From assembly GCA_963575645.1 (NCBI GenBank), contig OY754464.1, positions 74,374,948-74,438,947 on the forward strand: 64,000 bases of DNA, given 5' to 3'. Each line of letters starts with the position of its first letter. Position 1 is the stretch's first letter. Shown here piece after piece: positions 1 through 64,000 of the stretch. The notes beneath the pieces are model-generated. The model made no database searches and was not told the origin of the DNA. It was given only the letters and a program-made list of their open reading frames with translations. The DNA is from Xanthostigma xanthostigma (Eukaryota > Arthropoda > Insecta > Raphidioptera > Raphidiidae). The position numbers and the translations under genes are program-made.

Positions 1-125
1 AGTGTTTGAATTAAATATTTATTATCTTAAAATAAATTTATTACTTAAAAAAAGTATAAATACTGATTTTTAACGACAAAAACTTTTGAACGATAACTCC
101 GATCATTATGAAGTTTGCTGCTCGC
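1..125 (-). mobile_element. fragment of tRNA-Lys-bearing short retroelement
   Basis: Read on the minus strand, this stretch matches the head-to-middle junction of the repeats at 6645, 45684 and 52457: the CGGAGTTA(T/C)CGTTCAAAAGTTTTTGTCG block followed by an A/T-rich stretch. It runs off the left edge of the window, so its full length is unknown. Confidence 0.7.
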
Positions 126-1058
126 TCGTTTCAACGCAAGTAAAAACTGTATTTACGTTATAGATACAACTTTTCGCCGTATCTTCTCCACTGCGGGTTG
201 ACATGAAATTACAGACAAAACATTTTATCACTACGATGATAATAAAGCAGATTTATACGCAAATAGTTTAAATGTTTTGTTATTTATGTATTAAGCTAAG
301 TTTCTCTAGAGCTGTAATACTAGACGTGAAACTAACAAAGATTTTAGTATATGTTTAACGATATTATAGATATGTATGAACGGGCAAAGCCTTATGCCTT
401 TTGTTAATTTAATCTGCAGGTAACAATTGCTACTGCAGCTTTCGTCGAATATTAAACAAGTATTAAAATTACAATCTCTTTAAAACACATTAATCATGAA
501 GAGAACTGTACTTCCAAACATCCAACAATTAGACTTTAATAACATTAGTAATTGTCGAGCGTCACTATAAACTGTAGTAATCTAATTTAAGATCAACAAC
601 TTCTCATTATTTTTTTTATTCTGTGCCTAAAGGTTGAACTAAGCTGTTCTTAGTATTCGAATTGTCTGTCTATTTGTCCGGTTGTCATATTTTTATATCT
701 TCTGACGGCGAGGAGTTTTGGGTGTATTTTTCGGGCACAGGCGAGATTATTGTTGGAATTGCTTCATTTTAGGGTAGGTATAGTTCAACCCCCTAAGTTT
801 GCTTACAAATTGTTGGTGTGCTTGATTTTATAATTAACAATTAGTGACGAAAATAGTGTTTTTTTCTCTATTTCCTTTAATATCTCCGTTCCTCTTGACT
901 TTTAGTACAGCATATGCATTGAGAAAGTTGTTCCTTATGAAATTTCTTAAAAAATGAGCACTGACATAGGTCGCTAAGTGCAATTGTTAACTTGCAAATA
1001 GCCCCGAAAGTAAAAAAAACACGTTTTTTTCACTATTTTTTTTACTAGAAATGACCGC
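126..1058. other. AT-rich sequence, no gene seen
   Basis: I see no open frame of note, RNA gene or clear repeat here. Confidence 0.6.
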
Positions 1059-1129
1059 ACATAGATACGGAAGCCGGGTTGGCTCATTGGTGACTAGTGG
1101 AGTAGTGGCACCGCACACGGGCACTTCCA

Positions 1130-1159
1130 ACATGTTAACGCGTGCACGCGTTAACATGT
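1130..1159. repeat. 30-bp perfect palindrome, copy 1
   Basis: A 30-base self-complementary sequence centred on GCGTGCACGC, within the foldback element. It recurs unchanged at 1620-1649 and 1776-1805. Confidence 0.95.
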
Positions 1160-1619
1160 GTCCGTGTGCGGGATAAATGCAGATTTCTGCCTTATCCGTG
1201 TGCGGGATAAATGCAGATTTCTACCTTATCCTGGAACGGTAATCGAGCTATCTCTGTCTTTTAACTGTCAAATTCTATAAGCAGCGTTACTTTTTGCATT
1301 GAGGTTAGGCGTAGCTGAAGTTTTGTTTATAGTGAAATAAAGTAATAAAGAATTTCAAAGTAAACATTATAAATGAGTTTCGTTAAAATTAAAAATGAAA
1401 ATGTTACCGTAAAATTACCTGTGATGAACAATAAACTCTTTTCTAATGTTTACTTTGAAATTCTTTATTACTTTATTTCACTATAAACAAAACTTCAGCT
1501 ACGCCTAACCTCAATGCAAAAAGTAACGCTGCTCACAGAATTTGACAGTTAAAAGACAGAGATAGCTCGATTACCGTTCCAGGATAAGATAGAAATCTGC
1601 ATTTATCCCGCACACGGAC

Positions 1620-1649
1620 ACATGTTAACGCGTGCACGCGTTAACATGT
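1620..1649. repeat. 30-bp perfect palindrome, copy 2
   Basis: Identical to the palindrome at 1130-1159, placed in the right half of the foldback element. Confidence 0.95.
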
Positions 1650-1775
1650 TGGAAGTGGCCGTGTGCGGTGCCACTACTCCACTAGTCACCAATGAGCCAA
1701 CCCGGCTTCCGTAGAAATCTGCATTTATCCCGCACACGGATAAGGCAGAAATCTGCATTTATCCCGCACACGGAC

Positions 1776-1805
1776 ACATGTTAACGCGTGCACGCGTTAA
1801 CATGT
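1776..1805. repeat. 30-bp perfect palindrome, copy 3
   Basis: Third identical copy, in the duplicated terminal block of the foldback element. Confidence 0.95.
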
Positions 1806-2344
1806 TGGAAGTGCCCGTGTGCGGTGCCACTACTCCACTAGTCACCAATGAGCCAACCCGGCTTCCGTACATAGATGACTGAAAATTTTTAAAAATGTTG
1901 TCTATGTGGACCCAAACATGCATGAATAATTTTAGCGTCATCGGTCAATTACTTCTCGAATAATTAACGATCACTTTTTTTTGTTTCCTTAATTGCAAAT
2001 TGCGTTATTTTTTCACAAATAGGTTTCGCTGGTCGAACCAAGCCAGAAAAATCACAAATCCATTCGACTTTAGTATCCCGTAGGAATTTTTGAAAAAAAT
2101 TTATTCTAACCGATTTTATAATTTTAGATACAATGCTAAAATATTAGCCAATGGGACCGAAAAAAAAACAAAAAATTTAAAATACCCTAGTAGCCATATT
2201 TTGGTCAATTTTTAACCAACAAAATTGTTCGACCTGGTGTTTTAAAGGAAATTTTATCTACTTTTTTTCTATAAAGCAATGTCTATACCGATGAAAGGTT
2301 ATAGACAAAAAAGCAAAACAAAAAATCGGTATTTTGGCTTTTTT

Positions 2345-3420
2345 TAACTTCCCGCTTAAAAAAAAATTTTTTTTTTTTCAAAAATCGGGAAGTTATTGGT
2401 TTCACCCCGATTTTCGAAAATCGAGTTTTCGCCAGATCTCGACGTTTTGAGGTCCTAGGAAGCTATTGAAACTATTTTGGCGATGATGTCCGTAGGGCTG
2501 TATGTGTGTGTGTGGGGGGGTGTGTGTGTATGTGTATGTATATATGTAAACCTTTTATATCTTTTGAACGGGGTGTCCGACTGAAACGCGGTTTACGGCA
2601 TCTGACGTGATCTTGGTGAACTTAGACTTTCTGAAAATTTGAAACGATTCGGTCTAAAAAAATTTGAGAAACCTTAAAAAAACAAGTTTCAAAAATTTTT
2701 AAAAATTTGTTTTTGTGAAATATTTTTTAAACTACTATACCGATTAATTCCAAAATCTAATCAGCTCTTCTCCTTAACAAACTGCGTCGATTTCCGCAAA
2801 CCGCATCAAAATCGGTTCATTTGTTCACGAGATACCGTGAACGAAAAAATCGTAAAAAAGTGTTTTTTTAAAATGACTCTTAAAATTGTTATCCGATCGA
2901 TTTTTTTGTAATAAATTACTTTCTTAGGTTAAAAAAACTGCGTCGATCGCCGCAAACCAGATCAAAATTGGTTCATTTGTTCATGAGATAACGTGAACGA
3001 AAAATTAGGAAAAAAGTAATTTTTATAATTACTCGTAAAATACTTATCAAATCGATTTTTTTGTAATAATTTACTTTCTTAGGTTAAAAAACTGCTTCGA
3101 TCGCCGCAAACCGCATCAAAATCGGCTCATTTGTTCACGAGATATCGTGAACGAAAAATTTGTAAAAAAGTGTTTTTTTTAAATTGCTCGTAAAATTTCT
3201 ATGAGATCGATTTTTCTGTAATAAATAACTTTTTTAGGTTAAAAAATTGCGTCGACTGCCGCAAATCGTATCAAAATCGGTTCATTTGTTCATGAGATAT
3301 CGTGAACGAAAATTTCGTAACAAAGTGGTTTTTTTTTGAGCTCGAAGAGCTAAAAAATAAACTTCTTGCTATATTTTATATTTTTTTGAGCGTTTTGAAC
3401 TCGAAAATAGCGGGAAGTTA
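2345..3420. mobile_element. TIR-bounded repeat with internal tandem units
   Basis: It is bounded by the 11-bp inverted repeat TAACTTCCCGC / GCGGGAAGTTA. Inside, four diverged units of about 155 bp begin at 2781, 2937, 3091 and 3246. Each reads ACTGCGTCGAT..CCGCAAACC, then GTTCATTTGTTCA and GAGATA.CGTGAACGAAAA. A TG-rich microsatellite lies near 2505-2545. No coding sequence was found. The overall text (TTTTGAGGTCCTAGGAAGC...) resembles a repeat common in insects, but I cannot assign a superfamily. Confidence 0.6.
2781..3345. repeat. four ~155-bp tandem repeats
   Basis: The units begin at 2781, 2937, 3091 and 3246, so the spacing is 156, 154 and 155 bp. They share a GCGTCGAT...GCAAACC.ATCAAAAT.GGTTCATTTGTTCA core and differ by scattered substitutions. 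Confidence 0.8.
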
Positions 3421-5400
3421 CAGGGATGGCCTGCAGGGTCAAACTTCTTTTCAAATTTTTTATTTTTGATTCAAGTTTTTTGGCATAAAAAATGTTTAAA
3501 TAAACCATTTCGGTGGGAAATTCAATTCTCTATAAAAAGTTATACATAAAATATATCGAATTTTTGCCCCCCTATCTCCAAATTCCGCCCTCTAATTTAA
3601 TAGCACTCCGCGGTTTTTGCTTCTTAAATGACCCATTGATTTTTTAGGATATAATCAATGGCCTAAAATCTAGCAAGGAGTATAGGAACAAAATTAGCCG
3701 CATATGCAGCGACCTTAACACAGTTGATTTCTGGATCATCCATACATATATTTGCATTGAAACATTACGAATATGTCGTATATTAGTTTTAGTTAAACTA
3801 ATTAGTCTGTAAGCGTCTTTAGAGTCGATGATAAAGTTAAGTCGTGAGATAGAACATAATCTAATTATAGATACACGTACAAATGATAATGTAAACAGCA
3901 CAACTGCGATTCCAGTGTGAGTTTTTAATTTATATGATTTTCAGTTAACAGTTAACTGGAAAGTTCGTATCCTAACAGGACTGTATTTACTACAAACATT
4001 TCTTCTTGGGAATGGTAATTATAACAAATAGACAGTTTTACCATTTCAACTACGCAAATGGGAAAATAGTGCCTGATTAGTAGTAATATAAGTCCTTTAC
4101 TAATCGCAAACTTGCAGACAACTTTATGATTTTTAGTACTGTTGCGCACTCCTCGCTGGGACGCCTATGCTTTCTGTCGAATGTTCTCGCAAACAGCAAC
4201 AATGACTGCAGGTAGCATGTTTTTGTAAAGCAGGTAGCCAAATCCCGACCTTCATAGAATTGCCTGGAGAAGGCAATGCAGGTGAAGAAGGTTCTTGGCC
4301 CAGCAAAGTGCTTCTAGAACCTTTGATCAGATATAGTTACGAAATACAATATAGTTCAGTAGTCTATCTGCACTCATTGCAATTACGCGCTTAGTTGGCA
4401 AACTGACCGCGACGTTTGTCGATGTACGGGGACAACAGTTTTCCAACTGCTTAGCGGGAAAAACTTCGAGACTCGATTCCCGTGATGGACGAACTATTTA
4501 CATACCTACAAGTTTGTACGGAACCCTCGGTGCACGAGTCCTACTCGCACTTAGTCGTTTTTTTTTTGTTCTGAGAAAACTCGCATTTTATGTATTATGG
4601 TGTAGGTGCAGTGTTTTATGGTGAATGTGACGGGTATGTTATGTGTAAACTAAATAAGTTTTATTACCGTATTTGAACTGAAAATTCTTATTACAATTAA
4701 ATTTCGTAACTTTTCAACCGGCAACATAGTAAAACTGCACTCAGTTTAATTAAGGTCGGTTGTTAGAGGCGAACCTGCTATTTCTGAAAAAAAAAACATA
4801 AAAAATTCCTGAATAACTACCTACAGTGATGAATTTTCAATTTCAGGCGGCACTTAATCGATGATTGCAATAAAACTTTCAGACAGAGAAGAGCGTGTGA
4901 AAGACAGACAACAGGGGGCCTCCTAAGTGTATTACGTAAGTATTATAGTCCCGTTTTAAAAATCAATACTGTTGCCACGAGACAAAGAAGTTTATGTCGA
5001 TTTTTTTTACTTATTTTTGTTCAAACAGGTCTCAACTTAGGACCGTGTGTTCTTAAAAAAAAGTTTAGGTAAATTTGTTTTTTCACAAATAGTTTGCTAT
5101 AATCAGGAAATTCCTGTTGACAAACAACCCTTGATGCAATACTAGTATAGCTTACACGTCCCATTTTGATAAATTCGTCCTCCTTCACAGAACTCTATAA
5201 ATATGGTGTCATTCGATTCGAAAAAATTGCAAAAGTTATCAAAATTTTGATAAAAGATACAAGAGGGGTCTGGTTTTTTGCGAATATCTCGAAAACTATT
5301 GCACATATCTAAAATCACAAAAAAGATTCTGAAAGAGCAGGATATTTCCTAAAAAAAGTCCCATCTCCCGGAACTCTGCCACGAATATTTCTAATTTCAA
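3421..5400. other. no gene seen; contains a MITE end near 3665-3720
   Basis: Near 3665-3720 the text (ATCTAGCAAGGAG, then GCATATGCAGCGACCTTAA) resembles the right end of the MITE at 24572 and 59362. The rest is AT-rich sequence in which I recognise nothing. The short open frames at 3644-3901 and 3952-4149 match no family I know and lack gene-like context. Confidence 0.5.
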
Positions 5401-6274
5401 ATCTTTGATTAACGTCTGAATAAAACTCTTCAAATAAATAAAATTGTCGACCAATTTTTTTTTCAGACAATATATTGACAAGAATAAAATAAGTATTATA
5501 AATAAATAAAACAATTTATATGACGTTTTGATCTGGGTTTAGATCTTCTTCAGAAATATCTAAGAATATAAAGAAATAATTAGTAAACTCTACTTATTTT
5601 ATAATAGAACTCAGAAGATTAACGCAAAATTATGAAATTATTATTATTATTTTTTCATAATTTTTCATAATTTTTTGCGTTAAGAGTATTCGTCCCTGCA
5701 AATACCCCCTGCACCCTTCATCTCAAATCTTTTCCCCTCGCCTAATAACGGTTCGCGCTCTCCCGACGCTATTTTTAAAGCTAGAAGGTTCTGGTAAACG
5801 CCAAATGAAAGACAAAGAATCAGACTACAGATTTCAGGCGAATTTTTTGAAAAACAGTTTCGCCTACGTGTGAAATATTACGTAACTTATTATTTTTTTC
5901 AAAAGGTTGTAAGTTTTTTCAAAAATTTTTTTTCAAAAAATTCGCCTGAAGGATCTGTAGTCTGATTCTTTGTCTTTCATTTTGCGTTTACCAGAACCTT
6001 CTAGCTTTAAAAATAGCGTCGGGAGAGCGCGAACCGTTTTTAGGCGAGGGGAAAAGATTTGAGATGAAGGGTGCAGGGGGTATTTGCAGGGACGAATACT
6101 CTTAATTAACTTCTGAGTTCTATTATAAAATAAGTAGATTTTACTAATTATTTTTTTATATTTTTAGATATTTAAACCCAGATCGAAAAGTCATATATTG
6201 TTTTATTTATTTATAATATTTTTTTTTGTCAATATATTGTCTGAAAAAAAATTGGTCGACAATTTTATTTATTT
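5401..6274. mobile_element. foldback element with hammerhead-like motif (copy 1)
   Basis: Arms of roughly 350-430 bp (5432-5855 and 5932-6274) are inverted copies around a short T-rich spacer. The outer ends read ATAAATAAAATTGTCGACC, then TTTTTTTCAGACAATATATTGAC. The outermost left flank, GATTAACGTCTGAATA.AACTCTTCAA, is shared with the copies at 10527 and 11814. Each arm carries the TTTTGATCTGGG..AGATCTTCTTCAG block, described as a hammerhead-like motif. No protein is encoded. Confidence 0.75.
5522..5553 (-). ncRNA. hammerhead-like motif, copy B (core mutated)
   Basis: On the minus strand: CTGAAGA, one A, a 5-bp helix GATCT/AGATC closing AAACCC, then AAAACGTC. The G expected at the start of GAAA is an A here, so a hammerhead core would be inactive. 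The inverted counterpart near 6170-6195 has decayed further. Confidence 0.4.
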
Positions 6275-6920
6275 GAAAAACAGCGTCGCGCTACTTGGAG
6301 CGTAACACTCCCAACCAAACGCGTCATTAGATGTTTTACATAAAAAAATGATGATTAACATGAACTTTATTTCATCGAAAATTTGACATAAACTTCTTTA
6401 TCTTGTGACCACTGAATAGATACACGTGAAGAACTGATGCATAGTGTGGGGAGTGGCCCGGAGGGGGCGGGTGATATTATAACAAACCGACATACAGTGT
6501 GTCGATGAGGCGTCGATATGCTAGCAGACGCAATAGGCGTTGTGGGTTAGCGTGTACTTCCTGTATAGTAAGAGATAGACCATATAGGCAGGACAGGACT
6601 TGACTCTTGTCCACTTGGACACTAAAAAACACCATATATTACATACTAGCGGTCCCATCCGATTTCACCCGGGTGCAAAAGAACGAATGGGACATGAGTA
6701 CGCACATTCATCTTAGTTTACCGAGATGAATGTTGTGTCCAAATTTCATGATGATCGGAGTTACCGTTCAAAAGTTTTTGTCGATAAAAAGCAGTATTTA
6801 TACTTTTTTTAAGTAATATTTTTTTTTAAATCAATAATTATACTGTAATTAATAAAATATAATAAATATTCAATTGAAAACACTGTAGGAAAGTTATTTT
6901 TATATAGGTATATTTATATA

Positions 6921-7399
6921 CAGTGTAACCTCTTTATAACGTCATTCGTTATAACGAAAAACTCCCTATAACGTAGAAATTTTTACAATTTGGTTGGTTT
7001 ACCTTAAAGCCCATACATTAATACCCTCTTTATAGCGCAACGGCCATTCTCTATTACGAAGAAATATGTTCACATTTAGGCGTCAGCAAATATTTACAGA
7101 CGTAAAGAGGACGATTCTGAACAATCAGCAACATTCAACAAGCACTTGATGCCGACAAACTTATCGAAAAATTCCTGTTAATTAATGAAGATGATTCAAC
7201 CACATCCCAAGTCATGCATAAGATACTTAATAAAATATAAAACAAATATTGGCATAGCAAAAAACGTCAGCAAAGTGCTTGGAATAAACGAATTAGGTGA
7301 AATTTGGTTATTTTTCTTTCTTCCCTCCATATAACGAAAACTCTTTATAACGAAAAAAATGCTCGGTCCCTTGAGATTCGTTATAAAGAGGTTACACTG
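6921..7399 (+). mobile_element. pogo/Tigger-like element, copy 1
   Basis: The terminal inverted repeats CAGTGTAACCTCTTTATAACG are flanked by TA duplications (6919-6920 and 7400-7401), as in the Tc1/mariner/pogo superfamily. Internal inverted blocks (CGTTATAACGAAAAACTCCCTATAACG) repeat the terminal sequence. A short coding remnant remains at 7136-7240. The element is a deleted, non-autonomous copy inserted into the tRNA-Lys-bearing repeat. Confidence 0.85.
7136..7240 (+). pseudogene. remnant of pogo/Tigger-like transposase C-terminus
   Basis: About 34 codons are open, ending in TAA. They begin QQALDADKLIEKF and continue with an acidic stretch and SQVMHKIL. An alpha-helical, acidic tail of this kind is typical of jerky/TIGD-type pogo transposases, and the element ends agree. 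There is no start codon, DDE core or DNA-binding domain, so this is a relic. Assignment rests on style and context, not on a database match. Confidence 0.4.
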
Positions 7400-7527
7400 T
7401 AGTTATAACAGTTTTCAAATGAGCTATTAATTAGATTTATTTAATTTTAATTAGTCGTAAATAAAATTAAAATAAACTTAAATGTAAGAGAGTAATTTAG
7501 AAAATAAAAAAAAAATAAAAATATATT

Positions 7528-7600
7528 CGCCCAACGTGGGGCTCGAACCCACGACCCTTATATTAAGAGTCACGTACTCTACCGACTGAGCCAGCCGGGC
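7528..7600 (-). pseudogene. tRNA-Lys(CTT)-like module
   Basis: The 73-nt minus-strand sequence begins GCCCGGCTGGCTCAGTCGG and ends GGGTTCGAGCCCCACGTTGGGCG-like, with an intact acceptor stem, D-arm, T-arm and B box. The anticodon region GACTCTTAATA reads CTT (Lys), but the anticodon stem no longer pairs. Related modules sit at the same place in the copies at 46099 and 52751. It is therefore a retroelement part and not a free tRNA gene. It could still act as an internal RNA polymerase III promoter. Confidence 0.8.
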
Positions 7601-7720
7601 TTCTGATGTGCAACGCTAATATTGGTATATTTAGTTACGGAATTTCACATAAATAGAAGCTTATTTTTGAGATACATTTTGCAACATTTTTCAGTGATGC
7701 TCCGCTCTTATTGGTCGTAA

Positions 7721-8620
7721 ATTGAGATGTAAGAGGATTCCAAGTTTTTACTTTGCAATTTTTCATGTTTTATAACACAAATTATTAATGTTTCGGCTAT
7801 GAACTTCCACACTCTGTTAGATTTCAATTCTTTTTTGTATAATTGAATTGCCATTTTTGTTTGTATTGAACTAGACATTTCTGTTTTCGATGACTACGCC
7901 CCTGTACCTTCTTGTGTATTTTTAGTCGTTAAAGTCGGTCCTGTTTAAATTGTAGACGAGTGATAATAAAATGAAGCTGTAGGGAGCCCCCCGTTGCGAC
8001 AAGCTCCAACGAATTGCCTCTGAAGTAGTTGGTTTAAGCAACAGCAGAAGGAGGGGAGGTGAGGGTGTCGCAACAGACGTGAGATAACTTCGATCTAAAG
8101 CTTGATGTAGACGACTTAGCATATATCGGTCCACGTTGGCTTTGCCGACACATCATACCGTGTATCGACAATCATTAACGAAACAAATTATTATAAGCGA
8201 CAAAAAGTAGATAATTTTTCGAATCACCGTAAAATTTTATATCTTTTGACACCCTATTCGATTGACTTAGTCATGGGAAAAAAGGTAAACAATGATTTTT
8301 TCGATCTTACGGCAGCCATTTTGAACTCGTAAAAATGTTTATAGCCCAGAACACTTGCGTAATTAATACAAATCGAATGACACCTAGATTATTCACTCAC
8401 TCACCCCCTTAAATCTCAAATCTTTTACTTTCGGTTTATACCTCGGTCGAAAGTACCTCCTTCCAGCATCAATTTTAAGGCAGAAAGTCTAACATTTGCA
8501 TTGGTGGGATTATGCGCACTGATGCGGGAAGTACGTACTTTCGATCGGATATAAAAAAATAGTTATCATTATAGGATTTGTAACGAAAAACCTGGAGTGC
8601 ATTACAGTTATAGTATATAA
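7721..8620. other. no gene seen
   Basis: Around 8440-8570 the sequence contains GAAGTACGTACTTTCGATCGGATAT, related to the outer ends of the inverted-repeat element at 21227-21875. Nothing else is recognisable. Confidence 0.5.
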
Positions 8621-8621
8621 A

Positions 8622-8962
8622 ACTAGCGGTCCCGCCCGGTTTCACCCGGGTGCAAAAGAACGAATGGGGGGGGGGGGGCATGAGTACGCACGTTTATCAT
8701 AGTTTACCGAGATGAATGTTGTGTCCAAATTTCATGATGATAGGAGTTACCGTTCAAAAGTTTTTGTCGGACGAACTTTTTCATTAATTCTCTGCTCCTA
8801 TATTGGTCGTAGCATGATATTATATAGCCTATAGCCTTCCTCGATAAATGGACTACCAAACAAAAAAAACATTTTCAATTCGAACCAGTAGCTCCTGAGA
8901 TTAGCACGTTCAACCAAACGAACAAACAAACACACTCGTCAATTTTATATATTAGTATATAT
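8622..8962 (+). mobile_element. short retroelement without the tRNA cassette
   Basis: It has the same head (ACTAGCGGTCCCGCCCGGTT) and the same tail (TAGCCTATAGCCTTCCTCGA, then a TATTAGTATAT end) as the repeats at 45684 and 52457. AAGTTTTTGTCGGACGAACT continues directly from head into tail, with no tRNA-bearing middle. It includes a run of ten or more G near 8667-8677. This is the empty form of the family. Confidence 0.8.
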
Positions 8963-9254
8963 TATAGAAGATAGGTACAAAAAAATATAAACAGAAAAAA
9001 GTGGTGAAAACTGAAAATTCGCTCTAGGAAACTTTAAAACTGTCCAATTACAGACTAAGTTACGATTTTATTTATTTGAATTAATTGAGCTAACGTCTGT
9101 ATAATTCATTAGAAAAACAACTCTCACAGTATGTGGATTTTGTAATTCATTACTATATATACAGACACCGGACAACCATGCCATAATATTATATGTAAAT
9201 TATATTATAAACAAACTGTTCAGCTTTTTATACATTATAAATGGAGAGCTAGAT

Positions 9255-10056
9255 ACGGAAATAGGTTTGCAATTTATAGAGCAACGAAATCCCTCTAGTT
9301 AGTGTGCCATACTATCATTATTAATTAATCCGGGCGCCTGGCAGCTGTTCAGCGGTGGGTGTGAGAGTGGATGGGCAACAAAGGAGTTGTAAAATCAATT
9401 GAAGGTGTGCAATTTATAGAGCTCTGTGTTTGGTGTGATATTATAGCTAATTATGTATTTAATTCGAATATAACATTGCCAGGCGTTTTAATTGGGAGAA
9501 AAGTAGTGCCAGGTAACATCCAAGGTGCGGGAAAAAGTGCCAAAGTCGTCTCATTTATAGAGGACAATATCGTCGCCGGCTGTAAACCAATTTTTCGATG
9601 TTTCTTTTTTATTTCTTTCATTCTACTGTTTATTCTCTCCTTGTATCGAAGCCACGTGGGACGCATTTCGCACTGATCGAAAAAGCCACGTGGGGACGCT
9701 GGTACCGCTAGTAGGCGGTTCGAAGCCACGTGGCGCGAATTTCGCACTGATCGAAAACAGCCACGACTTGGCACTTTTTCCCGCACCTTGAATGTCACCT
9801 GGCACTACTTTTCCCCCAATTAAAACGCCTGGCATTGTTATATTCGAATTAAATACATAATTAGCTATAATATCACAACGAACACAGAACTCTATAAATT
9901 CCACACCTTCAATTTATTTTACAACCCCTTTGTTGTCCATCCACTCTCACACCCACCGCTGAACAGCTGCCAGGCGCCCGGATTAATTAATAATGTTAGT
10001 ATGACATACTAACTAGAGGGATTTCGCTGCTCTATAAATTGCAAACCTATTTCCGT
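9255..10056. mobile_element. foldback hAT-like element, 802 bp
   Basis: The termini read ACGGAAATAGGTTTGCAATT and the inverse. They are flanked by an imperfect 8-bp duplication, AGCTAGAT (9247-9254) and AGCTAGCT (10057-10064). Arms of about 300 bp surround a spacer (about 9540-9770) with repeated GAAGCCACGTGG and TTCGCACTGATCGAAAA blocks. The overlapping open frames at 9371-9676, 9451-9798 and 9623-9904 are produced by the inverted arms and do not look like genes. The length equals that of the foldback at 1067-1868, with which it shares only the ACGGAA end and the duplication size. Confidence 0.85.
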
Positions 10057-10526
10057 AGCTAGCTCTTGGACTATTAGTATACAATCAATGAAAAAATCTA
10101 TTTATGAGATAAAACGAATAATGCGCCCCACGTTTTTCGCTTCAAATCCTACAAGTTAAAGAAAATATTTTATACTTTTTAGTTCGTTTTAAAAACGTGG
10201 CATATAAAATTTTTTTAATTTATTTTTGTATTAACATTTATGTTGTTGGTGTGTTCTCCATTGTCGAGTCTAAGTTGGTCGATGTTTGCCGTGTCGTTTG
10301 AAACCGCCTTCTAGATAGGATGTGCGTAGTACGAAAGCATGTACTGACGTTGCATCGTAAATACACCTTGCAATGTGCAAAGTGGCAATGTTGGGGTAAA
10401 ACGTGCGATTGAAATCCACTTAAATCTATCCGTTTTTGTTCACCCAGATTATCGGTAAGCCTTTAATGGCCGATATAAATTTTTGCAAAATACAGAATGA
10501 TTAGGAGTTGAAATCTTAGATTAACG
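10057..10526. other. no gene seen
   Basis: After the right target duplication of the foldback the sequence is AT-rich, with nothing recognisable. Confidence 0.5.
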
Positions 10527-10618
10527 TCTGAATAGAACTCTTCAAATAAATAAAATTATCGACCAATGTTTTCAGACTGTATATTGACAAAAAATTGTAA
10601 TTCAATAATTCGAAAAAT

Positions 10619-10650
10619 GACGTTTCGGTCCGGATTTGGAGCTTCTTCAG
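10619..10650 (-). ncRNA. hammerhead-like motif, copy D
   Basis: Minus strand: CTGAAGA, A, GCTCC/GGACC (one mismatch) closing AAATCC, then GAAACGTC. The two conserved core strings and the GTC are intact. The helix has one C.C mismatch. Confidence 0.4.
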
Positions 10651-10750
10651 AAATAATCTCAAAAATAAAAAAAATAATTAGTATATCTACTTATTTTCTA
10701 ATTGAATTTTTGTTTTTGAAAATTAATGAAAAAATATAATTAATACATTA

Positions 10751-10781
10751 ACGTTTCGATCCGGATTTAGATCTTCTTCAG
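10751..10781 (-). ncRNA. hammerhead-like motif, copy E
   Basis: Minus strand: CTGAAGA, A, GATCT/GGATC (four Watson-Crick pairs and one wobble) closing AAATCC, then GAAACGTT. The flanks CGTT before the core and AATG after GTT can form a short stem I. This is the best-formed copy of the 10-12 kb group. Confidence 0.45.
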
Positions 10782-10949
10782 AACGGATCTAAAAAATATA
10801 AAAAATAATTAATATTTAATTTCTAATTCGCTTTATATAAAATTCTTTCAAAAAAATTAATTAGTATCAAAATATTGAAAAAATAATAATTTTATATAAA
10901 GCGAATTAGAAATTAAATATTAATTATTTTTTATATTTTTTAGATCCGT

Positions 10950-10982
10950 TTTGAAGAAGATCCAAATCCGGATCGAAACGTT
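10950..10982 (+). ncRNA. hammerhead-like motif, copy F
   Basis: Plus strand: TTGAAGA (first core base changed), A, GATCC/GGATC perfectly paired around AAATCC, then GAAACGTTA. Relative to copy E the U.G wobble in the helix is a C-G pair here. Confidence 0.4.
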
Positions 10983-11049
10983 AATATAATAATTATATTT
11001 TTTGTTAATATATTGTCTGAAAAATTGGTCGATAATTTTATTTATTGAA

Positions 11050-11115
11050 ATGCTTTGATTAATTTTTACATGACATAGTATATCGACATACTATGTTCCA
11101 CGTCATGTAAAAAAT
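11050..11115. repeat. short palindrome next to a repeat family start
   Basis: TTACATGACATAGTATATCG is followed by its inverse, CATACTATGTTCCACGTCATGTAA. The block TTTACATGACGTGGAACATA of the 600-bp family appears here in inverted form. Confidence 0.6.
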
Positions 11116-11470
11116 GTTTTATATAATAATGCTATACTTTGAATAACGGCTTATGATTCTATTTATTTTATCAAGAAAGTTTTGTTTAAATTTTTTTTTT
11201 CGGAAATATTTTGAAAATAAAAAAAAATCAGCGGCTCTTTTGTTTTATGGATCTGTCAAAAATAAACTAGCTAGGCATGCTTTGATTAATTTTTACATGA
11301 CGTGGAACATATTATGTAGGTAACCATGGCAACGACTAGCAAATATCATATTGAGTACTAGCCATTACCCGCGTCACCTCACGCGATATCAGAAATTTTA
11401 TTTTCTTTATTATAATCAAATGTCAACATTTTTGAAGTTGGAATGGTCCCGTCGCCCAATTGGCTGGAAT
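11116..11470 (+). mobile_element. ~600-bp repeat family, partial copy 1
   Basis: It shares AAGAAAGTTTTGT, TAGGCATGCTTTGATTAATT, ACCCGCGTCAC and GGTCCCGTCGCCCAATTGGC with the copies at 17088, 30479 (minus) and 55886. The 5' third is missing. Unclassified; no protein. Confidence 0.7.
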
Positions 11471-11879
11471 TTGTGGTGAATGTTTAAAAATTCTCCAGTT
11501 CTCGTTACGTAACTGTCACATTTTACTATGTAATTTCATATATGGAAATTGAAATATCCGGAAAAGTCCTTTCAGGTGCTTGAGACACGTTTCTCTGATA
11601 CGTATTACAATACTTTAACGATTTTTCAATTGGAACGGAGCAGCTGTAAGTGGTTCTGATGTGCAATAAAACATGCACAGGAAATTCTCGGTATTCCCCG
11701 TTTTTATCATCTTTTGCAGAAGGCGGTGTTCTGCTAGAAATATAAGTAAATGCTCGTTTGAGAAACGTTTCAAGACGTTGAAGATGATCTTAATAATCTA
11801 AATGTTATATTTTAATAAATAAAATTTTCGACCAATTTTTCAGACAATATATTAACAAAAAATATATAATTAATACATT

Positions 11880-11911
11880 AACGTTTCAATCCGGATTTGG
11901 GCCTTCTTCAG
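11880..11911 (-). ncRNA. hammerhead-like motif, copy G
   Basis: Minus strand: CTGAAGA, A, GGCCC/GGATT (weak helix) around AAATCC, then GAAACGTT. The core is intact but the helix is damaged. Confidence 0.3.
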
Positions 11912-12136
11912 AATTGATCTAAAAAATATAAAAAGCAATTAATATTTAAAATCTAATTCGCTTTTTCTAGAATCTTTCAAAATTATTACTGATTATGAAA
12001 ATAGTGAAAAAATAATAACAAACAATAATTTATTATTTTTTCACTATTTTCATAATCAGTAATAATTTTGAAAGATTCTAGAAAAAGCGAATTAGATTTT
12101 AAATATTAATTGTTTTTTATATTTTTTAGATCAATT

Positions 12137-12168
12137 CTGAAGAAGGTCCAAATCCGGATTGAAACGTT
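12137..12168 (+). ncRNA. hammerhead-like motif, copy H
   Basis: Plus strand: CTGAAGA, A, GGTCC/GGATT (three Watson-Crick pairs and two wobbles) around AAATCC, then GAAACGTT. The core is intact. Confidence 0.4.
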
Positions 12169-12267
12169 AATGTATTAATTATATATTTTTTGTTAATATA
12201 TTGTCTGAAAAATTGGTCGATAATTTTATTTATTGAAGAGTTCTAATCAGACGTTAATCAAAGATTT

Positions 12268-12891
12268 GTTATATTTTAATTTAAAGTATCCGCAAAAATA
12301 TAAATATTAATTATGAGGTGATTTTTTTGCCAAAAAAACTAAAATGGGTACCTTTTTCTCTTTACTTACTATTATTTTAAAAAAAATGCAATTTTTTGAA
12401 AGTTTCATAAACTAATTTTTTTTTATTAATCATAGCCACTTGTAGAAAAATTTAGTCTAACTGCAATAAGCTAAAGAAAACTTTCTACTCTGGTCTATTA
12501 TTTAAAATGTTTTGCAAAAACTAAAAAAAAAATGTTGATGCTTGTTGGATTCAATAGTTTTTTTCAATTAGCGCTTATGGTAAATTAGAAGAAAATTCTC
12601 GAAAATTTTGTTTTTTTGCGAATTTTAAAGAAGATGCCTATCCTTTCCAAATTCTAATTCCCTAAAATATTTTTTAACTTCGCGGTACCTATTGGGATTT
12701 GGCTTAAAACTAGGACATCTGGTAACAAAGATTTAAACCAATAATACTTCACATTTTACATGCTATTAGTATTACTATATACAAAATGATTTTTAAGGTG
12801 ATTTTTCTTTTTTTAACAGCGTGTAGAAATCAAATAGACGAACAAACATTTCAAGTACCTATTTTTTTTATTAAAACTCAAAAATGCTCTG
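12268..12891. other. AT-rich sequence; 12785-12890 is a dispersed repeat
   Basis: 12785-12890 (TTTAACAGCGTGTAGAAATC, then AAATAGACGAACAAACATTTC) recurs at 44425-44515. No gene is seen. The LTR fragment begins directly after this repeat. Confidence 0.5.
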
Positions 12892-13242
12892 GCATTACGA
12901 CATAAATTATTCAGTTATAATGTGAAGATAAATAAACTTTAGTAAGTGCAATTATATAAATCTGGTTTTACATAAATGATAAATAATAGCCAAGTGTGCT
13001 GATAAACTTTGTGTTGTGTTCCTGTGTTATAAATATTTTGTGTACATAATTTAGTGATTATATTCTGTGTTACTTAGTCTTTTATTTTATTATTTAGAAC
13101 TGTCGTTATTTTATTTCTGTTAATGTTATTACTTCTGTTAAGTTAAAGAAGTACGCTTTCGTTTGTGTGTTTAACTGTTTTGTTAAACATTTATTATTGT
13201 AAATAAATAATTTCCAACACGGACTATAACAGTTTCGTTACA
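12892..13242 (+). mobile_element. LTR fragment, 3' portion
   Basis: CTCTGGCATTACGACATAAA through GTTTCGTTACA. The same text occurs at 14100-14320, the 3' part also at 36600-36761, and inverted at 53772-53950. The ...CGTTACA end suits an LTR of the TGTAAC...TTACA kind. Its last part is T/A-rich and contains repeated TGTTTAACTG-like blocks. No internal region of a retroelement adjoins it. Confidence 0.6.
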
Positions 13243-13789
13243 ATATGAACAGTTTGGCAAGAGTGTAAGAGAAAATATTCGGAGAATGGATATAAAATTT
13301 GTAGTGAATTGTAAACGTTTCACCTAAATTAAAAGTCAAGATATTAAGAATTCTTTCAGACAAATACCTATTTGACGAATGCAATATTGCAGTGAAAATA
13401 AACGACCCGTCAGCTATATGCAAATTGTTTTATTTCTTATGTCAGCACCCGTTATTCTGCTGTTTTCACGTCGTAAGTCTTTTGTTAGTGCAATAAATTC
13501 GCACATTCTATTTCGTTTGCTGAACATTCCAAATTAAACTTGAACAAAACAAACAAGATTATGTTTTATTAAAAGTCATACCTTTATGCAGGTAAGATCT
13601 AATTTAATTTTACATTACAACATGTAAAAGCGATATGTAAACAGCAGATATAAGGCTGCGACAGGATTTTCTGATATAACTTTCAGCTTTAAATCTAATT
13701 TTAAGAATGTCACTTGTTTCCAGCTATGGAAATATCTATTAGTTGAAAACAAATTACATTCTTATATCTAGACCAGAAATCGAGCATTA
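13243..13789. other. no gene seen
   Basis: AT-rich. The open frame at 13238-13423 overlaps the LTR end and looks accidental. Confidence 0.5.
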
Positions 13790-13959
13790 AATTATTAGAA
13801 AAAAAACGAGTGTTCTTTAGACCACACTACTGAAGTAAAACTTCTTCCTGCCATAATTATTTTAAATATCTGTATTAAGAATACCTAATGCGTAAATATC
13901 TCAAATTTGCTCATGTTAAATTCATAAACGAACAATAATATGCAGTCGGTTCGTCTCAA

Positions 13960-14330
13960 AGTTTATCGAACACAAGAAATCTTGATTTGTTCAGAACATT
14001 CGATATAAACGTGGGCCGAAACTATATAAGGCGAGCAGAGTGGGCAAGTGAGTCAGTCAGTTATTTGAGCTGTTCGTGAGTTGTGTTGATATACAGTGCT
14101 CTGGCATTACGACATAAATTTTACTGTGGAAATAAATTAACTTTAGTGAGTGGTTTTACATAAATGATTTATAGTTAATAGACAAGTGTGGTGATAAACT
14201 TTGTGTTGTGTTCCTGTGATGTAAATATTCTGTGTACATAATTTAATGGGTCTATATTCTCTGTTACTTAGTCTTTTATTTTATAATTTAGAACTATTAG
14301 TTTTGTTGTGTGAAACCTCACTCTGTAGCA
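13960..14330 (+). mobile_element. LTR fragment, promoter portion
   Basis: It overlaps in sequence with the fragment at 12892 (CTCTGGCATTACGACATAAA, GTGGTGATAAACTTTGTGTT, GTGTACATAATTTA) and extends further 5', adding a promoter region. Confidence 0.6.
14022..14062 (+). promoter_or_regulatory. TATA box and arthropod-type initiator of an LTR
   Basis: TATATAAGG at about 14023 is followed some 30 bp downstream by AGTCAGTCAGTT, which contains the arthropod TCAGT initiator. It is the likely transcription start of the LTR fragment. No intact element follows. Confidence 0.55.
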
Positions 14331-14760
14331 CATATCTACAAAGACGAAATGTTTAAAATATAATTTTTGATTAATTAATAAGCAAAATATGTATATATAT
14401 TTATGAGCATAATTTATAATACACTTAAAATGATTTATTAACTAACCTACATTATTTCCCGTTACAAAATGCAGCAAAATTCGATGAAATATATTTTTGA
14501 TACAAAAAAACAGTTGTTTTCATTTTAAACGTCAAATAGTTGTATTAATGCTCCGTCTTTATCGCACTCACTAACTTATATCTCACTCTCAACTCCGTTC
14601 GCCTCGAACGATCACGCACCGTCGCGATGATGCACTTCCGTAAACGATTTCGTCAGGCATCGCGATTATGCACTTCCGTAAACGATTTCGTCAGGCATTT
14701 ACCAGCTTACTCCCCAAGTCAAGCGTGCCTAAAAAAGTTTTACTTCAAAAAACATCGGTA

Positions 14761-16064
14761 TCAAACCCAATTGGCAAAATAGTGAAACAAAACTGACAAA
14801 ACTGTCTTCATTGAAGGTTAAAAATATTTATTTACAAAAAGAAACGTCAACAAAAGCACACTAAAAAGTACTTCTCTAATAATAATGAAAAATGAAGTAA
14901 TAAAATAAATAACGAAAAACAAACGAATTATAAAACAACAATAACTACATTAAACTATAACTATTCGTGGAGTGAATTGGGAATTTCAAACCGGTATGTC
15001 TCGAATCGAAAAATCTTTCCTACAAAAACTGTAGAGTCGAGCTCCCTCACAGATGTCTATTTGTTTCTATATTTATGTAACTATATTATTTATGTCACGC
15101 ACTGTTCATTTTGAGTAATAAGAATCTTCTCGTTTTGAATTGTAAGTATAATGAAACTCAAATATTTTCCCAAGTTTTGAGAGAAACATTTTGTCAGTTT
15201 TCATTAGACTTTTGACTTGCAAGTTTCATGAAAACTCACTACCAAAAAGTTCTTTTGTCGAACGACGTGTTACCCAAAAGTATACAAAAGTCCAGTTATA
15301 GGTTATCGTAATATTTTTCCCAGAAGACCCATCTTTAATATTTTTGACAGATTTATTAAAACTTTCTGACACTATGATATAACGGATGTTGATACATGTG
15401 TCTGCCTTTTATCAATAATTATCATTTTCGTATAAGTTTTTGCAGTTTGAAGAAATAAAAGGATCACGCTCATATATTGAAAAACGAAATAAATATTTTT
15501 TTAAGCACTTTTGTTAAAATGGACTAAAAAGAGACTTCTGAAATTTGATTTTTTTTTATTATTTTAGAACATTTAAAAAAAAAACGAAGTATATCTATTT
15601 TAATTTATAAAAATGTATCTAATTAAATATGGCGCCATCTAGAGGGCGTAAAGTCATGCACTAAATGATTTTTTTTAATTATGCCGTGTTGGGTATCCAA
15701 CCTAAAAAAATTAAATGCGAATCTAAATTAGAACCCCAAAATGATTTAATAAATTGTAACTTCCAAAACTAGGACCCGACTACTGAAAAATCACGCTCTA
15801 GAAAGTAAGAAACAAAACATTATTCTCATCTGAAACTGTACAAACTATTCGATAAGAATTAATTATTATTAAAGATAGCCAAAATATTACAATATTAAGT
15901 GAACACACAAACTGTAATAATTATAAAAGTGTTTTAATTACTTAATGTTATTTTCCAGCATCGTTACTCACTACATTTAACTGTCGACTAATTAAATTTC
16001 TACTGTCTATATTAATTATGTCTATCATTGATATTGCTAAACAGTATCTACTTGAAAAAACGGA
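14761..16064. other. no gene seen
   Basis: AT-rich. I see no repeat boundaries, RNA genes or convincing open frames. Confidence 0.5.
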
Positions 16065-16640
16065 AAGGATCCCGCAAAAACCTTATGGGATTTGGTTATC
16101 GGTTAAATTGATCGAAAATTTATTTATTTTATAGTTTAAATGTCACTAAGAAAAACTGCCCATGGGCGCACAGCCTAAAAACCAATAGATTTTTAGCTAC
16201 AGATATGTTTAGCGAGGTTTTAGATATAGGGAATAGGGATATACATTGAATTCACAATCTTAAAAAATCCTAAGCTCTAGAAATATGTTTCCGAGTGCGC
16301 TGAATCCGAATATGACACTATCATTTTATTGAAGAGTTCTAATCAGACGTTAATCAAAGATTTGATTACTATTTTATACACCTTCCAACATTACCTAATG
16401 TTCGACTATGTTTCTATTTCTAAATAAAAGCACAAAAGTTGAACATGGAACATGTTTGTGAATTCAATGGATATCCCTATATCTAAAATCTTGCTCAACA
16501 TATCTGTAGCTAAAAATCTATCGGTTATTAGGCTATGCGCCCATGGACACTTTTTCTTAGTAACCTTTAAACTATAAACTAAAACCATTTTCAATCAATT
16601 TAATCTAGAACCAAATCCCATAAGGTTTGTGAGAGATCCT
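16065..16640. mobile_element. imperfect foldback element
   Basis: The left arm (16065-16255: GGATCCCGCAAAAACCTTAT, then CCATGGGCGCACAGCC) is inverted in the right arm (16450-16640). Between them lies TTGAAGAGTTCTAATCAGAC (16328-16363), the outer end of the hammerhead-like foldback family, so one repeat sits within the other. The open frame at 16406-16594 is arm sequence. Confidence 0.65.
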
Positions 16641-17087
16641 TGATCGGTTTCATCAACCTGTAGTTTCTCGAACCAGTGCTTTTTTTCATATCTGTATTGC
16701 AAGCGCTTTTATGACAATGGTTATTTCCGTAAAACGTTTTATACAAAGAAACCATATTTTTTTTTGTCAAGTTAACCATTAAATAAATTCACACAATATC
16801 GTTGCATTATCCATTCCCGTAATTAGCGATGTAATTAAGGGGAGTTTTTAACGACGCTTATAAAACAAGATTATTCAGTTGTTTCAAAAATGCAACGTCA
16901 ACCTAAACAGATCATGCATTCATTAATAATATATAATCTTAAAACCCCTCACAAATTGTCGCTGAACCAGAATCTCTCAAACAAGGTTTCTTTTCCGGTA
17001 GGGTTAAAGACTATGTGCACGGGGGGGGGGGCTGACAGATCGCGTCATAGGCAATGGTCGACAACCGTTGCTTTTATCTTTTCGTTT
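16641..17087. other. no gene seen
   Basis: Contains an open frame at 16890-17090 that runs through a G homopolymer near 17022 into a repeat. It has no recognisable domain. Confidence 0.5.
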
Positions 17088-17634
17088 TGAGGTCCCCCGA
17101 ATTCAAAAAAATCCATTTTTGGAAAAACTCTGTGCGTCGACTGTTTGTCTGTGAACACGATACAGGTCAAACGGATGAACGGATTGAAACCAAATTTTGG
17201 GAGGATGTTTGATACGTAAATATAAAGAGCCTTATTGTTTTTGGGGGAAATCGGCGCACGCGCAAAAGTAATGTATGATATAACATTGTTTTTTATATAA
17301 TAATAGTATACTTTTCATAACGGTTTTTATTTTTTTAAGAAAGTTTTGTAGAAAAACATTTTCTAAACTTTATAGTTTCGAAAATATTTTGAAAATAAAA
17401 AAAATCATCTGTACTTTTGTTTTGTAGATCTGTCAGAAAGAAAACTAGTTAAGCATGCTTTAATTAATTTTTACATGACGTGGAACATATTATTAAGGAA
17501 ACCATGGCAACGAATATCAAATTGAATACTAGCCATTACCCGCGTCACCTTACGCGATATTCTCTTTATTATACTATATCAAATGCCAATATTTTTGGAG
17601 GTGTAATGGTCCCGTCGTCCAATTGGCTGGATTT
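17088..17634 (+). mobile_element. ~600-bp repeat family, copy 2
   Basis: It starts GAGGTCCCCCGAATTC and contains TGTTTGTCTGTGAACACGAT, ATCGGCGCACGCGC and CCATTACCCGCGTCACC, ending GGTCCCGTCGTCCAATTGGC. Same order as the copy at 55886. Confidence 0.75.
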
Positions 17635-18099
17635 TTTAAAAATATTCAAGCGGTGTTGAGAACCTCTGATATGCGTTTGACTAACAATCTGGATATTCGC
17701 CATTTATCACATTCTTATAATAACGAGTAGGTAGCGGAGCGGCCCTTGCGTCTGTCGCATCATTGTCTGTTATTCATGATGGCGCGCAGAGATGCACACC
17801 CCAGGCGCTTCTACTATTCACAGGGGATCAGAAGGCAATAAATAATTTTAATAAAACAATAACCAATTTTGGAATGATGATGAATCAAAGCATGATTTAT
17901 GTTCAGAACAAGGGAATACGAGTTACGAGAAACTGATTTTTCCAATATTGGAAAAGTTATTTATAATACATATGAAACGATGCACACCGTGAAAAGAAAA
18001 AAACGAAGTAATGATAAATTTATACATTTTTTATATTATTATGTTATCATTTTGTAAACAATTGTTTATACTCACAATTATATAATAATAATAATAACT
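17635..18099. other. no gene seen
   Basis: Nothing recognised apart from AT-rich sequence. Confidence 0.5.
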
Positions 18100-18435
18100 A
18101 GCGTGACCTGTGCGAATTATTCGCACTAAATAAGTATAATAATTATCACTTTAAAAATTATTTTTAAAATATGATTGCAGGTATTTAATTCGTTTCTAAT
18201 TTTGCACACTGCTTATAACGTTCTTCTTTTCGTTGTATTACAATATGAAGCTCAGATGACAGATCGAAGTGTTGACGTTGTTTCAAAATTAAAGTCGTCA
18301 GATGGCAGACGTTGTTGCTGTTAATTAATTAATTTACAAAAACAGAAGCAATAATAAATTTTTTAGTTGTCGATGTCAGTAGAGCAAGCAATTATCTGTA
18401 AAATGATATATAATTTATGTGGAGAAATTGTGTGG
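18100..18435 (+). repeat. dispersed repeat; inverted copy at 47230-47775
   Basis: It begins ACTAGCGTGACCTGTGCGAA with the short palindrome GTGCGAATTATTCGCAC. It contains CAGATCGAAGTGTTGACGTT and ends TTATGTGGAGAAATTGTG. The copy at 47230-47775 has the same ends with an internally duplicated middle. Confidence 0.7.
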
Positions 18436-18509
18436 TTTTTTCTAAAAAGGGAGGCAAACATCTTAACATTAACGTATTAATATATATGATAATAATAATA
18501 TTAAAAGTC

Positions 18510-18750
18510 AGTTTCTCAACCCTATGTCATAACAGACGCCATTCGCACCATTACTATTTTTTTTCTACCACACTTCCCGTTATTTTCTACATTTTTAAAC
18601 TTCGATTTAATTTATAGAAATAGGCGAATGAAGAAATTTTAGGACATTAGGATAAGGCATGCATAGGAGTTTGACAGGTAATCGGCCATGGACTTGAATA
18701 AGGAACCATCTCGATATTTATCTGGAATTATTGAGAGAAACCATGGAGGA
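18510..18750 (+). repeat. dispersed repeat (copies at 41795, 59085)
   Basis: TATGTCATAACAGACGCCAT through TAATCGGCCATGGACTTGAA. Matched by 41795-42030 on the same strand and, for its first half, by 59085-59215 inverted. Confidence 0.7.
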
Positions 18751-19773
18751 TCTCTACAAGATGGCCGGTACAGGAATTACGAGTACTTATAATCAATGAA
18801 ATTTTTAAATCAATATGTAAATATTTTACGATTAAAGTATTTTATGTATTTTCAACTAGTTTTTTCTGGAATGCAAATCGAATTGCTGTGGGGTTTAAGA
18901 GTATTAGTCTGAGGTCTTATTTCTTTGTCACAGGAAGAATGATGTCTTCCTTTACAATTTACGATCGCCTGCACCCTGCATGACCCTCCTAACTTCTCGG
19001 CCATCTTCAGAGCTGCAGCGAAACCGGAGTGTTTTGAAAAAATGAGGAAAATGAAACAACTTGACATAAAAGACTAAATGCATTTCTCTCTAAAAGGCAA
19101 AACCCGCTGAGATAGATGATTGATATTATTTCAATACCCTCCGAATTATTTTTTTCTTCGTTTAGTTTGTTTTACTTTTGCGTACCAGATAACATTTTAA
19201 TCTCCGCACGAATCCTAAAGAATGACTGAAAATGATTTTTCGTCTATTTTAGTAGCAATGGAAAGAGACCGCACTGTCGACCTTCTGCCTCGAGATAACT
19301 TTCTACTACGCGAACAAGTCGAAAAAATTATATTATACCAACTATTTTAAATCTAAAGAAATTAGCAGTATCCAGAAGTCCTATCCTTTTTAATTCGATA
19401 TAAAAATTATTAATTTCATTATGAGCACACCTAGATTAGTTAACCTCTTCGGACCTGAATTTTGTATTTTTGAAACACAAAATATTTTTTAGGATGTTGG
19501 GTGTAATAATTAAGGTATATAAATATTCAGTGAAAAACTAAAATTAAAATTTACAGGATTTAGGAAAATCCTATGCCCATTATAATGGCTAGCAGGTTAA
19601 AAACATTTTTTTTACGGCAGCATAGGATGTTACTTTTTAAATATAATTAGTAAAGTTAACATCATAAATTTAAAATAAATATCCGCACAATAAAAATAAA
19701 TTACAACATTAAAATACGTAAGGTATAGTAAATAAAACATAGGTAATCGAATGATACAGCTTTGCGTGAATCA
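18751..19773. other. no gene seen
   Basis: The open frame at 18852-19067 is unrecognised and has no supporting context. Confidence 0.5.
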
Positions 19774-19972
19774 ATGACTGCGGTCAACACTTGACTCGAT
19801 ATTTCTACCCACACACGTAGTATTGCTTTGGCATGCCTACATCTTAGATAAGCCCTAAGCACAATAAAATTATAAATATTTTATTGTGCTTAGGGCTTAT
19901 CGGAGATGTAAACATGCCAAAGCAATACTGTGTGTGTGGGTAGAAATATCGAGTCAAGTGTAGACCGCAGTC
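19774..19972. repeat. ~100-bp-arm palindrome
   Basis: GACTGCGGTCAACACTTGAC runs to the centre (AAAATTATAAATATTTT) and returns inverted to 19972. One arm with its outer flank is also found at about 39330-39490, without the palindrome. Confidence 0.8.
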
Positions 19973-20641
19973 ATGGATATTTAATTACGCTGACCTAAAT
20001 TACACCCGTTAGAATAGTACGTCTATTGAAATGACCGCCAGAACCGAAGGGGTTAAAACAAAAAAAAATCATGATTTTGTTGTCGTTCCATTGTGCTCAA
20101 ACGTGTCTGACTGCATCCCGTACAGCCTTCACGTATCGTCAGGGGAATGTGTATAGTGAGAGTGTGTGTGGAAGTGGGTTTCGAACTGGGGGCCCGCGGT
20201 GTGAAACACAATTTCCGTATCCCGCCTGAACCTCGTTTGTTTGTCATGAAATGTCCTTCGACACTTTAACACTGTATATATGTAGCTCAACGGCGACTGA
20301 TATCGTGCAGTCACGGGATCTGACAAAATTAATTTACAATTTTATTTAATTCCAATATGACCTAAAATCAATGAGAAGGTATTTAAACAGACATATTGAT
20401 TTGCGATAAATTAGAATGCCCACCATTGAAGATTGTATATCTTATATGATATATACAGGGTTACCGGTAGTTGCTCGTATTCCTCTCTTGAGAAGAAACT
20501 ATGACTAATTTGGAATGATTTAACCTCAATCATTTAGAGGTCGGACATGCGTCATTTTCGAGAAAATCAACTTCGGTTTTCTTTTTACAAAAATCCGAAT
20601 TATATTATTCGCATTTCGGATAAACTATAAAGTATAATAAA
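19973..20641. other. no gene seen; outer flank of dispersed repeat
   Basis: 19973-20050 (TTAATTACGCTGACCTAAAT and on) corresponds, inverted, to the flank at about 39290-39365. The overlapping open frames at 20053-20326 are not recognised. Confidence 0.5.
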
Positions 20642-21000
20642 AGCTTAACAATAATAATGTTTATTGTTACAATATTATATCTTTGTCTACGACGTCAATG
20701 TGAATTGTTTAAGTCACTGTAAGCGTAGTACTATTACACTTACAGTGTGTCATTCAACATTAAATGACTCAGCAAAAATAACTCCGTACGTGCAAAATTC
20801 ACTAGTGCCTCTGTGGCCTGCACTGTGTGCGCTCTGTAAATGTGCCAATGCAACAGTACAGAACAGCTCAGCACAGAGCAATGGCGTTCAGAGTGAGTCA
20901 TTCACAAAAAAAAGAGCGACTCGCTCCGCTTCGAGAAAGGAGTCGTTCATTATGAACGACTCGCTCAGGAGCGACAAATCATACTCAATTATTTAGTGTA
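20642..21000 (+). mobile_element. hAT-like MITE, copy lacking its left end
   Basis: It matches 56985-57320: CTACGACGTCAATGTGAATT, the AACAGCTCAGCACAGAG block and the right end GAGTCGTTCATTATGAACGA then CTCGCTCAGGAGCGACA. The complete copy at 56731 shows the true left end, which is absent here. The open frame at 20664-20996 is repeat sequence. Confidence 0.7.
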
Positions 21001-21226
21001 CAGTATACACCTAGATTTGGACCGTACTGTAGTACAATTATAAAGAGATTAGAATTTTGTTACCCAACTTAACAATACTAAGATGGAAGCGCGAAATAAC
21101 TTTTAGATAGGACACTAAGAACAAAGAAAAAAAACATAGAATTTAATAGTATATTACATCACAAGCGCCGAGGGCATCATGACGCGCAGGGCCGAGATTT
21201 CAACTTTTAAGGCCCGTGTGGTGTAT

Positions 21227-21875
21227 ACGATTTTTCTTCATATCCGCTCGAAAGTACGTACTTTCGTCAGCAGGGACGAGAGATTGACATTTACTTCCGG
21301 GTGGAAAACATTTTTCATGCGTATTTATACTCGTAACTAGGGACTATTTATTCTGTCGCTATGACAACTTGTTTACCGCTGTCATTACTGTTACTACCTC
21401 TAACCTTAAAAATATTTATTAATGTTGTTTTGTCGTCAGTTAAGATAATATTAAAGTATTTATAAAGTCAATTCAATAACCTATCAGTAAAAATGAAAAA
21501 TATGTTGCCATCTGATGAATCTAGATGAGGAAGATGTTATACGAGATTTCGATGCAGAAGCGCGATTAATAATAAATACAGATACGTTGCCAAAGAAATC
21601 TGTTGATCGATACAATCTTGTTTACGACTCGTACAAAAAGTGGCAGAGAGAACACAAAACTTCACTGTCAAACTCTGAAGAAAGTAATTTGATTGTGTAT
21701 TTTAAGGACCTAACTAAAAAATAAATAGTCCCTAGTTACGAGTATAAATACGCATGAGAAATTGTTTCCTCCCGTCGTTATAGAGGGAGTAAATGTTAAA
21801 CTTTCGTCCCTGTTATAAGGGACGAAAGTACGTACTTTCGATCGAGGTATGAAGAAAAATTATATTGAGTCCGTA
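21227..21875 (+). mobile_element. TIR element carrying a recombinase gene fragment
   Basis: Inverted repeats of about 120 bp (21230-21351 and 21721-21855) bound a 370-bp interior. The innermost 36 bp of each arm (CATGCGTATTTATACTCGTA then ACTAGGGACTATTTAT) are perfect inverse copies. Farther out the arms share GAAAGTACGTACTTTCG and TTTTTCTTCATA. The interior begins with leader-like sequence and then a gene fragment at 21493-21724. This is the layout of a Pack-type non-autonomous element that has picked up part of a gene. The ends match no superfamily I can name. Confidence 0.7.
21493..21724 (+). pseudogene. N-terminal fragment of Crypton-like tyrosine recombinase
   Basis: The frame 21515-21724 encodes 69 residues, with an acidic start (DEEDVIRDFDAEARL), then LPKKSVDRYNLVYDSYKKW and a VYFKDLTKK end. 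The LPxKS...RY...Y..W followed by a YF..L helix is the usual opening of the N-terminal DNA-binding domain of the tyrosine recombinases in insect Crypton-type elements and their domesticated relatives. A likely original start lies upstream at 21493 (ATGAAAAATATG), but one extra A near 21520 breaks that frame. The catalytic domain with its R-H-R-Y residues is absent. The frame ends in TAA exactly where the right inverted repeat begins, so the fragment was cut by the element. Family assignment is from memory of the domain's appearance and is moderately secure. Confidence 0.5.
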
Positions 21876-22343
21876 ATTATTGTGGGTACATGGCAGTAGA
21901 AAAACGCAGTGATATTTCTGTCGATCACTGTATATGCATAGACATCTCAGTTTTGTTCAGCTCGAATCCCTTGCTTTAAATAAAAAATGAGAACGCGGGG
22001 CTTCCTTTTGTTGAAAGGTCCTGCAGGGCAAGGATTCTGTTATATAATATAAATACTATAAACAGTAATGCAGACACTCTCTTAATATTTGCATCTGTAA
22101 AACATGTCTGACAGTATTGTCTGTCGGGGAATCCCATTTTCTATACTCACCTCTTCCATAATATTAAGCAGGTGTTTTCATATTTATAAAAGGTGCCTTC
22201 ATATTCAATCCAAAAAGCACTGCGCCGATGATCTCTAAGCTGTCGAGCGTCTATAAACTACAATCTGTCAATTCAATTCATTTTGTCCGTTGTCATTTAC
22301 CGTTGTAAAATTTATTATTTATTATTATTTATTAGTTTAGTAA
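21876..22343. other. no gene seen
   Basis: AT-rich. The 8 bp before 22344 form the left target duplication of the hAT element. Confidence 0.5.
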
Positions 22344-22479
22344 CAGTGGCGTAACTATAGGGTGGCAGAACGTGCAAAATGCCACGGCCCCTGACCTGAG
22401 GGAGCCCCCCCGGCCCGAGAGGACAGGGAGAACCTAACATTTATTAAAAAAATGGTAAAAAATATTCCACATACCGCTA

Positions 22480-23435
22480 ACGTAGCGGTATGTGCTTTAT
22501 TCTCGCTTTGCGCGTCAAAGCTGACTTTCGTCAGTAATTATATTATTATATCTAGTATTATATTATATTATTGACATTTTTTGTGCTTCATTAAAACAAT
22601 TAATGAATCATTTACTGTGATTGTCGTCTTTCAATTTGGATTATTATTTTGATTTTGTTTTTGTTTATTTTGTATACTATTTGGAACTTTAAGTTCCGTT
22701 GTGTTTGTTTTTTTTTTTAAATAAATAAATCTAAGTTAATTCCACACGAAATCCATTCAAATTGAAGCTTTTTGAAAAGAGGACATTCTGATGTATAAAA
22801 CAGGACTATTTTTAAATTCATTCGAGTTCATAAATACTACTAAAATTGTAATTGAAAATCACGAACAGCAGTTGTCGGTTGGTCTGTACGTATGTACGTC
22901 CGAGCTCTACAGATCGCAATTTTGGTCGGATTGCTTTGGGTTTTATTTTATTCATTTTGTTTACTATCAGACCATAACCCTATTTAAATTCACTAAAATG
23001 TGTACATTAGTTTAATTTTTACAAACAGTTTTATTTTATTATTTTTGACAGAGTAATAGTTAAAAAAAACAAAATTTTTGTTTTGCAGTTATTAAGAAAT
23101 TATTACTGTAAGTGTAGTATATTACCGTTGAATAAGTACTATTCTTCTATACGACGATAACAGCAGCACGCTGCAAGCGCGTTGTGGCCGAACGGTTAAG
23201 GCGTAAGGCCAGTAAAATGGCAAGATGTCAGGTTCGATTCCCGCCAACATCATTGGAAATTTTTTTTTCTATTCCATTTTATTTCCACTTGACATTTATT
23301 TATGTTTTTCATATATTTTTATTTTTTACTGTTTTTTTTTTATAATCTATTTTCTCAATTTTTTTCATTATAATATGTAGGTACAGTGGAAAACTTGCGG
23401 GATGTGCACTTTTGGTTTTGTCAACTATTAATTTT
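22480..23435 (+). repeat. tRNA-module repeat; inverted copy at 62105-62960
   Basis: It starts with the hairpin ACATACCGCTAACGTAGCGG and continues through CATTCAAATTGAAGCTTTTT, the TACGTATGTACG stretch and a tRNA-like module. It ends GTGGAAAACTTGCGGGATGT then GCACTTTTGGTTTTG. The copy at 62105-62960 has the same order on the other strand, outside any hAT element. Confidence 0.75.
23178..23252 (+). pseudogene. tRNA-like module, Leu/Ser-like
   Basis: GTGGCCGAACGGTTAAGGCG is a near-consensus A box and D arm, and GGTTCGATTCC is a B box. The anticodon loop AGTAAAA would read TAA, but position 33 is not T. The acceptor and T stems pair poorly and the long variable arm of a true Leu tRNA is missing. 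It is a degenerate module within a repeat. Confidence 0.55.
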
Positions 23436-23862
23436 GTATTTCATCTTTTTAAGTTATAGGTATATTAATAAACCGGCTTTATTTCATAGAGACACATAAA
23501 TGTGTATGAAACATGTCAAAAATTACAGTGCTTAAAAATACATTAAGTACAACAATATATTTAAAACATCTTAAAACATTTAAAAATCTTTAATAAAATC
23601 ATTTACTCTATACGAAGCCTTGTCAATAAGAAGTTCTTTTTTAAATTTTGGTGTCGGTAGTTCTCTTATATTTTTTGGGATATTATTATATATTTTTGTT
23701 ATCATGCTATTAATTCAAGAACATGCACGAATTTTACAAATAAGTAGGTACCTTACTTCGCGATTTATAAAGAAACTACAACGTGAAGCTTTTTTATATT
23801 AAGGGAGGGTCCCATCTCATGAATTTACCAGGGGCCTCAGGTGTAACGCCACTGTTTAGTAG

Positions 23863-24571
23863 ACAGCCTATGAATATTAGTGTATGTGGTCTAAATTAAT
23901 AAAGTTTGTCATGAAAACTGAATAAATGCATCCCACATGTCCAGAATTATTACGAAGTTGATTTTAAATATTTAAATGAAGAAAATTAAATCGTTACAGA
24001 AACATGAAATTCGCTTTCATTTTGAAATTCACTATTTATATGCTTTTATGATACACCAATTTAAATATTTAGTATACGAAATTCCCCTAGCAGTACATTA
24101 TTCACCGTGTCTCGGCCTTTCTCATACCGCCAACTCATAGAAAATGAATAGGCAACATTCTCTCTTCAGCTCTGCCAGAGACCTTCAGGTCTGTCGTAAA
24201 TTTGCTATATGATCAGACGTCTCGATAGAACGCTGTTTTTCCACTCTTTGATTTCAAATATCGGTTAGAAATATCAGTAAACCAGTAGAAGCATGTAAAT
24301 CAAGAACTTAAAAAATTAAAAAAGACGGGTTGCACTCCGGGAGTGCCGGCGGAAGTGAAAACTCGAATATTAACGTCTTACGAATTTTCGATCAAAATGG
24401 TTTGTATCATAGATTGCATTTTTATGCACGATATTTCAACGCTAGATGTCTAACGTTGTATAAATAAAAGTTTTCGTCTTACGCATATCTGACGATCTGA
24501 CGCGAGTTTAACATTTTTTACCCATTACAAAAAAAGTGTACAACGCCGCTAAAGAAGTTTTCACTTAAAAA
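23863..24571. other. no gene seen
   Basis: AT-rich, ending in AAGAAGTTTTCACTTAAAAAGTTA next to the MITE. Nothing recognised. Confidence 0.5.
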
Positions 24572-24830
24572 GTTAGGCCGCTGCACACGAGGCTACAAAC
24601 ACGGCTTGGACTGCTGCTGGCCGGCAGGCTGGGTACGAGGCTGGAAATGACGTCACTGCGGGCTCGCCTGCTAACTCACAATATGGATTTTAAAATTAAA
24701 ACAGGAGCTTTTTTTCTTGCTAGGTCATGTGCTTACTCTGAGCAAGAACCAATCAGAAAACAGTGTCTTGTCACGTGGACGACATGAACAAACGCCCACA
24801 AACCAACATGGCGTTGTACAGACAGCGGAC

Positions 24831-25651
24831 CATATATTTAATACCATCTATATTGCTAGCAAAGATCGGGCGAAAGACTTAAGCACTACGGTGCAGACAT
24901 TTATACGTCTGTCTCACTTATTATACTCTGAGTCTCATGCGCATGTCCGTGAATTGATGCGCGTCAGTTTGCACATAGAACTAAGCTGTGAAAGGGAGGT
25001 GGCATGCTCTATTCCACTTATTACTGCCTCATTACAGACACGACACTTGCGCACAACGGGTCAAGTAAAAATACAAAGATAGAAAACAGTAATTAACCGA
25101 CTTCAACAAAAAGGAGGAGGTTCTATGTTCGTCTGTATATATATATATATTTTTTTTATGTATGTTCACCGATTTCTCCGTCAATTATGAACCGATTTTC
25201 AAAAAAATTTTTTATTCGAAAGAGTGCACCTCAGAGGTGGTCCCATCGGAACCAAGTCAGGATCTGATTGTGGAATCCGGAGAAATCGAGGGAAACTCTC
25301 AAATTTCAAAGGCACGCATAATGTTTTTTATGTATGTTCACCGATTTTTAGTGTTAGATTAACACTAAAAAGAGAAAAATAACATATTTTTAACAAAAAA
25401 ATTGAACCGACTTCACACTAAAAAGTAAAAAATAATTGCGTATTGAAATGTTTTGGAGTCGGTGTAGTTCTCGGAATAGATTTCATTTTGGCTGACACCG
25501 ACTCCAAAACATTTCAATACGCAATTATTTTTTACTTTTTAGTGTGAAGTCGTTTCAATTTTTTTGTTAAAAATATTTTATTTACTGTCTCACTTCATGG
25601 GCCACGCTTCCCCTTACGGACCCTAGCAATATAGAAGTTATTAAATATATG
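24831..25651. mobile_element. inverted-repeat element inside the MITE
   Basis: The ends CATATATTTAATACCATCTA and TATTAAATATATG, with CTATATTGCTAG in each arm, are inverse copies of about 29 bp. The interior holds yet another repeat (25096-25578). Confidence 0.6.
25096..25578 (+). repeat. insect repeat with terminal palindrome, copy 1
   Basis: TTAACCGACTTCAACAAAAA then GGAGGAGGTTCTATG opens it. Next come TTCACCGATTTCTCCGTCAA, GAACCAAGTCAGGATCTGAT and a palindrome (about 25383-25578) whose arms contain ACTAAAAAGTAAAAAATAAT and TTTGGAGTCGGTG. A second copy lies inverted at 31650-32170. Text of this kind is common in lepidopteran genomes as far as I recall. The open frame at 25162-25362 is part of it. 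Confidence 0.7.
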
Positions 25652-25657
25652 CAACAG

Positions 25658-25661
25658 ACAC
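25658..25661. repeat. target site duplication ACAC, left
   Basis: ACAC just outside the left LTR, repeated at 28225-28228. The empty site in the second MITE copy reads CAACAGACACGTTTTGC (59604-59620). Confidence 0.85.
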
Positions 25662-26197
25662 TGAAACGATTAGCTTTGGACTTTTTCGGATAAGCTTACG
25701 TAATCGTCTCGTAATATAATTTAAAATAAATTTTAATAAAATTAATAAACAATTTAAAATATTTATTTTCAATGTTTTATTATGAAATTGTTGTTAACAA
25801 GATATCTTAGAATGTACACACAGAAAATTTCTGATATCTTAATGTGATTGGAATTGACAAAGTGAAAAATAATCAATTAAACGACACATACAAAAAGAAA
25901 TTTGGATCGGTAGATCACCAAGTACTCCAGATTCTCCCTGATGTGGTTTAAAGGAAATATTTCAACACTTTTTCGCAGCTTATTTTTCATACATCCTATT
26001 TCAACCTTTTAAAACTTACTGCCTTTTTTCAGACAAAAAACATATTTTTTTCTTTATTTCACTGCGTCGTTCAACATGCCAAAACCAAAATTGACACGCG
26101 CCGTGACAAAACAAATAGACAAGTACAGTAAATACCCAATTCTAATTATTACCTCTAAACTACGTACAATGTAATATAAAAGTTTTGAATCGTTACA
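25662..26197 (-). repeat. 3' LTR (536 bp)
   Basis: Begins TGTAACGATTC and ends ATCGTTTCA on the minus strand, with AATAAA-type polyadenylation signals in its distal third. It appears identical to 27689-28224. Confidence 0.93.
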
Positions 26198-26200
26198 TAG

Positions 26201-26207
26201 CCCCCCC
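26201..26207 (-). other. short purine run, candidate polypurine tract
   Basis: GGGGGGG followed by CTA directly before the 3' LTR on the minus strand. It is shorter than most polypurine tracts, but the position is right. Confidence 0.45.
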
Positions 26208-26679
26208 AGCGGTTCATACGAACAATTTTTGAATAAAGAAATGCATGGAGGATGAACCGCTTAAATAAATGAGAATTACGTACTACCTGGAATTTTACGA
26301 AGATTTACCACATTGAATAAAATACTAATCTTCGTTTACACGTACTATATAAAATATTTAAAAAAAAACATAAAAATTTCAAAACAATTAAAAAAAAATT
26401 AGTTAATCAATCTTTTCAACTGAAAACAATATAAAATGTTCGAAGAATTTTCAACTATAAAAAAAAACAATTGTGTTTATATTTACTGCAAAGTATAAAA
26501 TAAAGATCTGTGCATCTTCAAAAATAAAATTTAACAAAATTATATCACAATTTATGCACAGTCATAGCGCGTCATAGTAAAATTTAAATATGAACTATGA
26601 CTGTCCATAATTCCGCTTTAAGTTCTTTATGCACCCGATAGGAATGCACATTTACACAAACAATTGACTATCTACTTAG
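26208..26679 (-). other. 3' non-coding part of captured transcript or element
   Basis: AT-rich, between the stop codon of the captured gene and the purine tract. Contains a small inverted repeat around 26560-26605 (GCACAGTCATAGCG / ACTATGACTGT). I cannot tell where the gene's 3' UTR ends and element sequence begins. Confidence 0.5.
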
Positions 26680-27523
26680 TTACTGTTGTTGCAGGGCTTG
26701 CTGATTAGCGTAAAAGGGATTAGGCACTGCTGCGCCCGTATTAGGAGCGAAGTTTTGAGATTGCATCGTTTGTTGAGCTATCACAAATTGATTCTGAGGC
26801 GGCGAAACAAATGTCGATTGGTTTTGAAAAGCTTGCTGCGGTTGCGAGGAAGCTTGCAAGTTTGTCGGATAAACTGGAACTTGAAATGCTTGTTGCTGAA
26901 CTTGAAAGCCAGGAATTGCCCCTGTCGGAGCGTAATTTGCTTGAAATGTGGTTTGTTGCATCGGAGCATTGCCGTATAATGCTAATATGCTATCTTCAGT
27001 TAATTTCGTCTCTTCTTTTTCGGTCGGAGTCGGTTGATTAAAGAAACTTTCTACTTCGCTTTGAACTTTCGCGTTTTCGACACTGGATTTGTCGTCTTCT
27101 TTATCCCAATTTACTTTTGGCAGTGCCGGAGGCACCCATTCTCTGGCGATATACTATTTATGTTCATATTTCGCGCGCACAAATGACTCTAAACTAGAAT
27201 CGTTTGAGAACGCCGGAAATGGTCGGGCAAATTTGCTTCGTAAACAGCCCAAACACGACTGTTGCCCATCTGTTGAGATACATGTCCATTTATCCAGATT
27301 CACTGATTTTACTTTCAAAATATGAACGCCGAGATTTCTATGTATTCCTGCACATCTTATACATAAAAACACACCTATGTTCCACGATGCCCAACGAGGA
27401 TCTTTTGTATCGCAATCGACACAATATTTATTATCCTCATCTCTTAACAAATCATTTAGTACTTGTTGCCATTTGTCCTGAATTTGTTTTGCACGATCTT
27501 TTTTTTTCACTTTTTGTAGTCAT
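26680..27523 (-). pseudogene. SMAP1: intronless SMAP-type ArfGAP copy, frame broken
   Basis: SMAP proteins activate GTP hydrolysis on Arf6/Arf1 and act with clathrin in endosomal traffic. The copy starts at ATG 27523 (MTTKSEK). A run of nine A (27499-27507) then shifts the frame, so only about 20 codons follow. The correct frame resumes from 27510 with DRAKQIQ and an ArfGAP domain. Its zinc finger C-x2-C-x16-C-x2-C (27423-27352) is intact, as are the RCAGIHRNLGVHI segment with the conserved arginine and VKSVNLDKWT. Near 27290 a deletion of 3n+2 bases moves about 30 codons (QQMGNSRVWAVYEANLPD) out of frame. One missing base near 27200 restores it (SSLESF.RAKYEHK). TAG at 27154-27156 replaces a lysine codon before YIAREWVPPALPKVNWDKE. 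The tail (EDSILALYGN, then Q/N/P-rich) is open to TAA at 26680. Total about 280 codons, shorter than usual for SMAPs, so part of the middle, including any clathrin box, is missing. Identification is firm; function as protein is unlikely. Confidence 0.9.
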
Positions 27524-27675
27524 TTTAATAACTTAAATTTTATAATATATAAACAAATTGATTTATAGTTAATTGATTGATATTGATTTAATAATAATTA
27601 TTATTGATATTATTATTAAAATGTCCAAAATGTCACTTGGTATTAGTCTGGATAATTTCCAAGGTCCAGTCTTTT
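27524..27675 (-). other. leader between primer-binding site and captured ORF
   Basis: About 150 bp, very rich in A and T (AATAATAATATC-type repeats near 27590). It may combine retroelement leader and the gene's 5' UTR; the join is not visible. The open frame at 27569-27799 crosses into the LTR and is accidental. Confidence 0.5.
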
Positions 27676-27686
27676 TTCGGGCGCCA
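27676..27686 (-). other. primer-binding site, tRNA-Lys type
   Basis: On the minus strand TGGCGCCCGAA begins two bases after the 5' LTR. It is complementary to the 3' end of eukaryotic tRNA-Lys(UUU), which ends TTCGGGCGCCA. Complementarity falls off after 11 bases. Confidence 0.8.
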
Positions 27687-27688
27687 AA

Positions 27689-28224
27689 TGAAACGATTAG
27701 CTTTGGACTTTTTCGGATAAGCTTACGTAATCGTCTCGTAATATAATTTAAAATAAATTTTAATAAAATTAATAAACAATTTAAAATATTTATTTTCAAT
27801 GTTTTATTATGAAATTGTTGTTAACAAGATATCTTAGAATGTACACACAGAAAATTTCTGATATCTTAATGTGATTGGAATTGACAAAGTGAAAAATAAT
27901 CAATTAAACGACACATACAAAAAGAAATTTGGATCGGTAGATCACCAAGTACTCCAGATTCTCCCTGATGTGGTTTAAAGGAAATATTTCAACACTTTTT
28001 CGCAGCTTATTTTTCATACATCCTATTTCAACCTTTTAAAACTTACTGCCTTTTTTCAGACAAAAAACATATTTTTTTCTTTATTTCACTGCGTCGTTCA
28101 ACATGCCAAAACCAAAATTGACACGCGCCGTGACAAAACAAATAGACAAGTACAGTAAATACCCAATTCTAATTATTACCTCTAAACTACGTACAATGTA
28201 ATATAAAAGTTTTGAATCGTTACA
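27689..28224 (-). repeat. 5' LTR (536 bp)
   Basis: Same length and, as far as I can read, the same sequence as the 3' LTR at 25662-26197. It would hold the promoter of the element. Confidence 0.93.
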
Positions 28225-28228
28225 ACAC
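28225..28228. repeat. target site duplication ACAC, right
   Basis: ACAC directly after the LTR, continuing into GTTTTGCTCTGTGTTTATAT of the interrupted MITE. Confidence 0.85.
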
Positions 28229-28417
28229 GTTTTGCTCTGTGTTTATATTTGAACTGTCACTGTGCGCGCACCAGATCTATCCACAAAACAAACTTGAAAT
28301 TTAGCCTCGTGTGAAGCGAGCACATAAAAGCGATTAAGAAAACAAGCGCTAGAAAACTTGTAGTCAAATCTAGCAAGGAATCTAGCGGCAAATCCAGTCT
28401 CGTGTGCAGCGGCCTTA

Positions 28418-28959
28418 ACTTTCTAATTCTTAAATTATTTTTTAATATTTCTTCAAGTCAATCGTATCTTTGGCAGTAAACGAAATGAATGAATAGAAAA
28501 TGATAAATCAGACAAAAGAAAAAAATACCATATTGTACTCTTACACAGACAATGTTTTATTAGGTCAAAATAAATTTTCAAAGAACCGAAACACTCTTTT
28601 GTTTACACAATAATAGAATAAAAATGCATTGAAAACATCAAGTAGCTTAATTGTTTCGTTGGTTATATCAAAACAAATAACTGAATATAAAGAAGTTGTA
28701 CAGCTCTTAATTATTTTTGAAGCGGTTTATGACATTCGTTGCGAATAAATTTTTAAAATAATGCCACGTACAAATATGATTTATAGACAGTTCTGAAAAT
28801 GTTTTATAAATTATCTTAACCTTATTTTATTGCGATGGAGAAAATATATGTTCCAAGGTTACATAAATGTTAATATCTCGTAAACACAGCAGTAATTAGA
28901 CAGTTGTTATTTTGTACCTCAATTATTTTTTAAACTGGTATAATGCCCATATTCACCGA
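28418..28959. other. no gene seen
   Basis: AT-rich, nothing recognised. Confidence 0.5.
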
Positions 28960-29260
28960 ACACTATTAAAGATAGAAATTACTAATCTTGGAACAAGTTT
29001 ATTCGTTAGACTAAAATTCACCAAGCAAATTATCAGGTAGAAAAGTTAGTTAAAGAATAAATATACACTGCACTATACTCCTTGCTCTTTTTGTTGAATA
29101 TTTTGACGTTCACCCAAAAATCAGACCGATACCGTTAGTGTAAACATCAAAAAAAAGTTTCACAAAATAATAATGTTTAATTTCATACAAAACTTCCACT
29201 AACTTTAATGTTTTACAACTATACACTTCACAAAAAGTTAATAAACTATGTGTTGTGTTG
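28960..29260 (+). repeat. dispersed repeat, copy at 58600-58925
   Basis: TATTCACCGAACACTATTAA, ACCAAGCAAATTATCAGGTA, TTTTGACGTTCACCCAAAAA and AAAACTTCCACTAACTTTAA are shared with 58600-58925 in the same order. There the repeat is linked to tRNA-like modules. Confidence 0.7.
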
Positions 29261-30478
29261 TTTATTATTCACAAGAGCAACTGTAGATATAATACTCCAC
29301 GTTTATAGGTTAGGTATTATGATCTATGTGGCGGCCATTATTATTTTATCAGGCGAATAAATATTTATACCCTGGAAGTAAGACAGAATATATTTATACC
29401 TGCAGTAAACATTATTGTGGTTGGTGAATTGAATGATCGCTATTTACTCGGAGGAATAGTTACCTGTAGAACAAATGAATCGAATAAATAACTACTTACG
29501 TTCGATGAATGTGGTCATAAGAGTGTTTATCGTTCATAATCAAGAAGGACGTGGCTAATTATCATATTATAATTATAAGATTTTCATTTTTGACGCGATA
29601 ACGTCTTATAAATTAATGAAACACCGCAGCTGCACGCACGAAAAAGTGTAACGCCGTAACGTTCCGCCTGACCCTGTGCGTGCAAGCGAGAGCGCAGTAT
29701 AAGCGATAGAGAAGCACGATCGGCTCAAGTTTAACAGCTACTAAAATTTAGGTTATGTATTATTAAATATGATATTCGAGCGGAATACGTTATCACGTAA
29801 AACTATCGTCCGTAAACCGACTTTACAGACAACCAATTTTTTTTCTTTCAAAATTGTTTGATATGGGATTTGCGGTACCCCCATTGCTATGATTATTACT
29901 AATGCGAACCACGCGCAAACTAAAAATAATTTTGTCGTGATATTTTGCACACTTCTTTTAAAAACTTTTAATAACTTGCGTTTATATTTCAAAAAATTAA
30001 CTTCCGAAGGAAGATTATATTAAAAGTTACATTTTAGGGGTGTATCAGTATTAAAATATGCAACAAAATACTTTGGTAAACAGAACTTGTCAAGAAGCAA
30101 AGGCTTGCGATTTAAATCAAGTACTAAATATATGCATATTTTAATGTCGTCGCATGTAAAATAATTAATTTTTATCATTTAATCGATACAGCACAGTGAC
30201 GCATTGATATAATCAGGTATTTTTATAGCCAATTGCACCAACGTCGGTTAATAACTAATAAATAAAATATGGCTGCTTCCTATAATAAATCATTGCCAGA
30301 AACACAATAGTGTTTATTTTATTACAACACGTTGAGTAGGTTTTTATGGAGAAATATTTTAATACTTGCGCGTTTCTCTGCAAATATGTTATACTCCTAT
30401 ATAACCAGACCGTCTGTCTTCCCTCTGCACTGATCTTGGAATAAATATATGGTCATGATATTTCACGTTTGTGACGTC
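29261..30478. other. no gene seen
   Basis: The open frame at 29753-29992 (79 codons, minus) has a hydrophobic stretch but no recognisable family. Confidence 0.5.
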
Positions 30479-31075
30479 AGTCAATTGGGCGACGGGACCA
30501 TTTCAACTCCAAAAATATTGACATTTGATATTATAGTATAATAAAGAAAATAAAATTTCTTATATCGTGACGCGGGTAATGGCTAGTTTGAAATATGATA
30601 TTTGCTATTCGTTGGCATGGTTATCTACATAATATGTTCCACATCGCGTAAAAATTAATCAAAGCATACTTAGTTCATTTCTTTCTGTCAGATCTACAAA
30701 ACAAAAGAGCAGCTGATTTTTTTTTATTTTCAATATATTATTTCCGAAACTATAAAGTTTAGAATAAAAAATGTTTAACAAAACATTCTTGAAAAAGCCG
30801 TTATAAAAAGTATACCATTATTATCTAAAAAACACCGTTACCTATAGCATATATCTTTCTGCGCATGCGCCGATTTTTTTCCAAAAAACAATAGGGCACT
30901 TCATATTTGCATACCAAACATCCTTCCAAAATTTGGTTTCAATCCGTTTGACCTGCTCACAGACTAACAGACGCACAGAGTTTTTCCAAAAAAGCGTTTT
31001 TTGGATTTGGAGGACCTCAAAACGAAAAAATATTGTAAAATTTGGAAAAGTTAATTTTGACCTAAACTAGTACCA
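30479..31075 (-). mobile_element. ~600-bp repeat family, copy 3
   Basis: Inverse of the copies at 17088 and 55886. CCAATTGGGCGACGGGACC-like start, then GTGACGCGGGTAATGGCTAG, TGCGCATGCGCCGATT and GGACCTCAAAACG. It also shares TTGACCTAAACTAGTACCAT with the copy at 55886. Confidence 0.75.
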
Positions 31076-31649
31076 TTCCCTATTTGTGGTGTTGGAATAG
31101 TAAAAGATCGTTTATAGGATTATTGGTGTTCTAAATCCGCCCCTGGACAAAACGTCAATATGATGGGTCGCTCAGTCAAAGAAGAATAAGCGAACTTGTA
31201 CGATCGACAAAATTTCTGTGCGGAAACTTTGCTTATCTGGTCGGTCGGCATTGGTTAGGCATGGAACCCCGGGGTGACGGGCGACACTGAATCACACTAG
31301 AACGTGTGTACGTGGACCCTGTGCGACACTTAACACCCAACTTTTCCTCTCCACTCTCTTTTCCGTCTTATCTGCTTGTATTCCCTTTATTTACATACCG
31401 GGTGAATTATATGAATACACGACTAGGGTTGGGTATGTTTTTAAAGTCATCTCATATCAGTTTCTATTATACTCGTAGTTTAAAGACTGCGTACACCATA
31501 ACAGCACGGGCCAAAAAAGCCTATTCGAGAAGGCACCCATATTATTATTAATTGTATATTAGATTGCCATCAGCCATTAGCAGTTACCCTTGTGTCGGTT
31601 AGCACGCAATTTGTGTCTAGTCGTTCTGAACCGATCTAATGTGCTAATA
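31076..31649. other. no gene seen
   Basis: The open frame at 31306-31551 is unrecognised. Confidence 0.5.
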
Positions 31650-32170
31650 CACAAAATATTTTTAACAAAAAAATTGAACCGACTTCAAAATATGCACTAA
31701 AAAGTAAAAAATAATAATTACTGTTATTTTTGGAGTCGGTGTTACATCGGAATTCGAAAGTAGCAATTTAAATCTTACATGTCTCTAGTTCTCGGAATAG
31801 ATTTCATTTTGGCTGACACCGACTCCAAAAATAACAATAATTATTATTTTTTACTTTTTAGTGCATATTTTGAAGTCGGTTCAATTTTTTTGTTAAAAAT
31901 ATTTTATTTTTCTCTTTTTAGTGTTAGATAAAAGTATTGCAGTGGGTAGGCCAAGTATGTGTGCCTTTGAAATTTGAGAGTTTCCCTCGATTTCTCCGGA
32001 TTCCACCATCAGATCCTGACTTGGTTCCGACGGGACCACTTCGGAAGTGCACTCTTTCGAATAAAAAAAAATTGAAAATCGGTCCATAATTGACGGAGAA
32101 ATCGGTGAACATACATAAAAAAAAATATACAGTCGAACATAGAACCTCCTCCTTTTTTGAAGTCGGTTAA
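31650..32170 (-). repeat. insect repeat with terminal palindrome, copy 2
   Basis: Inverse of 25096-25578. Palindrome at about 31655-31910, with arms containing TTGAACCGACTTCAAAATAT and ACTAAAAAGTAAAAAATAAT and centre TTGGAGTCGGTG. Then come ATCAGATCCTGACTTGGTTC and CCTCCTTTTTTGAAGTCGGT. The open frames at 31893-32227 are repeat sequence. Confidence 0.75.
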
Positions 32171-32203
32171 AAATGCAATAAAACTGCATTTTATATAATA
32201 TGT

Positions 32204-32625
32204 ACTAGCGGCCCGGTCCGGTTTCACCCGGGTGTATAGTTCTGCTAAATGTATTTCGTTTGCGGCCCGACGTTTGAACTAATAGCTTTGAGCAAATTCT
32301 AGCAGATTTGCTTCTGAACTAATAGTTTTCAGCGAATTCTAACAGACGTCGCTACTTGGTACTAAAACAGTTTTTTTTTGTTTGCTTCTGAACTAATAGC
32401 TTTGAGTAAATTCTATCAGATGTCGTTGCATGTTACTAAAAAAAGTTTTTTTTGAGAAAACACCGTAATTTTGTACAAACAATTTAATAAAAAAACTATC
32501 CTTTAGCGTAAGTTGCACCAAGTAAGGCACATATACAAAATTTCTTTAAAATCCGTTCAGTGGTTTCGGAGGTTAGCGCGGACAAAATTGTGACACGAGA
32601 ATTTGATATAATATATAGGTTTGTC
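32204..32625 (+). mobile_element. short retroelement, related head, different body
   Basis: It begins ACTAGCGGCCCGGTCCGGTT then TCACCCGGGTG, like the tRNA-Lys family. The body has two or three diverged GAACTAATAGCTTTGAG..AAATTCTA units (32275, 32314, 32386), and the tail is TCCGTTCAGTGGTTTCGGAG, then TATAATATATAGG. No tRNA module. Confidence 0.65.
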
Positions 32626-33084
32626 ACATACTACGGAAGGAAAACATTTCTGGCACAGTCCACGATGCTATATTATGTCGAAGATTTTTAAACAGTCTGT
32701 ATAAATAATATGAACGCATACCTATTTCTATGTCCTGTGTGCCCTTTCTTCCCGGTAGCAAACCGCACGTTTCAATTGGATCACTCCGGTTCTGGAGTTC
32801 AGATACATTTTGATCAAATTACTTACCTAACGTACACAGGCTGTTTCATAAATCTCATTTTACTTTCAATGCTGTACATTTTATAATCAAATATTAAAAC
32901 ATATCTTTTTTATAAACATAACACTACTTGCGAATGATTTAAAAAAAAAAACAGTTTTGGATTTTTTAAAGATAAAAAATAGGTTTTTTAAGTTGATTAA
33001 GATCTAAAAAAGACGTTTTTGATTTTTTTAGTACGTTAGAAATGTTAGAATATACAATGATATGTAAGCGGGTTTTGTATACCT
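32626..33084. other. no gene seen
   Basis: AT-rich, nothing recognised. Confidence 0.5.
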
Positions 33085-33295
33085 ACGTGGTGGCTATGGA
33101 AATCATTAATGCATTACAGAAAATCGTTCCACTTAAAATACAACATACACTGAAAAAGAATATATTTGATAAATAAAACGCATTAATGATTTCCTTAGCT
33201 ACCGTATCAACAAAACTCATGTATGATGCGTCTTAAATAAGCCGACCATGTTTTCGGCTTATTTAAGACGCACTATACATGAATTTTGTTGATAA
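33085..33295. repeat. nested inverted repeats
   Basis: An inner palindrome at 33209-33293 has arms of about 37 bp (GCGTCTTAAATAAGCCGA). An outer weaker pair is GGAAATCATTAATGC (about 33099-33113) and GCATTAATGATTTCC (about 33179-33194). Confidence 0.75.
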
Positions 33296-33353
33296 TTCTT
33301 CCCTACATATTTTTTGATGAAACCTATTACAATATCTTCTAAATTGTGTTAAC

Positions 33354-33575
33354 AATAAAATATAGTTTAAAAAAAACTAAAAAACACGCTTTATATCGGA
33401 CTAAAAAGTAAAAAATAATTGTTTTAAAATAAGCTTAAAAAGCGTGGGGCGCTTTGTTCCACATTTTCGTACATCGAGCGCCCAACGCTTTTTAAGCTTA
33501 TTTTAAAACAATTATTTTTTACTTTTTAGTCCGATATAAAGCGTGTTTTTTAGTTTTTTTTAAACTATATTTTAT
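33354..33575. repeat. long palindrome
   Basis: Arms of about 85-90 bp, near-perfect. The left arm contains ACTAAAAAACACGCTTTATA, GGACTAAAAAGTAAAAAATA and AAGCTTAAAAAGCG. The centre is GTGGGGCGCT...AGCGCCCAAC. The phrase ACTAAAAAGTAAAAAATAAT also sits in the palindromes at 25383 and 31655. Confidence 0.85.
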
Positions 33576-33592
33576 TTTTCACTTTTTAGTTT

Positions 33593-34043
33593 GAGGATCT
33601 ATAAAAGAATTTATTAATCCTGGGGGTCCTAATAAGGATAATGGGAAACTGTTATCAAATTATTGCATTGTCATCGGTCCTTGATACGTATGCAAAGTTT
33701 CAAATTAATCAGACTTCGGGAAATTGGTGAAAATAAAGCGTTTACTACAGAGGATCTATAAAAGAATTTATTAATCCTGGGGGTCCTAATAAGGATAATG
33801 GGAAACTGTTATCAAATTATTGCATTGTCATCGGTCCTTGATACGTATGCAAAGTTTCAAATTAATCAGACTTCGGGAAATTGGTGAAAATTATGCTCAA
33901 AGATTTAAAAGAATTTATTAATCCTGGGGGTCCTAATAAGGATAATGGGAAACTGTTATCAAATTATTGCATTGTCATCGGTCCTTGATACGTATGCAAA
34001 GTTTCAAATTAATCAGACTTCGGGAAATTGGTGAAAATTATGC
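33593..34043 (+). repeat. three ~140-bp tandem units
   Basis: The units align from AAAAGAATTTATTAATCCTG at 33603, 33760 and 33907. They are nearly identical through CATCGGTCCTTGATACGTAT and CAGACTTCGGGAAATTGGTG. Spacers differ (TAAAGCGTTTACTACAGAGG against TTATGCTCAAAGATT). The end runs into TACATACATAGTTAGTTACA. Such near-identity suggests recent duplication. Confidence 0.85.
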
Positions 34044-35938
34044 TCAAAGATTCCGTTACGGACATACATACATAGTTAGTTACATACATAGTTACAACCC
34101 AAACTAATATAAAGCGTTTAAAAAATGCCACCTCCAATTTATTCGGTAAATTGTTAGTTTTTTTTTAAACAAATAACTGATAAATAAGCTGCAAAATGGA
34201 ATATCTCGAGTATAAATCGATAAAAAATTATGAAAATTTGTAAACTAACGTTTTTGAGTATGCTGAACACAAATCTGGTCATATGAATGGCTGATGATAA
34301 ACATATACAGGGTGGGGCATTTAAAGTGTTACAGAGCAATAGCCCTTAAACTCTCACAAGCCTATTTCAATGTGAGCAGGCGATCGAAGTGTGTCAATGT
34401 GTAACCTTAGTTAAGAAATTTCTGCTCGCTCGAATTTCAAGCGAAAAACACATGTTACACATGTTTCCATCGAGAAATTTTCCGTTCTTTCTAAAAAATT
34501 TATTTCAAAAGTTATTAATTAAAAACCACATTTTTGCGGTAACATTTTGATATTTTGCTCTACATGCCTTCCCAAGCACCTTTCACAAGGAATCATGTAG
34601 GGGAGAGTTTTTTCGAAGTCAAAATCTAATTGTTCCCCACTAACTGTATAGTAGGATTTTTGACGAATTTTAAATTATTGAAGATACTTTTCGAAGTCGT
34701 GTCTGTAGAAATGATCCTAATTCAGAAAAAAAATTTATCTCTCACATATTTTTAAAAACAAAAATTTTTATAGTGCCCGCGCGACGGTGAGAGTTGAAGC
34801 CAGGCACGTCATTAATAATATGGTAGTGAACGCCTACTTGCCCACAGACAGTGGCGTGTGGAATAAATTCGACATATCTACCTATTTATAGCGGTAGAAT
34901 AAAAAACAGTTGTGTGGTTTTAAGAAACCACGAGCAAGTGAAACTTTTATTGGATTGTAGGCGTTGGATTGTAGACACTTATCCATCACGATTAATTATA
35001 AACAACAATATTTACATGAATACACGAATAAAAACATGTAAACACTGTACAGCACATGCCCGCATGACAGACTGACTATGTGTTATACATACTACACGGT
35101 CAGCTGATGCTAACCATGGGCGCCGTCATATTGGCCTTGGATGCTCTACCGAGCGCCTACTCCGAACGCCTTTCACTTTACCCCTACTCCGCGGCCACTT
35201 GTAATGCGACATGCAACAGACGGCCAGAAAAATTCGGGGCTATAGAATAAAAGTTTCACTTTAATAAACACTGGACGCACATGGATCTCCGAAACAGCCA
35301 ATAGTCAGCTAGAAGGCAGGCGCAATGCGTTCACGTCACTATGACGCGGTGGCTTCATCTTTCGCCGCAGCTATTCTAAGAAATCTCTTTTACAACAGAC
35401 AAAATATCAAAATGTACAAAGTTTCACATCCGGTTTCGAATTTTTACGACAGTCGCACGGCTACAGTAAGACGTATAAGCAAATATAAATTTTAATTAAA
35501 CGTGCAATAATGAGTAAACACATTTGATACATTTATATCTCTATTAATTGGTGCCCTGTAGAAGGTTTGTTTAGAGTGCCGTGTCTTGTTAACGCCAATG
35601 ACCGCTAGGATCGCTGCTGACCGCACTAAATCTTAGTTAATTATAGACGAAGATGATGTTATAGTGCAACTGGGCGGTCCCAGCGTGAACTGTGCCATTA
35701 TGTAATATAGTAATAAACCCTTTTAACACGAAGTAATAAAAGATATCTATATTAATAATTTCGTTAAGGCATACGGTAGACTTGACTGAAAACTATCAAA
35801 AATTATTTAGTAAAATAAAATTAATTCAACAACACATATCCGCAAAACTTGCGTTATTACAATAAAAATATAAGAATAAAAAAAAATTAATATACCATGT
35901 TTTTAAAGCAACCTGAAAAGTATATAATAATTTCTTTT
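34044..35938. other. no gene seen
   Basis: Contains an ACAGGGTGGGGCATTTAAAG phrase near 34308 that may be a transposon end, but I find no partner. The open frames at 34154-34339 and 34851-35075 are unrecognised. Confidence 0.45.
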
Positions 35939-36050
35939 ATTCAACACGCGTGAGTAATATATAATTTCGGGGCCCTGCTAAATTCGGAAGAAATAATAAA
36001 TTACTTCATGTTGACGCGTAGAGTGCTAATAATAAGCAGTGATAATGAAT
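35939..36050 (+). repeat. direct repeat, copy 1
   Basis: TATTCAACACGCGTGAGTAA through TTGACGCGTAGAGTGC. Repeated nearly unchanged at 36423-36530, which places about 370 bp between the copies. Confidence 0.8.
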
Positions 36051-36422
36051 TTTCTGGACCAATAGAAACTCAGTAGCAAGCCCAAGCGTGAAATAATGAA
36101 TAAAAACTGCACGCAGCTTCTGGACCAATAGGAACGTGGTAGGCGGTATTGTATATATGAAAACAGCATCGCAATTCAGCGAAAGTCATGGCAAGCTTGT
36201 GTGCATACACTGACGGTGGGTACGTCAATCAATGAAGTGATTTAATATTTTTCCCTCTTTTATCAGGGCCCCGATTACATATTACTCCTGCTAGTTGAAT
36301 AAAGTATTATGTGCGACCATTGATCGAAGGAGAATATTCCACTCGCGTGTTACCGCACTCGCTACACTCGTGTGGCAAATTTCACACTCATGGAATCTTC
36401 TCCTTCTCTCACTAGTCGCACA

Positions 36423-36530
36423 ATATACTATTATTCAACACGCGTGAGTAATATATAATTTCGGGGCTCTGCTAAATTCGGGAGAAATAATAAATTACTT
36501 CATGTTGACGCGTAGAGTGCGAATAATGAG
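36423..36530 (+). repeat. direct repeat, copy 2
   Basis: Same as 35939-36050 with a few substitutions. The downstream phrase TTTCTGGACCAATAGGAACG also recurs (near 36052, 36118 and 36567), so a higher-order duplication is likely. Confidence 0.8.
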
Positions 36531-36599
36531 CCGAAACTGCACGGAAAATATTTTACTGCATAGTTTCTGGACCAATAGGAACGCGGCAAACTTTTGTTA

Positions 36600-36761
36600 A
36601 GACTTTGTATTTTTTATAACTTATTCTTTTATTTTATTAATTAGAATTTGTTGTTTTGTTTCTGTTACGTTATAGAGAAGTGCTTTTAGTTTGTTTGTTT
36701 ATTTGTATTGCTAAAGTTTTACTATTGTAAATAATTATATTCCTAGAACAGTTTTGTTACA
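36600..36761 (+). mobile_element. LTR fragment, 3' end
   Basis: Matches the end of the LTR at 12892-13242 and, inverted, 53772-53950: TTATTTTATTAATTAGAA, CGTTATAGAGAAGTGCTTTT and CAGTTTTGTTACA. Confidence 0.6.
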
Positions 36762-37339
36762 ATATCCTCCCACTCTAACTGCAACTGAAAGATTGTTTCA
36801 GCGGCACAGAATTTCATCCGAGCGAAGCCCAGCTTGCTGCAAGTAATATTATTTTTTAGGCTACACAGTAAAAAGTTAACTTTTATTAGTGTGTGATTTG
36901 CACTACACACTACAGAAAGTAAACTACTAACGCAAAAACTAGATACGTTCAAGATTCTAGACAGTGCCACCATCGGGAAAACAATGATTGTAAATTATAG
37001 CATAGTCATCCCTGACGTTAAGTTATAACAAAAATTGCTTGTATTTTTAAAACAAAAGCAACACGAAACTTTTTAGTAGCGCAATTATGCAAGCAATAAA
37101 AAAAGTCTTATTCAATTCTTGAGAAGACGCGAGGACATGTACCAGTTTTTAACGTCTCCTTTTTTACGTCACGTAAATCTAGCGACCCCTTGAGGCCTCT
37201 TGAAAATAATGAAACATGAAAATGCGGGAAAACATTAATTTCTGTAACCTTTCATGCATACAGCCTTTTTTTCAAAAATTTGCATAAACAGGTATGTCAA
37301 ACTATATTTTATACGTACTTGAAGTTTCAGAACGATTTA
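36762..37339. other. no gene seen
   Basis: The open frame at 36743-36973 crosses the LTR edge and is not recognised. Confidence 0.5.
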
Positions 37340-37795
37340 CCGACTTTCTTAGTACAAAAGCATTGCACTAAATCTACTTTCAAAGTAGCTGTAACATTGA
37401 TTTTTGTCACTAAAGTTACTAGTAGTGATGTGTCGCTCTTCTTTGTTTTATCAATTTTTAAAAATCGAGCCAAAACTGTCTCCTTATCCGCTCCGAGTTC
37501 ATCTAACTTTTGAATCAGTGCGGAAAAACTGAGTTCTTCATTTTACTGGCCTATACATTCGAAATAGATTCGATTTTTGAAGTTAAATCTCTTTTCAAAG
37601 TAGATGTAACAATAATTTGGGATGCCAAATCTACTTTTAAAGTAAATATTACATTTGACGCTAACTCCATTTTTAAAGTGGCTTTAATATTGATTTTCTT
37701 AAATCTACTCTGAAGGTAAATTGCTATTTGTCGTTAATTTTACTTTCGAAGTAGATTTAACATTGACAGCTGACACTAAATCTACTTTCATTGAA
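37340..37795 (+). repeat. degenerate short tandem-like repeats
   Basis: The phrase AAATCTACTTTCAAAGTAGC and variants (TCTACTTTTAAAGTAAAT, TTTACTTTCGAAGTAGATTT) recurs about eight times at irregular spacing of roughly 35-50 bp, with nearby A.CATTGA. The small open frames at 37280-37713 come from it. An ancient minisatellite is the simplest reading. Confidence 0.55.
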
Positions 37796-37799
37796 GCCG

Positions 37800-38400
37800 A
37801 CGAAACGAATTAAATCGTTTTTATTATAGTCTAAGATCCGGTATTAGAAATATATACCCTCATCTGTTATTTGATGATGACAAAGATTATATCATAGATA
37901 ATATACACATTGATAAATCGCACATGGGTTGCGTAGCTAAATCACGTACCGATGCTGTTAAATCAAATAAATTCTAATTAACTTTTTTGCATCAACTTCC
38001 CCGATTTGTTTATCATAAAAATCGAGCTTAAAATGAGAGAATTGGCACAAGGAATTGGAATATACTACTGAGTCTACACATAAATATAGATTATCCACAT
38101 AAACATACCTTGTAAATAGTTGTGTTCTGTGTACTTTGAGTTTATTTGTTTTGTTAACATTTTATTTGTGTCATAATCTCTCCATTTTTATGACTAACAA
38201 ATCGGGGAAGTTGACCCAAAAAAGTTAATAAGAATTTATTTAATTTAACAGCAGCGGTACGCAATTTAGCTAGGCAACCCATGTGCGATTTTTCAATGTA
38301 TATTTTACGTATAATAAGTATAATCTTTGTCATCAACAAATAACAGATGAGGATATATATTTCTAATACCGGATCTCGCACTATTATAGGCTTATAGCCA
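37800..38400. mobile_element. foldback element, arms ~200 bp
   Basis: Left arm 37800-38025 (GATCCGGTATTAGAAATATA, GCACATGGGTTGCGTAGC, AACTTCCCCGATTTGTT) is inverted at 38185-38400. Arms differ at many positions, so the element is not young. Confidence 0.7.
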
Positions 38401-38960
38401 CAATATCTGTGAAAGATTTCCGCGACATGAGTTTAACACGACAATAATGCGGATTAAACGGAAACAGTCGGACGTCAAAGGGTTAATTAGTTCTTACCGC
38501 CATTTCTATCAGTGTGTATTTAAACTCCATAGCCGATACCGACACGTCCAAGCACTTCTATTAACTGTGTTTACACTATGCCGGGGAGGCTTTACGTACT
38601 TGTTATCTCGGGTTTCTCGAGCCTTGAGCGTCCGTCGACCGCAGGCTGCTAGGGGAATCCCTCAGCTCCTGAGATACCGCTGCGTCCACCTTTTAATAAA
38701 ATACATTCGATAGAGGCCAGCTTAGACGTGTTGCTTTCAGGACTGATCACAGTTCTAGTTTAAATACCGAACGGTTAGGGTGAGGGAGGAGGGGGCAGCG
38801 CTATTAAAATGGGTAGTATTGAAACGAATGACTGTAAATTATAATTTTGGGTGACAAAAATAATCAATTTGGGTTACTGTATTACTAAGTGAGCGACTGA
38901 CGAGAAAATAATAATTGGGTGACTAAATTACTAAGTGAGCGACTAAATTACTAAGTTGTT
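38401..38960. other. no gene seen
   Basis: Contains a degenerate GTGACTAAATTACTAAG / GAGCGACTA repeat near 38890-38960. The open frame at 38447-38713 is unrecognised. Confidence 0.5.
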
Positions 38961-39078
38961 AATAGTTAATTGTTTAAATAGAACTGCGTTTTCTAAAAAA
39001 TACCTATATATTTAATTGACTGTCAATTAAATATACATTTTTTAGAAAACGCAGTTCTATTTAAACAATTAACTATTT
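38961..39078. repeat. palindrome, ~50-bp arms
   Basis: AATAGTTAATTGTTTAAATA then GAACTGCGTTTTCTAAAAAA is inverted after a short spacer (TTTAATTGACTGTCAATTAAA, itself palindromic). Confidence 0.85.
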
Positions 39079-39289
39079 AATTCGCATACCCCTTAATCGT
39101 TCACGCCGGAAATGTTTTTTTAAAAACTCCACATTTGCCCCTTCCCGTTTCACTGCGAAGGGGGGAAAGTATGATAGCCCGTAACACTCAGACCCTATGA
39201 ACAGCCGAAATGGCCAGTTCACGAGTATTTGAACGTAAGTGAAAACAAAATCATGATTATTTGGGAAAGTCGCCATTTATGTTTTAAAC

Positions 39290-39495
39290 TCTTTGGTCCT
39301 GACGGTCATTTCAATGGACATACAATTCTAACGCGTATAATTTAAGTCAGCGTAATTAAATATCAAACATAAACATTTCATTGTGCTTGGGGCTTATCTG
39401 AGATGTAGGCATGCCAAACAGAACTATGTGGGTAGGAGGTCGAAATATCGAGTCAAGTGTTGACCGCAGTCATGGATTCACGCAAAGCTGGTAAA
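39290..39495 (-). repeat. dispersed repeat related to palindrome at 19774
   Basis: GGCTTATCTGAGATGTAGGC, CGAAATATCGAGTCAAGTGT and GACCGCAGTCATGGATTCAC match one arm and the flank of 19774-20050. Here only a single, unpaired arm is present. Confidence 0.7.
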
Positions 39496-41066
39496 AGTGT
39501 ATAATTCGATTATTATTATTTACTAGAACTTACGTATTTTCATGATGTGATTTATTTTTTTTGTGTGGATATTTATTTTAATTTTATGATGTTAACTTCA
39601 CTAATTACCTATACTTAAAAAATAATTAAACATCCTATGCTAATAATTACCGTAAAAATATTTTTTTTTTTGGCGGGCAATTCACTGGAAAAAAAGCAAT
39701 TAAATTTTTGAATGATATTTTTTTTTACATAAATGGAAATATCACATAAATACAAGTTTCATAGCAAAACTACGTTTATTTTATTTTTTTAAAATCAATT
39801 TTCACAACGACAAAATCATCAAAATAAAAATTAATTGTAGGTACAGTATATATTGAAAAGTTACACTGCTAGTAACCGAAAAAATTATATAAAACATATT
39901 TTTTAATTTAATATATTTATTATTTTGTGTATAAAAAGAATTTGAGTAAAAATGGGTTAGCCTGCATTACATCTTGATAGACAAAATGGATCTTAGATAC
40001 AGTATAGCTCAGACGTACCCACTAATGAAGTTATTAAGCTTCTTAAACCATGCTAATTGCTGACGCGTTCAAAGCTAACTCAGTGTTGCTCAAACTGTTT
40101 TAAAACCCAACTTATACGTAGAATGCAAACATTAAAACAATAAATATTGCTTAAATTTATTTGCTTTGTTTTAAATTTTTGTATTTTCACTTTTTATTAG
40201 GCGCGACCTCCACACAGCTTTAGTAGGTATAATTCAATCATCGCAGTAACCTGTACAATTCCTTGGCCACCGATATTTCTGGAGCCGTTAGCTTTAGATT
40301 TTTAAGCTAAAAATAAGAAATCGCCAATCTTTAACACGTCCTTCAACCTGTCATTTTGCTCGCGACATGCGTAGATTACTCCGAATAGTCTTCCCCGCAC
40401 GGTCTAGTACGTCTACAGCAGCACTTGATTTTCACCGTATCTCCTCTCAACTTAGAGCTTCGAGTGCGGTATCTTACTCTCTAACCTGCTTGGTACAGTA
40501 CGCGCCACGAATCTAAAAGGTTCGGAAGTTAGTCACAAGCAGCGTCGCAAAGGCGCATTTTAGAGCCGTTGAGACTACGACCACCTCCCAGCTACCTGCA
40601 CGGAACGTGCGCTCGTCGATGATTGACCGTAATATAAAGATATTAACCGTATGTTGAGCAGCACTGTTCTAATGAATTCTCGGCTCGTTTACTCCAGTGT
40701 TTCTTAAACGCTAACTTTTCTTGAGTTTTCCTCATGAATTGGATATAAAGAAGACAATAGCAAAGCATAAAGCGCTTGTTTGGCTGGATTATAATTGTTT
40801 ATATGTGTTAACCGTCTTTACAATACAAAAACCTTATAATGAAGATTAGTGAATTTGTGCTTCTATTTATCTTTTCAAAATTATTAAGAAACTTGTAAAT
40901 ATTTACGAAAAATCCACATTTTGCATTAATAGGCGCTGAGTGTCGAAAAGATTATTTATTCAACTTATTCGAGCAAACAAAAACGTAATAATGAAAATGA
41001 TGAAGATTCGTTATTATTTTTATTTAGATTTTAAAACTTTAAATGCTCGCTCCACGACTTTTGTAC
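39496..41066. other. no gene seen
   Basis: AT-rich, then a less AT-rich stretch at 40200-40680 without an open frame. Nothing recognised. Confidence 0.5.
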
Positions 41067-41074
41067 CTATTTAA

Positions 41075-41315
41075 CAGGCCTGGGAAAATGGCGGCCCGCA
41101 GCACAATTTTGTCCGGCCCGCGAAGCATTTTATAAATTTTAGAAAAATAGTAAAGGGCCAGAACAGACGAAAAAAAAACCTAAGGAGCTTTTTTTTGCTC
41201 TCCAAATGCAGAAATAGTATGTGAGGACCTTTTTTTTGGCTTTGCAAATTTTTGGCCCGCGGTCAAATTTTCATCACCTATGTGGCCCGGCGATCAAAAG
41301 ATTTGCCCGCCCTTG
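41075..41315. mobile_element. hAT-like MITE, 241 bp
   Basis: Ends CAGGCCTGGGAAAATG and, inverted, CAAGGGCGGGCAAATC, with GGCCCGC blocks just inside, in the style of many animal hAT elements. Flanked by CTATTTAA (41067-41074) and CTATATAA (41316-41323), an 8-bp duplication with one change. Confidence 0.65.
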
Positions 41316-41794
41316 CTATATAATATCGGCTTCGCTCGAATTTGTAGATTGCCACCGTTTTTTCGTTGACTTACGTTGCAAAATTGATATCCACGAAAAG
41401 CGCTTGACATTAAAATGGGTATAGTAAGCTATCCTTAAAAGATCGCGAACTTTTCTGTAGACCTATAAAAAAAGAAAAATTCTACCATATATTGTTTTGC
41501 TATATTTCAAAAGGATTAGACAGCGTTTTCGGTATAAGCTCCCAGTCGGCTTGATTCTTTCCGACATCTTCAACAATCATCGTCATATTTCAATCAATTT
41601 ACACAAAACATTAATGAATTATGTCATAAACATTTCTCTTGAATCACTCCGTCCATTGATAAAAACCGTATGAAAATCCGTTCGGTAGTTTTTGGGTTTA
41701 CCGCATTCAAACAGACAGACGCGGCGGGAAATTTTGTTTTATATATGTAGTAATTTAATAATAATATAATCATAATAAGAAATGCGTTTAACGT

Positions 41795-42030
41795 CCGTTT
41801 CTCGACTTTATGTCATAACAAACACCATTCGCACCATAACTATTTTTTTTTCTACCACACTTATCGTTATTTTCTACAATTTTTAAACTTCAACTTAATT
41901 AATACCAATAGGTGAATGAAGGAATTTTTAGAAAATTAGGATAAGGTAGGAAAATTTTGAGCATAGGAGTAATCGGCCATGGCCTTGAATAAGGAAGCAT
42001 CTCGGTATTTATCTGGAATTGTTGAGGGAT
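41795..42030 (+). repeat. dispersed repeat (copies at 18510, 59085)
   Basis: TTATGTCATAACAAACACCA to TTATCTGGAATTGTTGAGGG. A mariner-like foldback is inserted at its right edge. Confidence 0.7.
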
Positions 42031-42037
42031 ATATATA

Positions 42038-42780
42038 CAGGCTGTCCCATTAAGAATGGGACATAGAACAACCGCAGATTCTCCAATTCAAAATAAAACG
42101 ATTAAGCGAAATATGCTTAGATAAAATGTTACTCGCTCTACCAGTGGCGTACGGCAGGAGTAAGTAATGCTTGTACCCCTTCTAAATGTTACGCCGCTGT
42201 CTAAGTTTTAATTATGACTATAATTTTAATTTTTTTGATATTTTCTAAGTCAATAATGTACACTTGTTAGTTTGTTGTAAAGTCATTGGCTTTCGAGATA
42301 TTCGCAGTTTTTTTAAGACAAAATTGTAAAAATGAATATTATTAATATTAATACAAATAAAAAGTACATGTCTATCTATCTTTAACTGCGAAAATCTCGA
42401 AAACCAATGACTTTACAACAAACTAACAAGTGTACATTATTGACTTAGAAAATATCAAAAAAATTAAAATTATAGTCAAAATTAAAATTTAGACAGCGGC
42501 GTAACATTTAGAAGGGGTACAAGCATTACTTACTCCTGCCGTACGCCACTGGTAGAGCGTACTGAACTAATTTTTTTATTGTTAGGTGCATTTTATGATA
42601 TTTAACAAGTGTGCCGATTTGAGTAAAATTATACGGTGTATTAAAAAAATTATGGACATTAATAATTTTTCAGTTTTCGGAAACGAGTAACATTTTATCT
42701 AAGCATATTTCGCTTAATCGTTTTATTTTGAATTGGAGAATCTGCGGTGTTCTATGTCCCATTCTTAATGGGACACCCTG
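42038..42780. mobile_element. mariner-like foldback element, 743 bp
   Basis: Inverted ends CAGG(C/G)TGTCCCATTAAG are followed by AATGGGACATAGAAC, flanked by TA at 42036-42037 and 42781-42782. Long inner arms (GTACGGCAGGAGTAAGTAAT, then TGACTTTACAACAAACTAAC) fold back at about 42310-42360. An unpaired block (about 42560-42690) occurs only on the right. No transposase. Confidence 0.8.
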
Positions 42781-42782
42781 TA

Positions 42783-43099
42783 TGTAGTAATTAAAAATTA
42801 CATTTCTATCTAAACATTTTTTCTTAATTAATTTAATTTAACTGAAATGAATAAATCTCGAAACAAATAAACAAGCACGCAAGGAAATTAAAAAAATCTG
42901 CAAATAAATTAAACTCCTTTCAAAAAAAAAAAAAAAACTAGAAATCGTAATATAATAAAAGTTTTGAGGTCAGCGCCAATTCAATTATTATAACTTTTTA
43001 TGTTCCTATGCACTTTCATTAATTATAATTCAGCAATTACATTAATTATTAAAGTAAATTCTGATAAAAGACATAATTGCAGTTACATTTAAAAAAGGA
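42783..43099. other. no gene seen
   Basis: AT-rich with an A homopolymer near 42920. Confidence 0.5.
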
Positions 43100-43700
43100 A
43101 TAAGAAAAATCTTTTCTAATAACTTGGGGAGTAAGCTGGTGAATGCGTGACAAAAGATTTACGGAAGTGTGATCGGGCGAGGCGAACGGAAGTTGAGAGG
43201 GAGATATAAGTCAGTGAAGATAGAAAGAGGATGACAAATACTTCACTGGCTAGTGGCGTCATCAGGTGGCCAAAAATATAAGCAGTATAATATATAACAA
43301 TAGAATGACACATACTTTACCTACTTGCCAGTGGCGCTATCGGGTAACAGAAAAAAGTTTTGTAAACCTACTTAACTTGCAGAGCTAAATAATGTTTCAT
43401 AAAGATTTACGCTTAAAATCCAACGAGAGCTAAGTAATTGCAATGTATTACTTTTGTTTTCATTATCTTTATGTTTATATTTCTTTCTTCTTCCATTAGA
43501 CTGTTCATTTCGTTCTTGATCAATTTTACAAATTATTATTTTGTTCAATACATTAAATATTCTACGTTTAAAGTGAATAAAATTGTAAATTCATTTTAAA
43601 GTGCATATTTTGTGAATTTTCGGGTGAATAATAACAAATTATGGCAGGAAGAAGTTTTACTTCAGTTGTGTGGTCTAAAGCACACTCGTTTTTTTTAATT
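43100..43700 (-). repeat. dispersed repeat, copy of 13790-14760 without LTR
   Basis: CTTGGGGAGTAAGCTGGTGA and TTTACGGAAGTGTGATCG at the left, and GGCAGGAAGAAGTTTTACTT then CAGTTGTGTGGTCTAAAG at the right, are the inverse of blocks at 14550-14720 and 13798-13865. The open frame at 43116-43313 is repeat sequence. Confidence 0.6.
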
Positions 43701-44424
43701 GATTATTACTTTCACATTTCTATAAAAAATATGATTTTTCTTTGATATTCATAAATCATTATCGCATGGGTTTTGCGAATGCGAATGTTAAAAAATACGC
43801 CAATATTTGCGTTACGTCAATAATAGGTACACTGTGAAAATGCCATAGGTATTAATATTAACCGAAACGTGGAAGATGCATGCGCCATAGCTAGTAATGA
43901 TATAATATTATCTAAACAATGTGCGGTGCTTTCTACAATAAAATGTGTTTTCTCTCTCTCTTTCTCTCCATCTTTTACGGTATATTTTATATATATCTCT
44001 GTCTTTCACAGTGTATTGTTGTTGGAATTCCAGTTTTAAATCTGCATTCCTTTTTCAACCCGGCATTAATCACTTTACGGGCCGCGTGCGATACTCGAGA
44101 CAGCCAGGGCAGAGCGCTATGGCGTTCGCCCAACCCCTGCGACATCCAAATAGATCGAGAGAGAATGCCTCTTCTTCTCGGCTATAGGCGAATCGCTATT
44201 GCATTGTCCACTCATTATAGAATGGTTGCTGTCTATTCTAAAGCAAATTTTACAGATATGACCACAATACCGGGTGGCAGAAGGAATTGTCAACAAATTT
44301 GATTTGAAAACGACGTCATATTTACAGTTGTGGCGATTCCCCTTAATAATTCAAGAAGCAATCTTACTACTTTAGCAGTATGCAAGTTCGGGCAGTTGAC
44401 TCTTTTGTATTGGCAGAATGATTT
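43701..44424. other. no gene seen
   Basis: The overlapping open frames at 43919-44302 and 43945-44187 have no recognisable domain; the longer one is hydrophobic at its start only because of a TCTC-rich tract. Confidence 0.45.
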
Positions 44425-44515
44425 TTAAGTTGATTCTCTTTTTTAACAGCGTGTAGAAATCAAATAGACGAACAAATATTTCAAGTAACTTTTTTTATCA
44501 AAACCCAAAAATGAA
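44425..44515 (+). repeat. dispersed repeat, copy of 12785-12890
   Basis: TTTAACAGCGTGTAGAAATC then AAATAGACGAACAAATATTTC. Confidence 0.7.
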
Positions 44516-44729
44516 GGGGAAAACGGACTTTCAAAGTTTTATTAAATTTTATCAAATTTTGAGGTCGCGGTCCTGGCATTATGTTATGTCACTATGAAAA
44601 TATGTTATGTCATTATCAAGTATTAACTGAAATTGATCGAAGTTGTCCCCGTTTTGTTGGACACAAAGATGCGTGCGTTGTAAGCCATGCTTCGGTACAT
44701 GCTTGTAGTAGCAATAAGGGCCTTCCGGA

Positions 44730-45135
44730 TGCATTTTTTCAAGGCATACCCTTTTAAAAAATGCGATTTTCGACGAAAACCGAAATCTTTAGGAACTTTT
44801 GCAAAATCATCATGCTTATAGAAAACAAACACGCTGAATCCAATGAGCACAAACAAACGTCTGTATGTCTTTTGGTTTAGAAGTTATTTGCCTTTTTAGT
44901 TTTCAGAAAATCATATAAAACCTTCGAATGGCCCTAGTTTCCAAACTAAAAGAGATATAATGTTTGCTTACGCATTGAATTCAGCTTTTTTTTCTGTGAG
45001 CATTCTCAATTTCAAAAGTATATTAATCAATTTTTTTTGCAATTTTTTCAAGACATACCCCTTTAAAAAAGTGCGATTTTTGACGAAAGCCGAAATCTTT
45101 CGGAACTTTTGCAAAATCATCACGCTGAATCCAGC
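44730..45135. repeat. diverged tandem duplication
   Basis: TTTTTCAAGGCATACCCTTT to CATGCTTATAG (44737-44822) recurs at 45041-45131 (TTTTTCAAGACATACCCCTT, GAACTTTTGCAAAATCATCA). The open frames at 44623-44856 and 45023-45292 lie across these units and are similar to each other for that reason. Confidence 0.65.
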
Positions 45136-45683
45136 ATGATCGTAAAACGTCGTGTGACGTCCTAAAAAAGTTTCGATTTAAAAAAATAGTATTTAACCAT
45201 CCTCCCTCTCCTTTTCTAAATAACGCCACTGACTCAGTGGCCCACGAGCTAGTACTAAAAAAATAATTAACAAAATTTGACCCACTTCTCAAAAAGGTTC
45301 TCTATCACTGCACTAGTGCGTCATAGGTCATTTTACTATCGCTAAAACAACTATTTTGTGTAAAATTTTTTAAAAGATGCTAGTTAGCTTTTGTATGATA
45401 AGCAACGTTCGCCTTATAATAATATCTCTGCTATAGAAAAACACAATCTCAACATAATAGAATGTACATATTTTATTATATACAGACCTCGGCCTACCCT
45501 ACTCGTTGGCTTGTGTCGATTAATTTAATATTTATCAGTTTTATGCTCAACCGATTTTCTGATGTAAAATTATTTCTTAAGATTAAAAAAGTCTGAAAGC
45601 AAAATTGCAATAAAAGCTTCTTGAAAACGTAAATCGAGAAGTTAAAATTATTTAGAGTGAAATAACACATTATATATAATATC
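45136..45683. other. no gene seen
   Basis: AT-rich. The open frame at 45494-45685 is unrecognised. Confidence 0.5.
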
Positions 45684-46412
45684 ACTAGCGGTTCCGCCCG
45701 GTTTCACCCGGGTGCAAAAGAACGAATGAGGAAGGGAGGGACATGAGTACGCACATTCATTTTAGTTTACCGAGATTAATGTTGTGTCCAAATTTCATGA
45801 TGAACGGAGTTACCGTTCAAAAGTTTTTGTCGATAAAAAGCAGTATTTACACTTTTGTTAAGTAATAAATTTATTTTAAATCAATAATTATACTGTAATT
45901 AATAATTAATATAATAAATATTTAATTGAAAACACTGTAGGAAAATTATTTTTATATAGGTACCTATAGTTATAACAGTTTTCAAATGAGCTTTTAATTA
46001 GATTTATTTAATTTTAATTAGTCGTAAATAAAATTAAAATAAATTTAAATGTAAGTCTTAGAAGAAAGTAATATAGAAAATAAAAATAAAAATATATTCG
46101 CCCAACGTAGGGCTCGAGCCCACGACCCTGATATTAACAAACGCACGCTCTACCGACTGAGCCAGCCGGGCTTGTGAATGTGCAACGCTAATATTGGTAT
46201 ATTCAGTTAGGGCATTTCACCTGAATAGAAGCTTATTTTTGAGATACATTTTGCAACATTTTTCATTGATGCTCCGCTCCTATTGGTTGTAGCGTGATAT
46301 TATATAATGTGCTATCCAACAATTTTTTTTTCAATTTGAACCAATAGTTCCTAAGATTAGCGCGTTCAACCAAACAAACAAACTCTTATATATTAATATA
46401 GATTTTAGTGAC
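45684..46412 (+). mobile_element. tRNA-Lys-bearing short retroelement, copy 3
   Basis: Head ACTAGCGGTTCCGCCCGGTT, A/T-rich middle, tRNA-like module at 46099-46171, tail GATGCTCCGCTCCTATTGGT and the end TATATTAATATAGAT. This is the reference for the copy at 6645, which carries the pogo-like insertion. Confidence 0.8.
46099..46171 (-). pseudogene. tRNA-Lys-like module, anticodon lost
   Basis: Same 73-nt frame as 7528-7600. The D arm and B box remain, but the anticodon region (GTTTGTTAATA) no longer reads Lys and its stem is broken. Confidence 0.75.
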
Positions 46413-46474
46413 TGTAAATGTTCATGGGTATTTGAATTGACAAAACAGTTATTATTTAAACAATTCTTTAATAT

Positions 46475-46520
46475 CATCGTACGACGTTTCGTCTCTCTCG
46501 AGACTTCTTCAGGTACTCGA
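46475..46520 (-). ncRNA. hammerhead-like motif, copy A
   Basis: Minus strand: stem I half ATCGAGTAC, then CTGAAGA, one A, perfect 5-bp helix GTCTC/GAGAC closing GAGA, then GAAACGTC and stem I half GTACGAT. All core strings are intact and GTAC pairs with GTAC next to the would-be cut after GTC. Stem III would be only AC/GU without a loop, as in dimer-cleaving small hammerheads reported with Penelope-like elements. The extra unpaired A after CTGAAGA departs from the standard core. Confidence 0.55.
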
Positions 46521-46540
46521 TTTCGAATTATTTAAAGTCA

Positions 46541-47229
46541 ATATTAAAACTAAAATTCACAAGATTTGAAAATAATAAGTTACATAAAAGACGTCGTTCC
46601 ATTTTCAAGCTAATTAATTAGTTAACAAAATCTTATCATAAATTCAAGTATCAAGCTAGTGACTTTGCACACGACTACATTTACAGTCATTCAATAACAT
46701 GGATATGAATAGAATAAACCATAGATTTTAGTGTTAGTATCGAAAGTTATAAAGTCGGTAATCGGCTATTGGTATTCTTTAATATTAAATATTTCTGGCG
46801 TTTTAGCGATTTAAAATCACACTTTTTATTTTTTTGGGTAGCACTTGCCCAATCTCATCTTAGATCATTTACATCGGTCTGACACACTCCTTGAATCACG
46901 AACACCAAGTGCATTGCGAACATGTAAATTTGGCACGAGAATAGTACTCTACTTTCTAAATCTGATGTGCATCCATTAGTGTGGTTGTATCACTTACAAG
47001 ATTTCGAATTAAAAGCGTATAGCGGCGCTGTAAATACGCTACAGAATAACGGATTTAATTTAAATTCAGAACTGGAATCAAAACCAAAGATCGACAACGC
47101 TGTAAAGGAAACTGAAATAAATCGGTGGAGATGGTGTTTACCTGTACGGTGTAGTTACCTATTGCGGCGAGAAGAGATCAAAGTATCATATATATTAATA
47201 TGCTAAGGTTAAAGATGTTTGCCTCCTTT
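46541..47229. other. no gene identified
   Basis: The open frame at 46967-47206 (79 codons, plus) starts HPLVWLYHLQDFELKAYSG and then turns polar. It reads more like protein than its neighbours but matches no family I know and ends at the edge of a repeat. It may be a transposon relic. Confidence 0.35.
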
Positions 47230-47775
47230 TTTAGAAAAAACCTCACAATTTCTCCACATAAATTATATATCATTTTACAGATAATTGCTTGCTCTACTGA
47301 CATCGACAACTAAAAATTTTATTATTGCTTTTGTTTTTGTAAATTAATTAAAATACAGCAGCGCTGAACAACGTCTGCCATCTAACGGCTTTAATTTTGA
47401 AACAACGTCAACACTTCGATCTGTCATCTGACCTTCATATTGTAATACAACAGACACAATACTGCATACTGCCATCTGACGGTTTTAATTTTGAAACAGC
47501 GAGCAACGCTGAACAACGTCACAGAAATGCTGCATGATGCCATCTGGCTTAGCTCAACGGTTTTGCTACTTGCGCCTCTATATGACAATTTTAGTAAAAT
47601 ATTTCTTCGATCTGTCATCTGAGCTTCATATTGTAATACAACAAAAAGAAGAACGTTACCTATAAGCTGTGTGCAAAATTAGAAACGAATTTTCATATTT
47701 AAAAAATAATTTTGTAAAGTGATAATTATTATACTTATTTAGTGCGAATAATTCGCACATGTCACACTAGTATAA
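47230..47775 (-). repeat. dispersed repeat, inverse of 18100-18435
   Basis: CACAATTTCTCCACATAAAT opens it and GTGCGAATAATTCGCACATG then TCACACTAGT closes it. The middle (CTTCGATCTGTCATCTGACC then TTCATATTGTAATACAACA) is present twice (47415-47453 and 47608-47643), making this copy longer. The open frame at 47424-47618 is repeat sequence. Confidence 0.7.
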
Positions 47776-48059
47776 ATTAATATTAAAATTAAAACGTAAG
47801 TACATAGAGGAAAGTTGGAAAAATTACATTAATACTATCATGCATTAAAAATGATTAGTAACCTTCAGTACTTTCGAAGTAATAGCCGATGTATTCACTT
47901 GATTACTGGAATTAAAAGTAGGTACCTACCCCCGCTCATTTAAATGTTTCACATTATTTTGTTACTCTTTACGTAGATGCTACGCAGGAACAATAAAAAT
48001 CTCATAAACGTTCGAAAATTGTTCACAAAAAAAAGGTAATTTGATGAGGACATTTACGT

Positions 48060-49045
48060 TAATTGGAGTACACTCCTATGTGACATTTACGGAAACGGAA
48101 GTACTCTCCTGTTTGACATGTACGGACCTGAAAGTTAATTCCGTCAATCTTCTAAAAGTTGGCGGCTATACACGTCACTAGATTCTTTGTTAATCATGAT
48201 TGGAATTCCGCTTACGTGAATCGGAGCATACTCCTTCCTGTCCACGTAAATATCATACAGGAGTGAATTGCTACAATTCCACTTGATATGCATTCTTGTA
48301 TGCGTAAATGTCACATCGAAGTGTACTCTCGTTTGCATAAATATTACGTCGAAATGTACTCCCGGTTACGTAAATATTACATTGGAGTGTACTCCCGTTT
48401 GCGTCAATGTCACATCGAAGTGTAGGTACCTACTCCCGTTTTCGTAAATGTCACATCGAACTGTACTCTCGTTTGCGTAAACGTCACATCGAAGTGTACT
48501 CCCGTTTGCGTAAATGTCACATTGAAGTGTAATCCCGTTTGCGTAAATGTCACGTCGAAGTGTACTCCCGTTTACGTAAATATTACGTCGAAATGTACTC
48601 CCGTTTACGTAAATATTACATTGGAGTGTACTCCCGTTTGCGTCAATGTCACATCGAAGTGTAGGTACTCCCGTTTTCGTAAATGTCACATCGAACTGTA
48701 CTCTCGTTTGCGTAAATGTCACATCGAAGTGTACTCCTGTTTGCGTAAATGTTACATTGAAGTGTAATCCCGTTTACGTAAATATTACGTCGAAATGTAC
48801 TCCCGTTTACGTAAATATTACATTGGAGTGTACTCCCGTTTGCGTCAATGTCACATCGAAGGGTAGGTACTCCCGTTTTCGTAAATGTCACATCGAACTG
48901 TACTCTCGTTTGCGTAAACGTCACATCGAAGTGTACTCCCGTTTGCGTAAATGTCACATCGAAGTGTATTTCCGTTTGCGTAAATGTCACATCGGATTGT
49001 ACTCCCGTTTACGTAAATATTACATTGGAGCGTAGTTCAGTTTGG
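48060..49045. repeat. 33-bp minisatellite, about 30 units
   Basis: The unit CGTTTGCGTAAATGTCACAT followed by CGAAGTGTACTCC is 33 bp. Variants (TTACGTAAATATTACGTCGA, TTTTCGTAAATGTCACATCG) alternate in a higher-order pattern marked by GTAGGTAC(CTAC)TCCCGTTTTCG near 48420, 48660 and 48860. The left part (48060-48300) is more diverged. Because 33 is a multiple of three, long frames stay open on both strands (48366-48722, 48522-48767, 48646-49035, 48649-48990, 48848-49078), reading for example VCVNVTSKCTP or RLRKCHIEVYS. No signal peptide or start context supports a gene. Confidence 0.9.
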
Positions 49046-50199
49046 GTAAATTTTTTACAAATCTGCTTCAGTTACTGAAAAAACATGACCATTTAATTAC
49101 AAAATCCAGGATGCAAATCGTGAAATGTGTCATTGGTCCACTGTAGACGGGTAAGTGACGGGTGTTGGTCGTCACGTTTGACACGGCTGTGGTGAAAGAA
49201 CCACAAAATACAGAGAGATACAGAGAGAGAATGGAATCAGTGATGTGTGCACAAACCCGCACTGTGCATAGAGCCGATAGATAAACGACGTGATCCGAGC
49301 GCATTGCGAACCACCAGCATAGAAATAATACTCTCAAGTATTCGCAAGCGTCGCGACGTGAGGCGTCCTTTCTCCCACCGCTGTCACCAGCCTTCCGGCA
49401 ACTGTTGGATTGCTGCGTCGCAAATCGAACGACATTTCATATATATTGTGATTGCATTTGTCAACGTTAATACTGCTTTATTGATCATAACAGTATTATT
49501 TTGCTTATAATAGTTTAATGTTGACTGAAACACCGAATGACGTCACGCCTTCTTAAATTAAAGAGAATATAAACACTTGGAGTAAATAATTACCGTGTCG
49601 CTTAAATTTGTGTTGCGATCATTCACTTCTGCATCATTTATTTAGTTGATTTGTTAAAAAATAGAGAATAGTTACTTCTTACCACAACAAGTTTATTAGT
49701 GGATGTACATTTTTTGTTAGTTGATTTGTTGTTTATTCGTTTTTTTTGTGATATTTTACAAAACTTATGTCGTAGGTTATTTTTGAGGTTAGTTAACTTG
49801 CAACTAAAGAAAGCCATACTAGTTTTACTATTAAATACCTACTTTTACGAAAATAGTTAATATAAATCTTATCATTAAGTAACTTCACATACCATTCTAC
49901 GAAATACCTCTGCACGACATCTCTACACCCATAAATACCGCGTCTCATGTCAGCTGTCACTGAGGCATCACGTCACAAGCGTTTTCGCGATTACTTTAAA
50001 ATAGAAAAATAAAAATGCAATAATTTGCGTTAAAATTTAATTTAATTGCTGAAATAATGTTTTTATTATATAGAATTGGATTTCAAAATCTGTCATCATG
50101 CCTATTGCGTTTGTAAACATTAATATTTAATGATTGATTAATGATTGGAAATAATTTCATCTTTAATTCCCCTACAACTCTCTGTATTTTGAAGGTTCA
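49046..50199. other. no gene seen
   Basis: The open frames at 49068-49337 and 49247-49510 overlap on opposite strands and are unrecognised. A GAGATACAGAGAGA stretch lies near 49210. Confidence 0.5.
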
Positions 50200-50440
50200 C
50201 GTCTAGCGTTACATACCTAAGATAAAAATTAGCTCTCGCATGAAGTGAAAAAACAGTTGCAAATACGCTTAAAATATGAGAAAGATTGACTTTTTGGATA
50301 TGTCACTGTTGAGTAATGATAACTCATTCCTCTGCGAAAGTGGAAAGATTCGGGTTCGTATCCTGACGGTGGCAGTGTTTGAAAATATTTTTTTTCTAAT
50401 ATAGCGTTGTAATAATTGGGTTTTTTTAACAATTGCAGCA
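50200..50440 (+). repeat. tRNA-module repeat, copy 1 of third family
   Basis: The left part (GTTCACGTCTAGCGTTACAT, GCTCTCGCATGAAGTGAAAA) matches 57770-57835. The right part (50304-50430) matches 58403-58530, including AATATAGCGTTGTAATAAT after the tRNA-like module. The two halves are separated at 57850-58375 by a pogo-like insertion in the other copy. Confidence 0.7.
50304..50373 (+). pseudogene. tRNA-like module
   Basis: The acceptor strand GTCACTG, D arm GAGT..ACTC, B box GGTTCGTATCC and T stem TCGGG/CCTGA are all present, and GTGGC closes the acceptor. The anticodon is ambiguous, because the loop register is unclear. There is no sign of a free gene. Confidence 0.6.
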
Positions 50441-50902
50441 AATTATATCTAGGATCCAGTAAGATAACTGGATGTGCCCAAATTTTGACTTTTTTTCATA
50501 GAAAACGTAAAATTTTACGTTCCAAAAAAAAACTTTGCGGAATATTTACAAATTTCCCCAAAAATACGTAAAAAAATTGAACTACTTTCTTTCACTGTCA
50601 TTTTTTAATCTAACCAATGAGGAATCACATATAACTGGTGTAGAATTACTGTATTACTATCTCACTTTGTATACACGACCCCGTAATTGTTTTTTAAGGA
50701 ACTCCCCCTAAACGCCCTCCCCGTTTTATTGCGCAAAAAAACGTCACCGCATAATTGCACAACAATGCAAATAATTAATAACTTTTTATTTTCTTTTGTT
50801 TCAGGTATGTACAAACAATTGATTTTTTAGTTAAGGTAGGAAATCAAAGTATTTTTTTTCAAAAGTAAATCAGTAGTAACATTTTGGCATGATGCCCTAA
50901 AT
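50441..50902. other. no gene seen
   Basis: AT-rich, nothing recognised. Confidence 0.5.
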
Positions 50903-51195
50903 CAGTGGTCGGCAACCTTTTGGCAAGCGAGAGCCACAGAGTGGCCAATAGAAATAAAGGCGGACCGCACTTGTTCATAATTTTAATAATAAGTATTTGT
51001 GATATTAAAAATTCAAAAACATTTCATTTAAATTTTATTAAAAATTTAACTGAGAACTTCAAAATAGAACTATTCTTTTACAAAAATTAGTGTGACGTTT
51101 GAGGTTGTATTTGAGTGGCTATTTGTTGTATGTTAGCTTCCAGGTTTATAATTGCAATTCATAGAATAGCTCTCAAATACTGTTTGTTTTTTTTA
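50903..51195. mobile_element. possible hAT-type element, one end only
   Basis: CAGTGGTCGGCAACCTTTTG then GCAAGCGAGAGCCAC is the typical opening of a widespread class of animal hAT elements. I do not find a convincing matching right end; AGCTCTCAAATACTG at about 51168-51182 is the best candidate. The open frame at 50905-51090 lies inside. Confidence 0.4.
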
Positions 51196-51252
51196 ATTGG
51201 ATATCTTAAAAACTTCAATCAAAACGCAAAAATAATGTTCTCTGGCAAATAA

Positions 51253-51329
51253 CATGATCCATTTAAAATGTCTGACACCTCGAATATGTCGAACATATTC
51301 GAGGTGTCAGACATTTTAAATGATTCATG
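51253..51329. repeat. palindrome, ~35-bp arms
   Basis: CATTTAAAATGTCTGACACC then TCGAATATGTTC is inverted across a short centre with one or two changes. Confidence 0.85.
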
Positions 51330-52456
51330 TTTTTATTAGTGCTGATAAAGTCATAATTAAATGACGAACAGTTCAATTTATTAAAATTAAATTCAATTCT
51401 ATCATCCTTTCCAACTTTCTACTATTGTAATTTTTACTTTACCTGTAGACGACAAATCAAATTTGAACAGAGCTTATGTAATAGCCTTTTTGCAATGCAT
51501 GTCAGGAAAAGATGAAAGTTGAAACCATTTAAAAAAGAAAGTTGATCCGAGTTTAATGGTCTAAATAACGATTATCTCTCGTCGAGATACTTGTTAGACA
51601 CGATACAATAAACTGCAGTTCAAGATTTACTCTTTTCTATTGAATTCGAAAGCTGAAGGGATAAAAGTATTCCAGCACAGTACCTATTTTTCTCCCTAGA
51701 AATATACAGAGTGTAAGTGAAAAAAACATGCGTGTAGGGTTGAGTGGGCATCTTTATCTTGAGAATATTTCCTTGGTTTTCGAAAATGGCTGCCGTATAA
51801 TAATATGACGTAGTGACAATACAGTAGTGACGGCGCTCCCAAGATCCATTTACTTCTATGCACACGTCATTCACCGTCATAATATGGTATTTACTGCGCG
51901 CTCGCCTTTACAGGGACCTCAAAAAGTCAAAATGAAACTAGATTTCATTAATTGGTAAACATTATGGAATTTTTAGATGTTAGAACATGAGAACTGGGGC
52001 TTATAATAAGAACCACAAAAATTCCATGTATAAACGACACCATGGTCACACGTTTGTCTGTTTTCAAATTCTTAATTAATCCATTTCAATTAAAAAGCCA
52101 GTTGCGGTGTATTTATCTTTTTTACTGAAACGGAGGACTTGCAAATAGCAACGGTGTTATTTATATGGCCTTTTTATGGATCCTTTATTACAAGCCACCA
52201 GTTGCCAGGTTCTAATCCGAAAGTATCAATTTAATATTAAAAAATACTAGTTATTAAATAATGTTGCTACGAAGATCAAATAACCGTCGCTGTATTGATG
52301 GCCTTGAATAAATAATAATACTGGAACGTTATAATTTTTCTGAATAGCTTTTCATAATAATTATTAGCCTTTTACCCTCTTCGCTTGTGTTAATATCGTA
52401 TTTCATACAAATGTTAACTTGGTTCCATCCTGTTAAAAAAACCCGCATATTTTAAC
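51330..52456. other. no gene seen
   Basis: The open frame at 51620-51880 is unrecognised. Confidence 0.5.
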
Positions 52457-52605
52457 ACTAGCGGTCCCGTCCGGTTTCACCCGGGTTCAAAAGAACGAAT
52501 GGGGAAGGGAGGGACATGAGTACGCACATTCATCTTAGTTTACCGAGATAAATGTTGTGTCCAAACTTCATAATGATCGGAGTTACCGGTCAAAAGTTTT
52601 TTTCG

Positions 52606-52881
52606 TTAAAAAGCAGTATTTATACTTTTTTTTCTTTCAATACATATAATAAATATTTAATTTTAATTAGTTGTAATAAAATTTGAAAAATTGAAATGGA
52701 AGCCTTAGAAGAAAGCAATGTAGAAAATAAAAAAAAAAATAAAAAAATATTCACCGACGTGGGGCTTGAACCCAAGACCCTGGCATTAAGAATCTTACAC
52801 TCTACCGACTGAGCTATCCGACCTTGAGACCGTCACGCGCTAATATTGGAATATTTAGTTAAGGCATTTCACCTGATAATA
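52606..52881 (-). mobile_element. tRNA-Lys cassette inserted in the retroelement
   Basis: About 276 bp of A/T-rich sequence with a tRNA-like module on the minus strand, absent from the copy at 8622. The flanking TTT(T/G)TCG repeat suggests a target duplication of about 7 bp. A tRNA-headed SINE in inverted orientation is the likely origin. Confidence 0.6.
52751..52823 (-). pseudogene. tRNA-Lys(CTT)-like module
   Basis: GGTCGGATAGCTCAGTCGGT opens the module, and GATTCTTAATGCC gives anticodon CTT. The B box is GGTTCAAGCCC. The anticodon stem pairs only partly. Homologous in position to 7528-7600 and 46099-46171. Confidence 0.75.
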
Positions 52882-53096
52882 TTTGTCGGACGGACTAATT
52901 TTGAGATACATCCTGCAACATTTTTCATTGATGTTCCGTTCCAATTGGTCGTAGCGTGATATTATATAGCCTATAGCCTTCCTCGATAAATGAGCTATCC
53001 AAAAAAAAAAATTTTTTCAATTCGAACCAGTAGTTTCTGAGATTAGCGCGTTCAAACAAACAAACAAACTCTTCGGCTTTATATATTAGTATAGAT

Positions 53097-53771
53097 AAAC
53101 ATAAATACCTTTATCTGGGTATTTAAAATAAATTTAACGGTATTAAGTTTCACCACAATCTGTCTTATTGTTTGACCTGATACAGACGAACAAAAATTCT
53201 GGAATAAACATACAGAAATCCCATTACTATTTTAAGATACACAACTCATTTACATTAGGCATGTTACTTTTGTCGTCGTCGTTTTTTTTTTTAACCACTC
53301 CCTGACCCCTTCTAGTTTTGATACAAGCCTGGTGATGAGAGATTGTTGTCAATGTCCGACACGTCCCACTGTCATAAATAGTCGATATCATATCAGAGCA
53401 ACTGATGTGCTTTACACGCATGCAGCTGTGTAGAATTGCTTATCCTCATCCTCTATAAAGACGAAGGGGTCTCGCTATATAAAATGTGCGGGAGACAGCT
53501 AGATCTGGTCTCGGCTCCGACGCAAGGAACCGAGACGTCGTACAGCTGGTTCTTGACATGTTGTCAACTAACTATGGATAGACAGAAACCGTGAACCTAC
53601 GTAAAGGGATGGACGAATATTTCCATACAATTCGTAAACATAGAGTAGAAAATAATATAATAGAATCTTTATTTTGACAAAGTTCTATTCAATCATCATC
53701 TTGAGTTTTTACATACCCAATGGAAGAAAAATTTTGCTGAGGAATAATTAATAAATAAAGCTTTATCGTTC
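53097..53771. other. no gene seen
   Basis: The open frame at 53227-53421 is unrecognised. Confidence 0.5.
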
Positions 53772-53950
53772 TGTAACAAAACGGTTCTAGTTCGTGGTAG
53801 AAAATATTTAATTACAATAGTGAAACGTTAACGAAACAAATAAACAAACTAAAAGCACTTCTCTATAACGTAACAGAAGCAAAACAAAATTCTAATTATT
53901 AAAGTCAAAGAATGAGTAATAAAGAATACAAACTAACTATTGAAGTACAC
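53772..53950 (-). mobile_element. LTR fragment, 3' end, inverted
   Basis: TGTAACAAAACGGTTCTAGT, then TAAAAGCACTTCTCTATAAC, is the inverse of 36600-36761. Confidence 0.6.
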
Positions 53951-54177
53951 TAAACACTATATGACTATATACAAGAGATTGTTTATGTTCAACTAGATTT
54001 ATATAATTGCAATCTATTAACTATAGACTCCGTACTATTTATTTACACAGCTCATTTATCTATTTATCTCAGCAGTTACCTCAGTACTGTGCACGGTACT
54101 GACTGTCAATTTATGTCACAACTATTTATCGATTGTTAACTCGATGAAGCACAATGTAAGACTGTCTGTCCACTGAG
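53951..54177. other. no gene seen
   Basis: AT-rich sequence between the LTR fragment and the reverse transcriptase fragment. Confidence 0.5.
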
Positions 54178-54624
54178 CTATCGCGATGGTATATATATGA
54201 TATAAAAATGCATAGATTTTATTTTTGTCAAAATCAGTTTTAAGGCATTTATTGCACACCAATCAGAAAGTAAATTTGCTGCAATGTTAGCATCAATTTC
54301 AAGTGAAATAAAATCAATATTTTTGAACACTAAAATAATGTCATCAGCGTACATAAAGGTGGCAGCCACATCGTTAACTGATTGAGGTAAATCATTAATG
54401 TAGAAAAGAAATAGTATTGGTCCAAGTGTTGACCCCTGAGGAACACCCATGTCACACGTCTGAACCTTTGATTTGGTACCATCAATAACCACAATTTGAG
54501 ATCTATTGCACAGGAAAGATTGAATCCAAGTAAAAGCATTCCCTCTGACGCCATATTTGAGAAGTTTGGCAAGCAACAAATCATAATTCACCAAATCAAA
54601 CGCTTTGCTGAGGTCAAAAACATA
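54178..54624 (-). pseudogene. reverse transcriptase fragment, non-LTR retrotransposon
   Basis: The frame is open for about 149 codons after a TGA at 54625-54627. Motif A reads VFDLSKAFDLVNYDLLL with the catalytic Asp, followed by GVRGNAFTWIQSFLCNRSQ. Motif B is GVPQGSTLGPILFLFYINDL and motif C is FMYADDIILVF with the YADD box. These are the palm motifs of LINE-type reverse transcriptases, in the style of the Jockey/CR1 group. Fingers, thumb and endonuclease are missing, and the frame stops at 54178, so this is a truncated copy. It is the only clear retrotransposon enzyme sequence in the window. There is no link to the LTR element at 25662, which would use a different type of polymerase. Confidence 0.88.
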
Positions 54625-54627
54625 TCA

Positions 54628-55209
54628 CTAACGCGCTCCATTCACAGTTAGGATTGATGATGAGTCTGATTGCACAAGCATGATTGAAATGTGTACTTTT
54701 CCATAGATAAAGCAAGCATTTTAAAACATGCATTTTTTTCGTCCGCATCCTGATTCCTGAAGAATCAGCATAACTAATTACTCTACTACGAAAGTAGATT
54801 CAACGTTGAATAGTTGGAATAGTTCTGGAAAAAATCCCACGTGAAATTACGAGCGTTGAAAAAAATTAATAAAATGGAAAACAAAACGCACATAAATTCA
54901 ATGTTGACGAATCGATAACTATTAACACAGGCGTGAAATGTTGGCAATCACCACGCATACACACAAATCCCTACAACATTAAAACAGTGGAATGCGCATT
55001 CACAGTGTGTCATACGTTGGTATGACTGATAGTGGCTGCTGACACATCGCGCTCTCCATTCATCTTCATCACAACACAGTATAGACTATAAATCTACGGA
55101 CAAAAGACAAAACAGCGTATGTCAAATTTTGAAATAAAACTTCTTTAGCCGCGATAATAGTAATTTTAATCAACAGAGTAGTGAAAAAGCTACGTGGTTT
55201 TCACGAGAG
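54628..55209. other. no gene seen
   Basis: I did not recover further LINE coding sequence upstream of the reverse transcriptase fragment. ACGAAAGTAGATTCAACGTTGA near 54789 resembles the degenerate repeat at 37340-37795. Confidence 0.5.
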
Positions 55210-55395
55210 TTTCTGTGTAAACATATTGTAACAAAACTGTATAGTGATTTTGGGTAATAGTATAATTACCAAAAATCACTTTAGGTACAGTTTTGTTACA
55301 ATAATATGTTTATACGATCCGAGTGCCAGTAGTGATGTAAAGTATGTCAATTTTTATACGAGAGTTCATGTGTAAACATATTGTAACAAAACTCA
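55210..55395. repeat. palindrome plus partial direct copy
   Basis: AACATATTGTAACAAAACTG to the centre (GGTAATAGTATAATTACC) and back (CAGTTTTGTTACAATAATAT). The left flank ACGAGAGTT.CTGTGTAAACA then TATTGTAACAAAACT is repeated at 55359-55391. The ends TGTAACAAAACTG / CAGTTTTGTTACA resemble the LTR ends elsewhere. Confidence 0.7.
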
Positions 55396-55885
55396 CGGCG
55401 GACGATATCGGAACACAGAATCGGATCGGATCGGGAGTGTCATCCCACTTGCGGTCGAAACAGTTACTATTTGCCCCTCTTACAACTAGCGCTCCGCTCC
55501 CCTACGTCTGACAATAAAACATATTATTGAGGATATAAGCCACTTTACCTTGTTCCCACCAGATATATAATATATACCGCCCACCTACAGGGGAGACTCC
55601 AAAGCCCACCTAGTGGGGATGTCCCCACGATTTGTGGTTTTCTACTCTTACAGACGGCGACGTTGCCTGCTGGCGATGCGACGATGTTCCCCGGGTTTTT
55701 TTCCAACGCTATTTCACTTTTAATGCCACTTACACAAAAAACTGTGACACCGAGAAAAAGTTTGACTCTTACAAGAAGATTAAAAAGTATCAAATGGGTG
55801 CTGCGTAACAACTTACAACATCCGATATTTTATAACAGTGCGGTAACGAAACGCGTACTTTTACCATTCCAACCCACAAGTGGGG
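55396..55885. other. no gene seen
   Basis: The open frames at 55545-55811 and 55663-55896 overlap on opposite strands and are unrecognised. TCGGATCGGATCGGGA lies near 55420. Confidence 0.5.
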
Positions 55886-56516
55886 AATGGTACTAGTTTA
55901 GGTCAAAAATACTTTTCAAAAATTTTACAATATCTTTCGGTTTTGAGGTCCCCCGAATACAAATAACATATTTTTGAAAAATCTCTGTGCGTCTGTTTGT
56001 CTGTGAACACGATACAGGTCAAACGGATGATCGGATTGAAATCAAATTTTGGGAGGATGTTTGGTATGCAAATATGAAGAGCCCTATTGTTTTGGGGGAA
56101 AATCGGCGCATGCGCAGAAGAGTTATATGCTAAAACGGTGTTTTTTTATATAATAATGGTATACTTTTCATAACGGATTATTATTCTATTTATTTTTTCA
56201 AGAAAGTTTTGTCAACAAAAATTTTTTCTAACCTTTATAGTTTCGGAAATATTTTGAAAATAATAAAAAATCATCCGCTTTTTTGTTTTATGAATCTGTC
56301 AGAAATAAACTAGTTAGGCATGCTTTGATTAATTTTTACATGACGTGGAACATATTATGTAGGTAACCATGCCAACGAATAGTTAATATCATATTGAATA
56401 ACAGCTATTACCCGCGTCACTTCACGCGATATCATAAATTTTATTTTCTATATTATAATCAAATGACAACATTTTTTAAGTTGGAATGGTCCCGTCGCCC
56501 AATTGGCTGGAATTTT
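55886..56516 (+). mobile_element. ~600-bp repeat family, copy 4 (fullest)
   Basis: GGAATGGTACTAGTTTAGGT, TTTTGAGGTCCCCCGAATAC, CTGTGAACACGATACAGGTC, TCGGCGCATGCGCAGAAG, TTAGGCATGCTTTGATTAAT and GGTCCCGTCGCCCAATTGGC in order. Copies at 11116, 17088 and 30479. No open frame and no clear inverted ends. Confidence 0.75.
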
Positions 56517-56722
56517 TTCGTAATGTTTTTAATGTCTAAAAGTTAATGATTATAAGTAACACTGAAAATTGTGAATTAGTACTAAATCCAAATAATTTGC
56601 CCGCGGCTTCGCTCGCGCGATCCTCCATTTTACCCGCGCAGACATTGAGTTAATAACAGTTTTTTTTAAAGTTTCCATTTTAATTTCAACACAATTTGTT
56701 TGAGATATACCTATACGTTAAA
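56517..56722. other. no gene seen
   Basis: Short AT-rich stretch with GCCCGCGGCTTCGCTCGCGCG near 56598. Confidence 0.5.
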
Positions 56723-56730
56723 GCTTACAG

Positions 56731-57324
56731 TAGTGACGTGTCCACATGACTCTTTATTGGGAGCTGGCTCCGGGCGCTCCGCTCACTAAAAAGAGTCGGT
56801 CAGAGGGAGTCGTTCAAACGAGCGACACTAGACACTACGCACTACTGCAAAGCTGTGAACTGTCGTCATGTCATGTTCAGGAGTCATGTAGCATTGCACA
56901 ATGCACAGCACAATACACACACTCAACTCCGAGCTCATTTTAATATGATTCTGATCTTAATATATTATTCACATTTCAGATAAACTATACAGTATAATAA
57001 AATAATACTGTTTATTGTTACAATATTATATCTTTGTCAACGACGTCAATGTGAATGGTTTAAGTCACTGTTAAGCTTAGTACTTTTACACTTACAGTGT
57101 GTCATTCAACATTAAATGGCTCAGCAAAGATAATTCCGTACGTGCAAAATTCAGTGGCCTGTGCTGTGTGCGCTCTGTAAATGTGCGAATGCAACAGTAT
57201 AGAACAGCTCAGCACAGAGTAATAGCGCTCGGAGTGAGTCATTCACAAAAAATAAACGACTCGCTCCGCTCCGAGAAAGGAGTCGTTCATTATGAACGAC
57301 TCGCTCAGGAGCGACACATCACTA
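56731..57324. mobile_element. hAT-like MITE, 594 bp, complete
   Basis: Left end TAGTGACGTGTCC and right end GCGACACATCACTA are inverse. Flanked by GCTTACAG (56723-56730) and GCTTAAAG (57325-57332), an 8-bp duplication with one change. Subterminal GAGTCG / CGACTC repeats surround GAGTCGTTCATTATGAACGA at the right. The partial copy at 20642 lacks the left end. The open frames at 56746-56943 and 57099-57467 are not genes. Confidence 0.85.
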
Positions 57325-57332
57325 GCTTAAAG

Positions 57333-57719
57333 TCACATCAACAGTTATTAGTGAGTGCAGCCAATTTTATTATCCCCATAACATCTCTGTTAATATTGAT
57401 ATATAAAATAAACAGTGTCGATGTCGAAGGGCGCTGCGCCCCTGCAATAAATAACAATATTATGTGACGCGTTCGGGGTGTGCGCTCGGTTGTTGCTGTT
57501 GTGATTGCGGATTGTTTGATTCAGCAGGTGCGCTGCCTAAACGTCGCTGCCGCCGCCCTCCCGTGACGCAAAACCCTATTAACGACTGTTAATTACAAGA
57601 CTGCAGTCGGCCGAATGAAATGTCTGATAGCAGAGTAGCTTCCTCTTCCTTTATACTGTGGCCGGCGAAAGTTGGTCTGTCGCAGAATTCTCGTTGTTAC
57701 AGGCGGACTGACTCTCTTT
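57333..57719. other. no gene seen
   Basis: Less AT-rich than its surroundings, but without a credible open frame. Confidence 0.5.
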
Positions 57720-57849
57720 CCCCTCATCTCTATATTCACCGAACACCATTAAAGATAGAAGTCACTACTGTGATGGTTCATATCTAGCGTTAACTAATAC
57801 AATTGGCTCTCGCATGATGTGAAAAAATCAGTTACCAATGCTATAAATA

Positions 57850-58375
57850 CAGTGTAACCTCTTTATAACGAATCTCAAGGGATCGAGCATTTTTTTTCGT
57901 TATAAAGAGTTTTCGTTATATGGCGGGAAGAAAGAAAAATAACCAAATTTCATCTAATTAATTTATTCCATGTAGTCTGTTAACTTTGCTTGGCGTTTTT
58001 GCTATGCCAATATTTGTTTTGTATTTTATTAAGTATTATGCATGTCTTGACTCTTGGGATGTGGTGGAATCACCTTCATTAAACAATAGGAATGTTTCGA
58101 TAAGTTAAGCGGCATCAAGTGCTTGTTGAATAGTTGATGATGGTTAAAAATCGTTTTCTTTATCACCTTCTTCATCTTCATTTTGGTGTATAAAAACAAT
58201 TACACTGTTAAATACGCCTAAATATGAACATATTTCATCGTAATAGAGAATGGTTGTTACGCTATAAAGAGGGTATTAATGTATGGGTTTTAAGGTAAAC
58301 CAACCAAACTGTAAAATTTTCTACGTTATAGGGAGTTTTTCGTTATAACGAAGGACGTTATAAAGAGGTACACTG
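57850..58375 (-). mobile_element. pogo/Tigger-like element, copy 2
   Basis: CAGTGTAACCTCTTTATAAC and its inverse (GTTATAAAGAGGTACACTG) are flanked by TA (57848-57849 and 58376-58377). The interior is the inverse of copy 1 at 6921, with the GCATCAAGTGCTTGTTGAAT block of the coding remnant, here more decayed. Confidence 0.85.
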
Positions 58376-58402
58376 TATTAGAATGATAGTTGGATAGTTG
58401 TG

Positions 58403-58473
58403 TCACTGTGGTGTAATGTAACTCAGTCCGCCGCGAGAGTGGAAAGATTCGGGGTTCGTATCCCGATGGTGAC
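58403..58473 (+). pseudogene. tRNA-like module
   Basis: GTCACTG pairs with TGGTGAC over seven positions counting wobbles. GGTGTAATG-TAACTC gives the A box and D arm, and GGGTTCGTATCCC the B box and T stem. The anticodon is uncertain. Confidence 0.65.
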
Positions 58474-58599
58474 ATTGTTTGAAAAAATAAACTAATTTTT
58501 CTATGTTGATAGCGTTGTAACAATGGGTACTTCTTAAGAATTGTAGCAAACAGTAGCTACTCTGTAATATATTATAACAATTACTAACTGTAACTAAAC

Positions 58600-58925
58600 T
58601 CATCTAAATAGAAGTTACTACTCTTGGAACAAAATTCGTTAGAATAAAATTTACTTTCAATTCACCAAGCAAATTATCAGGTATAAAAGTTAGTTAAAGA
58701 ATAAATGTACACTGCAGTATACTCCTTGATATTTTTGTAGAATATTTTGACGTTCACCCAAAAAAAATCCGACCGATAGCGTTAGTGTGCACGTCAAAAA
58801 AAAGTTTCACAAAATAATAATGTTTTATCCTAACTCAAAATTGCAAACAAAACTTCCACTGACTTTAATGTTTTACAACTATACACTTTCACATAAAAAA
58901 TTCACAAGAGCAAACTGTAGATACG
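58600..58925 (+). repeat. dispersed repeat, copy of 28960-29260
   Basis: Same order of blocks as 28960-29260. It is followed directly by another tRNA-like module at 58938. The open frame at 58787-59092 crosses the two. Confidence 0.7.
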
Positions 58926-58937
58926 CTGTCTGGATAT

Positions 58938-59004
58938 GTCACTGTTTAATTGATAATTTTCGCCACGATAGTGGAAATATTCGGGCTCGTGTCCCGACGG
59001 TGAC
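58938..59004 (+). pseudogene. tRNA-like module, degenerate
   Basis: GTCACTGTTTAATTGATAAT and GGGCTCGTGTCCC correspond to the A and B box regions of 50304 and 58403. The D arm is degraded. Confidence 0.5.
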
Positions 59005-59084
59005 TGTGTTTGAAAATAAATATTTTTATAATATACTAATTAGTGCAGTACCTTATCCTAATATCCTTCATTCGCTCTTTGCTA

Positions 59085-59215
59085 TTAAATAAATGGAAGT
59101 TTAAAAAATGTAGAAAATGACGGGAAGTGTCATAGATGGAAAATAGTAATGGTACGAATGGCGTCTGTTATGACATAAAAGTCGAGAAACGGACGTTAAA
59201 CGCATTATTATTATT
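59085..59215 (-). repeat. dispersed repeat (copies at 18510, 41795)
   Basis: AATGGCGTCTGTTATGACAT is the inverse of 41815-41840 and 18520-18545. AAACGGACGTTAAACGCATT also occurs inverted near 41790. Confidence 0.65.
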
Positions 59216-59334
59216 ATATAATCATTTGACTTTCATCCAAGATATTTTTTCTCAAAGTGCTTACTTCTCGAGATATTTGGATGTGCCAGGTTAAAACACT
59301 CGCCCGGTATATAAAACTCAAAATCAAAATTTGT

Positions 59335-59361
59335 CCGTCCGACAAAAACTTTTGAACGGTA
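59335..59361 (-). mobile_element. retroelement fragment, interrupted by MITE
   Basis: CCGACAAAAACTTTTGAACG is the inverse of the head region of the tRNA-Lys-bearing family. The family's next block, GTGCGTACTC.TG and CATTCGTT, resumes after the MITE at about 60255-60290, with loss of the sequence between. Confidence 0.65.
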
Positions 59362-60246
59362 ACTGCCGCTGTACACGAGGCTAGAAATGCTACTAGGAGT
59401 TCTGTTAGCCGGTAGGCTGGGTACGAAGCTAGAAATGACGTCACTGCGGGCTGCCTTGCTAGCTCAGAAGATAGGTTTTAAAATTAGAACAGGGGCTATT
59501 TTCCCTGCTAGATTTGCGGCTAGGTATGAGCAAGAACCAATCAGGAAGCAGTATCTTCACGTGGGCACTTGAACAAACGCCCAAATGGCGTCATTCTGCC
59601 AGACAACAGACACGTTTTGCTCTGTGTTTATATTCTGTCACTGCGCGCGCACCAGATCTATCCACAAAACAAACTTGAAAAATAGTCTCGTGTGAAGCGA
59701 GCACTTAACAGCAATCAAGAAAACCAGCGCTAGAAATCTAGTAGGCTAATCTATAGCCCAAGATCCCAGAGCCGCCGGACACAACCTATTTTTAAATAAA
59801 TGAAACCTACGTTTTGAGTAGTGTTTTATGTACTTAGAACGCTTGGCGTACCTCCATCATTGAGTCTGTGACAAATGTACAGGTACCAGGTGAGAAAGGT
59901 GAGTAAAAATAAGAGTCACTTAATTTAAATTTAAATGGCTGATATTTATATATGATTTGTAAAATATCACTATAAATTAGTATCCAGTATCGCCAGTCAC
60001 TTTCCGCTGACCACAACTTCTGACAGACGCTCTAAAGCTCAGAGAAAAATTAATAAACTTCACTTATTTTTAAATGCTTGATTTTTATATATGTTATTTA
60101 CAAAACTATTACAAAATTATATTTCAACAGCCAGACAAATTGTAATGACCAAACATCCCCTCAGACGTAAAAAATAGTCAGCTGTTAGTATGAGCAAGTA
60201 CTAGCAAGGAATCTAGCAGCGTTTCTAGCCTCGTGTGCAGTGGCCT
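59362..60246. mobile_element. MITE, copy 2 (carries the empty site)
   Basis: GCCGCTGTACACGAGGCTAG and the inverse, CTAGCCTCGTGTGCAGTGGC then CTTAA. 59387-59780 aligns with 24595-24830 and 28225-28360. The junction CAACAGACACGTTTTGCTC (59604-59622) is uninterrupted, giving the target of the LTR element before insertion. About 59775-60195 is extra sequence not in copy 1. The open frames at 59214-59572 and 59834-60016 are not recognised. Confidence 0.8.
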
Positions 60247-60649
60247 TAAAAAGAACGTGCGTACTCGTGACCCCCCCACCCATTCGTTATTTTGTGTGCG
60301 CGGTCTTTTAGGCTAAAACAAAAAGTTTTATAAGTATTGTTCACTCAAATTTCCTTCTACCCGACATCTATAACAATGGTAACTAAAATAATCACGTGTT
60401 AATCACTCACTGAACAGTTGTTGTGATCTATTCTCAGAAAATACAGAATTAAGGACAACAAGAGAATCGAGCGGAATATAATTTGTGTTTGTGTTTGCGA
60501 TGAAAACATGGGTTCACCGCACTCAAAACGCGGCTCCCTCTTTTCCCCAGCTTTGTTCTCTGACTGATAACGCTTAGGTTTGTTTCGTTCAATCTAATAT
60601 TAATACAAGGGTTGCACAAAGAACCTATGTACCTGCTGTTTACATAAAT
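60247..60649. other. retroelement remainder, then no gene seen
   Basis: 60255-60290 is a piece of the short retroelement family. The rest is unrecognised. Confidence 0.5.
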
Positions 60650-61175
60650 GTGGTGTGAGTTCATATTCGTATATTTGGTGGCACTTCACATGGCTATTTG
60701 TGTTCGCTATTGGGTGTTTGTTGTATTTGGCAAAATATATGACATTCAAGGCAAACATGCAAATAGAGGCAAATACGACCATCCACACATAGCAGTCAAA
60801 TAACATACATACAAACATTTGGCGGCAGAACGCAAGGTTCTAAATTCCCAGAATTTTAGCACTGTTTCATTGTCCCAATTCATTTTCAATAGTAATTGTT
60901 CCAGTTCTCGCTCACAGCACAGACACGAAAATACTGCATAAGTTCACGGCGCGTAAGTTTCTGAATATGGACATTGTGTGACGGTTTATTTGTCGTATTT
61001 ACCTATTTGACTCCTTTGATGTGCCTCAAAATCCGACAAGCGCACGGTAGTACGTATATTTGGTATTGGCCGTATTTGTCAAATAGGCAAATAAGGCCAA
61101 CACTTTGTCAAATAGACTGTCCACACATGGTAATTGTTTGCCAAATATGCCAAATACAAATAGCCATGTGAAGTG
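60650..61175. mobile_element. imperfect inverted-repeat element
   Basis: GGTGGCACTTCACATGGCTA then TTTGTGTTCG at the left is inverted as CAAATAGCCATGTGAAGTGC at the right. Internal phrases with CAAATA, GGCAAATA and GACC/TGTCCACACAT occur in both halves. The open frames at 60449-60818 and 60974-61171 are accidental. Confidence 0.65.
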
Positions 61176-61789
61176 CCAGCATGATCAGAACGAATCTGAT
61201 AAAACGTTACAGATATTGTCGAAGTACAGTGGACCTAAAGCATATACTTTTATTCTTTGGGGATCCTTTATATGAACTACTCTATCTAGCGGCGAAGCTT
61301 ATAACTATATAATCAGAGAAACGTTATGATTATGAATCGTACTGTGAATTGGTACTGATAATGGTGATTTTTTTTATTTTAATAATAAAAAGCGTTGAAT
61401 AAATTAATAAATGACTTATTATGGAACCTGCGAAGTTTTCACCTCGTGCAAACACAAATAAAAAGTTAGTAAAAGCTTGTAATAGTACCACGTCATTTCA
61501 ATGCAGATGGTTAGTTATTTTACCAAGTAAGTAGATATTATACTTTAGTCTTAATATTGAAAACTTAATTTATTAATTGAATAGTTATTATTTTTAAACA
61601 ACATTAAGAATTTTGATAGAAAAAAATTAAATATTTATATACCTATTTATTTATTTATTCTTATTAATGAAGTACAATAAAATTAAAATTAATAACCAAA
61701 TACAGCAACTAAATAAATATTTAATAAATAATACTTCAATCGAAAATATCAAAATAAAAAGAGTTTTCTCTCAAACTAAAAAAAATCGC
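61176..61789. other. no gene seen
   Basis: AT-rich, nothing recognised. Confidence 0.5.
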
Positions 61790-61925
61790 GGAGCGCGAAG
61801 GTATAAAAGACACTTTGTCGCATTTCGGTTTCGGTCGTAGTTTCGGCCGGATGTGCAGCCGAAGCCGAAACTAAGCCGAAACTAGTTTTTTTGCCGAAAC
61901 CGAAATTTCGGTCGGACACTAATAG
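61790..61925. repeat. GCCGAAAC-type repeat, likely transposon end
   Basis: TTTCGGTTTCGGTCGTAGTT, GCCGAAGCCGAAACTAAGCC and CCGAAACCGAAATTTCGGTC form overlapping inverted repeats. The style is seen at the ends of animal hAT elements. No partner or duplication is found. Confidence 0.4.
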
Positions 61926-61964
61926 CTACCAGTGAAATAATTGTAACACTTAATATCAAAATAT

Positions 61965-62050
61965 CAAGCACCCCACGCTTTTTTACTGTAATTGAATTAT
62001 TTTCGGTTTGCTATAAAAGCGTGTATTCTTAGTTTTTTTAAACTATAATT
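61965..62050. repeat. relative of the palindrome at 33354
   Basis: CACCCCACGCTTTTTTACTG and AAAAGCGTGTATTCTTAGTT then TTTTTAAACTATAATTTTT echo the arms of the 33354-33575 palindrome in a shortened form. Confidence 0.5.
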
Positions 62051-62104
62051 TTTCCGTTATTACATCGTCTTTAAATCACATAAGAGGAATGATAACAATA
62101 TTAA

Positions 62105-62960
62105 ATAGTTGGTAAAACCAAAAGTGCACATCCCGCAAGTTTTCCACTGTATGATAAAAAAATAACAATTAAAAAATATTTTTAATAAATTTAAAAAGAT
62201 TTAAAAATTTAAAGAAATAAATAATTAAAAATTGAAAAAATATTTTTTTTAAGTTTGCAAAAATAAAAAAAATTAAGAATTATACATAATATAATATATA
62301 ATTAATATCAAGTGGAATAAAATAAAACAAAATAAAAAGAAAAAATTAATGATCTCGTAAGGAATCGAACCCAGATCCTTGCCCTTGGGGATCCAACGGC
62401 ATAACCATTACGCTACGGCGGCCTACTACGTGTAGTGGTGTTATCACGGTATAGAAGTGTAGCACTTGTTTTATGGATTACACTATATTTACACAGCAAT
62501 TATTATATTGTTTTTTTAAACTATTAGCTGTCAAAAATAATAAAATAAAACTATTTATAAAAATTAAACTACTGAACACATTTTAGTGAATTTAAATAGG
62601 GTTCTGGTCTGATAGTAAACAAAGTGAATAAAATATAACCTAAGGCAATCCGACCAAAATTGCGATCTGTAGAGTCGTGACGTACGTACATACGTACATA
62701 CGTACAGACCAACCGACAACTGCTGTTTGTAATTTTCAATTACAATTTTAATAGTATTTATGAACTCGAATTGATTTAAAAATGGTTCTGTTTTATAGAT
62801 TAGAATCTTCTCTTTTCAAAAAGCTTCAATTTGAATGGATTTCGTGTGAAATTAACTTAGATATAACTTCTTATATGAACGAAAGTCAGCTCTGACGCAC
62901 AAAGCGATAATAAAGCACATACCGCTAGTTTAGCGGTATGTGCAATATTAATATTCTCCC
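62105..62960 (-). repeat. tRNA-module repeat, inverse of 22480-23435
   Basis: AACCAAAAGTGCACATCCCG then CAAGTTTTCCACTG at the left and AGCACATACCGCTAGTTTAG then CGGTATGTGC at the right are the inverse ends. GTACGTACATACGTACATAC stands at about 62682. It carries a tRNA-like module at 62351-62423. Confidence 0.75.
62351..62423 (-). pseudogene. tRNA-like module
   Basis: Minus strand: GGCCGCCGTAGCGTAATGGT opens it and GGGTTCGATTCC is the B box. It sits at the same place in its repeat as 23178-23252 but has a different sequence between the boxes. The stems pair poorly. Confidence 0.55.
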
Positions 62961-64000
62961 TTACACCAGTCTCTACTCGAAGTTTCATACATCATCCCCG
63001 ATAATCAACTGATAAATTCAAATAATATAACAAAGAAATTAATATAATTAATGTTCATTGGAGACAATGCATAACACGCTTTGCATCCATAATTAGTAGG
63101 TAATCAGAGTGCGCTGCGTGTAATTTTGATCATCATTTATAATAATATCTTCTATCTCACTTGTTCGCCGCATCTATTTGCTATTTTAACTATTCAGATC
63201 ACATTCACGACAAAAAAGTATACTATATTAAACGAGATATATTCGGCTCTATTCTTGTTATAGTTTTAACTAGTTGAGGGTCTTTTAAATGAGTATGTCC
63301 TATTTTTAACACGATTTTATAGCTTCACTTGTATGCATGTGTGTATGTATCTATCTAATGGAATCTTTCAAATTAATTTTCACACACTTCCGGACGTCTG
63401 AATGATTTGAAATTTTACACACTTATTAGGAACCCACGACAATACAATAATTTATATAAATTGAATACTTAATATAAAAAATTCCTAACGAGCCGTGCAA
63501 CACTATACGTTGCGTGGTTTTTAGTGAGATATAAAAAATTATAATTAAAAAAAAATTAATTATATCAAGTTGAGGAACATCTTATCGCTAATGAACAAAA
63601 TTATTATATCCCAAAATTATTTTTATTATCAAAATAATTCATTAATTTTTTTTTTAAATTTCTTTAAAAAGTAAGAAGAATAAGAAGATTACGAGCCTAA
63701 GAGACATATTTTTTTAATTTTTAAAGTAATTTTAAATATGTCGGGGTTTTTTACTAATTTTTAATTTTCTATAGTCTATAGACTTATTGTTTATCGTTGG
63801 TGAGTTATATCCTCTTAAATTTGACATCAGTATTTACTCAAGATTACATTATTAAAATTAGTGTTGTTTTGACTAAAACCAGTCACAATATTGGAAACTT
63901 TTGAAGATTTTTCCAGTAATTATTTTTCGCGTTTACCTTTAAATTGCATACATTTTGACGTGATAACGTCTTATAAATTGATGAATCACCAATCTTATAA
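62961..64000. other. no gene seen
   Basis: AT-rich to the right edge. TGACGTGATAACGTCTTATA near 63957 also occurs at about 29593, so the window may end inside another dispersed repeat. Confidence 0.5.

What the first reader, a model, noticed from the sequence alone, without database searches (positions are those of the whole stretch)
25662..28224. LTR retroelement whose interior is a cellular ArfGAP (SMAP) cDNA
Seen: two matching 536-bp LTRs, tRNA-Lys-type primer site, ACAC target duplication, and between them only an intronless SMAP-type gene copy in the sense direction. Known: template switching during reverse transcription can put cellular mRNA into retroelements, but clear cases with both LTRs, primer site and target duplication intact are few, especially in insects. 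Inference: a mobile, non-autonomous element moved a membrane-traffic gene, and it may exist as a family.
Basis: partly seen in the sequence, partly recalled or inferred. Interest (0 to 1): 0.9.

Follow-up and report, generated by a model that had tools for sequence, protein, structure and literature searches.

The report
Jumping element carrying dead gene copy
A virus-like jumping element in what is probably an insect genome swapped its own genes for a copy of a cell's membrane-traffic gene and then spread to dozens of places, apparently using the enzymes of an intact relative, although the carried gene is broken in every copy that was read.

Summary
The window holds an LTR element (25662-28224, read on the minus strand) with two identical 536-bp LTRs, primer site, purine tract and a 4-bp target duplication; its interior is a spliced, internally deleted SMAP (ArfGAP) cDNA.

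The parent gene in the same genome keeps a 350-bp intron that the element lacks exactly. The LTR-end/primer-site pattern occurs 49 times: 46 lead into SMAP cargo (43 insertion places, counting two tandem arrays once each) and 3 into complete Ty3/gypsy elements with open gag and pol. Against those, the cDNA replaced the whole coding region, leaving 25 nt after the 5' LTR and about 118 bp before the 3' LTR.

In 42 readable interiors one stop codon and two large deletions are shared by 42 and each capture-junction string by 41: one capture, cargo dead before the family spread, now varying like the LTR. Of 37 measurable SMAP units 36 have target duplications; the exception is an inner array unit. 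18 of 36 LTR pairs carry no substitution.

So it is a young non-autonomous family, most likely moved in trans. LTR gene capture is known; this is an unusually complete animal variant.

The parts
25658..25661 (.). target-site duplication ACAC, left copy
   Evidence: matches 28225-28228
25662..26197 (-). 3' LTR of the element (element reads on minus strand), 536 bp, TG..CA ends
   Evidence: identical to the other LTR, 0/536 mismatches
26198..26215 (-). purine tract region (CGCTGGGGGGGCTA) directly before the 3' LTR
   Evidence: aligned with the autonomous element
26198..26316 (-). retained retroelement 3' end (about 118 bp), aligned with the last ~10 pol codons plus 3' non-coding of the autonomous element; 110 of 119 alignment columns identical
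26317..27663 (-). captured, spliced SMAP (ArfGAP) cDNA cargo: 5'UTR, coding region, 3'UTR, with internal deletions and premature stop; dead
26316..26318 (-). 3' capture junction (SMAP 3'UTR ...ATTTTATT | CAATGT... retroelement)
   Evidence: same string found in 41 of 42 interiors, not resolved in 1
26690..26692 (-). site of 365-bp deletion relative to parent mRNA, between 9-nt direct repeats
   Evidence: coding part of it in 42 of 42 interiors, 41 with the same start point
26751..26752 (-). site of 183-bp deletion, between 8-nt direct repeats
   Evidence: 42 of 42 interiors
27104..27105 (-). site of 330-bp deletion (1-nt microhomology)
   Evidence: 42 of 42 interiors
27154..27156 (-). premature stop TAG (parent codon 128)
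   Evidence: 42 of 42 interiors
27401..27402 (-). exon-exon junction; the parent's 350-bp intron is absent exactly here
27661..27665 (-). 5' capture junction (retroelement GACTGGA | C CTTGGAAATT SMAP 5'UTR), 25 nt after the 5' LTR
   Evidence: same string in 41 of 42 interiors, 1 with a one-base change
27676..27686 (-). primer-binding site TGGCGCCCGAA
   Evidence: pattern with LTR end occurs 49 times in genome, control 0; tRNA identity not tested
27689..28224 (-). 5' LTR of the element, 536 bp
28225..28228 (.). target-site duplication ACAC, right copy

Best explanation
A Ty3/gypsy LTR retrotransposon packaged, or otherwise met during reverse transcription, a spliced SMAP mRNA. The reverse transcriptase switched templates twice, 25 nt inside the 5' LTR (just past the primer site) and near the end of pol, so the SMAP cDNA replaced gag-pol while the LTRs, primer site, purine tract and about 118 bp of 3' end were kept (inferred from the junctions). 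Jumps within the cargo removed 330, 183 and 365 bp (deletions shown; mechanism inferred). The chimera has the termini needed to be transcribed, primed, reverse-transcribed and integrated by proteins supplied in trans by the autonomous relative (trans-supply inferred). It multiplied into a family with 46 primer-site junctions at 43 insertion places plus many further LTRs (shown). SMAP protein plays no part in the spread seen today: the frame was broken before it (shown). The window copy is one of the youngest by its identical LTRs.
For: Exact intron loss against parent L051. Autonomous relatives L055, L057, L058: gag 385 aa and pol 1402 aa open in 3 of 3; for L055, Pfam finds aspartyl protease, RVT_1, RNase H, Integrase_H2C2, rve, and Ty3_capsid weakly (E 0.0011, below its curated cutoff); the RT piece matches PDB 4ol8 RT/RNase H (4.1e-59; Ty3 by recall) and Ty3-G Gag-Pol 7q5b (1.4e-58) best. 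Element 1-570 and 1910-2563 align to the two ends of the autonomous element; the 26 nt after the LTR agree at 25, the 3' pre-LTR stretch at 110 of 119 columns. Counts: 49 junctions, 46 SMAP and 3 autonomous. TSD in 39 of 40 elements with both LTRs and flanks held (36 of 37 SMAP units, 3 of 3 autonomous); the exception is an inner unit of a tandem array whose outer flanks are GTGC/GTGC. Shared junctions and deletions in 41-42 of 42 interiors; codon-position variation 62/49/58 of 278/277/278 sites (chi-square p 0.46); interior diversity 2.55% (42 interiors) against 5' LTR 2.59% (43 LTRs). 18 of 36 LTR pairs without substitution (3 of these 18 have a one-gap difference). The C11 copy is identical to the window copy over 2036 bp including the whole interior.
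Against: The present autonomous LTRs differ from the SMAP-element LTRs by 12.3% on average, so the direct donor lineage was not found; the helper role is inferred from shared termini, TSD length and recent activity of both. No RNA, VLP or small-RNA data. Microhomology at the switches is short (about 3 nt at the 5' side, with one later change assumed; about 2 nt at the 3' side; my reading), and the 330-bp deletion has 1 nt and the 11-bp deletion 0 nt. Fixed differences from the parent fall 6/2/9 on codon positions 1/2/3; that few cannot exclude a short early phase in which the copy, or only the parent line, was constrained.
Confidence: 0.92

Rival explanations
1. The LTR pair and the SMAP retrocopy are unrelated neighbours: two solo LTRs, or an element nested beside a LINE-type processed pseudogene.
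For: None specific; lone LTRs of this family are common (329 LTR starts against 49 primer junctions).
Against: Same two junction strings in 41 of 42 interiors each, shared TSDs in 36 of 37 measurable SMAP units, no poly(A) tail at the 3' junction.
Confidence: 0.01
2. The family is a domesticated carrier: the element expresses a useful ArfGAP-related product and is kept for it.
For: A 93-aa C-terminal open stretch from an ATG survives in 21 of 25 interiors listed; two of the large deletions (330 and 183 bp) keep the parent frame; fixed differences from the parent lean to third positions (6/2/9).
Against: Stop at codon 128 in 42 of 42 and an 11-bp frameshifting deletion in 41 of 42; longest ATG ORF 59-110 aa; variation among copies equal over codon positions (p 0.46); interior diversity equals LTR diversity.
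Confidence: 0.03
3. Several independent captures of SMAP by the same LTR family.
For: A 303-bp SMAP fragment with the same 330-bp junction but without the 11-bp deletion or the stop sits in two copies of a DNA transposon.
Against: The LTR-flanked interiors read share both capture junctions and the large deletions (41-42 of 42). The transposon fragment fits an earlier stage of the same lineage. The tree was rooted on the parent and so does not test this.
Confidence: 0.04

Closest known systems
LTR-mediated retroposition in metazoans (Tan et al. 2016, Genome Research; paper not held; known here from passages in reviews PMC5408686 and PMC8232201, and recall)
   Same: Spliced host mRNA between LTRs through template switching at microsimilarities; reported for mosquito, zebrafish, chicken and Drosophila (passages of PMC5408686).
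   Different: In the passages seen those are described as retrocopies; here the chimera became a transposing family with 46 primer-site junctions, TSDs, lone LTRs and a co-resident autonomous relative with open frames. I could not check whether the 2016 paper reports amplified cases.
Bs1 retroelement of maize (passages in PMC13317346)
   Same: LTR retroelement carrying pieces of host genes.
   Different: Bs1 carries segments of three genes and gave a chimeric gene that is transcribed and translated; here one mRNA replaced all coding sequence and is dead, in an animal Ty3/gypsy context with the autonomous relative present.
TRIM elements, e.g. PbTRIM of the harvester ant (passages in PMC3532108)
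   Same: Small non-autonomous LTR elements in an insect with PBS, PPT, 4-bp TSD and solo LTRs.
   Different: PbTRIM is 480-781 bp, its interior had no database match, its primer site fits leucine tRNA and no autonomous partner was found; here the interior's origin, the parent and an autonomous relative are identified.
LTR retrotransposons with captured genes in rice and sorghum (abstract start and passages of PMC3726574)
   Same: Captured host genes inside LTR elements, some expanded by further retrotransposition and pseudogenised.
   Different: Plant survey based on annotated genes; the passages seen show no autonomous partner with junctions at base level.

Membership tests
Non-autonomous LTR retrotransposon (Ty3/gypsy-derived) | paired LTRs with TG..CA ends | tested here: met
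   0/536 mismatches in the window copy; 36 SMAP pairs compared, largest difference 2.05%
Non-autonomous LTR retrotransposon (Ty3/gypsy-derived) | primer-binding site and purine tract at the proper ends | tested here: met
Non-autonomous LTR retrotransposon (Ty3/gypsy-derived) | primer site complementary to a host tRNA 3' end | not tested
   search for the host tRNA-Lys gene did not complete; assignment is recalled
Non-autonomous LTR retrotransposon (Ty3/gypsy-derived) | target-site duplication at insertions | tested here: met
   39 of 40 measurable elements of both kinds; lone LTRs 7 of 7 looked at
Non-autonomous LTR retrotransposon (Ty3/gypsy-derived) | no gag-pol of its own | tested here: met
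   window interior is SMAP cDNA plus short retroelement ends; longest ATG ORF 59-110 aa in 42 interiors
Non-autonomous LTR retrotransposon (Ty3/gypsy-derived) | related autonomous element with Ty3-type pol in the genome | tested here: met
   3 copies with open gag and pol; domains tested on one of them
Non-autonomous LTR retrotransposon (Ty3/gypsy-derived) | mobilised in trans by that element | not testable with these tools
   needs expression or VLP data
LTR-mediated retrocopy | intron removed at the parent's splice site | tested here: met
   350-bp intron absent exactly
LTR-mediated retrocopy | junctions with retroelement sequence showing microhomology | tested here: inconclusive
   junctions placed to a few nt; microhomology short, about 3 and 2 nt
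TRIM | very small (under about 1.5 kb), non-coding interior of no known origin | tested here: not met
   2563 bp with host-gene interior; the size limit is recalled

The most novel reading that the evidence does not exclude
The cargo helps the element as camouflage: because about 1.3 kb of its RNA is about 94% identical to a host gene, small RNAs (piRNA/siRNA) aimed at the interior would also hit the SMAP mRNA, so the host tolerates the element or pays with lower SMAP expression. Then it is the likeness to a host gene, not any protein, that favours such chimeras.
Probability: 0.06. Interest if true: 0.85.

Novelty: new variant of a known kind. Interest (0 to 1): 0.62.

Why it matters
It is an unusually complete case of gene capture by an animal LTR retroelement: parent gene, both switch points, autonomous relative, empty target sites and 43 insertion places of descendants lie in one genome. 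If the trans-mobilisation reading holds, LTR + 25 nt with the primer site + about 118 bp of 3' end were enough for repeated transposition in this Ty3/gypsy lineage, so no packaging or other cis signal inside gag-pol can be essential. That makes the minimal cis requirement of such an element, and the question whether small RNAs against it also hit the parent gene, directly testable by observation.

Tried and rejected
Rejected: two independent solo LTRs beside a pseudogene (shared TSD, shared junctions); retained intron (absent exactly); an assembly accident (TSDs at 36 of 37 measurable SMAP units); a selected SMAP protein today (stop 128 in 42 of 42, equal codon-position variation); the three large deletions as introns (by eye I found no GT..AG ends; two of them lie between 8- and 9-nt direct repeats).

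Led nowhere: naming the host species (no TTAGG runs in the ten contig ends read; no eukaryote collection to compare with); exact pattern in viral contigs, 0 matches; papers with LTR retrotransposon + ArfGAP + captured, 0; stromal membrane-associated protein + retrotransposon, 2, unrelated by title and abstract start; Ty3 + packaging + mini-Ty3, 0. That I know no report of this family rests in an open-licence library, seen as listings; passages were read only of PMC13317346, PMC5408686, PMC3532108, PMC8232201 and PMC3726574. One search stopped with an error at its last region; its counts are replaced, except the outer flank of the C6 tandem array. Searches used a splice point one base off; corrected. 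Rows dropped: 4 of 46 SMAP places (three truncated, one with a nested insertion), 10 of 42 interiors whose anchor string was not found.

Full report
Observation. The two LTRs (25662-26197, 27689-28224) are 536 bp and identical, with ACAC on both outer sides. Read on the minus strand, the order is 5' LTR, primer site TGGCGCCCGAA, SMAP-like sequence, purine tract, 3' LTR. The SMAP pieces match Pfam ArfGap (7.8e-29) and the solved ArfGAP domain of human SMAP1 (4.9e-37). Joining the flanks without the element gives a sequence found unoccupied in a high-copy repeat: 24 of 42 listed rows cross the join broadly. It is a genuine insertion.

Parent gene. The window's genome is held (G000, 623 Mb, 28 contigs). 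A protein search aimed at the ArfGAP stretch that is damaged in the element gave 88 matches up to E 10; the best (3.7e-23) lies in C10:36185000-36190500 (L051), a gene with an open 486-aa SMAP frame in two exons (ArfGap 3.5e-42). The element aligns from its position 562 to 1909 and lacks the 350-bp GTGAGT..TTTTAAG intron exactly. Relative to the mRNA it lacks 330, 183 and 365 bp; the last two deletions lie between 8- and 9-nt direct repeats, the first has 1 nt of microhomology. Smaller indels and a stop at codon 128 break the frame.

Autonomous relative. The LTR-end + primer-site pattern (up to 3 mismatches) occurs at 49 places, reversed control 0. 45 of them were matched to a SMAP hit downstream on the same strand; of the other four, one is a truncated SMAP copy and three are complete 6.7-kb elements with 566-bp LTR pairs and gag (385 aa) and pol (1402 aa) open. 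Pol pieces of one copy match aspartyl protease, RT, RNase H and integrase; gag matches Ty3_capsid weakly (0.0011, below its cutoff). The RT piece matches 4ol8 RT/RNase H (4.1e-59; Ty3 by recall) and Ty3-G Gag-Pol (1.4e-58) best. Element positions 1-570 and 1910-2563 align with the two ends of this element. So the SMAP cDNA stands where gag-pol stood: the 5' switch is 25 nt after the LTR, about 12 nt past the primer match; the 3' switch is inside the last codons of pol.

The family. The 46 SMAP junctions lie at 43 insertion places, because one tandem array has three units and one has two. Of the 49 junctions, 40 could be measured with both LTRs and both flanks; 39 show a 4-bp TSD (36 of 37 SMAP, 3 of 3 autonomous). 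The one without is an inner unit of the three-unit array, whose outer flanks agree (GTGC). One of the 36 is the two-unit array measured over its outer LTRs (TSD GACA). The other 9 junctions are truncated, nested, array units, or had an LTR my patterns did not find. 42 interiors could be read (46 less three truncated and one nested): stop 128 in 42, the 330- and 183-bp deletions in 42, the 11-bp deletion in 41, the 5' junction string in 41 (one with a one-base change), the 3' string in 41 (one not resolved). Hence one capture. Among copies, codon positions 1/2/3 vary at 62/49/58 of 278/277/278 sites (p 0.46), and the interior is as diverse as the 5' LTR (2.55% and 2.59%): the cargo is now unconstrained. 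Fixed differences from the parent are 6/2/9, a lean to third positions on small numbers that fits a constrained parent but does not exclude an early constrained phase of the copy. 18 of 36 LTR pairs have no substitution, the largest difference is 2.05%; a copy on C11 is identical to the window copy over 2036 bp. A 30-base LTR-start pattern has 329 places, control 0; taking off two for each of 49 junctions leaves roughly 230, by inference mostly solo or decayed LTRs. 7 of 7 lone LTRs looked at have TSDs.

Age order. Copies differ from the parent by 6.1% (8.3% in UTRs, 4.8% in coding sequence), and from each other by about 2.6%. SMAP and autonomous LTRs differ by 12.3%, the 3' pre-LTR stretch by 8 substitutions. 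The capture is thus older than the present burst, and the autonomous line has since diverged or the donor was a sister line. No absolute dates are given because the species and its rate are unknown.

An earlier fossil. Two copies of a DNA transposon carry a 303-bp SMAP piece with the same 330-bp junction but without the 11-bp deletion or the stop. Fragments of one of them (L052) match TNP-like RNase H transposase domains; the P-element label is recalled. Of 16 sites at which at least 90% of the 32 family rows used (of 42) differ from the parent, these copies share 4 and keep the parent state at 12; they have 9 changes of their own. They look like a side branch from before the family's common ancestor; as the parent's own changes cannot be told apart without an outgroup, this is a reading, not a proof.

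Mechanism. Shown: structure, junctions, single origin, dead cargo, recent insertion, an autonomous relative with open frames. Inferred: template switching between co-packaged RNAs; supply of Gag, RT and integrase in trans; that the short retained ends suffice for packaging and integration.

Comparison. LTR-mediated capture of host mRNA is known from maize Bs1 and, in animals, from Tan et al. 2016 (passages of PMC13317346, PMC5408686, PMC8232201; the 2016 paper itself was not held). Small non-autonomous LTR families are known in ants (PMC3532108 passages), without known cargo origin or partner. This case joins the two: a captured mRNA that became a transposing family. I file it as a new variant of a known kind.

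Noticed in passing
L052 (C10:792800-796800) and L053 (C10:11583700-11587700): DNA-transposon copies (TNP-like RNase H domains found in L052; P-element kinship recalled), 96% alike over about 1.8 kb, carry a 303-bp SMAP fragment with the same 330-bp deletion junction as the LTR family but with the ArfGAP frame open.
   Followed up: partly
C6:31542376-31549454 and C5:23660525-23668147: Tandem arrays LTR-interior-LTR-interior-LTR (three and two units) with one TSD around the whole array; probably unequal recombination between LTRs.
   Followed up: partly
L056 (C5:42319800-42326600), 120-911: SMAP element cut short and followed by an inverted copy of its own LTR start, as an integration into itself would leave.
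   Followed up: no
L055 (C5:16357900-16366900): One autonomous copy sits beside and apparently inside an array of a ~165-bp satellite.
   Followed up: no
window 7528-7600 and 46099-46171, minus strand: Two tRNA-like matches (Rfam tRNA) inside dispersed repeats, probably a tRNA-derived SINE.
   Followed up: no
window 54181-54624, minus strand: Open fragment that looks like a non-LTR reverse transcriptase (by eye, not searched).
   Followed up: no
window 48301-49051: 33-bp tandem repeat array of about 22 units, with long open frames on both strands.
   Followed up: no
contig ends of G000 (L089, L092, L093, L097): T-rich (or on the other strand A-rich) tandem repeats of about 20 bp at four of the ten contig ends read, and no TTAGG runs.
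   Followed up: no
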